Shown piece after piece: positions 1 to 43,450 of a stretch of DNA of 43,450 bases. The stretch comes from a virus. A program made the position numbers and the translations under genes. The notes beneath the pieces are model-generated. The model was not told where the DNA came from. It worked only from the letters and a program-made list of their open reading frames with translations, and searched no databases. The stretch's first letter is position 1; the number at the start of each line of letters is the position of its first letter. The DNA lies in the IMG/VR virus record IMGVR_UViG_3300032144_000420, positions 1 to 43,450 of that record; one strand, 5' to 3'.

Positions 1-396
1 ATGGTGAACATGGATGGCGTGATGAAGCGGTGGAAGGACGCGCCCCTGCAGGAAATCATCGAGGAGTGCTGCAGGCAGGACCAACCTGGCCACCAGGAGT
101 TCTACCTGAAGTACGCGGAGCCTGTGATTCAGCTTCGTCACGCGATGGCCAGCGAGAAGCTGATCGAGGAGCAGCGGGCGGCCGTTCAGGAAATGAGGGA
201 CGCCACTGCGGCGCAGGAAGATGTCGCCAAGAGCACGCGCAGGCTTGCCTGGGCCACGATCATCCTGGCATTCATCACCGCCGTGATGGCGGTACCCGCC
301 TGGTGGCAACTCGTCGCTCAGAGGGCCGGCTCGGCTCAGGCCGCGACTGTGGAGCCGCCGGCTGCGCCGGCACCTGTCAAGGCTGAGCCGAAGTGA
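1..396 (+). CDS. Small single-pass membrane protein, unknown function
   Basis: The protein has 131 residues if it starts at base 1. The frame is open at the window edge, so the true start may lie upstream, or a few codons downstream at one of the other Met codons. A charged, helical N-terminal two-thirds (about residues 35-80, rich in E, K, R, Q and A, coiled-coil-like) is followed by one hydrophobic segment at about residues 83-104. An Ala/Pro-rich tail ends the protein. This layout suggests an inner-membrane protein with a helical soluble domain. I do not recognise a family. It lies left of the packaging genes, and a strong hairpin follows 15 bases after its stop. A role in lysis or superinfection exclusion is possible but unsupported. 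Confidence 0.6.
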   Translation: MVNMDGVMKRWKDAPLQEIIEECCRQDQPGHQEFYLKYAEPVIQLRHAMASEKLIEEQRAAVQEMRDATAAQEDVAKSTRRLAWATIILAFITAVMAVPAWWQLVAQRAGSAQAATVEPPAAPAPVKAEPK

Positions 397-410
397 ACCC
401 GAGGGTCAGT

Positions 411-443
411 CTCAGGCTCCAGGCTCAGCGCCTGGAACCTGAG
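411..443. terminator. Strong hairpin between convergent genes
   Basis: Two 14-base arms (411-424 and 430-443) pair with a single C-A mismatch around a 5-base loop. The hairpin lies just after the stop of the first plus-strand gene and overlaps the last codons of the convergent minus-strand gene. There is no run of T after it, so it is either an imperfect intrinsic terminator or an mRNA 3'-end stabiliser. Confidence 0.5.
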
Positions 444-804
444 GCCGCGGCGCGCGCTGCTTCGCGCCCGGGCGGTAGACCTCCTCCATGTCCTGCCACT
501 GGCGTTCGCGCACCATCACCGGCGTGGCGATCGCGCGCTGCTGCTGAAGGATCGCCTGGCGCGAGGGCCCGTCCACCACGATCCGGCAGGCGCCCTTGCA
601 GACCGGACAGGCCTGCACCCCCTGCAGCTGGCCGCAGCCTCCGCACCAGTCGCACCAAACGGCGCGCGGCTTTGCTCGACCTTCACGACGAGCATCGCGT
701 GCAGCACGGTGCCGCTCTCCGATGCAGTGAAAGCACTTCCGCGGCTTCGGCGGGATCGCGGACTGGCAGCGCGGACAATCCGCCAGAACGAACCTTTGCA
801 CCAT
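412..804 (-). CDS. Zinc-ribbon protein with DnaJ-like cysteine motifs
   Basis: The protein has 130 residues. It contains four CxxC-type pairs: CPRC near residue 10, CFHC near residue 24, CDWCGGC near residue 51, and CPVCKGAC near residue 67. The last two resemble the CxxCxGxG repeats of the DnaJ zinc-finger region. Two or more structural zinc sites are likely. The C-terminal third is basic and low in complexity. It is divergent from the gene at 841 and convergent with the gene at 1. The function is unknown; a nucleic-acid-binding regulator or a chaperone-like adaptor would fit. The cysteine spacing makes a random open frame unlikely. Confidence 0.6.
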   Translation of the reverse strand: MVQRFVLADCPRCQSAIPPKPRKCFHCIGERHRAARDARREGRAKPRAVWCDWCGGCGQLQGVQACPVCKGACRIVVDGPSRQAILQQQRAIATPVMVRERQWQDMEEVYRPGAKQRAPRPQVPGAEPGA

Positions 805-840
805 GTTCGCACGCTATGATCCGGCAACAAAGGATTCAAG

Positions 841-1551
841 GTGGACTTTCGCCTGGTGCCCGAGGTGTCAGTGACCGTCCCGAACGGGCCGGCGCTGCTG
901 AGTAGCCTCAACGCCCTGGCCAAGGAGCAGATTCCCTTCGCCTCAGCGGTCAGCCTCAAGCGCATGGCGGACATGTCGGTCCAGCGCGCTCGAGGGAAGA
1001 TGAGCGAGCGCTTCACCCTGCGCAACAAGAACGTCCCGCGCGGCATCACCTACGAGCCGCGCCGCGGGCCCAACAAGCGGGACTGGCCGAACTTGAAGAT
1101 GTTCGTCGGGATCGACGAGCGCTTCTCCTTTCTCGTCCAGCAGGAGATCGGCGGCCGGAAGAAGGGCCGCGACGGGGGCCGCGTGGCGATCCCGACGCTG
1201 GTGGTGCACAAGGGCCAGCGCACCGGAACGGGCAAGCTGAAGAAGCTGGTGCGCCCCAGCCAATTGCCCGACAAGTACGAGGTCGGCCAGGTGCTGCGCG
1301 CCAATACCAAGCGCCTTCCGCGTGGCCTGACGATGTTCTACCTGCTGCGGCCTGAGGCCAAGATCGAGCCGCGGCTGCACCTGCGCGACGACGTCGAGGA
1401 AACGGTCGAGCAGACCTACGATCGCGTCTTCAGCCAGGAGCTCAGCGCTGCTCTCGCAAGCAGGCGCAGTGGCAAGAAGAAGTACAGCAGCGAGCTCGGG
1501 CGCATGCGCTACCTGCGCGAGCGCTCAAAGTTGGGCACGCCCTGGAAGTAG
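841..1551 (+). CDS. Phage structural-like protein, unknown function
   Basis: The protein has 236 residues and a GTG start preceded by AAAGGA with good spacing. It is highly basic and has no membrane segment. The N-terminal part, a helix of hydrophobic and Ala residues followed by a stretch rich in R, K and M, resembles phage head-tail completion or minor tail proteins of the gp10/Z type. I cannot assign it firmly. Its place just upstream of the terminase genes and on the same strand suggests that it belongs to the late virion module. An alternative is a DNA-binding packaging accessory, given its positive charge. Confidence 0.6.
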   Translation: MDFRLVPEVSVTVPNGPALLSSLNALAKEQIPFASAVSLKRMADMSVQRARGKMSERFTLRNKNVPRGITYEPRRGPNKRDWPNLKMFVGIDERFSFLVQQEIGGRKKGRDGGRVAIPTLVVHKGQRTGTGKLKKLVRPSQLPDKYEVGQVLRANTKRLPRGLTMFYLLRPEAKIEPRLHLRDDVEETVEQTYDRVFSQELSAALASRRSGKKKYSSELGRMRYLRERSKLGTPWK

Positions 1552-1794
1552 TGAATGATTGATTGTCAGATCCGTTTCATGGCACTATCACAACGCGCAA
1601 GCGCGTCACCGCAACGAGCATGCGCGAGATGATCAAGTCGATGAGAAAGGCCTCCCATCTCACAATTAACCGCATGCCATCTCCCCTACACCCCCACCCC
1701 ATTGGGTCCTTCCGTCGACCTGGCGCAGCGGGTGACGCGCAGCGCTCAAAACGTCTAGTGCCAGGGCCGCAAACGGGTTTACAAATGCCAGGGC
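1552..1794. other. Non-coding region upstream of terminase; possible cos region
   Basis: No convincing gene lies in these 243 bases. They hold a perfect inverted repeat ACGCGC-AA-GCGCGT near 1594-1607, a C-rich stretch near 1684-1700, and a 9-base direct repeat TGCCAGGGC at about 1760 and again at about 1787, 27 bases apart, directly before the small terminase gene. In lambda-type phages the cos site and the small-terminase binding sites lie at this position, so this is a reasonable place to look for cos. No end sequence can be read directly. Confidence 0.3.
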
Positions 1795-2427
1795 TTGTAT
1801 CCTGATCCCACTGGCCCGCCGGCCGCACCCCCCACGACCGAACCTCCCCGCCGCAGAGGCCGGGGCAAGGCAAAGCCCGACCAAGAGGGCAGGGTCGGAG
1901 TGCGCGCCCTGGCGATCCTCCTGAAGGTCTCTCCGACCGCGGTTTCGAAGGCCATCGTCGAGGGTCGGATCCGGAACTCGGTGAAGCGCGACGCGCGCGG
2001 CCGCCCGCGCATGCTGCCGGCGGAGGCCATCGCCGAGTACCAGGCGAACACCAACGCGGCGAAGCAGCGCGATCCCGCCGTCGTCGGCGCCGCCGTCGCC
2101 GCCGCCCTGCAGGACCGGAAAGGTGACCCGCAGGCAGACGACGACCTCTCCCTCAACGCCTACCGCACCGAGCGCGAGAAGTACCAGGCGCGCCAGGCGA
2201 AGCTCGACTACGAGGAGTCCGCCAAGAAACTGGTCCGCGCCGACGTCGTGCGCGCCGAGGTCTTCCTCAGCTTCCGCACGCTTCGCGACCGCGTGATGCA
2301 GACCGTGGATCGGATCAACGCCGACCTCGCGGCCGAGACTGATCCGCGCAAGGTCCGCGCCCTACACCGCGCGGCCATGATCGCCGCCCTCGAGAGCGCC
2401 GCCGCGGAGGCGGAGAAGCGCCGCTAA
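1795..2427 (+). CDS. Terminase small subunit
   Basis: The protein has 210 residues from a TTG start; an in-frame GTG at 1900 is an alternative that would remove a Pro/Arg/Lys-rich leader. From about residue 36 a helix-turn-helix reads as VRALAILLKVSPTAVSKAI, fitting DNA recognition at the packaging site. A helical region at about residues 125-190 (EREKYQARQAKLDYEES and following) matches the oligomerisation part of small terminases of the Nu1 type. It overlaps the large subunit by one base, which indicates translational coupling. The role is to recognise phage DNA and direct the large subunit to it. The identity rests on the helix-turn-helix, the helical tail and the position. Confidence 0.8.
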   Translation: MYPDPTGPPAAPPTTEPPRRRGRGKAKPDQEGRVGVRALAILLKVSPTAVSKAIVEGRIRNSVKRDARGRPRMLPAEAIAEYQANTNAAKQRDPAVVGAAVAAALQDRKGDPQADDDLSLNAYRTEREKYQARQAKLDYEESAKKLVRADVVRAEVFLSFRTLRDRVMQTVDRINADLAAETDPRKVRALHRAAMIAALESAAAEAEKRR

Positions 2428-4427
2428 TGGCCAGGCGCGCCCCGGAACCGCCCGGCCAGGGCTTCCTCGAGTTCGCCGGCGAGGAGCCGATCGAGGGCCT
2501 GGGCGACGCCGTGCAGCTCGTGCGGTCCACGATCGCCCAGGCGCTGCGCCCAGACCCGCAGCTGACCGTGAGCGAGTGGGCGGACGAGCGCCGGATGCTG
2601 ACCTCCAAAACCTCCCCGGAGCCCGGCCAGTGGCGCACCGACCGCGTGCCCTACCTCCGGGCGGTGATGGATGCGCTGGCACCCACCGATCCCTGCGAGC
2701 GCGTGGTGCTCATGGCGGGCAGCCAGGTCGGGAAGACCGAGGCCGGCCTGAACTGGATCGGGCACACCGTTGACCTCTCGCCCGGGCCGATGTTCCTGGT
2801 GCGGCCGACGGTGGACATGGCCAAGCGCTTCTCCAAGCAGCGCCTCGACTCGCTCTTCGAGGACACTCCAGCGCTGCAGGGCAAGGTGCGCGAGCGCCGT
2901 GAGCGGGACTCGAAGAACACCCTGCTCGTGAAGGAGTTCGAGGGAGGCATCCTGGTGCTCGCCGGCGCGAATTCCGCCACCAGCCTGCGCGACATGCCGG
3001 CCGGGCGGGTGTTCCTCGACGAGGTGGACGCCTTCCCGGGCGACGTGGACGGTGAAGGCGACCCGGTGCACCTGGCTCTGACGCGCTCGCGCAACTTCGG
3101 TCTGCGGCGCAAGGCCCTCCTCGTCAGCAGCCCGACCATCGCCGGCCGCTCGCGCATCGAGCGCGAGTACCAGCTCTCCGACCAGTCGCAGTTCCACGTG
3201 CCCTGCCCGGAGTGCGGCCACTTCCAGGTGATCCGGTGGAGCAACCTGAAGTGGGACAAGGGTAAGCCGGAGTCCGTGGCCCTCGCCTGCATCAATTGCG
3301 CGGTGATGATCCCCGAGCACAAGAAGACGTGGATGCTCGCGAGCGGCAAGTGGATCGCGCAGTTCCCGGAGAAGTCCGAGACCGTGCGCGGCTTCCATCT
3401 GTCGGCGCTCTACTCGCCGATCGGCTGGTACTCGTGGACCCAAGGTGCGCGCGAGTGGGAGGAAATTCACGGAGCCCAGGTCGACTATCCGCGGTGGCGG
3501 CAGTTCGCGAACACCGTGTGGGCCGAGACGTGGAAGGAAAAGGGCGAGGTCCCCGAGTGGGAGAACCTTTACCGCCGGCGCGAGGACTACAAGCGCCGCC
3601 TCGTGCCAGAGCGCGCGCTCATTCTCACCGCCGGCGCTGACGTGCAGCGCGACCGGATCGAGGTGGAAGTCGACGCCTGGGGCCGCGGCCTGGAAAACTG
3701 GCACATCGACTACCGCATTTTCATGGGCGACACCAGCGACAAGGGCCCCAAGGGTCCCTGGGCAGCGCTCGAGGAGTTCCGTCAGGAGACTTACGAGCAC
3801 GCGCGGGGCGTGCGCCTGCCCATCCGGCTGCTCGCCGTGGACGCCGGCTACAACCAGAACGAAACCCTGGACTGGACCCGCGGCAAGTCCTTCAACCAAG
3901 TGATGGCCGTCAAAGGTGACGATCTGCCGGCGCCGGTTGGCCACGTGAAGATCGTGGACGTCACGCTGCGCGGGCGCACCATCCCGAACGGCGCGCGCTT
4001 CATGCCAGTCGGCGTCGGCCGCCTGAAGGAGGAGCTCTACGGCTGGCTCCGCCAGCCACCGCCGCTCGAGAAGGCCGATCCGTTCCCGCGCGGCTACTGC
4101 CACTTCCCGCTCGAGTGCGACCAGGAGTACTTCCAGCAGCTCTGTGCCGAGGAGCTGCGGCCGAAGACCATCCGCGGCTACGTGCGCTTCCTCTGGGAGA
4201 AGATCCGGGACCGCAACGAAGTACTCGACGCGCGCATTTACGCCCGGGCGGCGGCGTACGTGGTGGGCCTGGACCGGTGGACGGAGGAGGATTGGGCGGC
4301 GATCGAGAAACAATTGTTCTCAGAAACCCCGCCGGATGGCGAAAAAGATGCCTCTGGCAAACCGTCGCGCCGGCGCGGAGAGTACCAGGGGAGGTTCCGA
4401 GAATGGCGTGGACGCAAGAAGACCTGA
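2427..4427 (+). CDS. Terminase large subunit, lambda gpA family
   Basis: The protein has 666 residues, close to lambda gpA. The N-terminal ATPase shows a Walker A-like GSQVGKT at residues 98-104 and a Walker B VFLDEVD at about residues 195-201. A CPEC...CINC zinc-ribbon-like insertion lies at about residues 254-293, as is usual for this family. The C-terminal nuclease begins near residue 402 with AGADVQRDRIEVEV, whose Asp is the expected metal ligand. The protein pumps DNA into the prohead and cuts it, probably at cos. The start overlaps the stop of the small subunit, and the 3' end overlaps the gpW gene by 25 bases. Confidence 0.95.
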   Translation: MARRAPEPPGQGFLEFAGEEPIEGLGDAVQLVRSTIAQALRPDPQLTVSEWADERRMLTSKTSPEPGQWRTDRVPYLRAVMDALAPTDPCERVVLMAGSQVGKTEAGLNWIGHTVDLSPGPMFLVRPTVDMAKRFSKQRLDSLFEDTPALQGKVRERRERDSKNTLLVKEFEGGILVLAGANSATSLRDMPAGRVFLDEVDAFPGDVDGEGDPVHLALTRSRNFGLRRKALLVSSPTIAGRSRIEREYQLSDQSQFHVPCPECGHFQVIRWSNLKWDKGKPESVALACINCAVMIPEHKKTWMLASGKWIAQFPEKSETVRGFHLSALYSPIGWYSWTQGAREWEEIHGAQVDYPRWRQFANTVWAETWKEKGEVPEWENLYRRREDYKRRLVPERALILTAGADVQRDRIEVEVDAWGRGLENWHIDYRIFMGDTSDKGPKGPWAALEEFRQETYEHARGVRLPIRLLAVDAGYNQNETLDWTRGKSFNQVMAVKGDDLPAPVGHVKIVDVTLRGRTIPNGARFMPVGVGRLKEELYGWLRQPPPLEKADPFPRGYCHFPLECDQEYFQQLCAEELRPKTIRGYVRFLWEKIRDRNEVLDARIYARAAAYVVGLDRWTEEDWAAIEKQLFSETPPDGEKDASGKPSRRRGEYQGRFREWRGRKKT

Positions 4428-4600
4428 GCAAGCTCGAGGCCGCGCTGAAACTAGGCGCGCTGCGGGTGAAGTACCGCGACCGGGAGATGACCTACCGGAG
4501 CCTCGACGAAATGAACCAGCTCCTCAACCAGGCGAAGAAGGAGCTCGGCCTGATTGCGCCGGTGACGCGCCGCGTTGCCCAGATCTCGAAGGGCATGTAG
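4403..4600 (+). CDS. gpW-like head-tail joining protein
   Basis: The protein has 65 residues, matching the 68-residue lambda gpW. The start ATG lies inside the end of the large terminase gene and is preceded by AGGGGAGG, a good ribosome binding site. The sequence is a helix, a short charged hairpin (RVKYRDREMTYRSLDEM) and a second helix, which is the gpW pattern. gpW closes the filled head and supports tail attachment. It lies exactly where expected, between TerL and the portal gene, with only 3 bases before the next start. Confidence 0.85.
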   Translation: MAWTQEDLSKLEAALKLGALRVKYRDREMTYRSLDEMNQLLNQAKKELGLIAPVTRRVAQISKGM

Positions 4601-4603
4601 GCC

Positions 4604-6142
4604 GTGAGCGAGCGGCCCCGCATCATGCGACCGCCGGCCAGCCGGCAGATCGTGGTCAAGCCGACGCCGTTCGAGCGCGCGCTGTCCGTGATCAGCCCGG
4701 AGCGCGCCGCGCGGCGCACGATGGCGCGGTTCCGCTACGAGGTGCTGACGCGCGGCTACGAGGGTGCGACCGCCGGCCGGCGCGCCGGCGGCTGGCTGGC
4801 AACCGACACGAGTGCCAACGCTGAGTTGATGACCGCGATCGCGCGCCTGCGCGCCCGCTCGCGCGACCTGGTGCGGAACAACTCCTACGCGGCCGAGGCC
4901 GTGCGCGTGCTGACGAACAACCTGGTCGGCACCGGGATCCTTCCGCAGTTCGGCCACCAAGATCCGGATGCCAAGCTGGCGGCCAAGGCCATCTGGAAGC
5001 GCTGGGCTGAGACGAGCGAATGCGACGCGGATGGCCGCCACGACTTCAACGGCCTACAGCGTCTCGCGGCGCGCAGTCTTTTCGAGTCGGGCGAGTGCGT
5101 CATCCGGCGCCGGGCGCGGCGGCCGGGCGACGGTCTGATCGTTCCGATGCAGCTGCAGGTCCTTGAGCCTGACTTCATCGACTCCTCGAAGGACGGCTAC
5201 GAGAAGAACGGCACCACCCTGATCCAGGGCATTGAGTTCGACCAGCTCGGCCGGCGGGTGGCCTACTGGCTGCACCGCACCCACCCTGGCGACCGCGCCG
5301 CCTGGCGCCGCGGCGACAGCGTGCGGGTGCCGGCGGGCGAGATCTACCACCTGTTCGAGCAGGACCGGCCTGGCCAGGCGCGCGGCGTGCCGCGTGCTTC
5401 CTCGGTGATCATGCGCTTGCGGAACTTCGACGAGTACGAGGACGCGCAGCTGCAGAAACAGATCATCGCCGCCTGCTTCGCCGCCTTCGTCGTGGATGCC
5501 ACCGGCACGAACGGCGATCCTTCGCCGAGCAGCTCCTCGAGCGGCACGGCCATTGACTCGATCGAGAGCGGCACGATTGAGACCCTCCCGCCTGGCAAGG
5601 ACATCCGGTTCAGCGAGCCGCCCACCGTCGAGGGCTACGGCGACTACGCCTCGCAGGTCTTGCACGCGGTCGCGGCCGGCTACGGCGTGCCCTACGAGAT
5701 GCTGACCGGCGACTTCTCGCGCGTGAATTACTCGAGCGCGCGCATGTCGATGCTGCGCTTTGGCCGCCACATCGACGTCCTGACCTGGATCACCTTCATT
5801 CCGCAGTTCTGCCACGCGGTGATGCAGGACTTTATCAACCTCGCTGAGACCGCCGGCGTGCTGCGCGATCGGCCGTCCGTGGCCTGGCGCCCTCCGCGGC
5901 GCGCGCTCGTCTCGCCGAAGGAGGACATCCCGGCCATCAAGAACGCGGTGCGCAGCGGCCTGATGACCCTGCCCCAGGCCATCCTCGAGGTGAGTGGCGA
6001 GGATCCGGAGGAGCAGCTGCTGGAGATCGCCGACTTCAACTCCCAGCTCGACGCGCTGAAGATCATCCTCGACACGGATCCGCGCAAGATCGCGCTCGCC
6101 GGCGGCGAGCAGCCGTCCGTCACGGTCGAAGCGAAGGAGTAG
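4604..6142 (+). CDS. Portal protein, lambda gpB family
   Basis: The protein has 512 residues and a GTG start. It contains the family segment around residue 370, MLTGDFSRVNYSSARMSMLR, together with the N-terminal RARSRDLVRNNSYAAEAVR helix typical of lambda-type portals. The portal forms the dodecameric ring at the capsid vertex through which DNA passes, and it binds the terminase and the head-tail joiners. The order terminase, gpW, portal is conserved. No fused protease is present here; the protease is instead fused to the capsid protein in the next gene. Confidence 0.95.
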   Translation: MSERPRIMRPPASRQIVVKPTPFERALSVISPERAARRTMARFRYEVLTRGYEGATAGRRAGGWLATDTSANAELMTAIARLRARSRDLVRNNSYAAEAVRVLTNNLVGTGILPQFGHQDPDAKLAAKAIWKRWAETSECDADGRHDFNGLQRLAARSLFESGECVIRRRARRPGDGLIVPMQLQVLEPDFIDSSKDGYEKNGTTLIQGIEFDQLGRRVAYWLHRTHPGDRAAWRRGDSVRVPAGEIYHLFEQDRPGQARGVPRASSVIMRLRNFDEYEDAQLQKQIIAACFAAFVVDATGTNGDPSPSSSSSGTAIDSIESGTIETLPPGKDIRFSEPPTVEGYGDYASQVLHAVAAGYGVPYEMLTGDFSRVNYSSARMSMLRFGRHIDVLTWITFIPQFCHAVMQDFINLAETAGVLRDRPSVAWRPPRRALVSPKEDIPAIKNAVRSGLMTLPQAILEVSGEDPEEQLLEIADFNSQLDALKIILDTDPRKIALAGGEQPSVTVEAKE

Positions 6143-6160
6143 CGCACCGGCGAAATGTTC

Positions 6161-6200
6161 GCCATGGAGCGCCATGGAGCGCGATGGAGCGCGATGGCGC
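6161..6200 (+). repeat. Four 10-base repeats, each carrying an ATG
   Basis: The 10-base unit gcSatggMgc occurs four times in a row with small changes, putting ATG codons at 6164, 6174, 6184 and 6194 in three frames. Only the one at 6184 is in frame with the capsid gene. Slippage in this repeat would change which ATG is in frame, and it clouds the choice of start. Confidence 0.8.
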
Positions 6201-8322
6201 GCTGAGATTTCCTTTCACGATCGCCCTTGACTTGCTTGGTGGCCGTGTTGAACAGTCGAGGGCGATGACGGGAACCGCAGAAGCGCGCGTGCGGATGCCT
6301 GCCGCCGGAACGGCGACGGTGCAGATGCCCACGTTCCACCGCGAGATGGAGCTCGTGCCCAGCAGCTGGAACGACCAGCAGCGCACGGTGGAGGTCATCT
6401 GGTCCACGGGCGCCCGCGTGCTGCGCGCGACCTGGGGCTGGGACTCGGTCGAGTACTGGGACGAGGAACTCTCCCTGGATCCCCAGCACGTGCGGATGGG
6501 CCGCCTCGAAAACGGCGCCGCCGTGCTGGACAACCACCGCCAATGGGGCGGGGTCGGCTCCGTCCTGGGCGTGGTGGAACGGGCCTGGCTCGCCAAAGGC
6601 GAGGGCCGCGCCGTGCTCCGCCTCTCCGGCCGCGACGAACTCGCCGGCTTCCGCCGCGACGTGGCCGAGGGCATCGTCCGCAAGATCTCGGTCGGCTACC
6701 GCGTGATGGAGTACGACGAGATCGAAGAGGAAAAGGTCAAGGAGCGCAACGGCCGCCGCACGTACCGCGCGGTGGACTGGGAGCCCTTCGAGATCTCCTT
6801 CGTCACCGTGCCCGCCGATGACGCGGCTCAAGTCCGCGGCGCACAAGCGCCGGAAACCCATTCCTGTCTCGTTCGTTGCGCCGCACCGGCGCAGCCCGCC
6901 CCGTCTGGGGAACAAACCATGACTCGCACTGCCACTCCCGGCGCTCAGCCGGCCACTCCCACCCCGGCTGTGCCCGCGCAACCGGCCATTCCCGACGGCG
7001 CGCAGCGCGCCGCGGAACCCGCGCCGGCGCCGGCGGTCTCGACGGACGCCATCGCCGACCAGGCCCGCGCGGCCGAGCGCCAGCGCACCGAGCTGGTGCG
7101 CAGCCTGTGCGCCAAGCACGGACTCGAGCGCGGCGTCGAAGACGAGCTGCTCAAGAGCAACCTGGGCGAGGACGCGATCCGAACCAGCGTGCTCGAGAAG
7201 CTCGCCGAGCGCAGCGCCGCCACGCCGATCGCCGGCCAACTCCGCGTGACCGTGGACGAGCGCGAGAAGGTGCGCGCCGTCGTCTCCAACTCGATCCTCC
7301 ACCGGGCCTTCCCGGCGCAGCACAAGCTGATGGAGGGCGCCGGCGACTTCCGCGGCCTGTCCCTGCGCGAGCTGATGCGCGACGTGCTCGAGCGCGAAGG
7401 CGTCCGCACCCGCGGCATGAGCCTGAACGAGCTCACCACCCGCGGCTTCCATTCCACGTCGGACTTCCCGCTGATCCTGGCCGACGTGGCCAACAAGTCC
7501 ATGCTGCAGGGCTACGCCGCGGCCCCGCGGACCTTCCTGCCGTTCTGCCGCCAGGCGAACGCGCCGGACTTCAAGGACGTGCACCGCATCCAGCTCGGCG
7601 AATTCCCGAAGCTGGAGAAGGTCGGCCAGTCCGGTGAGTTCAAGTCCGGCACGATCAGCGAGAAGGAGGAGAAGTACCGCCTGGCCACCTACGGCAAGAT
7701 CGTCTCGATCAACCGCCAGGTGATCATCAACGACGACCTGGCCGCGCTGACCCGCATCCCGCAGACCTACGGCTGGGCTGCGGCCGACCTCGAGAGCGAC
7801 ACCGTCTGGGGCATCATCACGGCCAACGCCGCGATGAGCGACGCCGTGGCGCTCTTCCACGCCAACCACGGCAACCTGCAGACCGGCGCCGGCTCGGCGC
7901 TGGCCTTGGCCGGCCTGTCCGCGGCGCGCGCCGCGATGATGAAGCAGAAGGCGCTCGACGGCAAGAAGTTCATCATGGTCACGCCGAAGTACCTCCTGGT
8001 GCCGGCGGCCCTGCTGACCACCGCCGAGCAGCTGACGACCCAGATCACCGCGGCCGCCAGCGGCGACGTCAACCCCTTCCAGGGCAAGCTGATGCCGATC
8101 GGCGAGCCGCGTCTGGACGCCGCCTCCGCGATCGTCTGGTACCTGGCCGCCGATCCGGGCCAGGTCGACACCATCGAGTACGCCTACCTCGACGGCGAGG
8201 CGGGCCCGCGCGTGGAGCAGCGCCTCGGCTTCGAGGTCGACGGCCTCGAGATCAAGATCGCGATGGACTTCGGCGCCGCCGCGGTCGAGCACCGCGGGCT
8301 CAACAAGAGCGCCGGCGCGTGA
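6184..8322 (+). CDS. Prohead protease / major capsid protein fusion
   Basis: The protein has 712 residues from ATG 6184; ATG 6265 is a plausible alternative start. Residues about 40-215 are an HK97-type prohead serine protease with the likely catalytic His118 in LDNHRQWG and Ser169 in KISVGYRV. A low-complexity Ala/Pro linker and a helical scaffold-like region follow (about residues 230-390). The major capsid protein (about residues 400-712) resembles the Mu gpT-like family. Fusions of this kind are known in phages. The protease should cut the polyprotein during prohead maturation and release the mature capsid subunit. No separate capsid or scaffold gene is seen, which supports the fusion being functional. 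Confidence 0.9.
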   Translation: MERDGALRFPFTIALDLLGGRVEQSRAMTGTAEARVRMPAAGTATVQMPTFHREMELVPSSWNDQQRTVEVIWSTGARVLRATWGWDSVEYWDEELSLDPQHVRMGRLENGAAVLDNHRQWGGVGSVLGVVERAWLAKGEGRAVLRLSGRDELAGFRRDVAEGIVRKISVGYRVMEYDEIEEEKVKERNGRRTYRAVDWEPFEISFVTVPADDAAQVRGAQAPETHSCLVRCAAPAQPAPSGEQTMTRTATPGAQPATPTPAVPAQPAIPDGAQRAAEPAPAPAVSTDAIADQARAAERQRTELVRSLCAKHGLERGVEDELLKSNLGEDAIRTSVLEKLAERSAATPIAGQLRVTVDEREKVRAVVSNSILHRAFPAQHKLMEGAGDFRGLSLRELMRDVLEREGVRTRGMSLNELTTRGFHSTSDFPLILADVANKSMLQGYAAAPRTFLPFCRQANAPDFKDVHRIQLGEFPKLEKVGQSGEFKSGTISEKEEKYRLATYGKIVSINRQVIINDDLAALTRIPQTYGWAAADLESDTVWGIITANAAMSDAVALFHANHGNLQTGAGSALALAGLSAARAAMMKQKALDGKKFIMVTPKYLLVPAALLTTAEQLTTQITAAASGDVNPFQGKLMPIGEPRLDAASAIVWYLAADPGQVDTIEYAYLDGEAGPRVEQRLGFEVDGLEIKIAMDFGAAAVEHRGLNKSAGA

Positions 8323-8338
8323 TCCCACCTGCGGACTG

Positions 8339-8358
8339 GGGAGGGCGCAAGCCCTCCC
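8339..8358 (+). promoter_or_regulatory. Perfect 8-bp hairpin with GCAA tetraloop
   Basis: Arms GGGAGGGC and GCCCTCCC close a GCAA loop, a stable GNRA tetraloop, in the short gap between the capsid gene and the next head gene. There is no T-run. It may act as an mRNA stabiliser for the capsid message, a processing site or a partial terminator that sets relative amounts of the two products. Confidence 0.55.
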
Positions 8359-8388
8359 GGCCCGCACACTCCAGCCAACCACACCTGC

Positions 8389-8739
8389 ATGAAGAACTAC
8401 ATCCAACCCGGCAAGACGGTCAAGATCGTCGCCGCCGGCACCGTTCTGAGCGGTGCCGTCCAGCTCATCGGCCCCGATCCAGGCGGCCTCGTCGGCATCG
8501 CTTGCCACAACGCCCTGGTCAACGAGGACCTCGAGGTCCAGGTCGAGGGCTGCTTCGAGGTGACCAAGAAGACCACGGACGTGGTGGCGGTGGGCGACCC
8601 GCTGTACTGGGACCTGTCGGCCACCGAGTTCACGAAGACCGCGACGGCCAACACCCTCGCGGGCATCGCGATCACGGCCGCCGGCAACGGCGTGACCACC
8701 TGCGTCATCCGCCTCAACGGCTCGGCCGAAGGCGCCTAA
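8389..8739 (+). CDS. DUF2190-family capsid decoration (cement) protein
   Basis: The protein has 116 residues and consists of beta strands with many Val, Thr and Gly residues. The pattern IVAAGTVLSGAVQLIGPDPGGLVGIACHNA followed by EVQVEGCFEVTKKTTDVVAVGDPLYWD matches the DUF2190 family, which sits next to capsid genes and includes capsid-stabilising cement proteins. No clear ribosome binding site precedes the ATG, so translation may depend on the structured leader. It follows the capsid gene directly in the head operon. Confidence 0.8.
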   Translation: MKNYIQPGKTVKIVAAGTVLSGAVQLIGPDPGGLVGIACHNALVNEDLEVQVEGCFEVTKKTTDVVAVGDPLYWDLSATEFTKTATANTLAGIAITAAGNGVTTCVIRLNGSAEGA

Positions 8740-8749
8740 GCCCTGACCG

Positions 8750-9073
8750 ATGACCTGGCCGGCCGCCGCCGCTGCGCTCGGAAGCGCGTGCAGCACCGTC
8801 TTCGGAGGGAGCGTCCAGCTCTCACCGAAGGCGGGCGGCGGCCCGCACACCATCACGGGGATCTTCGACGAGAACCACGTCGCGGTGGACGTGGACGCCG
8901 GCGTGCCGGTCTCGAGCCTGGGACCGGCCATCGGCGTGAATCTCGCCGACCTGCCGGTGGCACCCGTGAAGGGTGACACCTGGACCATCGGCGGAACGAA
9001 CTACCTCTGCACCGACGTGCAGCAGGACTCCGAAGGCTTCGCGGTCCTCCTTCTGCAGAAGAAGCCCCAGTGA
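8750..9073 (+). CDS. Head-tail joining protein, gpFII-like
   Basis: The protein has 107 residues, close to lambda gpFII. It has an N-terminal helix and a beta-rich body ending in DTWTIGGTNYLCTDVQQDSEGFAVLLLQKK, the usual final strands of this family. It would form the ring below the head connector onto which the finished tail docks. The order decoration protein, FII-like, U-like supports the call. The next gene starts within its last codons. Confidence 0.7.
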   Translation: MTWPAAAAALGSACSTVFGGSVQLSPKAGGGPHTITGIFDENHVAVDVDAGVPVSSLGPAIGVNLADLPVAPVKGDTWTIGGTNYLCTDVQQDSEGFAVLLLQKKPQ

Positions 9074-9624
9074 GCGCCGAACGCAAGCAGCTGCGCGCCG
9101 CGATCGTGGCGCTCCTGAAAGCGAGTCCGGCGACGGCCGCCGGCAACCGCGTCTTCGCGAACTCCGCCGTCCCGCTCGCGCAGCAGGATCTGCCCTGCAT
9201 CCTCGTCTACCCGAAGAGCGAGGCGGCCGAGGAGTTCGACGCGCCGCGCCGCTACCGGCGCAAGGTGCAGATGGTGATCGCGGTGGCTGCCGAGCAAGGC
9301 ACCGCGCCCGGCGCGGCCGCGCTCGACGACGTGCTCGACGACATCTGCGCGCAGATTGAGACCAAGATCTTCCTCGATGAGCTGATCGGCGGGAAGGCCG
9401 CCGACTCGATGCTGACCGGCATCGAGTTCGATTTCTCCGGCGAAGGCGAGAAGGCGATCGGCTGCGCTCGCATGACCTTCGAGATGGAGTACTTCACCGA
9501 CGCGCCGGTCGACCAGTCCGGAACCTTGGAGCCGCTCGAGGAGGCCGGCACCAAGTGGGACATCCCGCCGAGCACTCCGCCCTCGGTGGATGCCGAAGAC
9601 CTCATGGAGCTGCCGCAGCCGTGA
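9070..9624 (+). CDS. Tail terminator protein, gpU-like
   Basis: The protein has 184 residues with a GTG start that overlaps the previous stop as GTGA. The pattern of N-terminal helix, strand (CILVYPKSEAAEEF), basic strand (YRRKVQMVIAVAAE) and second helix (LDDVLDDICAQIETKIF) is that of tail-terminator proteins such as lambda gpU. The C-terminal 45 residues are an acidic, Pro-rich extension that usual family members lack. The protein caps the tail tube and joins it to the head. Confidence 0.75.
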   Translation: MSAERKQLRAAIVALLKASPATAAGNRVFANSAVPLAQQDLPCILVYPKSEAAEEFDAPRRYRRKVQMVIAVAAEQGTAPGAAALDDVLDDICAQIETKIFLDELIGGKAADSMLTGIEFDFSGEGEKAIGCARMTFEMEYFTDAPVDQSGTLEPLEEAGTKWDIPPSTPPSVDAEDLMELPQP

Positions 9625-9815
9625 TGCACGTCAAGCCCGCCCGCGAAGGCCTGATCGTTCTGGATCCGGCCACCTACACCCCGCTGCCCACCGAGGGCGC
9701 GGAGGTCCCGGAGACCTCGTACTGGCAGCGCCGTCTTCTCGACGGCGACCTCGTCCTCGTGACCAAGTCCACCGCACCCGCCGCGCCGAAGGGCGCCCGC
9801 GCCCCGAAGGAGTAA
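9624..9815 (+). CDS. DUF2635-family small tail protein
   Basis: The protein has 63 residues and its ATG overlaps the previous stop (TGATG). The sequence MHVKPAREGLIVLDPATYT, then PLPTEGAEVPETSYWQRRL, matches DUF2635, a family always found directly before the sheath gene of Mu-like contractile tails. Its function is unknown; it may help sheath or terminator assembly. The Lys/Pro/Ala C-terminal tail is low in complexity. Confidence 0.85.
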   Translation: MHVKPAREGLIVLDPATYTPLPTEGAEVPETSYWQRRLLDGDLVLVTKSTAPAAPKGARAPKE

Positions 9816-9818
9816 GCC

Positions 9819-11282
9819 ATGGTTTCTTTCAACGGCATCCCGAGCACGCTGCGCACCCCGCTGGTCTTCATCGAGTTCGACAAGACCAAGGCCCAGCAGG
9901 GTCCGACGATCCAGCCCTACACCGCGCTGGTGCTCGGCCAGCGCCTCACGGCGGGCACCGTCGCGGAGAAGGTGCCGACCCTGGTCACCAACGCCGACCA
10001 GGCCGCGCTCTACTTCGGCGCCGGCTCGATGCTGCACGGGATGGCCCGGGCGCTGTTCGAGAACAACCAGGTCACGAAGGCCATCTTCTGCGCGATCAAC
10101 GACGCCGGCGGCGGCGTGAAGGCCTCGGGCACCCTGACGTTCACCGGCCCGTCCACGGCCGCGGGCACGCTCTACCTGCACATCGCCGGCTACCGCCTGC
10201 TCGTGGCCGTCGCGAGCGGCGCTTCCGCGACCACCATCGCCACCGCCGTCGCGGCCGCCATCAACGCCGCCACCTACCTGCCGGTGACGTGCACCTCGAA
10301 CTTGGGCGTGGTCACCGTGACCGCGCGCAATGCCGGCACGCTCGGCAACTCGCTCGACATGCGCGTCAACCACAACGCCGGCGAGAACCTGCCGGCCGGA
10401 GTGGGCCTGACCGTGGTGGCGCTCACCGGAGGCACCGGCGATCCGGCGGTCACCGAGTTCTGGCCGATCCTGGGCGACGAGCACTACAACGTCATCGCCT
10501 TCCCCTGGCTGGACTCCACGAACCTCTCTGCCCTCGACACCGAGCTCGAGGACCGCGCGGGCCCGCTGCGCATGATCGAGGCGATCGCGGTCACCGCGAA
10601 GAACGACACGCACGCGAACCTGATCACCTTCGGCGACGGCCGCAACTCCGGCTACGTCACCACCGTGGGCATCAAGGGCAGCCCGACTCCGCAGTACGAG
10701 CGCGCCGCGGCCGTCGCGGGCATCATCGCCCTCCACGGCAACATCGACCCGGCGCGCCCGTTCCAGACCCTCGAGGTGCGGGGCGTGATCGCGCCGAAGG
10801 TGACCGACCGCTTCACCCGCGCGGAGCGCAACCTGCTGCTCTGGGACGGCATCGCCACGACCTTCGTGGATGCCGCCGGCGTGGAGCGCATCGAGCGCCT
10901 GGTGACGAACTACCAGGAGAACGCCTACGGCGCTGCCGACACCGCGCTGCTGGACGTCAACACGGTCCTCACCCTCGGCTACCTGCGCTACGACTTCCGC
11001 GCCTCCTTCACGAACGCCTACCCGCGGCACAAGCTCGCGAACGACGGCGTGCGCGTCGGGCCCGGCCAGGCCATCGTCACGCCGAACACCGCGAAGGCCT
11101 GGTGCCTGACGAAGTTCCGGCAGTGGGAGCAGCTCGGCCTGGTCGAGGACTTCGACGCCTTCAAGAAGAACCTGGTCGTCGAGCGCAACATCTCGGACCC
11201 GAACCGGCTCGACTTCATGCTCCCGCCGGATCTCATCAACCAGCTGCGCGTGGCGGCCGTCCAGATCGGCTTCCGCGTGTAA
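9819..11282 (+). CDS. Contractile tail sheath protein, Mu gpL-like
   Basis: The protein has 487 residues, the usual size for Mu-type sheath proteins, and GGAG lies at the right spacing before the ATG. The start (FNGIPSTLRTPLVFIEFDKTKA) and the body (ALVLGQRLTAGTV, later AVTEFWPILGDEHYNVIAFPW) match the Mu gpL family. The C-terminal part contains the conserved handshake region (NAYPRHKLANDG). It forms the outer tube that contracts at infection, which makes this phage a predicted myovirus. The tube gene follows after 12 bases. Confidence 0.95.
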   Translation: MVSFNGIPSTLRTPLVFIEFDKTKAQQGPTIQPYTALVLGQRLTAGTVAEKVPTLVTNADQAALYFGAGSMLHGMARALFENNQVTKAIFCAINDAGGGVKASGTLTFTGPSTAAGTLYLHIAGYRLLVAVASGASATTIATAVAAAINAATYLPVTCTSNLGVVTVTARNAGTLGNSLDMRVNHNAGENLPAGVGLTVVALTGGTGDPAVTEFWPILGDEHYNVIAFPWLDSTNLSALDTELEDRAGPLRMIEAIAVTAKNDTHANLITFGDGRNSGYVTTVGIKGSPTPQYERAAAVAGIIALHGNIDPARPFQTLEVRGVIAPKVTDRFTRAERNLLLWDGIATTFVDAAGVERIERLVTNYQENAYGAADTALLDVNTVLTLGYLRYDFRASFTNAYPRHKLANDGVRVGPGQAIVTPNTAKAWCLTKFRQWEQLGLVEDFDAFKKNLVVERNISDPNRLDFMLPPDLINQLRVAAVQIGFRV

Positions 11283-11294
11283 GAGGAACCACCC

Positions 11295-11657
11295 ATGGCT
11301 CAGACTCGCATCGGCGGAATCATCAACGTCAAGATCAGCGGTGTCCTGCACCGCGCGAAGGGCAGCTGGTCCTACAACCTCGGCCTGCCCAAGCGCGAGG
11401 CTGTGGTGGGCTCCGACGCCGTCCACGGCTTCAAGGAGACGCCGCAGGCCGCCTTCGTGGAGGGTGCCATCACGGACTCATCGGATCTGGACCTGCGCGC
11501 GCTCGTCAGCGCGACGAACGCCACGGTCACCCTCGAGCTGGCCAACGGCAAGGTGATCATCCTGGAAGGCGCGTGGTACGCCGGGGATGGCACGGTCACC
11601 ACCGAGGAAGGCGAGATCGAGGTTCGCTTCGAGGCCGCCACCGGCGAGGAGGCCTGA
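11295..11657 (+). CDS. Tail tube protein, Mu gpM-like
   Basis: The protein has 120 residues, consists of beta strands, and matches Mu gpM-type tube subunits, including the end region IILEGAWYAGDGTVTTEEGE typical of these tubes. GAGGAACC precedes the ATG. It polymerises into the inner tube on the tape-measure scaffold. Its position between the sheath and the chaperone genes is the standard Mu order. Confidence 0.9.
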   Translation: MAQTRIGGIINVKISGVLHRAKGSWSYNLGLPKREAVVGSDAVHGFKETPQAAFVEGAITDSSDLDLRALVSATNATVTLELANGKVIILEGAWYAGDGTVTTEEGEIEVRFEAATGEEA

Positions 11658-11660
11658 TCC

Positions 11661-11924
11661 ATGTCCGGAAATCGCGACATCAAGCTGAAGGTGCCCATCC
11701 AGCACGGAACCAGCTCCATCGAGGTTCTGACCATCCGCAAGCCGAAGGCGAAGGAGCTGCGGCCGATTCCGTTGCAGCCGAACTACGGCGACCTCCTGAA
11801 CCTCGCCGCGGTGCTCAGCGGCCAGCCGGCCAGCGTCATCGACAAGCTGGAAGTCGAGGACGCGATGGAAGTCATCGGGGTGGTCGGGGGTTTTTTTCCC
11901 GATTCCCCCGCAACTGGCGGCTGA
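11661..11924 (+). CDS. Tail assembly chaperone, short (zero-frame) product
   Basis: The protein has 87 residues. It corresponds to the Mu gp41-like / lambda G-like chaperone: a basic N-terminal beta region, then LRKPKAKELRPIPLQ-type and PNYGDLLNLAAVLSGQP segments, and a helix ending at the slippery site. The last residues after GGFF are read past the slippery T7 run and stop at 11924. Most ribosomes should make this form, and a minority shift to the longer product. It binds the tape-measure protein before tube assembly and is not part of the virion. Confidence 0.9.
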   Translation: MSGNRDIKLKVPIQHGTSSIEVLTIRKPKAKELRPIPLQPNYGDLLNLAAVLSGQPASVIDKLEVEDAMEVIGVVGGFFPDSPATGG

Positions 11925-12037
11925 TCCTCGGCCAGTTCGCTGACCGGTGGCACTGGCCGCCGGCGGCGCTCGATGAGCTCGATGCCGACGACATCGTGTT
12001 CTGGGCCGGCGTGGCCCAGGACCTGAACGCACGCTGA
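11661..12037 (+). CDS. Tail assembly chaperone, -1 frameshift product
   Basis: Slipping back one base at the T run (11891-11897) continues the protein as SRFPRNWRLILGQFADRWHW and so on, to a stop at 12035-12037, giving about 125 residues. This extension looks like the GT/E' type domain, with a WRLILGQFADRWHWPPA motif and a conserved helix (LDELDADDIVFWAGVA). The shifted frame ends exactly at the start of the tape-measure gene. Frameshifted chaperones are a general feature of long-tailed phages, including Mu-like ones. The ratio of the two forms is usually critical for tail assembly. Confidence 0.88.
11886..11900 (+). promoter_or_regulatory. Programmed -1 ribosomal frameshift site
   Basis: The run is G5-T7-C3. 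In the zero frame the heptamer reads T TTT TTT (11891-11897), a canonical X XXY YYZ type slippery site. Shifting by -1 opens the conserved second chaperone domain. GC-rich sequence downstream could fold and stimulate the shift, but no specific pseudoknot was worked out. Confidence 0.88.
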
Positions 12038-13782
12038 TGGCCAAGAAGTTCCCGCTCTCGATCGTGATCGGCGCCGTGGACCGCGCGAGCGGGCCGGTGG
12101 CGCGGGCCACGAACAAGATCGACCGGTCGCTGATGCGGCTGTCGCTGCCGGTCCTGAAGCTGCAGCGCTCGATGGGAAACCTTGCACGGGCCTCCGGGCT
12201 CGACAAGGTGGGCCTGAGCCTGAAGAACTCGGCCGTCCAGGCGCGCGCCTTCGGCAGCGCGCTCGGCGGAGCCCTGACCAAGCTGACGCTGTTGGGTGGC
12301 GCGGCCGTGGCATTGGGTGGCTCGCTCCTCAACAGCTTCGCCCGCGCCGGCGAGTCCGCGTTGATGACGGCCAAGAAGCTCGGCGTCGGCGTGGAGTGGC
12401 TGCAGGAGTGGCAGTACGCCGCGCGCCAGGCCGGCCTCGAGGGCGAGACCTTCTCGAACGGGATGCGCTACCTGTCGAAGCAGATCGGCGAGGCGGCCGC
12501 TGGCCAAGGCTCAGCGGAGGCCGCCTTCAACGCGCTCGGGATCGCCGTGAAGACCGCGGAGGGCAACACCCGCGCGCTGCCCGACGTGCTCGACGAGACC
12601 ATCAAGAAGCTCGGCGCGCTCGAGGATGCGAACCTCCGCAACGCCCTTGCCGCCCGGATCTTCGGCCGCAGCGCCGGCATCGAGATGGTGCCGCTGCTCG
12701 AGCAGGGCGCCGCGGAGACCGAGCGCCTGCGCGCCAGGGCGCGCGAGCTCGGCATCGTCCTGAGCGATGACGTCGCCAAGGCCGGCGATGACTACATGGA
12801 CACGCTCGACGAGCTGAAGAGCGCGGGCGCGGGCGCGCGCAACGCCTTCCTCGGCGCGGCGCTCCCGGTCATCACGCAGCAGCTGCAGAAGTTCACGGCC
12901 TGGATCGTGGCCAACCGCGGCAAGATCGCGGAGTGGGGCCAGCTCCTGGCGGAGAAGATCCCTGCCGCGCTGCGCCGCACCGGCGAAGGCCTGACGGCGG
13001 TCTGGAAGGCGACGGAGCCGCTCCGCAACGCGCTGCAGAGTCTGGCTGACCGGTTCGGTGGCGCGAACGTCGCCGCGGTGGCACTGGGCCTGGTGCTGTT
13101 CGGGCCGGCCCTGGTGTCCGCTCTTGCCCTGACGAAGGCGATGGCCGGCCTCGTCTGGAGCATCGGCAAGGTGGCCATCACCATGGCCACGACGCAGATC
13201 GGCGGCACGAGTTTCATCGGGTTCCTCAAGCTGATGGCGATCGGCTGCTGGGGTGCCGTGAAGGCGGCCTGGGCGCTGACCATCGCGCTGCTCTCGAATC
13301 CCTTCACCTGGCTGATCCTCGGCATCACCGCGGCGATTGCCGCGATCGTGATCTTCCGCAAGAAGATCTGGGACTTCCTGAAGGTGGTCGGCGGCGCGAT
13401 CTGGGGCGCCATGAAGGCGATCGGCGGCTGGCTGATCGCGCCCTTCCAAGGCGCCTGGGATTTCCTGACCGGGTTCGTCCGCTGGATCCCGAACGCGGTC
13501 GGCGGCGCGCTGGACTGGGTGGCGAACAAATTCCAGTGGCTCGCCTCCTTCCTGCCGGACTGGGTCGAGAAGAAACTGGGCTTCGGCGGCGACGTGCAGG
13601 TGCAGATCGGCGATCAGGAGATCTCGCCGGTCGTGGCCGCCGGCGGCGGCGTCGTGCGGCAGGAAGCGCACGTGCGCCTCGACATCGCCGGCCTGCCGAA
13701 GGGCTCGCGCGTGCGCAACGAGAGCAACTCTGGCGTGCCGCTCGACATGACCCTCGGCTACTCGAACACCACCCCGGGCTGA
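12037..13782 (+). CDS. Tail tape-measure protein
   Basis: The protein has 581 residues. Its ATG overlaps the stop of the frameshifted chaperone. The N-terminal region begins with the Mu/P2-type start FPLSIVIGAVDRASGPVARA, with long helices and Ala-rich repeats after it. Strongly hydrophobic segments lie at about residues 350-375, 385-400 and 425-450. A beta-like C-terminal domain ends the protein (VRQEAHVRLDIAGLPKGSRV). It sets tail length and is injected ahead of the DNA; the hydrophobic part may cross the host membrane. At 581 residues it is shorter than many tape measures, implying a fairly short contractile tail. Confidence 0.92.
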   Translation: MAKKFPLSIVIGAVDRASGPVARATNKIDRSLMRLSLPVLKLQRSMGNLARASGLDKVGLSLKNSAVQARAFGSALGGALTKLTLLGGAAVALGGSLLNSFARAGESALMTAKKLGVGVEWLQEWQYAARQAGLEGETFSNGMRYLSKQIGEAAAGQGSAEAAFNALGIAVKTAEGNTRALPDVLDETIKKLGALEDANLRNALAARIFGRSAGIEMVPLLEQGAAETERLRARARELGIVLSDDVAKAGDDYMDTLDELKSAGAGARNAFLGAALPVITQQLQKFTAWIVANRGKIAEWGQLLAEKIPAALRRTGEGLTAVWKATEPLRNALQSLADRFGGANVAAVALGLVLFGPALVSALALTKAMAGLVWSIGKVAITMATTQIGGTSFIGFLKLMAIGCWGAVKAAWALTIALLSNPFTWLILGITAAIAAIVIFRKKIWDFLKVVGGAIWGAMKAIGGWLIAPFQGAWDFLTGFVRWIPNAVGGALDWVANKFQWLASFLPDWVEKKLGFGGDVQVQIGDQEISPVVAAGGGVVRQEAHVRLDIAGLPKGSRVRNESNSGVPLDMTLGYSNTTPG

Positions 13783-13789
13783 TCCACCC

Positions 13790-14959
13790 ATGGCCTGGCG
13801 CGACAGCCTGCTTCCCGCCACCTTCCGCGGCGCCCACTTCAAGGTGGAGGCCGCCGAGAGCGAGTTCGGCCGGCGCGCGGTGCGCCACGACTTCCCGCAG
13901 CAGGATCTCCCCTACTACGAGGACATGGGCCGCAAGGCCCGCGCCTTCACGCTGACGGCCTTCGTGGTCGGCGAGTTCTACAAGGTCCAGCTCGACGCCC
14001 TGCTGCGAGCCTGCGAGGCCGAAGGCCCGGGAGAGCTGATCCACCCCTACCGGGGCACGGTGCGGGTGCAGTGCCTGGGCGTCTCGCTCAGCGAATCCAC
14101 CGCCGACGGGCGCATGGCCCGCCTGAGCCTGACCTTCGGCGAGGCCGGCGCACTGCGCTACCCGACCGTGGAGCGCGACCCGGGCACCTCCGTTACCGTC
14201 GCCGCCTCCGCGCTGCAGCAGCTCGCGCAGCTGGAGTTCGAGCAGGACCTGCGCGTGACCGGCAAGCCCGAGTACGTGCGCGCGGCCGCCTCGAACGAGA
14301 CCCAGGTCTTCGCGAAGGCCGTGGAGCAGCTCGACGCCTTCGGCGGCGCCGTGGACAAGGTGGCCGACCTGCGCCGGCGGATCAGCGCGCTGTTCCGGGA
14401 TGCCGTCGAACTGGTCACGAAGCCGGGCGACCTGGCGCGCGAGGTGGACCAGACCGTCCAGGGCATCGTCAGCGCCTCGGGCAGCGACACGATCGCGCTC
14501 CTCTCCCTCCGCCGCCTGATGGATTGGCGGCCGTTCCTCCACGACGACGCCGACGCGGCCCACAACGCCCGCACGGTCGGCAGCCTGGTGCGCCGCTCTG
14601 CCATCCTCGCGGCCGGCCGCACGGCCTCTGGAGCCGCCTACGAGACGCGCAAGGACGCGCTGGCCATGCGCGACGCCCTGACCGACGCGATCGACTCTGA
14701 GGCCGAGACGGGCTCCGACGCCGCCTTCCAGGCCCTGATGGACCTGCGCACGGCCGTCTGCAGCGCCGTGCCGCCGCCAGACCAGGAGCTTCCGGACCTG
14801 GGCAGCGTGACGCTGGCGACCGCCACTCCTGCACTGGTGCTGGCCTACGAGCTCTACGGCGACCCGGCGCGCGACGTCGAGATCCTGCGCCGGAACAAGG
14901 TGCGCCACCCGGGCTTCGTGCCGGCGAGTACTCCGCTGGAGGTCCTGGTCGATGCGTGA
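13790..14959 (+). CDS. Mu gpN-like baseplate / DNA circularisation protein
   Basis: The protein has 389 residues. The start (MAWRDSLLPATFRGAHFKVE) and the following region (RAVRHDFPQQDLPYYEDMGR, FTLTAFVVG) match the DNA-circularisation N-terminal domain of Mu gpN. In Mu-like phages this protein is part of the tail tip or baseplate hub. The C-terminal half is helical and less conserved. It ends 8 bases inside the next gene. Confidence 0.88.
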   Translation: MAWRDSLLPATFRGAHFKVEAAESEFGRRAVRHDFPQQDLPYYEDMGRKARAFTLTAFVVGEFYKVQLDALLRACEAEGPGELIHPYRGTVRVQCLGVSLSESTADGRMARLSLTFGEAGALRYPTVERDPGTSVTVAASALQQLAQLEFEQDLRVTGKPEYVRAAASNETQVFAKAVEQLDAFGGAVDKVADLRRRISALFRDAVELVTKPGDLAREVDQTVQGIVSASGSDTIALLSLRRLMDWRPFLHDDADAAHNARTVGSLVRRSAILAAGRTASGAAYETRKDALAMRDALTDAIDSEAETGSDAAFQALMDLRTAVCSAVPPPDQELPDLGSVTLATATPALVLAYELYGDPARDVEILRRNKVRHPGFVPASTPLEVLVDA

Positions 14960-16007
14960 CGAGCTGAAGCTCGTGATCCGCGGCCAGGTCTACCGGGGCT
15001 TCGAGTCGATCTCCGTCACCCGCACGCTCGAAGCGGCCGCGGGCTCCTTCTCCACCACCGTCAACACGAAGAAGCCTTGGCCGATCCTGCCGGGCGACGA
15101 GCTGACGCTCTTCCTGGGCACCCAGCAGGTCGCGCGCGGCTTCGTGGACAAGGTGGCGCCCGAGCTGGCGGAGAGCGGCCGCCGCATCCAGGTCGAGGGC
15201 CGCGACCGCACTGCCGAACTGGTCGACTGCTCGGCGGACCTCGAGCTGGGTTCCGAGTGGGACCGCTCGCCGCTCGAGCAGATCGTGGGCGACCTGTGCG
15301 GGCCGTTTGGAATCCAGGTGGTCAACGAGCTGCCGGCGATCGAGCCCTTCCCCCTGTTCTCGCTGCAGCCTGGCGAGACGGCCTGGGAGGCGATCGAGCG
15401 CGCCTGCCGGCTGCGCGGGATCCTGGCCTTTGCGAATGGTGCAGGCAACCTGGTGCTCACCCGGCCAACGCGCACCCGTGAGGACGAACTCCTCCGCGAG
15501 GGCTTCAACATCAAGGCCGCCAGCGCGTCCCTCGACTACTCGGAGCGCTTCAACGAGATCATCGTCCGCGGTCAGCAGTTCGGGACGGACGAGGCCTACG
15601 GCGAGCAGGCCGCGCAGCTCGAGGGCAAGGCCTTCGACCCGGCCATCCGCCTCCAGCGCCGGCTCGTGATTCTCGCCGAGGGCGGGGTCTCGGACGGCAG
15701 CGCGCAGTTGCGCGCCCAGTGGGAGGCGACGACGCGCGCGGCGCGCTCCACCAAGGTCACGATCGAACTGCAGGGCTGGAGCCAGCGCTCCGGGAAGCTC
15801 TGGGCGCCGAACCAGCTCGTGCCGGTGGACGTGCCCTCGCTCGAGCTCGCCGGCGACCTGCTGGTCTCCTCGGTGACCTTCGGCCTCTCGGATGTCGAGG
15901 GCAGCACGACGCGGCTCGAACTGATGCGCCCGGACGCCTTCACTCCGCAGCCGATCGTGGAGGAGGAGCAGGATCCCTTCCGCGAACTCGTGGAGGCGGA
16001 CGAGTGA
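14952..16007 (+). CDS. Baseplate hub protein, Mu gpP-like
   Basis: The protein has 351 residues and an ATG that overlaps the previous gene. It has the gp27/gpD/gpP hub pattern: an N-terminal beta-barrel (LKLVIRGQVYRGFESISVTR; PGDELTLFLGTQQVARGFVD), the segment EGRDRTAELVDCSA, and a second barrel near the end (GKLWAPNQLVPVDVPSL). It forms the trimeric hub between tube and spike. The order gpN, gpP, gp45 is that of Mu. Confidence 0.92.
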   Translation: MRDELKLVIRGQVYRGFESISVTRTLEAAAGSFSTTVNTKKPWPILPGDELTLFLGTQQVARGFVDKVAPELAESGRRIQVEGRDRTAELVDCSADLELGSEWDRSPLEQIVGDLCGPFGIQVVNELPAIEPFPLFSLQPGETAWEAIERACRLRGILAFANGAGNLVLTRPTRTREDELLREGFNIKAASASLDYSERFNEIIVRGQQFGTDEAYGEQAAQLEGKAFDPAIRLQRRLVILAEGGVSDGSAQLRAQWEATTRAARSTKVTIELQGWSQRSGKLWAPNQLVPVDVPSLELAGDLLVSSVTFGLSDVEGSTTRLELMRPDAFTPQPIVEEEQDPFRELVEADE

Positions 16008-16564
16008 TCCAGGCCCTGCGCGCCTTCACGCGCCCGATCTGGCGCCGCATTCTCCTGCTGCTCTCGCGCGGCGTCGTGCGCCTGGTGGACGACGGGCCCG
16101 GGCTCCAGGCCATTCAGGTGGACCTGCTGAAGGGCGAGGTGCGCGACGAGCTCGAGCGCTTCCAGGACTACGGCTTCACCTCCGTGCCGCACGCGGGCGC
16201 CGAGGTCCTCGCTGGCTTCCTCGGCGGCAGCCGAGACCACGGCGTGATCCTCGCCGCGGCCGACCGCCGCTACCGGGTCAAGGGCCTGACCGCCGGCGAG
16301 GTGGCCATCTACACCGACGAGGGCGACGTCATCCACTTCAAGCGCGGCCGGGAGATCCTGGTCCTTGCCGGCGGCCTGGTGCGCATGCAGGCGCCGATGG
16401 TGCGCATCGAGGGCAACCTGGTCGTGACCGGAGACGTGACCGATCGCGACGGCCAGTCGGACTCGACGACCATGCGGTTCATCCGGAGCCGCTTCAACGC
16501 GCACGTGCACGAGAACCCCGAGGGCGGCAACGTCGGGCCGGCGAACCCGCAGTTCCCGACGTGA
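16004..16564 (+). CDS. Baseplate spike protein, Mu gp45 / gpV-like
   Basis: The protein has 186 residues and a GTG start in a GTGA overlap with gpP. An N-terminal helix and OB-fold-like region (IQVDLLKGEVRDELERFQDY) are followed by repeated beta strands (VHFKRGREILVLAGG, VRMQAPMVRIEGNLVVTG) typical of the triple-stranded spike. The C-terminal HVH (in FNAHVHENPEGG) matches the HxH motif that binds iron at the tip of P2-type spikes. It is predicted to be the membrane-piercing tip. Confidence 0.92.
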   Translation: MIQALRAFTRPIWRRILLLLSRGVVRLVDDGPGLQAIQVDLLKGEVRDELERFQDYGFTSVPHAGAEVLAGFLGGSRDHGVILAAADRRYRVKGLTAGEVAIYTDEGDVIHFKRGREILVLAGGLVRMQAPMVRIEGNLVVTGDVTDRDGQSDSTTMRFIRSRFNAHVHENPEGGNVGPANPQFPT

Positions 16565-16812
16565 GCGCGCGCCGCATCTTTCAACAGAGCGCCGGCAGGG
16601 AGCCCGGCACGTGGCGCCTCTGGGCCCTGGGCAGTCGGGTGCGCGTGATCGTGGTCTGCCCCACCTGCAAGGTGGAAAGCACCCTGGAGCACGAGGTGCG
16701 CACCAACGGCGACGTCGAGCCTTCCGCCGTCTGCCCGCATGCCGGCTGCACCTTCCACGAATACATTCAACTCGAGGACTGGCCGGGGATGCACTTGCTG
16801 CTCGCTTCCTAG
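16561..16812 (+). CDS. Small Cys-rich protein, unknown function
   Basis: The protein has 83 residues and a GTG start in a GTGA overlap with the spike gene. CPTC near residue 33 and CPHAGC near residue 59 could bind one zinc ion. No membrane segment is present and I do not recognise a family. Its place inside the baseplate operon, right after the spike, suggests a virion or assembly accessory. A separate 14-base repeat lies between this gene and the fibre gene. Confidence 0.6.
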   Translation: MSARRIFQQSAGREPGTWRLWALGSRVRVIVVCPTCKVESTLEHEVRTNGDVEPSAVCPHAGCTFHEYIQLEDWPGMHLLLAS

Positions 16813-16880
16813 GTGCCTTCGAAAGGGCAGATTCCTGGCAGTTCTCAGCCTCGAAATGCACCTTGAATGGAGCCGCGGCC

Positions 16881-16894
16881 ACCTTCTAGGGTGA
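16881..16894 (+). repeat. Copy 1 of a 14-base gene-boundary repeat
   Basis: ACCTTCTAGGGTGA lies 7 bases before the fibre gene start. The identical 14 bases recur at 20707-20720. In both, the TTC TAG looks like the end of a gene and AGGGTGA like a ribosome binding site. Here no conserved gene ends at that TAG. Confidence 0.7.
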
Positions 16895-16901
16895 ACTCGG
16901 C

Positions 16902-18356
16902 ATGGTTGATCAGGAAATCGCACAGGTCCCAGGAACTCTTTCCGAAGAGCCAGCCCTCGACGATTGGCTCGAGATCCAGGACAAGTCCGACGTCACCGAC
17001 GGCGTGCGCGGCACGTCGAAGAAGATGGAGGCCCGGTGGCTTCCTGGGCGGAGTGGTAACAGCCTGCCGGCGGCGCGCCTGCAGGCGAGCCAGACGGACA
17101 TCCTGTTCGGCCGTTTCAGCGCCGGCGCCGGCGCCGGCCAGGAGGTGACCTGCCGCGCGCCCGGCCGGGCCATTCTGGCCGCGGCGTCCGTCGCGGAGAT
17201 TCGGGACGGGCTGGGCCTGCTCTCGATGGCTCTGCAGGCCGCCGGCGCTGTCGCCATCACCGGCGGCGCGATCACCAACACGACGATCGACGGCGTCAAC
17301 ATCAAGCAGTACGTCGACAACCTCGTCACCGGCCTCAAGTGGAAGCAGACCGTCATCGCCGCCACCACCGCGGCCGGCACGCTCGCGACCGACTTCGAGA
17401 ACGGCGACACGATCGACGGCGTCGTTCTGGCGACCGGTGATCGCATCCTGATCAAGAATCAGGCGGCCGGCGCGGAAAACGGCATCTACGTCGTGGCGGC
17501 GTCCGGCGCGCCCACCCGCGCGGCCGATGCGGACGCGGGGTCCGAACTCGTCAGCGCGACGGTGTTCGTCGAGCAGGGCACGGTCAATGCCGATCTCGGG
17601 TTCCTTTGCACGAACAACGCGATCACCCTCGGCGTGACCGCCATCGTGTTCGTGAACTTCAACGCCTCGGTCGCCGGCGCGCTGCTGGCGACGAACAACC
17701 TGTCCGACCTGGCCAACGTCGCCACTGCGCGCAGCAACCTGGGTCTCGGCGCGCTGGCGTTGCTTGCCAGTGTCGCGACCGCCAATCTGGACGCCGGCGC
17801 GGTGAGCCTTGCGAAGATGGCCAACGTGGCCGAGCGCGGGTTGTTCCTGCGCACCACCGCCGGCACCGGCGCGCCGGAGGTTCAGGTCATCGCCGCGGAC
17901 GTCGCCACCCTTCTCGCTGCGGCGGACTACGCCGGGATCCGCACCCTGCTGAGCCTCGGCACCATGGCCCTGCTGGCCGCGCCCAGCGGCACGCCGGTCG
18001 GCACCACCGACACGCAGACGCTGACCAACAAGCGCATCACGTCGCGCGTGCAGACGGTTGCCAGCGCCGCCACGGTGACGCCGAACGCGGACGCCGACGA
18101 CGCTGTGATCATCACAGCGCAGGCCGAGGCGCTCACCCTCGCGAACCCCTCCGGCACGCCGACCGAAGGCCAAAAACTCCTGATCCGGATCAAGGACAAC
18201 CTCACGGCCCGGGCCATCAGTTACGGCAGCCAGTACCGGGCTCTCGGCAACACGCTGCCGACGCCGACGACGCTCGGAAAGATCCTCTACCTCACGCTGA
18301 TCTGGAACTCGGCCGACACGAAGTGGGATCTCGTGGCGAAGACGGAGCAGGCCTAA
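16902..18356 (+). CDS. Tail fibre or spike-like protein
   Basis: The protein has 484 residues. It is rich in Ala, Thr, Gly and Asn and has short repeats typical of phage fibres. One segment (about residues 140-250) reads WKQTVIAATTAAGTLATDFE through GDTIDGVVLATGDRILIKNQ to ENGIYVVAAS, a domain common in phage tail fibres. LATNNLSDLANVATARSNLG near residue 265 is the classic fibre motif. A C-terminal beta domain (GQKLLIRIKDNLTARAISYG, NSADTKWDLVA) ends the protein. It is likely to be in the adsorption apparatus, but whether it is the main host-binding fibre is unclear because another fibre gene lies downstream. Confidence 0.85.
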   Translation: MVDQEIAQVPGTLSEEPALDDWLEIQDKSDVTDGVRGTSKKMEARWLPGRSGNSLPAARLQASQTDILFGRFSAGAGAGQEVTCRAPGRAILAAASVAEIRDGLGLLSMALQAAGAVAITGGAITNTTIDGVNIKQYVDNLVTGLKWKQTVIAATTAAGTLATDFENGDTIDGVVLATGDRILIKNQAAGAENGIYVVAASGAPTRAADADAGSELVSATVFVEQGTVNADLGFLCTNNAITLGVTAIVFVNFNASVAGALLATNNLSDLANVATARSNLGLGALALLASVATANLDAGAVSLAKMANVAERGLFLRTTAGTGAPEVQVIAADVATLLAAADYAGIRTLLSLGTMALLAAPSGTPVGTTDTQTLTNKRITSRVQTVASAATVTPNADADDAVIITAQAEALTLANPSGTPTEGQKLLIRIKDNLTARAISYGSQYRALGNTLPTPTTLGKILYLTLIWNSADTKWDLVAKTEQA

Positions 18357-19045
18357 TGCCGATCACCTGGGTTGCCGACGCGGCCGGCGGCACCAACCCG
18401 TCGATCTCGACCACCATCACGATCCCGACCGTGGCCGTGGACGACGTGGCCATCCTGGTCGTCTCGATGAGCGCCACGGCGGTGGACCCGGTCGTCACGG
18501 ACAACGACTCGGGCGGCAACGCCTGGGCCAAGATCGACGGCCTCGGCGCCGCCGGCGACAACGTGACCGTCTGGTGGAAGCGCATGACCAGCGCGAGCAG
18601 CGCGAAGGTCGTGACCATCACCGACGGCGTCGGCGAGACGGCGGACAGCATGAGTGCGGCGCTGACCGTTTTCCGCGGGGTCTCGACCGTGGCCGTGCCC
18701 TACGAGGCGGTCTCCGTCGAAGGCAACGCCGCCGGCAACGAGACGCACGCCAGCATCACCACGCTCTCCGCCGGCGCCATGGTGGTCTTCTGCCTGGGCG
18801 AGTCGGACAACAACGCCGTCACGGCCGTTGCCGCGGCGAATACGCCGCCCGGAACTCTGACGGTGGGCGGCAGCCACGCCTCGAGCGCCGGCAACGACAC
18901 TGCCGTCGGAATCCTCTTCAACCCGATGGAGTCGCCGGGCGCCACCGGCGCCGTCACCTGGGCCATGACCGACGCGGCCTGCGCGACCGTGCTGTTCGCG
19001 CTGAAGCCGCTGGACTCGGGCGGCAAGATGATGGCCGTGCTCTAG
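18356..19045 (+). CDS. Phage beta-rich virion-associated protein, unknown
   Basis: The protein has 229 residues with an ATG that overlaps the previous stop by one base. It consists of beta strands and loops rich in Thr, Val, Ala and Gly, with a repeated AVTAVAAANTPPGTLTVGG-type element and no signal peptide. I recognise the general type (beta-sandwich, lectin-like) from tail-fibre neighbourhoods but not a named family. It may be a fibre partner or a surface-binding domain. Context between two tail genes supports a structural role. Confidence 0.65.
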   Translation: MPITWVADAAGGTNPSISTTITIPTVAVDDVAILVVSMSATAVDPVVTDNDSGGNAWAKIDGLGAAGDNVTVWWKRMTSASSAKVVTITDGVGETADSMSAALTVFRGVSTVAVPYEAVSVEGNAAGNETHASITTLSAGAMVVFCLGESDNNAVTAVAAANTPPGTLTVGGSHASSAGNDTAVGILFNPMESPGATGAVTWAMTDAACATVLFALKPLDSGGKMMAVL

Positions 19046-19047
19046 CC

Positions 19048-20715
19048 ATGGTGACCTACCGCGTCACCACTTCAGGCGCGCGCCGGGTCACCAGCTCGGG
19101 CGCAGCGCGCGTGCTCTCGACCAGCGAGATCGCGCCGGCGCTGCTGCCGTTCAGCCCCTATCTGGGCTTTCACGCGGACGAGGACAACGGCAACGACGAT
19201 CCGGCGCTCGTCACGGTCATCTTCGACGCCTGCCGCGTGACGCCGGCGAGCGCGAACGGCGCCATGGCCCTCTGGCGCCACCTCGATCACTCGAACTACA
19301 CCGACCTCCAGCCGCAGCGCGCGGCCGCGGCGGCACTGGGCTACGCGTCGCCCACCATCATCGTCGTGCCGTTCACGAACGGGGAGCCTGGCACGAACGA
19401 CGAGGCGGAGAACCTCGACGCGCTGGATTTCCTCGCCGAGACGGTGGCGCTCTACGCCGCGGAAAATCCGATCTTTGGTTTCGGCAACCTGACCGCCGAG
19501 AACTTCATGCCGGGGGCGCTGCCCAAGGATCGGGCCGCTGCGTGGTTCGCGCTCGAGGCGCGCGCCTTCAAGATCATCTCCGACCTCGGCTTCCGCTGGT
19601 GCGCCACCGACGACCTCGGCCTCAACGAGCTGGTCCGCAACATCACCAAGCGCCGCGCCGCCTGGGCGCTCGAGGGCCTCGACCCGGACGATTGCGAGTA
19701 CCTCTGCGCGCACTGCTATGTGGATGCCGGCTGGGTGCCGGCGCACTATCTGCTGGCGCAGGAGTCTCTGCGGCGAGCCCAGGTGACCACGCCAATCCGG
19801 ATGACCGAGCTCGCCTTCGGCTTCCTCGGCGTCGGCTTCACGGACGAGGACAAGCCCTGGCTCCTCACCGAGTTCCAGCCGGGGAATCCGCCGGGCTACC
19901 CCGCGCATTCGCTGACCTGGACGCGCCTGATGATGGAGTGGTGCCACGCCAACGGCATTCACGCCCTCATCTTCGACCAGACGCGCTACCAGAAGGCCGG
20001 CGAGTGGACGAGCTGGGGCGAGATCTACACCGAGTTTCAGAACCTGCAGCCGGCCTTCGTGGCGCCGCCGGTCGGCACGCTCTGGTTCAAGCGCACGAGC
20101 GCCGCGCAGCGCGCCTATTCGCTCCGCCTCTCGAATGGCGGCACGGTGGAGCAGGCCACCGCCGCGGCCGAGCGCGTCAAGGCGGGCTACCTTTTCACCA
20201 TCGTGGACGAGCCCGCCGCCGCGTCCACGGCCAGCCTTCGTGAGCTCGCTGACGTGCGCCTGGAGATCTCCGAAGACGGCGCCGACCTGGCTCTCGAGAA
20301 CGGCGATCTCGCGCTCGAGCAAGGTCTGGCCAGCTCGGCGCTCGTGAGCCTCTTCAGCGACGCCCGCGCGCCGGCGTCGGTGACGCTGCCGGAAGGCGGC
20401 TCGCGGCGCGGCTTCTGGGGCGAGAGCGCCGAGGAGGGATTCGGCAGCCTGCTCTGGCTGCTCGATCGTGAGAAGGTGACGCCGACGACGATCGAGCGCA
20501 TGCGTGCCTACGCGGCGGACTCGCTGCAGTGGCTGGTGGACGAGGGCATCGCCGATCAGGTGGACGTCGTGGCCGAGCGCGGCAACACCCACCAGGTGAA
20601 TCTGCTGGTCCAGCTGCGGCGCGGGGAGGCCCGCCGGTGGGAGCGCGTTTGGGCCGGAACGGACGCGGATCCGCGCGTCATTTCGGGGTTGCGAGTGCAG
20701 ATCTTGACCTTCTAG
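19048..20715 (+). CDS. TIM-barrel glycosidase-like domain fused to gp46
   Basis: The protein has 555 residues. Residues about 30-340 look like a clan GH-A type TIM barrel. The strand-4-like IFGFGNLTAEN carries Glu151, and the strand-7-like IRMTELAFGF carries Glu254. The spacing of about 100 residues between the two acids fits acid/base and nucleophile. From about residue 395 the Mu gp46 baseplate domain follows (ADVRLEISEDGADLALENGD, then SRRGFWGESAEEGFGSLLWLLDREK, then YAADSLQWLVDEG). Mu gp46 alone is a small wedge component. The fusion puts a possible carbohydrate-cleaving domain on the baseplate, where it could degrade capsule or peptidoglycan. The gp46 part is certain; the hydrolase part is inferred from pattern. 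Confidence 0.75.
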   Translation: MVTYRVTTSGARRVTSSGAARVLSTSEIAPALLPFSPYLGFHADEDNGNDDPALVTVIFDACRVTPASANGAMALWRHLDHSNYTDLQPQRAAAAALGYASPTIIVVPFTNGEPGTNDEAENLDALDFLAETVALYAAENPIFGFGNLTAENFMPGALPKDRAAAWFALEARAFKIISDLGFRWCATDDLGLNELVRNITKRRAAWALEGLDPDDCEYLCAHCYVDAGWVPAHYLLAQESLRRAQVTTPIRMTELAFGFLGVGFTDEDKPWLLTEFQPGNPPGYPAHSLTWTRLMMEWCHANGIHALIFDQTRYQKAGEWTSWGEIYTEFQNLQPAFVAPPVGTLWFKRTSAAQRAYSLRLSNGGTVEQATAAAERVKAGYLFTIVDEPAAASTASLRELADVRLEISEDGADLALENGDLALEQGLASSALVSLFSDARAPASVTLPEGGSRRGFWGESAEEGFGSLLWLLDREKVTPTTIERMRAYAADSLQWLVDEGIADQVDVVAERGNTHQVNLLVQLRRGEARRWERVWAGTDADPRVISGLRVQILTF

Positions 20716-20720
20716 GGTGA
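20707..20720 (+). repeat. Copy 2 of a 14-base gene-boundary repeat
   Basis: ACCTTCTAGGGTGA overlaps the end of the gp46 fusion gene (codons for T, F and stop) and supplies AGGGTGA as ribosome binding site for gp47, whose ATG lies 4 bases on. It is identical to 16881-16894. Confidence 0.7.
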
Positions 20721-20724
20721 GGCC

Positions 20725-21774
20725 ATGCCTTTTGCGCGTCCGGGGCTGGCGGACCTGATCCCGCGGGTCGAGGGGGAACTCTCGAGCCGGCTGGGAGTCG
20801 GGCCGCTGCTCAAGCGCTCGGTGCTCAAGGTGCTGGCCCGCGTGTTCGCCGGCGCCTCGCACCTGCTCCACGGCCACCTCGACTGGACGGCGCGCCAGGT
20901 GATGGTCGACACGGCGGAGAAGGAGCACCTCGAGCGCTGGGCGAGCATCTGGGGCATCTCGCGCAAGGCCGCCACCTTCGCCACCGGCACCGTGCTGCTC
21001 ACCGGCAACGACGGCGCCGAGATCCCGTCCGGCACCGCGATCCAGCGGGTGGACGGCACCCGCTACCTGACCCAGGCCACCGTGCTCATCGCCGGCGGCG
21101 AGGCTGAGGTGGACGTCGCGGCCGAGCTCTCCGGCACCGCCGGCAACGAGGCCGCGGCCGTCGCGGTCTCGCTGGTCTCCCCCATCTCAGGCGTCGCCTC
21201 GGTCGCCGAGGTGGGCGCCGACGGCATCGTGGGCGGCGAGGACCCGGAGGAGGACGAGGCGCTGCGCGGCCGCGTGCTCGCGCGGATGCGCGCCGCTCCC
21301 GCCGGCGGCGCGGTGCACGACTACGAGGCCTGGGCGCTGTCCGTGCCGGGCGTGACGCGCGTTTGGGTGCGGCCCGGCTGGACCGGCGTCGGCAGCGTTG
21401 GCGTGCTCTTCGTGCGCGACGACGACGAGGACATCATTCCGACCGAGGACCACGTCACCGAGGTCGAGGAGGCCATCGAGGAGCTGCGCCCGGTGACCGC
21501 CGACGTCGTGGTGCTCGCGCCGGCGGCGCTCGAACTGGACCTGACGATCGACCTGAGCCCGGACAGCGCGGTCGTGCGCGCCGCGGTCGAGGCCTCGCTC
21601 CGGGCCTTCATCAAGCGCGAGGCGGAGCCGGGCGGCACGCTGCGCCGCAGCCGGATCAGCGAGGCCATCAGCGTCGCCGCCGGCGAGTCGCACCACACCC
21701 TCACCCTGCCGGCCGCCGACGTCGTCGCCGGCGCCGGCGAGCTCGTCGTGCTCGGCGACATCACCTGGTCGTGA
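20725..21774 (+). CDS. Baseplate J-like protein, Mu gp47
   Basis: The protein has 349 residues with a clear match to the baseplate J family: MPFARPGLADLIPRVEGELS at the start, HLDWTARQVMVDTAEKEHLE with RWASIWGI near residue 52, a strand repeat GTVLLTGNDGAEIPSGT, and EDEALRGRVLARMRAAPAGG near residue 175. It forms the main wedge component of the baseplate. The C-terminal region includes DLTIDLSPDSAVVRAAVE, also typical. It is followed by the gp48-like gene with a GTGA overlap. Confidence 0.95.
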   Translation: MPFARPGLADLIPRVEGELSSRLGVGPLLKRSVLKVLARVFAGASHLLHGHLDWTARQVMVDTAEKEHLERWASIWGISRKAATFATGTVLLTGNDGAEIPSGTAIQRVDGTRYLTQATVLIAGGEAEVDVAAELSGTAGNEAAAVAVSLVSPISGVASVAEVGADGIVGGEDPEEDEALRGRVLARMRAAPAGGAVHDYEAWALSVPGVTRVWVRPGWTGVGSVGVLFVRDDDEDIIPTEDHVTEVEEAIEELRPVTADVVVLAPAALELDLTIDLSPDSAVVRAAVEASLRAFIKREAEPGGTLRRSRISEAISVAAGESHHTLTLPAADVVAGAGELVVLGDITWS

Positions 21775-22361
21775 TCGCGGGCAGCACTATCCAGGGCTAC
21801 CGCGAGATGCTGCTCGCGCTGCTGCCGCCTGGCCGCGTCTGGAATCGCCAGCCGGGCTCGGTGCTCGCGCGCCTGTTCGAAGCCTTCGGCGTCGAGCTCG
21901 CGCAGGTCGAGGAGCGCGGCAACGAGCTGATCGCGGAGTGCGATCCGCGGACCACCGCCGAGCTGCTCACCGACTGGGAGCGCGTGCTCGGCCTGCCGGA
22001 CCCGTGCACCGGCCCGCTTGATTCGCTGACGCTGCGCCGCAACGCGATCCTCCTGCGCCTCGGCGAGCTCGGCGGCCAGTCGATCAACTTCTACGTCGGC
22101 CTGGCCGCGCGGCTGGGCATCGAGATCACGATCGAGGAGTTCGACGCCTTCCAGGTCGGCCTCCCGGTCGGCCAGCCCCTGAACGGCGAGGACTGGGAGT
22201 TCGCCTGGCAGGTCAACGCGCCGGAGGTCACGGTCACGCCCTTCACGGTGGGCGCGAACGCCGCCGGCGATCCGCTCGCGAGCTGGGGCAACGAGCTGCT
22301 CGAGTGCGCCTTCGAGCGCGCGAAGCCCGCCCACACCGTCGTCATCTTTGCCTACGCCTAG
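21771..22361 (+). CDS. Baseplate protein, Mu gp48 / YmfQ-like (DUF2313)
   Basis: The protein has 196 residues and a GTG start in a GTGA overlap with gp47. The family features are present: YREMLLALLPPGRVWNRQPG at the start, an ELIAECDPRTTAELLTDWER helix, and a C-terminal strand region with ELLECAFERAKPAHTVVIFA. In Mu-like tails this wedge-joining protein links baseplate to fibre. It directly precedes the fibre gene. Confidence 0.9.
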   Translation: MIAGSTIQGYREMLLALLPPGRVWNRQPGSVLARLFEAFGVELAQVEERGNELIAECDPRTTAELLTDWERVLGLPDPCTGPLDSLTLRRNAILLRLGELGGQSINFYVGLAARLGIEITIEEFDAFQVGLPVGQPLNGEDWEFAWQVNAPEVTVTPFTVGANAAGDPLASWGNELLECAFERAKPAHTVVIFAYA

Positions 22362-22363
22362 TC

Positions 22364-23155
22364 ATGCATAAAATCAACACCGCCGGCGCCACTGCCGAGA
22401 ACGAGTTCACCGAGGGCAACCCTGGAAGCGGAGTGCCGGCGACGGTCGTCGGCGCGGCCTGGATGAACAGCGTGCAGCGCGAGCTCGTGGCTTGCGTGGA
22501 AGCCGCGGGTCTGGAGCTGGATGAAGACGACGACGGGCAGCTGCTCGAGGCGCTGCAGACGCTCGGCCTCGTGCGGTCGATGAAGAACGGCGACACCGTC
22601 TTCAGCCTGCCTTCCGCCGGTGGCCATGCGCTGCTGAAGCACCTGACGGACGGAGCGAAGCTCCGCGTCGAGTCGGGCGTCGCGAACGCGCTGGCCGCGC
22701 TCGAGTTGGTCGAGCCGGGCGTCGGCCGCGGCTGGAACGCCGCCGCCGGCGCTGCCTCCGAGGTGCTGCAGTTCGGCTTCCGAGCGCTCGCCGCCGGCGC
22801 GTTCGACGCGAAGATGACGATGGACAAGAACGGGTTTCTGAACTCGATCGGCGGCTCGTCCAAGTCCACCACCGGCTGGGTCCGGATGCAGAACGGAATG
22901 ATCCTGCAGTGGGGCCGTATCACCACCACGATCAACCCGGGCGACGCCTCCGTCGTGGTCACGCTGCCCTTCGCCTTCCCGACCGCCTGCTACTTCGCGA
23001 TGGCCTGCCCGCGAAACAGCACGCCGGACGCCTCCCAGGGTTGCTGGGCCGAGGTCCGCACCTTCACCCAAACCCAGCTGACCCTGTACGCGCAGTACAG
23101 CGGCGCCGGCGCTAACAACATGGAGGGCCTCTACTGGATGGCCCTCGGAGAGTAA
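22364..23155 (+). CDS. Tail fibre protein with gp53-like C-terminal domain
   Basis: The protein has 263 residues. It begins with an N-terminal attachment segment (GVPATVVGAAWMNSVQREL) common to Mu-like fibres. The C-terminal region, from about residue 180, reads WVRMQNGMILQWGRITTTIN followed by VVVTLPFAFPTACYFAMA, which is the gp53-like receptor-binding fold seen at the end of many phage fibres. It is a likely receptor-binding protein. The ATG has no obvious ribosome binding site. The fibre-assembly gene follows 4 bases after the stop. Confidence 0.88.
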   Translation: MHKINTAGATAENEFTEGNPGSGVPATVVGAAWMNSVQRELVACVEAAGLELDEDDDGQLLEALQTLGLVRSMKNGDTVFSLPSAGGHALLKHLTDGAKLRVESGVANALAALELVEPGVGRGWNAAAGAASEVLQFGFRALAAGAFDAKMTMDKNGFLNSIGGSSKSTTGWVRMQNGMILQWGRITTTINPGDASVVVTLPFAFPTACYFAMACPRNSTPDASQGCWAEVRTFTQTQLTLYAQYSGAGANNMEGLYWMALGE

Positions 23156-23159
23156 TCCC

Positions 23160-23723
23160 ATGGCCAAGAAGGCTGCCTACAACGCCGGATCCACGCTCGT
23201 CGAAGGCTTCTACGACGACTCCATCCACACCTCGATTCCCTCGCCCAGCCTCGCGCTCTCGGACGAGGAGTACTCGAACGCGCTCGCGCAGCAGGCCGCC
23301 GGCAAGGTGCTGAAGGTCATTGCCAGCGCGATGGACTACTCCGACCCGGCGATCGTGCTCGCCGACTACAAGGCCCAGAAGAAGCGGGTGGTGGACGCGC
23401 AGGCCCGGCGGGAGTTCAACCGCCACCACGACTTCGACAACGCCGGCTTCATCGCCTACCAGCTCAAGCTGACGGAGTACATGTTCGCGAAGGACGACGG
23501 CACGCCCACCGCCGGCGAGTACCCGATGCTCAAGGCGCAGGCCGACGCGGACGGCGTCAGCCTGGCCGACGCCATCACGGCCTTCGGCACGGCGCACGGC
23601 ACGCTGACCGGCCTGCTCGACAACATCGAGGTGGTGCGCCTGAACACCCGCGAGGCCATCGACGCGGCCGCCGACGTCGCCGCCGTGAATGCCCTGATGG
23701 CCGCGATCGCGTGGCCGGCGTAG
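23160..23723 (+). CDS. Tail fibre assembly-like protein with DUF4376-type domain
   Basis: The protein has 187 residues. Residues about 13-50 (VEGFYDDSIHTSIPSPSLAL, then SDEEYSNALAQQAAGK) resemble the beta-hairpin and helix of tail fibre assembly proteins that read as GYY...IP...EIT..EW. The C-terminal half (about residues 95-187) is helical and similar to DUF4376, often paired with fibres. It is likely a chaperone for the preceding fibre, perhaps retained in the virion. The next gene begins inside its end. Confidence 0.78.
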   Translation: MAKKAAYNAGSTLVEGFYDDSIHTSIPSPSLALSDEEYSNALAQQAAGKVLKVIASAMDYSDPAIVLADYKAQKKRVVDAQARREFNRHHDFDNAGFIAYQLKLTEYMFAKDDGTPTAGEYPMLKAQADADGVSLADAITAFGTAHGTLTGLLDNIEVVRLNTREAIDAAADVAAVNALMAAIAWPA

Positions 23724-24130
23724 CCGTGCCCGGTTCGATCGTCGGCCTGGTCAGCGATGCCGGCGCCGCCGCGCTGGCGGCCGCCGGCGTGCTGGGTGCG
23801 GACGAGCTGGGGATCCCGCTCGGCATGGAGCAGGTCACCGGAGGCGTCGTGGCTTTTCTGATTCTGCGCGAGGTGTTTGCCTTCTTGCGCGAGCGCTACG
23901 GCCGCAACGTGCAGCACGACGACAGCACGGAGCGCCTGCAGGTGCAGAAGAACATCCACGACGTCCTCCAGCAGCAGACCCAGATCCTCGCGCGCATGGA
24001 GGAGAGCCAGGCGCAAATCCTGGCGATCACCACGCAGTACCAGGCCACCGGGATCTGCCCGCTTACGGATCCGCTGGAGCGCCAGCAGACTATCCGCGAC
24101 ATTGGAGACGAGGCTCGGCGGCCGCGCTGA
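23711..24130 (+). CDS. Membrane-anchored coiled-coil protein, possible lysis role
   Basis: The protein has 139 residues with a GTG start at 23711, overlapping the previous gene by 13 bases; GTG 23726 is an alternative. A Gly/Ala-rich N-terminus and the hydrophobic segment at about residues 42-60 (TGGVVAFLILREVFAFL) are followed by a charged coiled coil (about residues 72-110, LQVQKNIHDVLQQQTQILAR). The layout resembles an inner-membrane spanin or a small holin-associated protein, but no specific motif proves it. It is the last plus-strand late gene. Its TGA abuts the stop of the convergent antitoxin gene with no gap. Confidence 0.6.
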   Translation: MAGVAVPGSIVGLVSDAGAAALAAAGVLGADELGIPLGMEQVTGGVVAFLILREVFAFLRERYGRNVQHDDSTERLQVQKNIHDVLQQQTQILARMEESQAQILAITTQYQATGICPLTDPLERQQTIRDIGDEARRPR

Positions 24131-24409
24131 TCAGGTTTTCTTCAGCGGCGCGGCCTTGAGCACCAGGCGGTGGCCGAGGGCGTGCAGGATCTCCGCGAGC
24201 TTCGTCACGGTGAGGTTCTGCGCGCCGGAGAGGTAGACGGTCACGGTCGGCTGCGACACGCCGAGCAGCTTCGCCAGCGCGGTCTTCGTCAGCTTCTTCT
24301 TGGCCATGAGGTTCGAGATCAGGTCGGCCGCCTCGATCCTCGCGCCGACGGCCTCCCACTGGCGGGGATCCGCGGCGCGGACTTTCTCCGCGTAGGATTT
24401 CGTTTTCAT
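24131..24409 (-). CDS. HigA-type XRE antitoxin / transcription regulator
   Basis: The protein has 92 residues. The helix-turn-helix (about residues 39-65, LTKTALAKLLGVSQPTVTVY) and following helix (NLTVTKLAEILHALGHRLVL) match XRE antitoxins. It lies 39 bases downstream of the toxin gene on the same strand. Toxin first, antitoxin second is the HigBA order. It should neutralise the toxin and repress the pair by binding the palindromic promoter at 24821-24838. It is convergent with the late gene ending at 24130. Confidence 0.85.
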   Translation of the reverse strand: MKTKSYAEKVRAADPRQWEAVGARIEAADLISNLMAKKKLTKTALAKLLGVSQPTVTVYLSGAQNLTVTKLAEILHALGHRLVLKAAPLKKT

Positions 24410-24448
24410 TTTGGTGTTGGGCTGGAAGTGTAAGAGTGCGCGATCCGG

Positions 24449-24820
24449 TTACCCGGGGCGCGCGAGGTGTTCGGTCAGGATGCGCTGTGCGCGCTCCAGT
24501 TCCTGCGGGGGCCACACGTCCTTTTTCTTCGTGAAGCCGTGCAGCAGGAACCACACCTGGCCGCGGCGGTAGCAGGAGATCCGCGCCTGGTGCGCTTTGA
24601 TCTCGAAGATCGGGGCGACCACCATGCGGAAGTGCTCGCGGTTCGGGATCGCGCCGGTCGCCGCGAGGCGCTCGCAGCGGCGCAGCACTTGGATCCGCTC
24701 GTCGAGCGCGGCGACCTGATCCAGGTAGACCCGCGCGTGTTGGATTCCCGCCGCGTCGGCGGCGAAGCGCACCGCGAACTTCGCGCCGGGCGCCACTACG
24801 TCGTTCTCGTTTCTTTCCAT
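24449..24820 (-). CDS. HigB-type toxin, Gp49-like RelE family
   Basis: The protein has 123 residues from ATG 24820. Family features of phage-derived Gp49-like toxins are present: a long N-terminal helix, RMVVAPIFEIKAHQARISCY as central strands, and VWFLLHGFTKKKDVWPPQEL near the end. The toxin probably cuts mRNA on the ribosome, as in other HigB proteins. The start ATG lies at the predicted transcription start, so the mRNA may be leaderless. An in-frame extension upstream (to 24904) is rejected because it runs through the promoter. Confidence 0.83.
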   Translation of the reverse strand: MERNENDVVAPGAKFAVRFAADAAGIQHARVYLDQVAALDERIQVLRRCERLAATGAIPNREHFRMVVAPIFEIKAHQARISCYRRGQVWFLLHGFTKKKDVWPPQELERAQRILTEHLARPG

Positions 24821-24855
24821 AGTATATATACTAAGTATGCGGCGGCCGGTTACAA
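24821..24855 (-). promoter_or_regulatory. Promoter and palindromic operator of the HigBA pair
   Basis: On the minus strand TTGTAA (24855-24850) and TAGTAT (24833-24828) lie 16 bases apart, a fair sigma-70 pair. Two overlapping perfect palindromes, AGTATATATACT (24821-24832) and ATACTAAGTAT (24828-24838), cover the -10 region. They are an obvious binding site for the antitoxin. The run is AT-rich in a GC-rich setting. Confidence 0.65.
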
Positions 24856-24922
24856 GGGAAATCCAGGAAATCCGGGGGGAGGGTGTCCGGTTTCCCCGCC
24901 TCATCCGAGGGCCCGAAATAGG

Positions 24923-24949
24923 AACGGGCTGCCGGTCGGGCAGCCCGTT
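24923..24949 (-). terminator. Perfect 11-bp GC hairpin
   Basis: AACGGGCTGCC and GGCAGCCCGTT pair perfectly around a 5-base loop. It lies 27 bases beyond the stop of the minus-strand gene at 24977-25861 and before the HigBA promoter. On the minus strand it is followed by a weak T-containing stretch (CCTATTTC). It probably ends that transcript and shields the toxin-antitoxin promoter. Confidence 0.65.
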
Positions 24950-24976
24950 GGGCCTCCTGGAGCTTCCCGCGCCCGC

Positions 24977-25861
24977 CTAGGTCACCCTGCCGGCGGCGGC
25001 GCGCAGGGCGCGCGCTCGCCCCCACTCGGCCGCGCCGGCGGCCGCGAGCAGCCCCAGCGGCCCCAGGATCTGACCCAGCCCGGTGCCTCCCAGCAGGCCG
25101 GCGGTGGTGCCGCTGGCCGCGGCCGCGGCCTCCCGCGCCGCATCGGCGGCAGCGCGCGTCTCCGCCGCAGCGCGCTCAGCAACGGCCAGGCGCTCCTCGA
25201 TGGCCGTCAGGGCCGGCGGCGCCGGCGCGGCGGCGAGCAGCTTGGCCAGCTCGGCGCGCGTGGCCTCCGCCGCGGCGAGCGCGGCCGCCACCTCGGCCGC
25301 CTTCTCCACACTCTCGCCGGCGGTGGCCTCGGCGGCGGCGACGCGCGCCTCGGCCTCGGCCGCGCGGCGCGCCAGGTCCTCGAGCGCCGCGGCCCGCTCC
25401 GCGGCGGCGGCCGTCAGCTGGACCTCGAGCAGCGCCTTCTCCGCGCGGGCCTGGTCCAGCTCGAGCTGCGCGGCGGCGGCCTTCTCCTCGGCGGCGGCGA
25501 CGTTGCCGAAGAAGGGCACGTGCGAGCAGGAGAAGCTCGCCACCGTCACGCCGGCGGCTAGGATCAGCGGGACCAGGAGCAGCGCGCGGCCGGCGGTGGG
25601 CGGCGGCTTCGGAGCCGCGGCCGCCGGCGGGTCGTCCGGAATGGAGCCGCTCGACTTGCCCTTCGTCACGACGTCGGTCACGGTCTGGCCGGCGATGAAC
25701 GAGATCACGATCGCGGCGAAGAACTCGCGAAGCTGCTCGGCCACGTCCGGCGGGATGCCGAAGATCGGCATCGATACCGCGACCATCATCAGCATGCCGC
25801 CGAGGCCGGCGCGCCAGCGTTTGGAGGAGAGGGCGAAGTTGGAAGGGCTGGGGTTGACCAT
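24977..25861 (-). CDS. Ala-rich multi-pass membrane protein with long coiled coil
   Basis: The protein has 294 residues. Hydrophobic segments lie at about residues 20-36, 46-62, 92-113 and 258-282. Between the third and fourth is a charged, Ala-rich coiled coil of about 140 residues (EEKAAAAQLELDQARAEKAL and onward). The third segment ends in SFSC, a weak lipobox-like site. A holin-like hydrophobic N-terminus plus a long periplasmic coiled coil might mean a combined holin/spanin, but this is inference. It is transcribed against the late genes and followed by its own hairpin. Other options are a superinfection-exclusion or envelope protein. Confidence 0.6.
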   Translation of the reverse strand: MVNPSPSNFALSSKRWRAGLGGMLMMVAVSMPIFGIPPDVAEQLREFFAAIVISFIAGQTVTDVVTKGKSSGSIPDDPPAAAAPKPPPTAGRALLLVPLILAAGVTVASFSCSHVPFFGNVAAAEEKAAAAQLELDQARAEKALLEVQLTAAAAERAAALEDLARRAAEAEARVAAAEATAGESVEKAAEVAAALAAAEATRAELAKLLAAAPAPPALTAIEERLAVAERAAAETRAAADAAREAAAAASGTTAGLLGGTGLGQILGPLGLLAAAGAAEWGRARALRAAAGRVT

Positions 25862-25927
25862 GCCCTCAACGGTTCAAGACTGCCGGCCTGGAATCAACCC
25901 CAATCCTCCTGCGCCCGAATTGCAACG

Positions 25928-26770
25928 ATGGAATCCTGGCCGCATGCTGTTCGCGTGGCACCTGATCCCCCCCAGCTGCGGCGAATTTTGATTGTCGACA
26001 AGGTCTATCCCGCGTACTCGAAGCAGTATTTAGAGGTCGCCTGCACCGGAGGGATTCAGGCGGACGATCATCGGCTTGTCCGGCTCTTTCCTATCCCCTT
26101 CCGGCTACTCGAGGTCGAGCAGAGGTTCAGGAAATTCCAATGGATCGACTGCGAGGTCAGGCCGGATCCGGCGGACCCACGCCCAAGCACACTTCGTGTA
26201 TCCGCTGACACCATAAGAGTGGGAACTGCCATCCCGTCGGAGCAAAGTGAAGAAAGGAGGCAGATCATCACCGAGTGCAAGGATCACTTCTCTTCCGTCG
26301 AGGAGCTTCTCCGCGCCAACAAGAAGCACCAGACTTCAATCGGAATCGTTCAGCCGGCTGAGATCATCGGTGTGAGAGCCGTGTTGAAGACGGAGGCAGA
26401 ACGCGAAGAATGGCTTGAGCGGGAACGGACTGTCATGTCCCAGCCTGTCCTCTTTGGCCCACACCCGAAGCCAATTGATTTTCCGTATCTTGCCTTCAAG
26501 GTCACGTGGCGCTGCGACGACAAGGAATGCAAAAACCACACCATGAATTTGCACTCGTGGGACATTCACGAACTGGCGCGCAAATACATCAGGGATCCCC
26601 AACGAATCGAGAAGGTGGAGGAAGCCATGCGGAAGATGTTGAACTTGGAGAAGTACGATCTCTTTCTCTTCCTGGGAAACTTCAGGACGGTGCAGGTCAA
26701 TTTCGGTTTGATGTCGGCGATCAGCATCGTGAAACCTGAGATCAAATCTCCTACGCTATTCGATAAGTGA
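25928..26770 (+). CDS. Dual-OB-like protein, partner of DUF488; candidate defence
   Basis: The protein has 280 residues from ATG 25928; a TTG at 25988 is an alternative that would start just before LIVDKVYPAYS. The region ADDHRLVRLFPIPFRLLEVE, then FRKFQWIDCEVRPD, then DPRPSTLRVS, recalls a family I remember as DuOB (dual OB-fold), linked to bacterial conflict systems; the recall is moderate. A CDDKEC pair lies near residue 196. Composition is much more AT-rich than the phage, indicating recent gain. It overlaps the DUF488 gene as GTGA, so the two are translated as a unit. No enzyme motif was recognised in it. Confidence 0.65.
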   Translation: MESWPHAVRVAPDPPQLRRILIVDKVYPAYSKQYLEVACTGGIQADDHRLVRLFPIPFRLLEVEQRFRKFQWIDCEVRPDPADPRPSTLRVSADTIRVGTAIPSEQSEERRQIITECKDHFSSVEELLRANKKHQTSIGIVQPAEIIGVRAVLKTEAEREEWLERERTVMSQPVLFGPHPKPIDFPYLAFKVTWRCDDKECKNHTMNLHSWDIHELARKYIRDPQRIEKVEEAMRKMLNLEKYDLFLFLGNFRTVQVNFGLMSAISIVKPEIKSPTLFDK

Positions 26771-27228
26771 AAAGAGCGAACATCCGAACGAAGAACCAGG
26801 CGCCCGCCTGTCATGGAATTGGCTACCAGGGCCAGTCACTGGAGGAACTCTGTTCCAGGCTCAAAAAGGCGAAGGTAGACCTCGTCATCGACGTCCGAGA
26901 GCGAGCTTGGAGTCAGAGGCCCGACTTCCGTAAAGGAAAGCTCGAGGATGGCTTGCGACAGGTCGGCATCCGATACGAGCACTTTCCACTTGCCGGCAAT
27001 CCATACAGGCCACAGAACGGAGAACCGCCCGACTTCAACGCCTGCGCCGCCAAATACCAGAATTACATTGCATCAAAGCCCGAACTTGTAGTAGCCCTCT
27101 ATCACCTGCTCCTCGATAATCGGGTTGCATTTTTCTGCTATGAGGCGGACTCTGAGCAATGCCACCGCAGTGTGCTCGTGAGTACCATCAAGCAAATGGC
27201 CGGAGCCGTGATGTACGAGAATCTCTAA
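26767..27228 (+). CDS. DUF488-family protein
   Basis: The protein has 153 residues and a GTG start in a GTGA overlap with the preceding gene. Family features are present: HGIGYQGQSLEELCSRLKKA at the start, VDLVIDVRERAWSQRPDF, GIRYEHFPLAGNP, and the Cys/His motif FFCYEADSEQCHRSVL near the end. The DUF488 fold has conserved Asp/Arg and CH.R residues that suggest an active site, but the reaction is unknown. Coupling with an OB-fold-like partner suggests the pair acts on or senses nucleic acid. It belongs to the AT-rich cargo island. Confidence 0.8.
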   Translation: MKRANIRTKNQAPACHGIGYQGQSLEELCSRLKKAKVDLVIDVRERAWSQRPDFRKGKLEDGLRQVGIRYEHFPLAGNPYRPQNGEPPDFNACAAKYQNYIASKPELVVALYHLLLDNRVAFFCYEADSEQCHRSVLVSTIKQMAGAVMYENL

Positions 27229-27269
27229 TTGGAAGAGACCGGACATTCTATTCCGCGATCCGGCAGCAG

Positions 27270-27857
27270 TTATTTCTCCTTGCTCTGGTGACGTCGCAGT
27301 CGGGCGGGATACTCGTAAACCAGTTTCAGAAGCATTCCTGTGAATTCGAGAACCTCCTCGGCCTCAGCCTTCGAAATTGGGGCCAGTTCATGATTGGCCT
27401 TGTTGCCAATGTCCTTGATCTGCTTGACCCAATCTTTACTCTCTTGCGGGATAAAGTTTTTTTCGTCAAGGAAATCTATGTAGAAGGCGAATGCTTTGCC
27501 TGATTCCGCCTTCTTTGAAACTGCAATGTGCATCAGGAGCACCCGACAACACATGACCCCAGCCGTGTAGTGCCCACTGCCAACGCAGCCGCGAGCCTCT
27601 TTGTAAATTCGTTCAACACCTTCCGTCGGAATATTGTTGACTGACTCACCTGCAGGCTTCGAGGGAAATTGTGTCTTATCGGCCCCCACGAAAGTTGGGT
27701 AACTGCAGTAAGGACACAGCACGATCCAGTGATGGAGGTTGCCATTCTGGTCTGAGCAGCCTGCGCCAACGCCACCAGCCACATCGCGCCCGCACCAGGC
27801 GCAGGAGAATTTTTGGGCAGGAATGCCTCCTAGATGGGTCCACTGCAAGCCAAGCAT
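27270..27857 (-). CDS. Zinc-finger DUF4145 (HEPN-like) protein
   Basis: The protein has 195 residues. The N-terminal zinc module has CAWC near residue 19 and CPYC near residue 48. The C-terminal DUF4145 domain (about residues 75-190) reads VERIYKEARGCVGSGHYTAG, then RVLLMHIAV, then IKDIGNKANHELAPISKAEA. DUF4145 is placed in the HEPN group, whose members often are RNases; the usual Arg of the Rx4-6H motif is Lys here, so activity is uncertain. It is convergent with the DUF488 gene across 41 bases and is AT-rich like the rest of the island. It often sits near restriction or defence genes. Confidence 0.78.
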   Translation of the reverse strand: MLGLQWTHLGGIPAQKFSCAWCGRDVAGGVGAGCSDQNGNLHHWIVLCPYCSYPTFVGADKTQFPSKPAGESVNNIPTEGVERIYKEARGCVGSGHYTAGVMCCRVLLMHIAVSKKAESGKAFAFYIDFLDEKNFIPQESKDWVKQIKDIGNKANHELAPISKAEAEEVLEFTGMLLKLVYEYPARLRRHQSKEK

Positions 27858-27975
27858 GCTACCTCAATCGGAGCCGCGAGGCTTCGGCTTCTGCCTCACG
27901 AGGATGTGCACCCCGCGCCGCGCGCCGCGGCCAGGTCCACCTCTCTCCACATCCTGAAGTCCGCCACCACCTGGT

Positions 27976-29397
27976 CTATTCAACCATGATCGTATTGACC
28001 CCAGCGGAAACCGTCAGTGTACAGGTCATTGGAGGAAGCGACGGCTTCCAGATGATGAAACCCAGCCGCCCACCAGGAACAACACCACTAGGCATGCAGA
28101 TTCCGTTCTCATCCGTGACAAGTGTGGGAAAGGACCTGTACCAGGGGTCATCATCCACGATCGCATAGTCGACGGACATATCTCGTAAAGGATTCGAGGA
28201 AGCGTCCACCAGTTTGATCAAGATGACATCGGGGTCATCTGCGGCGGGCGCCCGCATCATTTTGATGGGAGGAATTTCTTCAGCCTGACTATTGGCGTGA
28301 GCGTGAGTGGCGACAAAGCAGTACTCAGCCTGCTGCCATGCAGTAATTGAGAGTTCCCCACCGGCAGGTGTTGCCACCTGAAATCGCCCCTCAGCATCCG
28401 TGAGGGTCGGAACAGCAACTACAGTGTACATCTCGTTGTCATCTCCATTCGAGAGAGAGGCAATGCCAAGGTCTCGATCGGAGTCATAAAAATCAAAAGC
28501 GTCATTGAGCATGAGGACACGGATAATCACCTGAGCGCCTTTCGCAGGCGAGCCATCCGCCCGAAGTATGGAGCCCCTGATGACAGGGCGCTGAATCACC
28601 GACACACGCTCTTGGTAAGCGGCACCAGCCATAGTTCGCGCCTCGACGATCTTGGGATGTGTGAGAGGACTAGTAATCCGCATCAGGGCCAATCCAGAAC
28701 CCGGTAGTGTGACTCTGTATGACTGGTCTGGCGCTCGTTCACACGGAAGCCACTCAATAGCTCCGAACATTGACTCGTATAGGGCCATCCGAAACTGAAT
28801 GGAGTTGCGAGGATAGATCTTTGAAATCGGTGTCTCCTCTAGATCCAATGCTCTCTCCCAAGTCTGAGGGTCCACGAGAGCTGCTTTCACAGTGGCAGGA
28901 GCCGGCAAACCAGTTGTTGCAGACTGGACAAATACTTCCAACCTAGATTGATATGGAATCACGAGTGGCACAGTTGAACCTTCCTCGGGCAGAGCAAACT
29001 CCAACCGATATCGGAGTGAGTCAGCGGACGGCAGGCTTGACGCTAAATACTCCAACCAACGAACATTGTCTCGGCTCACCAATGAGCCAACTTCCACATC
29101 CTCGTAAGAGCGGTTGATGCGGAGTCTTTCATCATCGACAATCAGCCATGTCTCAGGAGGAATGATGCTCACACCTGTCAATGCATCTGTGAGTACCAGG
29201 CGTGCCTTCCCACTTGAAGCCGGACGCCGGTCGATTCCTTCGATTATTCCTGATTCGACTACCTCCGGTGTTGAGTCAGTACGAACCCCCTCGGGATTCT
29301 GGATTTCACGCTCCGCAAAGTCACAATACCTAATTAACAGAATGGCGGCTACTAGTGCGGTTAGCACTAGAAAGCCGCCAATCATTCTTTTCCTCAT
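27976..29397 (-). CDS. Membrane-anchored protein with carboxypeptidase-regulatory-like domains
   Basis: The protein has 473 residues from ATG 29397; an upstream TTG at 29403 would add two. A basic N-terminus and one hydrophobic segment (about residues 7-24, IGGFLVLTALVAAILLI) anchor it, with the rest outside the cytoplasm. Beta-sandwich-like repeats are seen, such as PVIRGSILRADGSPAKGAQV followed by TLTDAEGRFQVATPAGG, typical of carboxypeptidase-regulatory-like or bacterial Ig-type domains. Such proteins are usual for bacterial cell envelopes, not phages. The gene is AT-richer than the phage. It is likely host-derived cargo that alters the lysogen surface. Confidence 0.65.
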   Translation of the reverse strand: MRKRMIGGFLVLTALVAAILLIRYCDFAEREIQNPEGVRTDSTPEVVESGIIEGIDRRPASSGKARLVLTDALTGVSIIPPETWLIVDDERLRINRSYEDVEVGSLVSRDNVRWLEYLASSLPSADSLRYRLEFALPEEGSTVPLVIPYQSRLEVFVQSATTGLPAPATVKAALVDPQTWERALDLEETPISKIYPRNSIQFRMALYESMFGAIEWLPCERAPDQSYRVTLPGSGLALMRITSPLTHPKIVEARTMAGAAYQERVSVIQRPVIRGSILRADGSPAKGAQVIIRVLMLNDAFDFYDSDRDLGIASLSNGDDNEMYTVVAVPTLTDAEGRFQVATPAGGELSITAWQQAEYCFVATHAHANSQAEEIPPIKMMRAPAADDPDVILIKLVDASSNPLRDMSVDYAIVDDDPWYRSFPTLVTDENGICMPSGVVPGGRLGFIIWKPSLPPMTCTLTVSAGVNTIMVE

Positions 29398-29525
29398 TTG
29401 CAAGCTACCAGAGGCGGTCGAATGCGCACGATCCTCTCAATTGCTGTCTTGGACCAGTTTGGTGCTCCTTATCCGAAGACTCGGAGGTAAATGATTGAGC
29501 GGAATTGTGCACATGGCGCCCTGCA

Positions 29526-30170
29526 TCAGGTGCCATTGGCTCCGTTGTTGCCATTGGATCCGCCAGGGCTGCCGCCACTACCAGTACCACCAGTACCACC
29601 GGTTCCGCCAGTGCCGGGTTGGTCGAGGAGAATCGATCCTGAGCCCGTGATGGTGATCGTGGTATTGCCACCATTACCTCCATTCCCACCATTGCCTCCA
29701 CTCCCGCCTACGCCTGAGCTCCCGCCTTTCTCGCCACACGTACCTCCAGGAGCTCCGTTGCCGCCATTTCCGCCGTCACCTCCATTACCACCGACGGCAG
29801 TTGCCTGGCCGTTCTCGACAACAACTGTTGCATGACCTCCATTGCCACCGGTCCCCCCCGCACCTCCGTCGCCACCCTTTGCTCCCGAGCAGTCATCACT
29901 GTTGCAGCCGGTCACGCCATGCCCGGCATGGCCTCCGGCAGTGCCATTACCACCCTGAGCAACGCCGTTAGCGGAGCCGGTCTTGAAAGCGAATGCACTC
30001 GCTCCGTTGTTGCCGTTGGTTCCATTAGAACCGCTATCGCCACAGGCCATGATCGGAGAAGCCGCAGGTGACGCCACAGGTGACGCCACAGGTGTTTCAC
30101 GATGAGTGAGTCCCAAGCTCAGCAGTGGGATCCCAATGAGTGCCAGCAGACTAGTGTATGGTGATTTCAT
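29526..30170 (-). CDS. Secreted Gly/Asn-rich repeat protein
   Basis: The protein has 214 residues from ATG 30170 (a longer frame from 30218 is less likely). A signal peptide-like start (about residues 1-20, SLLALIGIPLLSLGL) is followed by VASPVASPAASP repeats. The rest is mostly GGNGG, GGTGG and GGDGG triplets, similar in style to PGRS or collagen-like sequences. Short acidic and Cys-bearing breaks occur. The repeats suggest an extracellular or surface polymer-like protein. No catalytic motif is seen. It lies 128 bases upstream of the membrane-anchored gene on the same strand, so the two may form a surface-modifying unit. Confidence 0.6.
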   Translation of the reverse strand: MKSPYTSLLALIGIPLLSLGLTHRETPVASPVASPAASPIMACGDSGSNGTNGNNGASAFAFKTGSANGVAQGGNGTAGGHAGHGVTGCNSDDCSGAKGGDGGAGGTGGNGGHATVVVENGQATAVGGNGGDGGNGGNGAPGGTCGEKGGSSGVGGSGGNGGNGGNGGNTTITITGSGSILLDQPGTGGTGGTGGTGSGGSPGGSNGNNGANGT

Positions 30171-30218
30171 GTTGTTAACGGTACGAGGCAGGAAGCTGCC
30201 TTGTTTCCGCCTGCTCAA

Positions 30219-30540
30219 GCCTATTGATCACTAGAAGATGATGTCAAGCGACACCAAACATTCCGCCTACTAAGCTCTTCATTCATGTGGGCACAACCTT
30301 GGCGTAAATACTGATTCAAACTAGAGTTAGGCAGTATCTCCGAAAGTTGGCATATAGGATGGTGCTAAGCCCAATTGCCTCCTGGGCATTCTTCCGGAGG
30401 GGCTCGCCCCCTCCCCCCCACCCTCTCCCCCCACAGCCCCAGGTCATTCTCCAACCAGGTCCGAAAAGGAGTGCTCAAACCTAACATCGCTGCGTCTCGA
30501 GTTGGCAAGACGCAGATGATGAGCAGGAACCGGACCAGGC
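30219..30540. other. Long non-coding stretch with G-quadruplex motif
   Basis: About 320 bases contain no gene that I can support. Between 30407 and 30440 the plus strand has C runs of 5, 8, 6 and 4, so the minus strand has G runs that satisfy a G-quadruplex pattern. An imperfect hairpin, GGAGGGGC against GCCCCCTCC, lies at about 30396-30414. The position between minus-strand genes suggests a transcription stop for the operon ending at 30541 or a promoter for the Gly-rich gene. Confidence 0.45.
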
Positions 30541-30711
30541 CTACTCTTTGACTTCCTTGATGATGTAGCCTTTTCCCGTGTCCTGGCGCTCGGTTACGGA
30601 GTCACCCTTAGGGAACGGAGGGGGCGGAGGAGGAGGAGGAGGAGGCTGGGGCGGATCGACCTGGGAGTGCGCCGGCTTCTCGTCCCTTGATTCGGGGGAA
30701 TTCAGGGCCAT
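30541..30711 (-). CDS. Small polyproline protein, unknown
   Basis: The protein has 56 residues and starts 2 bases after the stop of the upstream membrane-protein gene. A charged start is followed by a run of ten Pro (near residues 22-31) and a C-terminal segment (DSVTERQDTGKGYIIKEVKE) with ordinary composition. The tight spacing supports a real gene in the minus operon. The function is unknown. The polyproline run could bind partners or slow ribosomes. Confidence 0.5.
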   Translation of the reverse strand: MALNSPESRDEKPAHSQVDPPQPPPPPPPPPPFPKGDSVTERQDTGKGYIIKEVKE

Positions 30712-30713
30712 AC

Positions 30714-31277
30714 CTACACACTAGCACGGAAATCCAGTACGCGCTGCAGGACCAGAGCCACCGCGAGAATGCAGAACCCGAGCACGACGAAGCCGATTCC
30801 CCACTTGCGGCACCACGCCCTTCGGTTGTTCGTAATGAAGCACATGGCAGCGTATTCGCCATACTGCTGGATCAGGTGCAGGGTGTAACTCTCCTCAGCA
30901 CTCCGATCCGGTGGCATGGACCGGGCAGCATCGGGATACTTCTCGCGATAGGCCGTCCTGGCCGCAAGCCGTGCGGCGCAGTCTTCCAACCAAGCCTCCT
31001 GCTTCAGGGGAAGCGCCACGTAGTGGTATTGGTTCAGCCAGAAGGACCGGAGAAACCAGATCGCGGCCACCGTCATCACCGCGAGGGAGTGGATCGCTAC
31101 TCCCCAGGTCCAAGGGCTGGACTCGGCGTTCAGGCGCGAGACGAGAAAGATATTTCCTGCGAACAGGGCGGAGAAGGCGGCGAACGGCGCGGTGAGACTG
31201 GCATCAAGCCCCTCTTTTCGGGCGTGTTCCGACTCGTAGCGCGCGATCGTGAGTTGCAGTCGATCTTTCGGTTCCAT
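30714..31277 (-). CDS. Three-pass membrane protein, unknown
   Basis: The protein has 187 residues. The N-terminal amphipathic part (MEPKDRLQLTIARYESEHAR) is cytosolic, followed by hydrophobic segments at about residues 31-47 (FAAFSALFAGNIFLVS), 62-80 (LAVMTVAAIWFLRSF) and 160-180 (WGIGFVVLGFCILAVALVL). The loop between the second and third is a charged helical region. It has no named family that I recognise. It follows the basic-protein gene by 2 bases in the minus operon and belongs to the AT-richer part. It could be an exclusion protein or a membrane effector. Confidence 0.65.
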   Translation of the reverse strand: MEPKDRLQLTIARYESEHARKEGLDASLTAPFAAFSALFAGNIFLVSRLNAESSPWTWGVAIHSLAVMTVAAIWFLRSFWLNQYHYVALPLKQEAWLEDCAARLAARTAYREKYPDAARSMPPDRSAEESYTLHLIQQYGEYAAMCFITNNRRAWCRKWGIGFVVLGFCILAVALVLQRVLDFRASV

Positions 31278-31279
31278 GT

Positions 31280-31597
31280 TTACACACTACCCGCGGCCAC
31301 GAAGGCCGCACCGTTGAACTGCGCGGCGGAATGAGCGCGCAGCTCGCGCGCCTGGCGCCGCGCCGCGCGCAGCACCACCTCGATCACGCCGGCGGCGCCA
31401 CGCACCACCCGCGCCTCGACGGCGCGCAGCGCGCTCAGCAGCTTCCAGTACAGCCGGCGGACCCGCGCCGTCACCCGGCGCCCGATCTGCAACACTAGCC
31501 GCACCACCCCCCCACGTCCGCTCCCCGGCTTCGCCTTCTTCCGGGCGCGCTTGGCCTTGCGCCCCCGGGCCGGTTGAAGTTGCAGCGAGGGATTCAT
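31280..31597 (-). CDS. Small strongly basic protein, unknown
   Basis: The protein has 105 residues with very high Arg, Lys and Ala content. A basic N-terminal tail (RGRKAKRARKKAKPGSGRGG) precedes an amphipathic helical body. Positive charge suggests nucleic-acid binding. It sits 7 bases after the putative replication initiator and 2 bases before the membrane-protein gene, which supports a shared transcript. No named family was recognised. Confidence 0.5.
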   Translation of the reverse strand: MNPSLQLQPARGRKAKRARKKAKPGSGRGGVVRLVLQIGRRVTARVRRLYWKLLSALRAVEARVVRGAAGVIEVVLRAARRQARELRAHSAAQFNGAAFVAAGSV

Positions 31598-31604
31598 GTT
31601 TTTG

Positions 31605-32894
31605 CTACGCGCCTGCGCGCTCTCGTGACTGACAATTCCAAGAGGGATTTCCTTCCGGATTCCAGCCGGCGGCGGGAGGTTCCGCCCCCCCCACTACCCC
31701 TGCCGCGCCGATGGCGCCGACCGGCACCGGGCCCGCCGGCGGTGACTCGCACCCCGCCAGCGCCGCCCGCACCTCGCCGAGGTGCTGCTCGAGCACCTTG
31801 CGCCATTCCGGGTCCGCCGCGCGGCCGAGCAGGTCCTCCAGCCAAGCCCGGGACTCCTCGAGCTCGGCGCGCTCCTTGCCCGCCGTGAGCGATTGCGGGG
31901 CCTCAGGAGCCGCGCTGTGCTCCGGCGTCTCCGAAGCCGCGCGCGGCGCGCCCGCGCCCGCCGGCGGCGCCGGCGCTGCAGCGGCGGCCAACGGGAGCTC
32001 CTGCTGCCGGCGCGCCTGGTCGTAGCGCGCGGTCTGCCGGCGCTCGCCGCGCGCCTTGCCCTCCGCGCGCTCGAGCAGCTTCAGCGCCAGGTCGCGGTCG
32101 CCGGCAAGGACCGCCGCCACCCACTTCCACGGCTTTCCGGTCCTGGTCCGCGGCTGCCGGCCTTCCAGGCCGTACCCGCGCAGCTGGTCGTAGACCCATC
32201 CGGTCGGGTTCTGGATCTTCCGCTCCTTGCCGCGCTGGGCAATCTCGATCCAGATGAAGACGCCGCGCGGGTGGTAGGTGCGAGAGTAGGCGGCCACCAG
32301 CGCCTGGGTCTCCCGGATCTGCTCGATCGGCGTGCGGCTCTGGAGCCAGCGCGGCAGGGCGAGCAGGGCGCGGACGGCGATCTCCTGCTCCTCGGGCATG
32401 CTTCGTAGGTCGGGGTTCACCTCGGAGCTGACGCAGCCGGTCGGCGCGGGTGACAGGGTTTTGGGTTCCAGGGGGGCCTGCCCCCCGTCACTCCCCGCCG
32501 CCTGCGGCCGAGTCACTTTCTTAAATTCACTCTCGGAGAGTGAGGTAAGGATGGGAGACGGGCGCGACCGTTCCAGAATCTGGAACGGTACCGTTCCAGA
32601 ATCCGGAACGGTCAAAATGGCAGGCTTCCAGGCGACTAAGCCTCGGGCTCCGAGTCCTGCAACTTCGATCAGGCCGGCGGCGCGCAGCACGGCAATCCCG
32701 CGCGATGACTGCGAGTAAGACACGCCGGCGGCTCGTGCCGCGGAGCGCGTGCCGTGTCCGGAAGTCGCGCGAATCACCTCGAGGATTCGGACAGCCTCGC
32801 GCGTCAAATAGCCGGATTGGTGTAGCCGATGCGGGCTAATTGCAGAATCACCACGATTGCGCTCGCGTGATGCCTCCGGCTCCGTCGATCCCAT
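31605..32894 (-). CDS. Winged-helix protein, probable replication initiator
   Basis: The protein has 429 residues. An N-terminal winged helix-turn-helix (about residues 29-92: YLTREAVRILEVIRATSGHG, RSAARAAGVSYSQSSRGIAV, LRAAGLIEVAGLGARGL) is followed by a flexible linker (about residues 95-160). A conserved-looking domain comes next (about residues 175-270, ALLALPRWLQSRTPIEQIRE to NPTGWVYDQLRGYGLEGRQP), and a long Ala/Pro/Glu tail ends the protein. The layout resembles lambda O-type initiators: DNA-binding head, linker coded by the origin, and helicase-loading tail. Tandem palindromes in the linker DNA support this. A plain transcription regulator is the alternative. It is the second gene of the minus operon. 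Confidence 0.6.
   Translation of the reverse strand: MGSTEPEASRERNRGDSAISPHRLHQSGYLTREAVRILEVIRATSGHGTRSAARAAGVSYSQSSRGIAVLRAAGLIEVAGLGARGLVAWKPAILTVPDSGTVPFQILERSRPSPILTSLSESEFKKVTRPQAAGSDGGQAPLEPKTLSPAPTGCVSSEVNPDLRSMPEEQEIAVRALLALPRWLQSRTPIEQIRETQALVAAYSRTYHPRGVFIWIEIAQRGKERKIQNPTGWVYDQLRGYGLEGRQPRTRTGKPWKWVAAVLAGDRDLALKLLERAEGKARGERRQTARYDQARRQQELPLAAAAAPAPPAGAGAPRAASETPEHSAAPEAPQSLTAGKERAELEESRAWLEDLLGRAADPEWRKVLEQHLGEVRAALAGCESPPAGPVPVGAIGAAGVVGGAEPPAAGWNPEGNPSWNCQSRERAGA
32528..32611. repeat. Cluster of palindromes inside the initiator-like gene; possible origin
   Basis: Two 21-base palindromes with arms CCGTTCCAGA / TCTGGAACGG lie at 32568-32588 (perfect, one central base) and 32591-32611 (one mismatch), 2 bases apart. 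A third perfect palindrome, CACTCTC-G-GAGAGTG, is at 32528-32542, with an AT-rich bit (TTCTTAAATT) just left of it. Lambda-type origins consist of such repeats plus an AT-rich stretch within the initiator gene. An operator is also possible. Confidence 0.5.
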
Positions 32895-32940
32895 GCGCCG
32901 GGATCCTGGCAGAGAAGCGCAGAGGAGTCAAGAAAAGCGA

Positions 32941-33393
32941 CTAGAGAATCCCGCCCAGTCGGGCTTCCTCCATCGCTTTGATCGCCTGTTGCAGCCGCGG
33001 GCCGGGCAGCCAGTAGTAGACCTTCCCACGCCGGACCCGCTTCACAACGTCGCTCATCTCGAAGCCGAGTTGCTGAAGGATTTGCGCCCAGATCCTGGCT
33101 GTTCCGCTCAGGCCTCGGCTGCCCTTCAACTCAGCGACGTTGGCTAGATGTGCCGAAGTGACTCCTTTCGGCTTGTTCAGAATCTCGCCTAAGGCCACGT
33201 ACAGGGCCTCTCCTGGGTCTCCGGCTCTACCGAGTGGCGCGGTTCTCGCCTTGTCTCCTGGGAGCGGATAGCCGGCCTGGCGGAGGAACTCGAGCAGTCC
33301 CTCGACCGTGTCGAACTCGACCGTGACGGGCTTCGCGCCTGGCCGAGCTCCCGGGATGAGGACTTGGATTGCCTTGCCCATGAGTTGCGACAT
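32941..33393 (-). CDS. Early regulatory-region protein, unknown
   Basis: The protein has 150 residues from ATG 33393; an in-frame start at 33456 would overlap the divergent promoter and is less likely. It has alternating helices and strands with no membrane part. The central segment (PKGVTSAHLANVAELKGSRG) and the C-terminal one (FEMSDVVKRVRRGKVYYWLP) look like a small DNA-binding or wing-like fold. It is divergent from the XRE-like gene across about 61 bases and probably the first gene of the minus early operon. It may be the counterpart regulator in the lysogeny switch, but no known repressor family was recognised. Confidence 0.6.
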   Translation of the reverse strand: MSQLMGKAIQVLIPGARPGAKPVTVEFDTVEGLLEFLRQAGYPLPGDKARTAPLGRAGDPGEALYVALGEILNKPKGVTSAHLANVAELKGSRGLSGTARIWAQILQQLGFEMSDVVKRVRRGKVYYWLPGPRLQQAIKAMEEARLGGIL

Positions 33394-33454
33394 TTTCCGC
33401 AAATCATGGGAAACATGGTTGACTTCTAAACCGACTATGCGTATTGATACGAGC
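33394..33454 (+). promoter_or_regulatory. Divergent early control region with plus-strand promoter
   Basis: TTGACT (33419-33424) and TATTGA (33442-33447) lie 17 bases apart, a good sigma-70 pair. The -10 lies inside the inverted repeat CGTAT-TG-ATACG (33440-33451). TTTCC and GGAAA (about 33394-33413) form a second inverted repeat. The predicted transcript would start about at the ATG 33455. The layout fits a repressor/Cro switch. Confidence 0.6.
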
Positions 33455-33772
33455 ATGGGCAAAGAAGCGAGGACGATTTTCGCAGGGCGTCCCCCCTCCC
33501 GAGGGGGCGTGCGGCTGCAGAAAGGCCGTTCCGGCCAGATCCGGTTCCTCAACGGCCGCGTGCTCCTTGCCATCCGCGCCGAGGCAAAGAAGCGTGGCGG
33601 CACCGAGGAGACCGTCCGAAACGGCCTGCAGGCGGAACTGGTGCGCGCCGGACTCGGTGCCCGGCTCGACCGGCTGATCAAGGGCGCCGGCGGCCCCTCC
33701 GTCGAAACCCTCTTCGTTATCGCCCGGACCCTCGGCCTCCCCATGGAGCACTTCATGGAGGAAGTCCAGTGA
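33455..33772 (+). CDS. XRE-like helix-turn-helix regulator
   Basis: The protein has 105 residues from ATG 33455; ATG 33437 is upstream but would lie before the predicted transcript start. The basic N-terminal part is followed by a helical domain (about residues 48-104), AELVRAGLGARLDRLIKGAG then PSVETLFVIARTLGLPMEHF, typical of XRE regulators (an SR.E-like recognition region, then P.vetL..IA..Lgl). It lies at the divergent control region and likely acts as the phage repressor or Cro-like protein. The mRNA would be leaderless, as for lambda cI from its maintenance promoter. Confidence 0.65.
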   Translation: MGKEARTIFAGRPPSRGGVRLQKGRSGQIRFLNGRVLLAIRAEAKKRGGTEETVRNGLQAELVRAGLGARLDRLIKGAGGPSVETLFVIARTLGLPMEHFMEEVQ

Positions 33773-34368
33773 CCCGGGCCGCGGGCGCGTCGTCGGTGAA
33801 AGTTCAGGTCTCCGGGGGGATGCCTGGCTGCCATTCCGTCGGCGCGTCCGTGTGCCTTCCCGAGACCCTCTCAGGCTCGGGAGCCGTCGCCGGCGGTGTG
33901 CGTGCGCCTGGGCGCGCCGCCGCCGGCGCGCGGCGCACCCGCCGGGCTTCCCCCCACCCTCTCGGCTACCGCTCTGCCGCGGCCATCCGCCACCAGGCCC
34001 TGCGCCGCCTCCTCTCCGCCATGGCGCCCAAGCGCGGCGGCCACGTGACAATTTCGGTCACATCGAAAGCGGGCGAGCGCGTCGCCGCCACGTTCAGCCA
34101 CCCGAGCGTGATGCGCATGCTCCGCGGCGCCGTCGCCGAGCTGGCCGACGCCCACGGCGCCTACGCGCGCCCCGCCGGCTCGCCCTGGACCTTCAGCAAG
34201 TCGGCCCCCTGGGAGGTCCGCAAGGCGAACCAGACCGCGCTCGCTCTCGTCGTCGAGCGCCGCGCCGCGCAGGAGTTCCTGCAGACCGCCGGCGCCGCCG
34301 TGACCGTCCTGCCCTCCCACGACCTCGCGGCGCTGCTCGCCGCCCTGCCCACGGCCCTCGCCGCCTGA
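33769..34368 (+). CDS. Early phage protein, unknown
   Basis: The protein has 199 residues from GTG 33769, in a GTGA overlap with the regulator gene and preceded by GGAGGAA with proper spacing. That supports this start rather than the ATG at 34021. Residues 1-84 are low in complexity (Ala, Arg, Gly, Ser). Residues 85-199 look folded, with strands HVTISVTSKAGERVAATFS and a helix (MRMLRGAVAELADAHGAYA), and may be the functional unit. No family was recognised. Confidence 0.55.
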   Translation: MTRAAGASSVKVQVSGGMPGCHSVGASVCLPETLSGSGAVAGGVRAPGRAAAGARRTRRASPHPLGYRSAAAIRHQALRRLLSAMAPKRGGHVTISVTSKAGERVAATFSHPSVMRMLRGAVAELADAHGAYARPAGSPWTFSKSAPWEVRKANQTALALVVERRAAQEFLQTAGAAVTVLPSHDLAALLAALPTALAA

Positions 34369-34371
34369 ACC

Positions 34372-34548
34372 ATGCCCAAGACCGCCTCCACCTGGTCGGC
34401 TGCCTGGCCCGTCGTGCCGGCGCTCCTGGCCCTCGCCGTCGTCGCAGTGCCCAAGGTCGTCGCCTACCTCAGCGCCTGGCTGATCGTGGCCATGATCGTC
34501 GGGATCCTCGCTGGCCAGATCCTCCGCTCGCGCGACCGCCAGGACTGA
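34372..34548 (+). CDS. Small two-pass membrane protein
   Basis: The protein has 58 residues. Two hydrophobic segments (about residues 14-31, VVPALLALAVVAVPKVV, and 33-50, LSAWLIVAMIVGILAG) are followed by a basic tail RSRDRQD. The stop overlaps the next ATG (TGATG). It is too short for a known family. A small holin-like or exclusion protein is possible, but its place among early genes argues against a holin. Confidence 0.55.
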   Translation: MPKTASTWSAAWPVVPALLALAVVAVPKVVAYLSAWLIVAMIVGILAGQILRSRDRQD

Positions 34549-34760
34549 TGCCGCGCGCCGCCCAGTCCGACCAGCTGCTGACCTTCGCCGAGGTGGCGGA
34601 GCGCTGCGGGGTGCACAAGGGCACCATCCGCCGCGCGGTGGCCTCCGGCGAGCTGACCGCGGTCAACGCGCCGGGCACCCGCGGGGCGCGCGGCCGGCGC
34701 GTCACGTCGGCCTCCCTCAAGGCCTACCTCGAGCGCCAGGCGCGCGGGGGGAAGAAGTGA
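34548..34760 (+). CDS. MerR/excisionase-like DNA-binding protein
   Basis: The protein has 70 residues and overlaps the preceding stop. The pattern LTFAEVAERCGVHKGTIRRA followed by VASGELTAVNAPGTRG and VTSASLKAYLERQ is the winged helix of excisionase/AlpA-type proteins. It may help the integrase in excision or regulate early transcription. The small size fits Xis. Confidence 0.75.
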   Translation: MPRAAQSDQLLTFAEVAERCGVHKGTIRRAVASGELTAVNAPGTRGARGRRVTSASLKAYLERQARGGKK

Positions 34761-34981
34761 AGATCCGGGTGCCGGTGTATCTGATCGTGCCGCGCAAGGG
34801 CGGCATGACCCTCGCCCAGGAGACGCCGCCGTCCTTCGACGTCTGGTCGCTGAAGCAGTACCGGTTCTTCAAGGCCGAGGTCGAGGTGCAGGATGATCGG
34901 GAGGAACCGCTCGCGCCGCACGACACCGAGCCGGCGCCGGTCACCGGGCTGCGCGAGCTGCAGCCGGAGGAGTTGAAGTGA
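34757..34981 (+). CDS. Early phage protein, unknown
   Basis: The protein has 74 residues and a GTG start in a GTGA overlap with the excisionase-like gene, after GGGGGAAG. The start (MKIRVPVYLIVPRKGGMTLA) is strand-like and the tail is acidic with many Pro and Glu. No family or motif was recognised. The overlapping junctions on both sides support a real gene. Confidence 0.5.
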   Translation: MKIRVPVYLIVPRKGGMTLAQETPPSFDVWSLKQYRFFKAEVEVQDDREEPLAPHDTEPAPVTGLRELQPEELK

Positions 34982-35196
34982 CGCGGTTCCTCGAGAAGTG
35001 CGTCACCTGCGGCCGGCAGATCCTGACCGCGCGCGGCCAGGGCGATCGCCCGGTCGTGCTCGATCCGAAGGCCAAGGTCATGCACGTGCTTCACGAGGAC
35101 GGCGGCCTGCGCGCGGTGCCGGCGGAGAACGTCATGGTGCTGCATGAGGATTGCTGCGCGCCGCGCGTGCCTGCGGCGGCGGGAGGCGGGCGGTGA
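34978..35196 (+). CDS. Small Cys-containing early protein
   Basis: The protein has 72 residues starting with ATG's overlap partner GTGA at the previous stop. CVTC near residue 8 and HEDCC near residue 56 are possible zinc ligands. The middle (RPVVLDPKAKVMHVLHEDGG) is also seen in similar form in the next gene (PAVLDPRPRCAAVLV), suggesting related folds or a duplication. The function is unknown. Confidence 0.5.
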   Translation: MTRFLEKCVTCGRQILTARGQGDRPVVLDPKAKVMHVLHEDGGLRAVPAENVMVLHEDCCAPRVPAAAGGGR

Positions 35197-35516
35197 ACGC
35201 CGACCTCGCGCGCCGCCACACCTGCGCCGCCTGCGGCGAGCAGGTCGTCCACTCGACCTGGCCGGACGGCTCGCCGGCGGTGCTGGACCCGCGCCCGCGC
35301 TGCGCAGCCGTCCTGGTGCGCGGCCGCGACGAAGTGCAGATCTGGCCCACCACCGAGTGCATGGTCGAGCACTCGGCCGTCTGCGTCGCCGGCATCGTCC
35401 GGCGCACGCTGAACGGGGCATCTGTGATGAGTGAAAGTCCCAACTCGTCTGGGAACGAGGAGACCACCCTGGTGGCTGCCGGCGGTGACGGAGAGGCGGC
35501 CAACCAACCCGTATGA
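35193..35516 (+). CDS. Small zinc-ribbon early protein
   Basis: The protein has 107 residues and a GTG start in a GTGA overlap. CAAC near residue 10 and further Cys near residues 34, 53 and 61 could bind zinc. The LDP-containing segment resembles that of the preceding gene. The last 30 residues (SESPNSSGNEETTLVAAGGD) are low in complexity and AT-richer, possibly an acquired tail. Function unknown. Confidence 0.5.
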   Translation: MNADLARRHTCAACGEQVVHSTWPDGSPAVLDPRPRCAAVLVRGRDEVQIWPTTECMVEHSAVCVAGIVRRTLNGASVMSESPNSSGNEETTLVAAGGDGEAANQPV

Positions 35517-35908
35517 ACGCCCCCCTCCTGCCCTTCGACGAGGCGCGGCCGGGCCGGCGCGCCCGCGAGCGCGGCATCCGCGACGTCACGTGCAACGACC
35601 TCGAGGCCATGACCGGTATGCTCGCGCGAGTCCGCGACGTCGCGCGGCGCCTGCAGCAGTTCACGATCGACGACGTGCGCGCGACCTGTACGCTCGACGA
35701 GCAGCCGCGCCACCCCAACGCCTGGTCCGCGCTACTGGTCAACGCGGCGAAGGCGAAGATCGTGGCGGCGACGGGAAGGTTCCAGGAGTCGGAACTCCCG
35801 TCGAACCACCGCCGGCGCGTGCAGATCTGGCGCAGCCTGATCGTGCGCATGCCGGCGCAGGAGTTCACCGACCTGGCGACCGAGCGGCCGGCGGCGGAGG
35901 TGGCGTGA
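35513..35908 (+). CDS. Early phage protein, helical, unknown
   Basis: The protein has 131 residues, with its ATG overlapping the previous stop as ATGA. It is mostly helical, with a likely helix-turn-helix-like segment (FTIDDVRATCTLDEQPRHPN, then AWSALLVNAAKAKIVAATGR), which resembles proteins that act in replication-region modules of GC-rich phages. No membrane segment is present. The family is not recognised with certainty. Confidence 0.55.
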   Translation: MNAPLLPFDEARPGRRARERGIRDVTCNDLEAMTGMLARVRDVARRLQQFTIDDVRATCTLDEQPRHPNAWSALLVNAAKAKIVAATGRFQESELPSNHRRRVQIWRSLIVRMPAQEFTDLATERPAAEVA

Positions 35909-36180
35909 TGGTCGCGCGCGAACTCCTTCCGCTCGCGGCCTGCAGCGAATGCCGCGCCCCGATCGTCTGGGGCCAGGCCGCGGACGGCACCAAGGTTCCG
36001 CTCAACGCGCGCCGCGCGGCCACCTACCGGATCCTCACGAAGCACGCCTCGCACGTCGAGATCGAGAAGGACGAGGAGCCGGCCTTCATCAGTCATTTTC
36101 TCACCTGCTCCAAGCCTGAGCGCTTCAGCCGCGGCCGCCGCGCCGTCGGCGATCCCGCGCCAGACCAGCCCGCATCCTGA
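35908..36180 (+). CDS. Small zinc-finger early protein
   Basis: The protein has 90 residues and its ATG overlaps the previous stop. CSEC near residue 12 and a later Cys near residue 68 (HFLTCSK) with nearby His may form a zinc site. The core GQAADGTKVPLNARRAATYR is strand-like and resembles the other small Cys proteins of this cluster (35193, 34978). This suggests a family of related small proteins. Function unknown. Confidence 0.5.
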   Translation: MVARELLPLAACSECRAPIVWGQAADGTKVPLNARRAATYRILTKHASHVEIEKDEEPAFISHFLTCSKPERFSRGRRAVGDPAPDQPAS

Positions 36181-36181
36181 C

Positions 36182-36502
36182 ATGAACGACCTCGCACGCC
36201 GCTTCTCCTACCACCACCCATCGAACGTCACGGTGGCAGAGTCCCACGATCTGGTGCGGACCAGCATCCACCAGATGGCGCGCATCCTCAGCGAGTTGCC
36301 GGAGTCGCGCGAGCGCGCGCTCGCGATGACCAAGCTCGAGGAGGCCATGTTCTGGGCGAACGCGGCGATCGAGCGCTACCAGCAGGGATTCCCCTCCCTG
36401 CAGGCGGCGACTGCGCACGGGCACCCGGCCGCGCCGGCGGTGAGCCCGAAGCCGACGCCTGACCTGCCGCCGGTGGCAGAGACCATGCCGGCGCCCAACT
36501 GA
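36182..36502 (+). CDS. acb2: Acb2/Tad1-like cyclic nucleotide sponge (anti-CBASS)
   Basis: The protein has 106 residues. Residues 1-68 (RRFSYHHPSNVTVAESHDLV, then LSELPESRERALAMTKLEEA and MFWANAAIERYQ) match the Acb2/Tad1 helical hairpin: the F-x-YH-P start, the PESRE-x-ALA-x-TKLEEA-x-x-WANA-x-I signature. Acb2 proteins from other phages form hexamers that bind cyclic nucleotides made by CBASS immunity and so block it. The C-terminal 35 residues are a Pro/Ala-rich tail that most such proteins lack. It lies next to the other early genes. The call rests on the motif only. Confidence 0.75.
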   Translation: MNDLARRFSYHHPSNVTVAESHDLVRTSIHQMARILSELPESRERALAMTKLEEAMFWANAAIERYQQGFPSLQAATAHGHPAAPAVSPKPTPDLPPVAETMPAPN

Positions 36503-36519
36503 ATAACCAGATCCCCGGC

Positions 36520-36541
36520 GCCGCGGCGGGCACTCCGCGGC
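36520..36541 (+). terminator. Hairpin between acb2-like gene and next gene
   Basis: GCCGCGG (36520-36526) pairs perfectly with CCGCGGC (36535-36541) around an 8-base loop. It lies 17 bases after the acb2-like stop and 7 bases before the next ATG, which lacks a clear ribosome binding site. It may be a terminator or a translation control element. Confidence 0.45.
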
Positions 36542-36548
36542 AAACCAA

Positions 36549-37151
36549 ATGGCAAGCTCAACCACCAGGCATCGACTCACCACCCAGATCCACCTCGGCG
36601 GAATCAAATTCTCCCCGGTGAAGAAGAACGACAACGGCCACGTCACGCTCGACTGGACCGCCGCCGGCGAGGACATCGCCATCGTTCTCACCTCTCTCGT
36701 GCCTCTGCAGGGCGGCACGGCCGCCATGAAGCTCACGGCCGGGCGCGCCGGCGAGTGGAAGGGCAACGCGCACGTGGCGACCGTGTCTCTGAAGCCGCCG
36801 AAGAAAGCCGGCGAGCAGCCGGCGGTAACCGGGCGCCTCGTCATCTACGGCCCGGAGAAGCTACTCCAGGACCTTCTCGGCCTGCGCCTGGAGGCCGCGC
36901 AGATGAGCCTCACGCTCGCGACGCTCGAACTCGAGAAGCTGCAGTCGGACCTGCCTTTCGAAGGAGAAGAGGAGGATTCGCGGCAGCAGCGGTTGCCGGG
37001 TGGTGTCGGCGAGACCACGGTCGAATTGAGCGCCGCAGGTCCGGATGGAAAGCGGCACTCAGTCAAGGCCACCGTGAAGCAGCTGAAGCAGTTGAAGAAG
37101 GCAGCGGCTGGCGCGTTGGTGCGCCAGGGCCTGAAGCGGCGCAGGAAGTAA
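36549..37151 (+). CDS. Early phage protein, unknown
   Basis: The protein has 200 residues. A strand-rich N-terminal part (LTTQIHLGGIKFSPVKKNDN, then TLDWTAAGEDIAIVLTSL), a helical middle (LLQDLLGLRLEAAQMSLTLA) and a basic C-terminal end (KQLKQLKKAAAGALVRQGLK) are seen. There is no membrane segment or catalytic motif. It lies 2 bases before the methyltransferase start. The function is unknown; a DNA-binding partner is possible. Confidence 0.55.
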   Translation: MASSTTRHRLTTQIHLGGIKFSPVKKNDNGHVTLDWTAAGEDIAIVLTSLVPLQGGTAAMKLTAGRAGEWKGNAHVATVSLKPPKKAGEQPAVTGRLVIYGPEKLLQDLLGLRLEAAQMSLTLATLELEKLQSDLPFEGEEEDSRQQRLPGGVGETTVELSAAGPDGKRHSVKATVKQLKQLKKAAAGALVRQGLKRRRK

Positions 37152-37153
37152 CT

Positions 37154-38614
37154 GTGGCGGGCCTCGTCGTGGATCTGTTCGCCGGCGGCGGAGGAGCCTC
37201 GCTCGGCATCGAGCTGGCCCTCGGCCGTTCGCCGGACCTGGCCATCAACCACGACGCGGCCGCGCTCGCGGTGCACCAGGCCAACCACCAGAACACTAGG
37301 CACCTGACCTCCGACATCTGGGAGGTCCAGCCGCGCAAGGCCACCGGCGGCCAGCCCGTCGAGCTGCTCTGGGCCTCGCCGGACTGCACGCACTTCTCGG
37401 TGGCAAAGGGCGCCGTACCGCGGTCGAAGAAGAACCGCTCGCTGGCCTGGAAGGTAGTGCACTGGGCCGCCGCGGTGCGCCCGCGGGTGATCCTGCTGGA
37501 GAACGTGCGCGAGTTCCAGGGCTGGGGCCCGCTCGGCGAGGACGGCCGGCCGTGCAAGCTGCGCGCCGGCACCATCTTCGCGGCCTGGGTGAGCCGGCTG
37601 CGCGCGCTCGGCTACGTGGTGGAGTGGAAGGTGCTGGACGCGGCGGACTACGGCGCGCCGACGCGGCGCCGGCGGCTGTTCGTGGTGGCGCGCCGCGACG
37701 GGCAGCCAGTCGTCTGGCCGACACCGAGCCACGGCCCGGGCCGCGCGCCATGGCGCACCGCGGCGGAGTGCATCGACTGGAGCCTGCCCTGCCCGTCAAT
37801 CTTCGACAGGAAGAAGCCGCTCGCTGAGAAGACGCAGCGCCGGATCGCCGAGGGCCTGCGCCGCTACGTGCTGGAGGACCCGAAGCCCTTCCTGGTGCAG
37901 GTGAACCACGGCCGTGACACCTGGCGCGGTCAGCCGTTGGTGAATCCGCTCGCGACGGTAACCGCGAGCCAGCGAGGCCACGCGCTCTGCATACCGGCGC
38001 TAGTAGAGATGAACCACTCAAACCAGCCGCGCCGCCCTGACGCTCCGCTCGGCACGATCACGACCCAGGACAACAGGTTCAACCTGGTGTCCGCCTGGCT
38101 GGTGAAGCACTTCGGCGGCGTGGTCGGGCACGAGCTGACGAAGCCAACCGGCTCCGTCACCACCAGGGACCACCACTCGGTAGCCGCTGCCACGCTGGTG
38201 AAGCTGCGCGGCGAGTGCAACGGCGCGGACCTGCGCGCGCCGGCGCCGACGCTCACCGCCGGCGGCACCCACGTGGCCGAGGTCCGGGCCTTCCTGACGA
38301 CCTACTACGGCGGCGGCTCGCCCGGGCAGTCGCTGCTCGATCCGATGCGCACCGTGACGTCCAAGCACCGCCTGGGCCTGGTGCTGGTGGAGGGCGTCGA
38401 GTTCCAGATCGCGGACATCGGCATGCGGATGCTGGAGCCGCACGAGCTCCTGCGCGCCCAGTTCGGCGAGCACGCGGCCGGCTACGACCTGAGCGCCGCG
38501 AAAACCAAGTCCGCGAAGGTGCGCCTCATCGGCAACAGCGTCTGCCCGGACGTGGCGGCCGCCCTGGTGCGCGCGAATGCCGGCGAAATTGCAGAGAAGA
38601 CAATCGCGGCATGA
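37154..38614 (+). CDS. DNA cytosine-5 methyltransferase
   Basis: The protein has 486 residues from GTG 37154. The motifs of C5 enzymes appear in order: I DLFAGGGGASLG (near residue 7), IV PDCTHFS with the catalytic Cys (near residue 76), VI ENVREF (near residue 116), VIII RRRRLFVV (near residue 174), and X IGNSVCPDVAAAL near the end. Between VIII and X, five P..T-V/I-T elements recur with a period of about 33 residues (near 262, 295, 328, 361 and 395). These repeats replace a usual recognition domain. It probably protects phage DNA or controls gene use. No matching restriction enzyme is seen. Confidence 0.9.
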   Translation: MAGLVVDLFAGGGGASLGIELALGRSPDLAINHDAAALAVHQANHQNTRHLTSDIWEVQPRKATGGQPVELLWASPDCTHFSVAKGAVPRSKKNRSLAWKVVHWAAAVRPRVILLENVREFQGWGPLGEDGRPCKLRAGTIFAAWVSRLRALGYVVEWKVLDAADYGAPTRRRRLFVVARRDGQPVVWPTPSHGPGRAPWRTAAECIDWSLPCPSIFDRKKPLAEKTQRRIAEGLRRYVLEDPKPFLVQVNHGRDTWRGQPLVNPLATVTASQRGHALCIPALVEMNHSNQPRRPDAPLGTITTQDNRFNLVSAWLVKHFGGVVGHELTKPTGSVTTRDHHSVAAATLVKLRGECNGADLRAPAPTLTAGGTHVAEVRAFLTTYYGGGSPGQSLLDPMRTVTSKHRLGLVLVEGVEFQIADIGMRMLEPHELLRAQFGEHAAGYDLSAAKTKSAKVRLIGNSVCPDVAAALVRANAGEIAEKTIAA

Positions 38615-40323
38615 CACGCCACCTCCACCTCGCCGCGGGCCTCGAGCTCCCGCTCTCCACGGTCACCCAGCGCCTGGCCTTCATGGGCCGGAGCGGCTCG
38701 GGCAAGACCTACGCTGCCGGCAAGCTGGCCGAAGAGATGCTCGACGCCGGCGCCCAGGTCGTGGTGCTGGATCCGGTCGGCAACTGGTACGGCCTGCGCG
38801 TCGGCGCCGGCGGCAAGGGCAAGGGCATCGAGATCCCGGTGCTCGGCGGCGACCAGGGCGACATCCCGCTCGAGCCCGCCGGCGGCGCGCTCGTGGCCGA
38901 CACGATCGTGGACCGCGGGATCTCGGCCGTGGTGGACGTCTCGCGGTTCCGGAAGGGCCAGCGCAGCCAGTTCGTGACTGACTTCGCCGAGCAGCTCTTC
39001 CACCGGAAGAAGAGCACGCGCACGCCCATGCACCTCATCGTTGAGGAGGCGCACGTCTTCATCCCGCAGCGCACCATGCATGGCCAGGAGCGCCTGCTCG
39101 GCGCCATGGAGGACCTGGTGCGTCTCGGCCGCAACTACGGCATCGGCGTCAGCCTGCTCTCCCAGCGGCCGCAGAGCGTCAACAAGGACGCCCTCAACCA
39201 GACTGAGATCCTGTTCGCCCTGCAGCTCAACGGCCCGCAGGAGCGCGCTGCGATCAAGGCCTGGGTGGACGACCACGGCGTCGAGCTGCCGAAGGACAAG
39301 GATTTCATCCGCGAGCTGCCGAGCCTCGAGGTCGGCCAGGCCTGGGTCTGGTCGCCGCAGTTCCTCAAGGTCCTGAAGAAGGTCCACATCGCGAAGAAGC
39401 GGACCTTCGACGCCAGCGCGACGCCGGACGCTTCAAGCGCCGGCGCGGCGGCGCCGGTCAAGCCGCTCGGCGAGAAGGACCTCGAGGCGCTGCGCGGCGC
39501 CATGAAGGACGTCGTGAAGCGCGCGGAGGAGGAGGATCCGAAGGCGCTGCGCCGGCGGATCGCCGCGCTCGAGAAGGAGGCGGCCACGCTGCGCGCCGCG
39601 CCGGCGCCGGCGGGCAAGGTGAAGCGCGTCGAGGTGGCGATCGTCGCCGAGCCCCTGGTGAAGCGGATCGAAGCCATGCAGGCGGCCGCGGACAAGACGC
39701 TGCAGGCGCTTCAGACCGCCATCCAGGCGCTGCGCGCGGACATGGAGCGGCGCGCGGCGAAGGTTGCGCCGGCGCCGGCTGCAGCTGCGGTGATGCCTCC
39801 GAGGCATATTTCGCGGCCTCCTGGTCATACTCCGGCCCCTTCGAGGAATATTCCCAGCGCCGGCGGCCGGTCCGGCGACGCGCGCATGCTCGCCGCGCTC
39901 GCCGGCGCGCCGCAGGGTCTCACCCGCATCCGCCTGGCCACGCTCGCCGGCATGAAGGTCACCGGCGGCAGCTTCAGCACCTACCTCTCACGGCTGCGCG
40001 CCGCCGGCCACATCGAGGACGTCGGCGACAAGGTGCGCGCAACGGCTGCAGGCCTCGCTGCCGCCGGCGGCGCGCGGCCCGCGCCCACCCCGGAGCAGGT
40101 GCGCGATCTCTGGCTGCCTCGGATGAGCGGCGGCGCGCGGCGGATGCTGCAGCTGCTGATCGACGCCGCGCCGAACGGCTTGCCGCGCAGCGAGCTGGCG
40201 GCGCGCGCCGAGGTCGCCCAGACGGGCGGCAGCTTCAGCACCTACCTGTCGCGCCTGCGCAGCAATGGCCTGGTCTTCGAGGACAACGGCGTGCTCTACG
40301 CCGCGGAGGAACTCGTCGGCTGA
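38611..40323 (+). CDS. HerA-like ATPase with two C-terminal winged helices
   Basis: The protein has 570 residues and its ATG overlaps the methyltransferase stop. The ATPase has Walker A GRSGSGKT (residues 26-33), DP with GNW (near residue 51), and Walker B HLIVEEAH (about residues 141-148). A sensor-like RNYGIGVSLLSQRPQ follows near residue 173. It matches the HerA/DUF87 group of hexameric DNA translocases. A long helical region (about residues 275-395) and two copies of a winged-helix segment GGSFSTYLSRLR (about residues 451 and 538) follow. The role in this phage is unknown; it may act in DNA processing or segregation. Confidence 0.82.
   Translation: MTRHLHLAAGLELPLSTVTQRLAFMGRSGSGKTYAAGKLAEEMLDAGAQVVVLDPVGNWYGLRVGAGGKGKGIEIPVLGGDQGDIPLEPAGGALVADTIVDRGISAVVDVSRFRKGQRSQFVTDFAEQLFHRKKSTRTPMHLIVEEAHVFIPQRTMHGQERLLGAMEDLVRLGRNYGIGVSLLSQRPQSVNKDALNQTEILFALQLNGPQERAAIKAWVDDHGVELPKDKDFIRELPSLEVGQAWVWSPQFLKVLKKVHIAKKRTFDASATPDASSAGAAAPVKPLGEKDLEALRGAMKDVVKRAEEEDPKALRRRIAALEKEAATLRAAPAPAGKVKRVEVAIVAEPLVKRIEAMQAAADKTLQALQTAIQALRADMERRAAKVAPAPAAAAVMPPRHISRPPGHTPAPSRNIPSAGGRSGDARMLAALAGAPQGLTRIRLATLAGMKVTGGSFSTYLSRLRAAGHIEDVGDKVRATAAGLAAAGGARPAPTPEQVRDLWLPRMSGGARRMLQLLIDAAPNGLPRSELAARAEVAQTGGSFSTYLSRLRSNGLVFEDNGVLYAAEELVG
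39793..39854. repeat. Three AT-rich iteron-like sites within the HerA-like gene
   Basis: Similar elements GAGGCATATTTC (39801), CTGGTCATACTCC (39821) and GAGGAATATTCC (39843) are spaced 20 and 22 bases, about two helical turns. The palindromes ATGCCTC-C-GAGGCAT (39793-39807) and GGAATATTCC (39845-39854) flank the set. The surrounding gene is strongly GC-rich, so the AT composition stands out. Confidence 0.45.
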
Positions 40324-40324
40324 T

Positions 40325-40346
40325 CCCCCCGCCACCCACCCACCCC
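40325..40346 (-). promoter_or_regulatory. G-quadruplex motif before the hydrolase gene
   Basis: On the minus strand the sequence has G runs of 4, 3, 3 and 6 with loops of 1, 1 and 4 bases (pattern GGGG-T-GGG-T-GGG-TGGC-GGGGGG), which is expected to fold stably. It fills most of the 29-base gap between the HerA-like stop and the ATG of the hydrolase gene, which lacks a ribosome binding site. Confidence 0.55.
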
Positions 40347-40352
40347 GAATCC

Positions 40353-41423
40353 ATGAACACCGCCATCGCACCGATTTCCCTCGTCCAATCCCGCATGCCG
40401 TACATGATCGGCGTGCACGGCCCCGACACCGCCCTCGCCGGCGGCAAGGAGGTCCGGCCCTACGTCGCCTACGCGCTCGACGCCTACCTCCGCGCGCTCG
40501 GAGCGGATCCCCTGCGGCCCCTCGATGCGCGCGGCGCGGTCGCGCACGTCAAGATCCGCGACGAGGGCGGCCGCTGGCGGCGCGGCAAGGCGCCGGACAT
40601 CGCGCCTTCGGTGAAGGTCTTCCTCGAGGATGCCAAGAGGCTGGGGTTCCGGACGGTGGTGGCCTGGGTGCCGCACGGCGCATGGGAGCCGCAGTCGTTC
40701 GGACCGGCGACGCCGGCGGACGGGAAGGCCATCGCCAACGCCGCGGAGAGCCTGGAGCGCACTCTCGGCGACCGCGTGGACGCCTACATCTTCGGCAACG
40801 AGCAGGAGGCGCTGCTCGGCGACGTGCGCACCTCGCGCGAGGACGAGGCCTACTTCCGCGCCGAGGCCATCGCGGGCCGCACCTGGGCATCGCGGCACAA
40901 GTTCTGGATCGCAGGCGCGGACATGTCCGTCCAGAACCTGGTGGACAGCCTGCCGGCGCGGGTCCGCGCCTGGAGCCTCGAGATCGGGAAGGACATCCCG
41001 CTGCACGGCCTGGCCGAGCACCTCTACGGCGAGGGCGGCGATCAGCCGGAGCACCTTGAGCCGATGCAGCGCGCGGTGAAGGCCAAGCTCAGCTACCTGC
41101 CGCAGATCATCGCGACGGAGTGGGCGATCGGCTTCGAGGGCGTCGGCGTGCCGCGCGGCTCGAAGACCTTCGTCCACGACGGGCGCGCCCGGGCCTTCAA
41201 CGCGGCGTTCGCCACCGAGCTGGGGGCGCGCCAGATCGCCGGCTGCTACTTCACCCAGCGCGAGCTGCAGGACGAGTCGGGCGCGCTCACGGAGGCCGGC
41301 AGGGGCCTGAAGGATGCGCTCTGGGCGCCGGCGGGCACGGTGTTCGAGGCGCCGGTGATGCAGCCGCGGAAGGCCATGCTCAAGGGCATGCGGCTCGAGG
41401 CGGAGGCGAAGGAGGCGGCGTGA
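40353..41423 (+). CDS. Clan GH-A-like TIM-barrel hydrolase, candidate endolysin
   Basis: The protein has 356 residues with no signal peptide. The strand-1-like MIGVHGPD, the strand-4-like DAYIFGNEQEALL with Asn149-Glu150 (the NE pair that marks clan GH-A acid/base residues), and the strand-7-like IIATEWAIGFEG with Glu256 fit a retaining glycosidase; the two Glu are about 106 residues apart. The substrate cannot be told. It is followed directly by a small membrane protein and a tiny lipoprotein, so it may be the phage endolysin, although no known endolysin family was recognised. A capsule- or glycan-modifying enzyme is the main alternative. Confidence 0.6.
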   Translation: MNTAIAPISLVQSRMPYMIGVHGPDTALAGGKEVRPYVAYALDAYLRALGADPLRPLDARGAVAHVKIRDEGGRWRRGKAPDIAPSVKVFLEDAKRLGFRTVVAWVPHGAWEPQSFGPATPADGKAIANAAESLERTLGDRVDAYIFGNEQEALLGDVRTSREDEAYFRAEAIAGRTWASRHKFWIAGADMSVQNLVDSLPARVRAWSLEIGKDIPLHGLAEHLYGEGGDQPEHLEPMQRAVKAKLSYLPQIIATEWAIGFEGVGVPRGSKTFVHDGRARAFNAAFATELGARQIAGCYFTQRELQDESGALTEAGRGLKDALWAPAGTVFEAPVMQPRKAMLKGMRLEAEAKEAA

Positions 41424-41743
41424 CCGAAAACCCGAAGGGACTCGATCCTGCCGGCCAGTGGTACCAGGCCTGCTTGCGCCTCTTCACGGCAGCGTCTTTC
41501 GCCATGGATTTTATGGTGTTCGCTGCGGCGCTCGCAGGCCTGTTCACTCCGCTTGCCTGGCTCTTCCTCGTCGTGATCGTGCTCTGCGTGCTGCAGCAGT
41601 ACGTGACCAAGTTGTACGCAAAGACCATGCTGGATCCGGATCCGCCGATCTGGTGGAACCACTATCTCAGAATGTTCGACCTCGTCACGCAGCTGGGGGT
41701 CTTGGCCGCGTGGATCCTCGTTCTCCAACAGCGCGGAGCATGA
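41420..41743 (+). CDS. Small three-pass membrane protein, possible holin
   Basis: The protein has 107 residues and a GTG start in a GTGA overlap with the hydrolase gene. Hydrophobic segments lie at about residues 23-42 (FTAASFAMDFMVFAAALAGL), 43-60 (FTPLAWLFLVVIVLCVLQ) and 86-102 (VTQLGVLAAWILVLQQ). Size and layout fit a holin, but sequence alone does not prove it. It follows the enzyme gene and overlaps the lipoprotein gene. Confidence 0.6.
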   Translation: MTENPKGLDPAGQWYQACLRLFTAASFAMDFMVFAAALAGLFTPLAWLFLVVIVLCVLQQYVTKLYAKTMLDPDPPIWWNHYLRMFDLVTQLGVLAAWILVLQQRGA

Positions 41744-41850
41744 GCCGGCTCCTCCTGCTGTTGGCTCCCGCGGCGGCCGGCTGCGGCGAGCAGCACCGCT
41801 CCTGCGCGGTGAATCGGAGGCTACCGCGTGACAAGGTTTATGATCGCTAG
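41740..41850 (+). CDS. Tiny lipoprotein, possible outer spanin-like peptide
   Basis: The peptide has 36 residues and an ATGA overlap with the previous gene. A short hydrophobic leader (MSRLLLLLAPAAAGC) ends in a lipobox with Cys15, which should be lipidated. The mature part of about 20 residues has a second Cys and is basic. Small lipoproteins after a holin and endolysin are typical outer spanins (Rz1-like), but this one is not Pro-rich. Its 3' end overlaps the convergent DUF2321 gene by 30 bases, which may reflect insertion of that gene and change of the original tail. Confidence 0.4.
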   Translation: MSRLLLLLAPAAAGCGEQHRSCAVNRRLPRDKVYDR

Positions 41851-42339
41851 GAATTTAGCCTTTGCTGCGCCAGCGAGTGCTCCGCTGATGGCTTCCTTCA
41901 GTGTCATTCGTCCGATTTCCTTGATGGAGGGCCAAATAGTTGCAAACTGAGCTTCAGCGAGCTCCACCTCCGGCGTCTGATTGCTCAGTGCGCGTGTTGC
42001 CTTCTTCAACGTTTGCCGTTGCTTTGGCGAAAGCTCTAAAGTCAAATCGAGGAGCGCATCGATTGCTTTGAACCTTTGCCGAGTCCAGGGGAAGGGCCGT
42101 CCGCATGCATCACAGTACGGCGGGGCCTCTATCCCAGGGAGTGACCAGCCCTCACAATCGCCAAGGATAGGCTCTTTACAAGATGGGCTGGTGCAGGCCG
42201 AAATAACCTTCTTGCTACATTTAGGACAACGTCCACGTCTAAGTACATGCCCAGGAAGAACTTGCCTACTTACCGTGTGGCCGGAGAGGCAGATTGCTGC
42301 GTGAAACTGAATGCCTTGATCAGGACCGAAGCGGCTCAT
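41821..42339 (-). CDS. DUF2321 zinc-ribbon protein, AT-rich cargo
   Basis: The protein has 172 residues. Features of DUF2321 are present: AAICLSGHTVSRQVLPGHVL near residue 14, CPKCSKKVISACTSPSCKEP, a PGIEAPPYCDACGRPFPWTR element near residue 68, and a helical C-terminal half. Two zinc ribbons are likely. The function is unknown, and the family often occurs as isolated accessory genes. It is more AT-rich than its neighbours and lies beside the integrase, a common place for cargo. Confidence 0.8.
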   Translation of the reverse strand: MSRFGPDQGIQFHAAICLSGHTVSRQVLPGHVLRRGRCPKCSKKVISACTSPSCKEPILGDCEGWSLPGIEAPPYCDACGRPFPWTRQRFKAIDALLDLTLELSPKQRQTLKKATRALSNQTPEVELAEAQFATIWPSIKEIGRMTLKEAISGALAGAAKAKFLAIINLVTR

Positions 42340-42400
42340 TTGGGGGGACCACCTCCTGCATCGTAGCCTGGCCCGCGAAACTGCCGAGTTACTGTGATTT
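42340..42400. other. Gap between DUF2321 gene and integrase gene
   Basis: These 61 bases lie downstream of the integrase and upstream of the DUF2321 start, and would hold the promoter of the latter. An attachment site could lie here, but no tRNA-like end or repeat supports it. Confidence 0.3.
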
Positions 42401-43450
42401 TTAGCCGTGAGAGTCGAGTGCTGTCCGGAACGTCTCCTCGTCGAAGTGGGAGTAGTGCTCCATCATCGACTTCGACTTGTGGCGCGCCAGGTGGCTGGCC
42501 GCGGCGTCGCCGGCGGCGGCCCGGATCCGCGTGACGAAGCCGTGCCGCAGGCTGTGGAGTGACCAGCCGGTCCATTCCGGGTGCCGCGCCTTGAACCGCC
42601 GCCAGGAGTTCTGGACGTGCCAAGGGCTGGCGAAGGGCCCGGCCTCGGTGCCGGTCTCGAGCTGGCGCCGGCGCAGGATCGGGACGAGCGCGGGATGCAG
42701 CGGCAGGCGCTGCTCGCCGCCCTTGTTCACGGGCGAGCGGATCATCCAGGTGCGGCCCTCGAGGTCCACATCGGCCCACCGCAGGCGCATGGCCTCGATC
42801 GAGCGCAGGCCGGAATGCCAGAGGACCTCGAGGAGGTCGGACACCAGCTGCGCCTCGCGGCGGTCTGCCGTGGTCACGGCGGCCAGCACGTCCTCGAGCA
42901 CCGCCGCCTGCAGGGCGGCGAACTGCGCCGGCGTCACGGCCGGCCGGCGGCCGCGCGGCGCCTTCGGGGCCTCCACCAGTTCGGCGGGGTTGCCCTTGAC
43001 CAACTGCTGGCGCTGGAGCCACCGGAACAGCATCCGGACGTGCACCAGGTCGCGCGCCAGCGCGGCCGCCGGCAGCCGCTTCGAGCGAAGGTGCAGGATG
43101 TAGTCCCGCACGTCCGTCGGCTCGATCACGGCGAGCTGGAAGCGCCCCAAGGGCGCAGCGGCGATCCGGCGCGCGGTGAGCTCGTAGGCGCCCACGGTCT
43201 TCGGACTGGTGGTGCCCTCCGCCTTTCTGGCGAGGCACCAGTCGGCGGCTGCCTGGCCGAGGGTCTTGCGCGCGGTGCCGGCCTGGCGCTCGCCATGCTG
43301 CTCGATGAACTGCCGCAGCTGGTCCTGGGCGGCGGCGAGCTTGGTGGTCTTGGTGCCTTTCCGGCGCCACTGTCCGCGGTCTGAATAGACGATGTAGAGG
43401 TAGCCGTTTGGGTTCCTCCACAGGTGCGGAATGCGGCGGTAAGATGTCAC
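42401..43450 (-). CDS. int: Tyrosine integrase
   Basis: The protein has 349 residues if the GTG at the window edge is the start; it may extend beyond the window. An N-terminal strand-rich arm-binding part (residues 1-60), a core-binding helical domain (about residues 62-160) and a catalytic domain are present. All active residues are seen: Arg216 (HSGLRSIEAMRL), Lys243 (NKGGEQRLPL), His299 and Arg302 (LHSLRHGF), His324 (ARHKSKSMM) and Tyr333 (EHYSHFD). It integrates and excises the phage genome. The excisionase-like protein at 34548 is a candidate partner. Confidence 0.95.
   Translation of the reverse strand: MTSYRRIPHLWRNPNGYLYIVYSDRGQWRRKGTKTTKLAAAQDQLRQFIEQHGERQAGTARKTLGQAAADWCLARKAEGTTSPKTVGAYELTARRIAAAPLGRFQLAVIEPTDVRDYILHLRSKRLPAAALARDLVHVRMLFRWLQRQQLVKGNPAELVEAPKAPRGRRPAVTPAQFAALQAAVLEDVLAAVTTADRREAQLVSDLLEVLWHSGLRSIEAMRLRWADVDLEGRTWMIRSPVNKGGEQRLPLHPALVPILRRRQLETGTEAGPFASPWHVQNSWRRFKARHPEWTGWSLHSLRHGFVTRIRAAAGDAAASHLARHKSKSMMEHYSHFDEETFRTALDSHG

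Follow-up and report, generated by a model that had tools for sequence, protein, structure and literature searches.

In glycoside hydrolases of clan GH-A, strands 4 and 7 each carry a catalytic carboxylate at their end (PMC8447715), and the invariant active-site residues of the GH5 exo-mannosidases are R, N, E, H, E and W (PMC8233224). The hydrolases of phage tails are commonly polysaccharide depolymerases, of which free-enzyme forms are also known (PMC6116005). The lysis of Mu, for its part, employs a SAR endolysin, a releasin and a two-part spanin (PMC9239132).

The locus described here, found in a window of 43,450 bp (the whole stretch of DNA analysed, a phage record of IMG/VR), encodes a predicted hydrolase that can be compared with several described systems. 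Like the enzymes of clan GH-A (GH5, GH53, GH10 and GH39 such as PslG), the hydrolase displays a predicted (beta/alpha)8 order with NE at strand 4, HxY at strand 6 and Glu at strand 7, and GH-A chains top its fold look-up; unlike them, it has no detectable sequence match to any GH family and no evident strand-8 Trp, and its model is of low confidence. With the TIM barrels of phage and GTA tails (megatron or GTA_TIM, and the GP46 fusion of this very phage) it shares a TIM-barrel-type domain, the GP46-fused domain being a true relative, whereas the hydrolase itself is a free protein of cytosolic type, encoded outside the tail operon and without detectable similarity to GTA_TIM. The glycoside hydrolases of soil and environmental viruses, such as a GH5 mannanase or a chitosanase, are likewise phage-encoded outside the virion genes, but they can be placed in known CAZy families and have relatives in bacteria, while the hydrolase here is an orphan. 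Finally, a soluble enzyme without signal lies beside a small multi-pass membrane protein, as in the lysis cassettes of Gram-negative hosts (holin, endolysin and Rz/Rz1), from which the locus differs by the lack of a known muralytic domain and of an inner spanin, by a doubtful lipoprotein ORF and by its early-type operon.

The record, devoid of end repeats, encodes a temperate Mu-like phage with a contractile tail, some of the gene names being a reading of the translations. Its plus-strand structural genes comprise terminase, portal, protease-capsid fusion, sheath, tube, tape measure, DNA circularisation protein, GpP, Gp45, GP46, baseplate J, Gp48 and fibre, and a minus-strand integrase gene occupies the right end. 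At its left end the record opens with the A of an ATG, and at its right end it stops on the base where the integrase gene begins, from which we infer a provirus trimmed at gene edges. Because the record begins and ends exactly at start codons, an endolysin gene located just outside may be missing. A scan of genome contigs for TerL led to one Magnetococcales locus only, and a comparison of the regions that follow TerL in six Pseudomonadota genomes found no shared tail or lysis genes.

The hydrolase and its relative in the tail

The hydrolase gene (40353-41423, plus strand) opens with an ATG and encodes 356 residues; the following gene (41420-41743, plus strand) opens with a GTG, overlaps the hydrolase stop by 4 bp (GTGA) and encodes a membrane protein of 107 residues. 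Both ORFs are real genes, with a clear codon signal in frame (LLR per codon of 0.517 and GC3 of 0.96 for the hydrolase, 0.286 and 0.80 for the membrane protein). The hydrolase lacks a signal peptide and obtained zero family matches against Pfam, PHROGs, NCBIfam and PDB sequences. Nor was any similarity found with the endolysins of two related phages, or any recognised muralytic domain.

In all the collections searched, the sole relative of the hydrolase is a domain of the tail protein encoded at 19048-20715 of the same phage. No other was recovered from 2.9 million viral contigs, a phage set, a plasmid set and GTDB contigs, or from 25 related viral records and 398 sampled Pseudomonadota genomes, several of these searches reaching close relatives only; no close relative of the phage itself was found. 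Two weak matches among the 398 genomes were rejected, one falling within a long sensor-like frame and the other within a beta-glucosidase-like frame, and neither locus showing a full-length relative. Similarity to the GTA_TIM protein of RcKemmy was undetectable.

An AlphaFold model of the hydrolase was built from two sequences, the enzyme and its own tail relative, and is of low confidence (pLDDT 40.6, pTM 0.41). As for the TIM barrel with an NE motif announced by the sequence-only reading, this poor model (TM-scores 0.3-0.4) has eight strands alternating with helices, and N149-E150 follows strand 4 (residues 144-149). In the same low-confidence model, strand 6 carries H223-x-Y225 and strand 7 (255-260) contains E256, so placed that the motifs fit the layout of clan GH-A. 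Candidates exist for all the invariant residues of GH5 exo-mannosidases except Trp, the strand-8 Trp typical of GH5 not being evident. GH5, GH1 and other GH-A chains make up nearly all of the best 50 VIA-align rows (Z 8.6-9.9, rmsd 5-6 Å) and much of the Foldseek list, with aldolases nearly level (Z 8.7-8.8); GH5-annotated phage proteins are among the structural neighbours. No sequence method used gave a match to a GH-A family profile and, since no GH family is matched in sequence, we call the hydrolase GH-A-like only and assign it to no GH family. Judging from the model, it is likely a GH-A-type TIM-barrel enzyme, with E150 as putative acid/base and E256 as putative nucleophile.

The tail relative (19048-20715, plus strand) was delineated by Pfam, PHROGs and pairwise comparison, and joins an N-terminal hydrolase-related domain to a C-terminal GP46 baseplate wedge domain (PF07409). 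Its kinship with the hydrolase is marked (E 4e-7 / 3e-8, the second value and a shuffle Z of 11 coming from the pairwise comparison). At the strand-4 position N-E is replaced by N-L, while HxY and the strand-7 Glu are kept; with a Leu where the hydrolase has its strand-4 Glu, the domain may bind without cutting and may thus be a binder only. An AlphaFold model of this protein was discarded, its quality being too poor. That the only relative of the hydrolase is a tail domain suits a polysaccharide hydrolase no less than it suits an endolysin. One could also imagine a GH-A-type TIM barrel recruited as an endolysin and released by the membrane protein, with the baseplate relative serving entry, in which case a single fold lineage would provide for both entry and exit through the wall; we consider this improbable.

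Neighbouring genes and the search for lysis functions

The sequence-only reading had proposed a new type of lysis cassette, in which hydrolase, membrane protein and a lipoprotein would act as endolysin, holin and outer spanin. Were the locus to serve lysis, the GH-A-like enzyme would cut the glycan chains of peptidoglycan once the membrane protein, as holin, had released it from the cytosol. The product of 41420-41743, described as a three-pass protein, has two strong hydrophobic stretches (hydropathy peaks at residues 40-58, 2.65, and 85-103, 1.68), and the third, around residues 22-40, is weaker. It has the size and topology of a holin, namely a small protein with 1-4 transmembrane segments. 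No credible family match in Pfam or PHROGs, an outcome that a holin may also give, and no relative were found for it, nor any similarity to the holins of related phages.

The third supposed gene fared less well. The 36-aa ORF (41740-41850, plus strand) overlaps the membrane-protein gene by ATGA and carries a plausible lipobox-like motif, AAGC within LLLLLAPAAAGC, with Cys at residue 15 and a mature peptide of 22 residues. Its LLR of -0.073 ranks near the 2nd percentile when compared with 36-codon stretches read in frame and around the 75th-90th when compared with such stretches read off frame, so that the codon usage of the ORF is not separable from that of non-coding frames. Over its last ten codons the ORF runs antisense to a foreign low-GC gene on the minus strand (41821-42339, phrog_16447), which bounds the operon downstream and is probably the DUF2321 match of the window. 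Lipoprotein-like starts, defined by a pattern drawn up after the 36-aa sequence was known, occur at 4 of the 2209 start sites of the window against 0-4 per shuffled window, and two of the four are this ORF and a longer start of the same ORF. Such a start is unusual at one given place, yet not rare across the window.

No inner spanin, with a transmembrane segment and a coiled coil, lies beside the 36-aa ORF, and in Rz/Rz1 systems an outer spanin is not expected to function on its own, without an inner one. The nearest ORF noticed of that shape, 24977-25861, is on the opposite strand. With its weak coding signal, its missing partner and its short mature peptide, the 36-aa ORF is not supported as an outer spanin and probably is not part of the hydrolase and membrane-protein system; of the three overlapping genes, only the first two are upheld.

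The claim that no lysozyme, amidase or transglycosylase is seen elsewhere in the window stood up to closer inspection within the record. Pfam identified no known muralytic family in the 87 non-structural ORFs and most structural genes, there is none among the PHROGs matches listed (25 of 43 families in one listing), and a tblastn search of the window disclosed no related endolysin, not even as a remnant. In two architecturally related phages, lysis genes come after the tail genes (PMC8601537). Such is the order in Bordetella phage PBb001, which has head and tail gene order in common with this phage, and in Rhodobacter phage RcKemmy, with common terminase and head, where holin and endolysin follow the tail genes. 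Here, the post-tail position where related phages keep their holin is occupied by a gene whose 139-aa product shows two hydrophobic stretches and ends in a coiled-coil-like tail (23711-24130, plus strand), an alternative holin candidate for which no relatives were found; no enzyme accompanies it, and accessory genes follow.

The region beyond harbours several further elements. A Gp49-like protein and an HTH protein (24131-24904, minus strand) probably form a toxin-antitoxin pair of HigB-HigA type. The gene at 24977-25861 (minus strand) has a strong coding signal and encodes 294 residues, among them three hydrophobic stretches and a long Ala-rich part resembling a coiled coil; no relatives were found, and the protein could be holin- or inner-spanin-like. 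A candidate PDC-M19 defence system of two genes, PDC-M19B and a DUF488 protein matching PDC-M19A (25928-27228, plus strand), is inserted after the tail module and has a GC3 below that of the phage genes. The lower-GC genes at 27976-30218 (minus strand) encode a carboxypeptidase-regulatory-like protein, hydrophobic at its N-terminus, and a Gly-rich collagen-like protein; they are probably lysogenic cargo.

Upstream of the hydrolase, a gap of 29 bp without promoter or terminator match separates it from the gene of a HerA-like ATPase (38608-40323, plus strand), itself preceded by a cytosine-C5 DNA methyltransferase gene (37151-38614, plus strand), and the hydrolase and membrane-protein genes, closing the operon, probably share it with these two. 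The HerA-like ATPase bears winged-helix-like repeats at its C-terminus, has nine relatives among the viral contigs and is apparently a widespread phage gene. Further upstream and in the same direction as the trio, 36182-36502 (plus strand) encodes a phrog_1454 family protein, probably the window's match to the Acb2/Tad1 hairpin domain of anti-CBASS and anti-Thoeris sponge type. According to translations and one annotated record, HerA stands in related viral records among SMC-like, helicase-loader and similar DNA genes, and neither the hydrolase nor recurrent lysis genes were seen beside the HerA relatives.

This setting opens another explanation, in which the hydrolase would be an early accessory protein acting inside the cell with the methyltransferase and the HerA-like ATPase, in DNA modification or counter-defence, or else a TIM barrel of other chemistry. 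The probable single operon speaks for it, and the low confidence of the model leaves room for other TIM-barrel enzymes; we nevertheless find it very unlikely in view of the GH-A motif set, of the tail relative, and of HerA relatives that come without a hydrolase.

As to lysis, the enzyme without signal peptide, the directly overlapping multi-pass membrane protein and the record without recognisable endolysin speak for such a cassette, and in the circularised phage the pair would sit a few genes upstream of the terminase. Against this, the operon is shared with the methyltransferase and a HerA-like ATPase whose counterparts belong to DNA-metabolism modules, the two relatives place their lysis genes elsewhere, resemblance to their endolysins and holins is lacking, and the papers searched contained no GH-A endolysin. 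The inner spanin is missing next to the pair, and no conservation of the trio was seen: it was not found in the viral contigs, the 25 related viral records, the phages, the plasmids, the GTDB scan or the 398 genomes, close relatives being what these searches reach best. We hold a lysis cassette to be rather unlikely, though it keeps a real chance.

A polysaccharide-cutting enzyme as the favoured reading

On the whole, the evidence favours an ordinary polysaccharide-cutting enzyme over a new lysis cassette. We tentatively propose, at somewhat short of an even chance, that the hydrolase, an orphan, is a retaining glycoside hydrolase of clan GH-A-like type and cuts a polysaccharide of the host envelope or the extracellular space, of capsule, exopolysaccharide or O-antigen type. 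Hydrolysis would proceed by double displacement, E150 serving as acid/base and E256 as nucleophile. Because it has no export signal, the enzyme would stay in the cytosol until the cell opens, and would then act outside as a free depolymerase, freeing the progeny from the slime layer and opening neighbouring cells to infection. The 107-aa membrane protein, probably co-translated with the hydrolase, could have a role in export, membrane opening or superinfection control. It must be said that a lysis role would explain more simply both the coupling to a membrane protein and the missing recognised endolysin.

A glycoside hydrolase could also serve the lysogen, as an auxiliary metabolic gene aiding the breakdown of environmental polysaccharides in the manner of the GH5 mannanase or chitosanase of soil viruses. 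Virus-encoded glycoside hydrolases, including a GH5 mannanase, are known and active (PMC6786970; PMC9485262), and the position of the hydrolase at the prophage edge near int is a frequent one for cargo. Such genes, however, usually have close bacterial homologues, of which the genome scan and the 398 sampled genomes contained none; the enzyme has no signal peptide and its relative sits in the virion, and we hold this role to be clearly unlikely.

GH5-like and other glycoside hydrolases of phages being already known (PMC6786970), what is new here is an orphan member, unless the enzyme proves muralytic. Should the enzyme be a depolymerase, it would contribute an orphan GH-A-like lineage employed by the phage in two settings, as part of the virion and as a free protein. 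Should it be muralytic, endolysins would gain a new catalytic class, and the apparent lack of an endolysin in some phages would become easier to explain.
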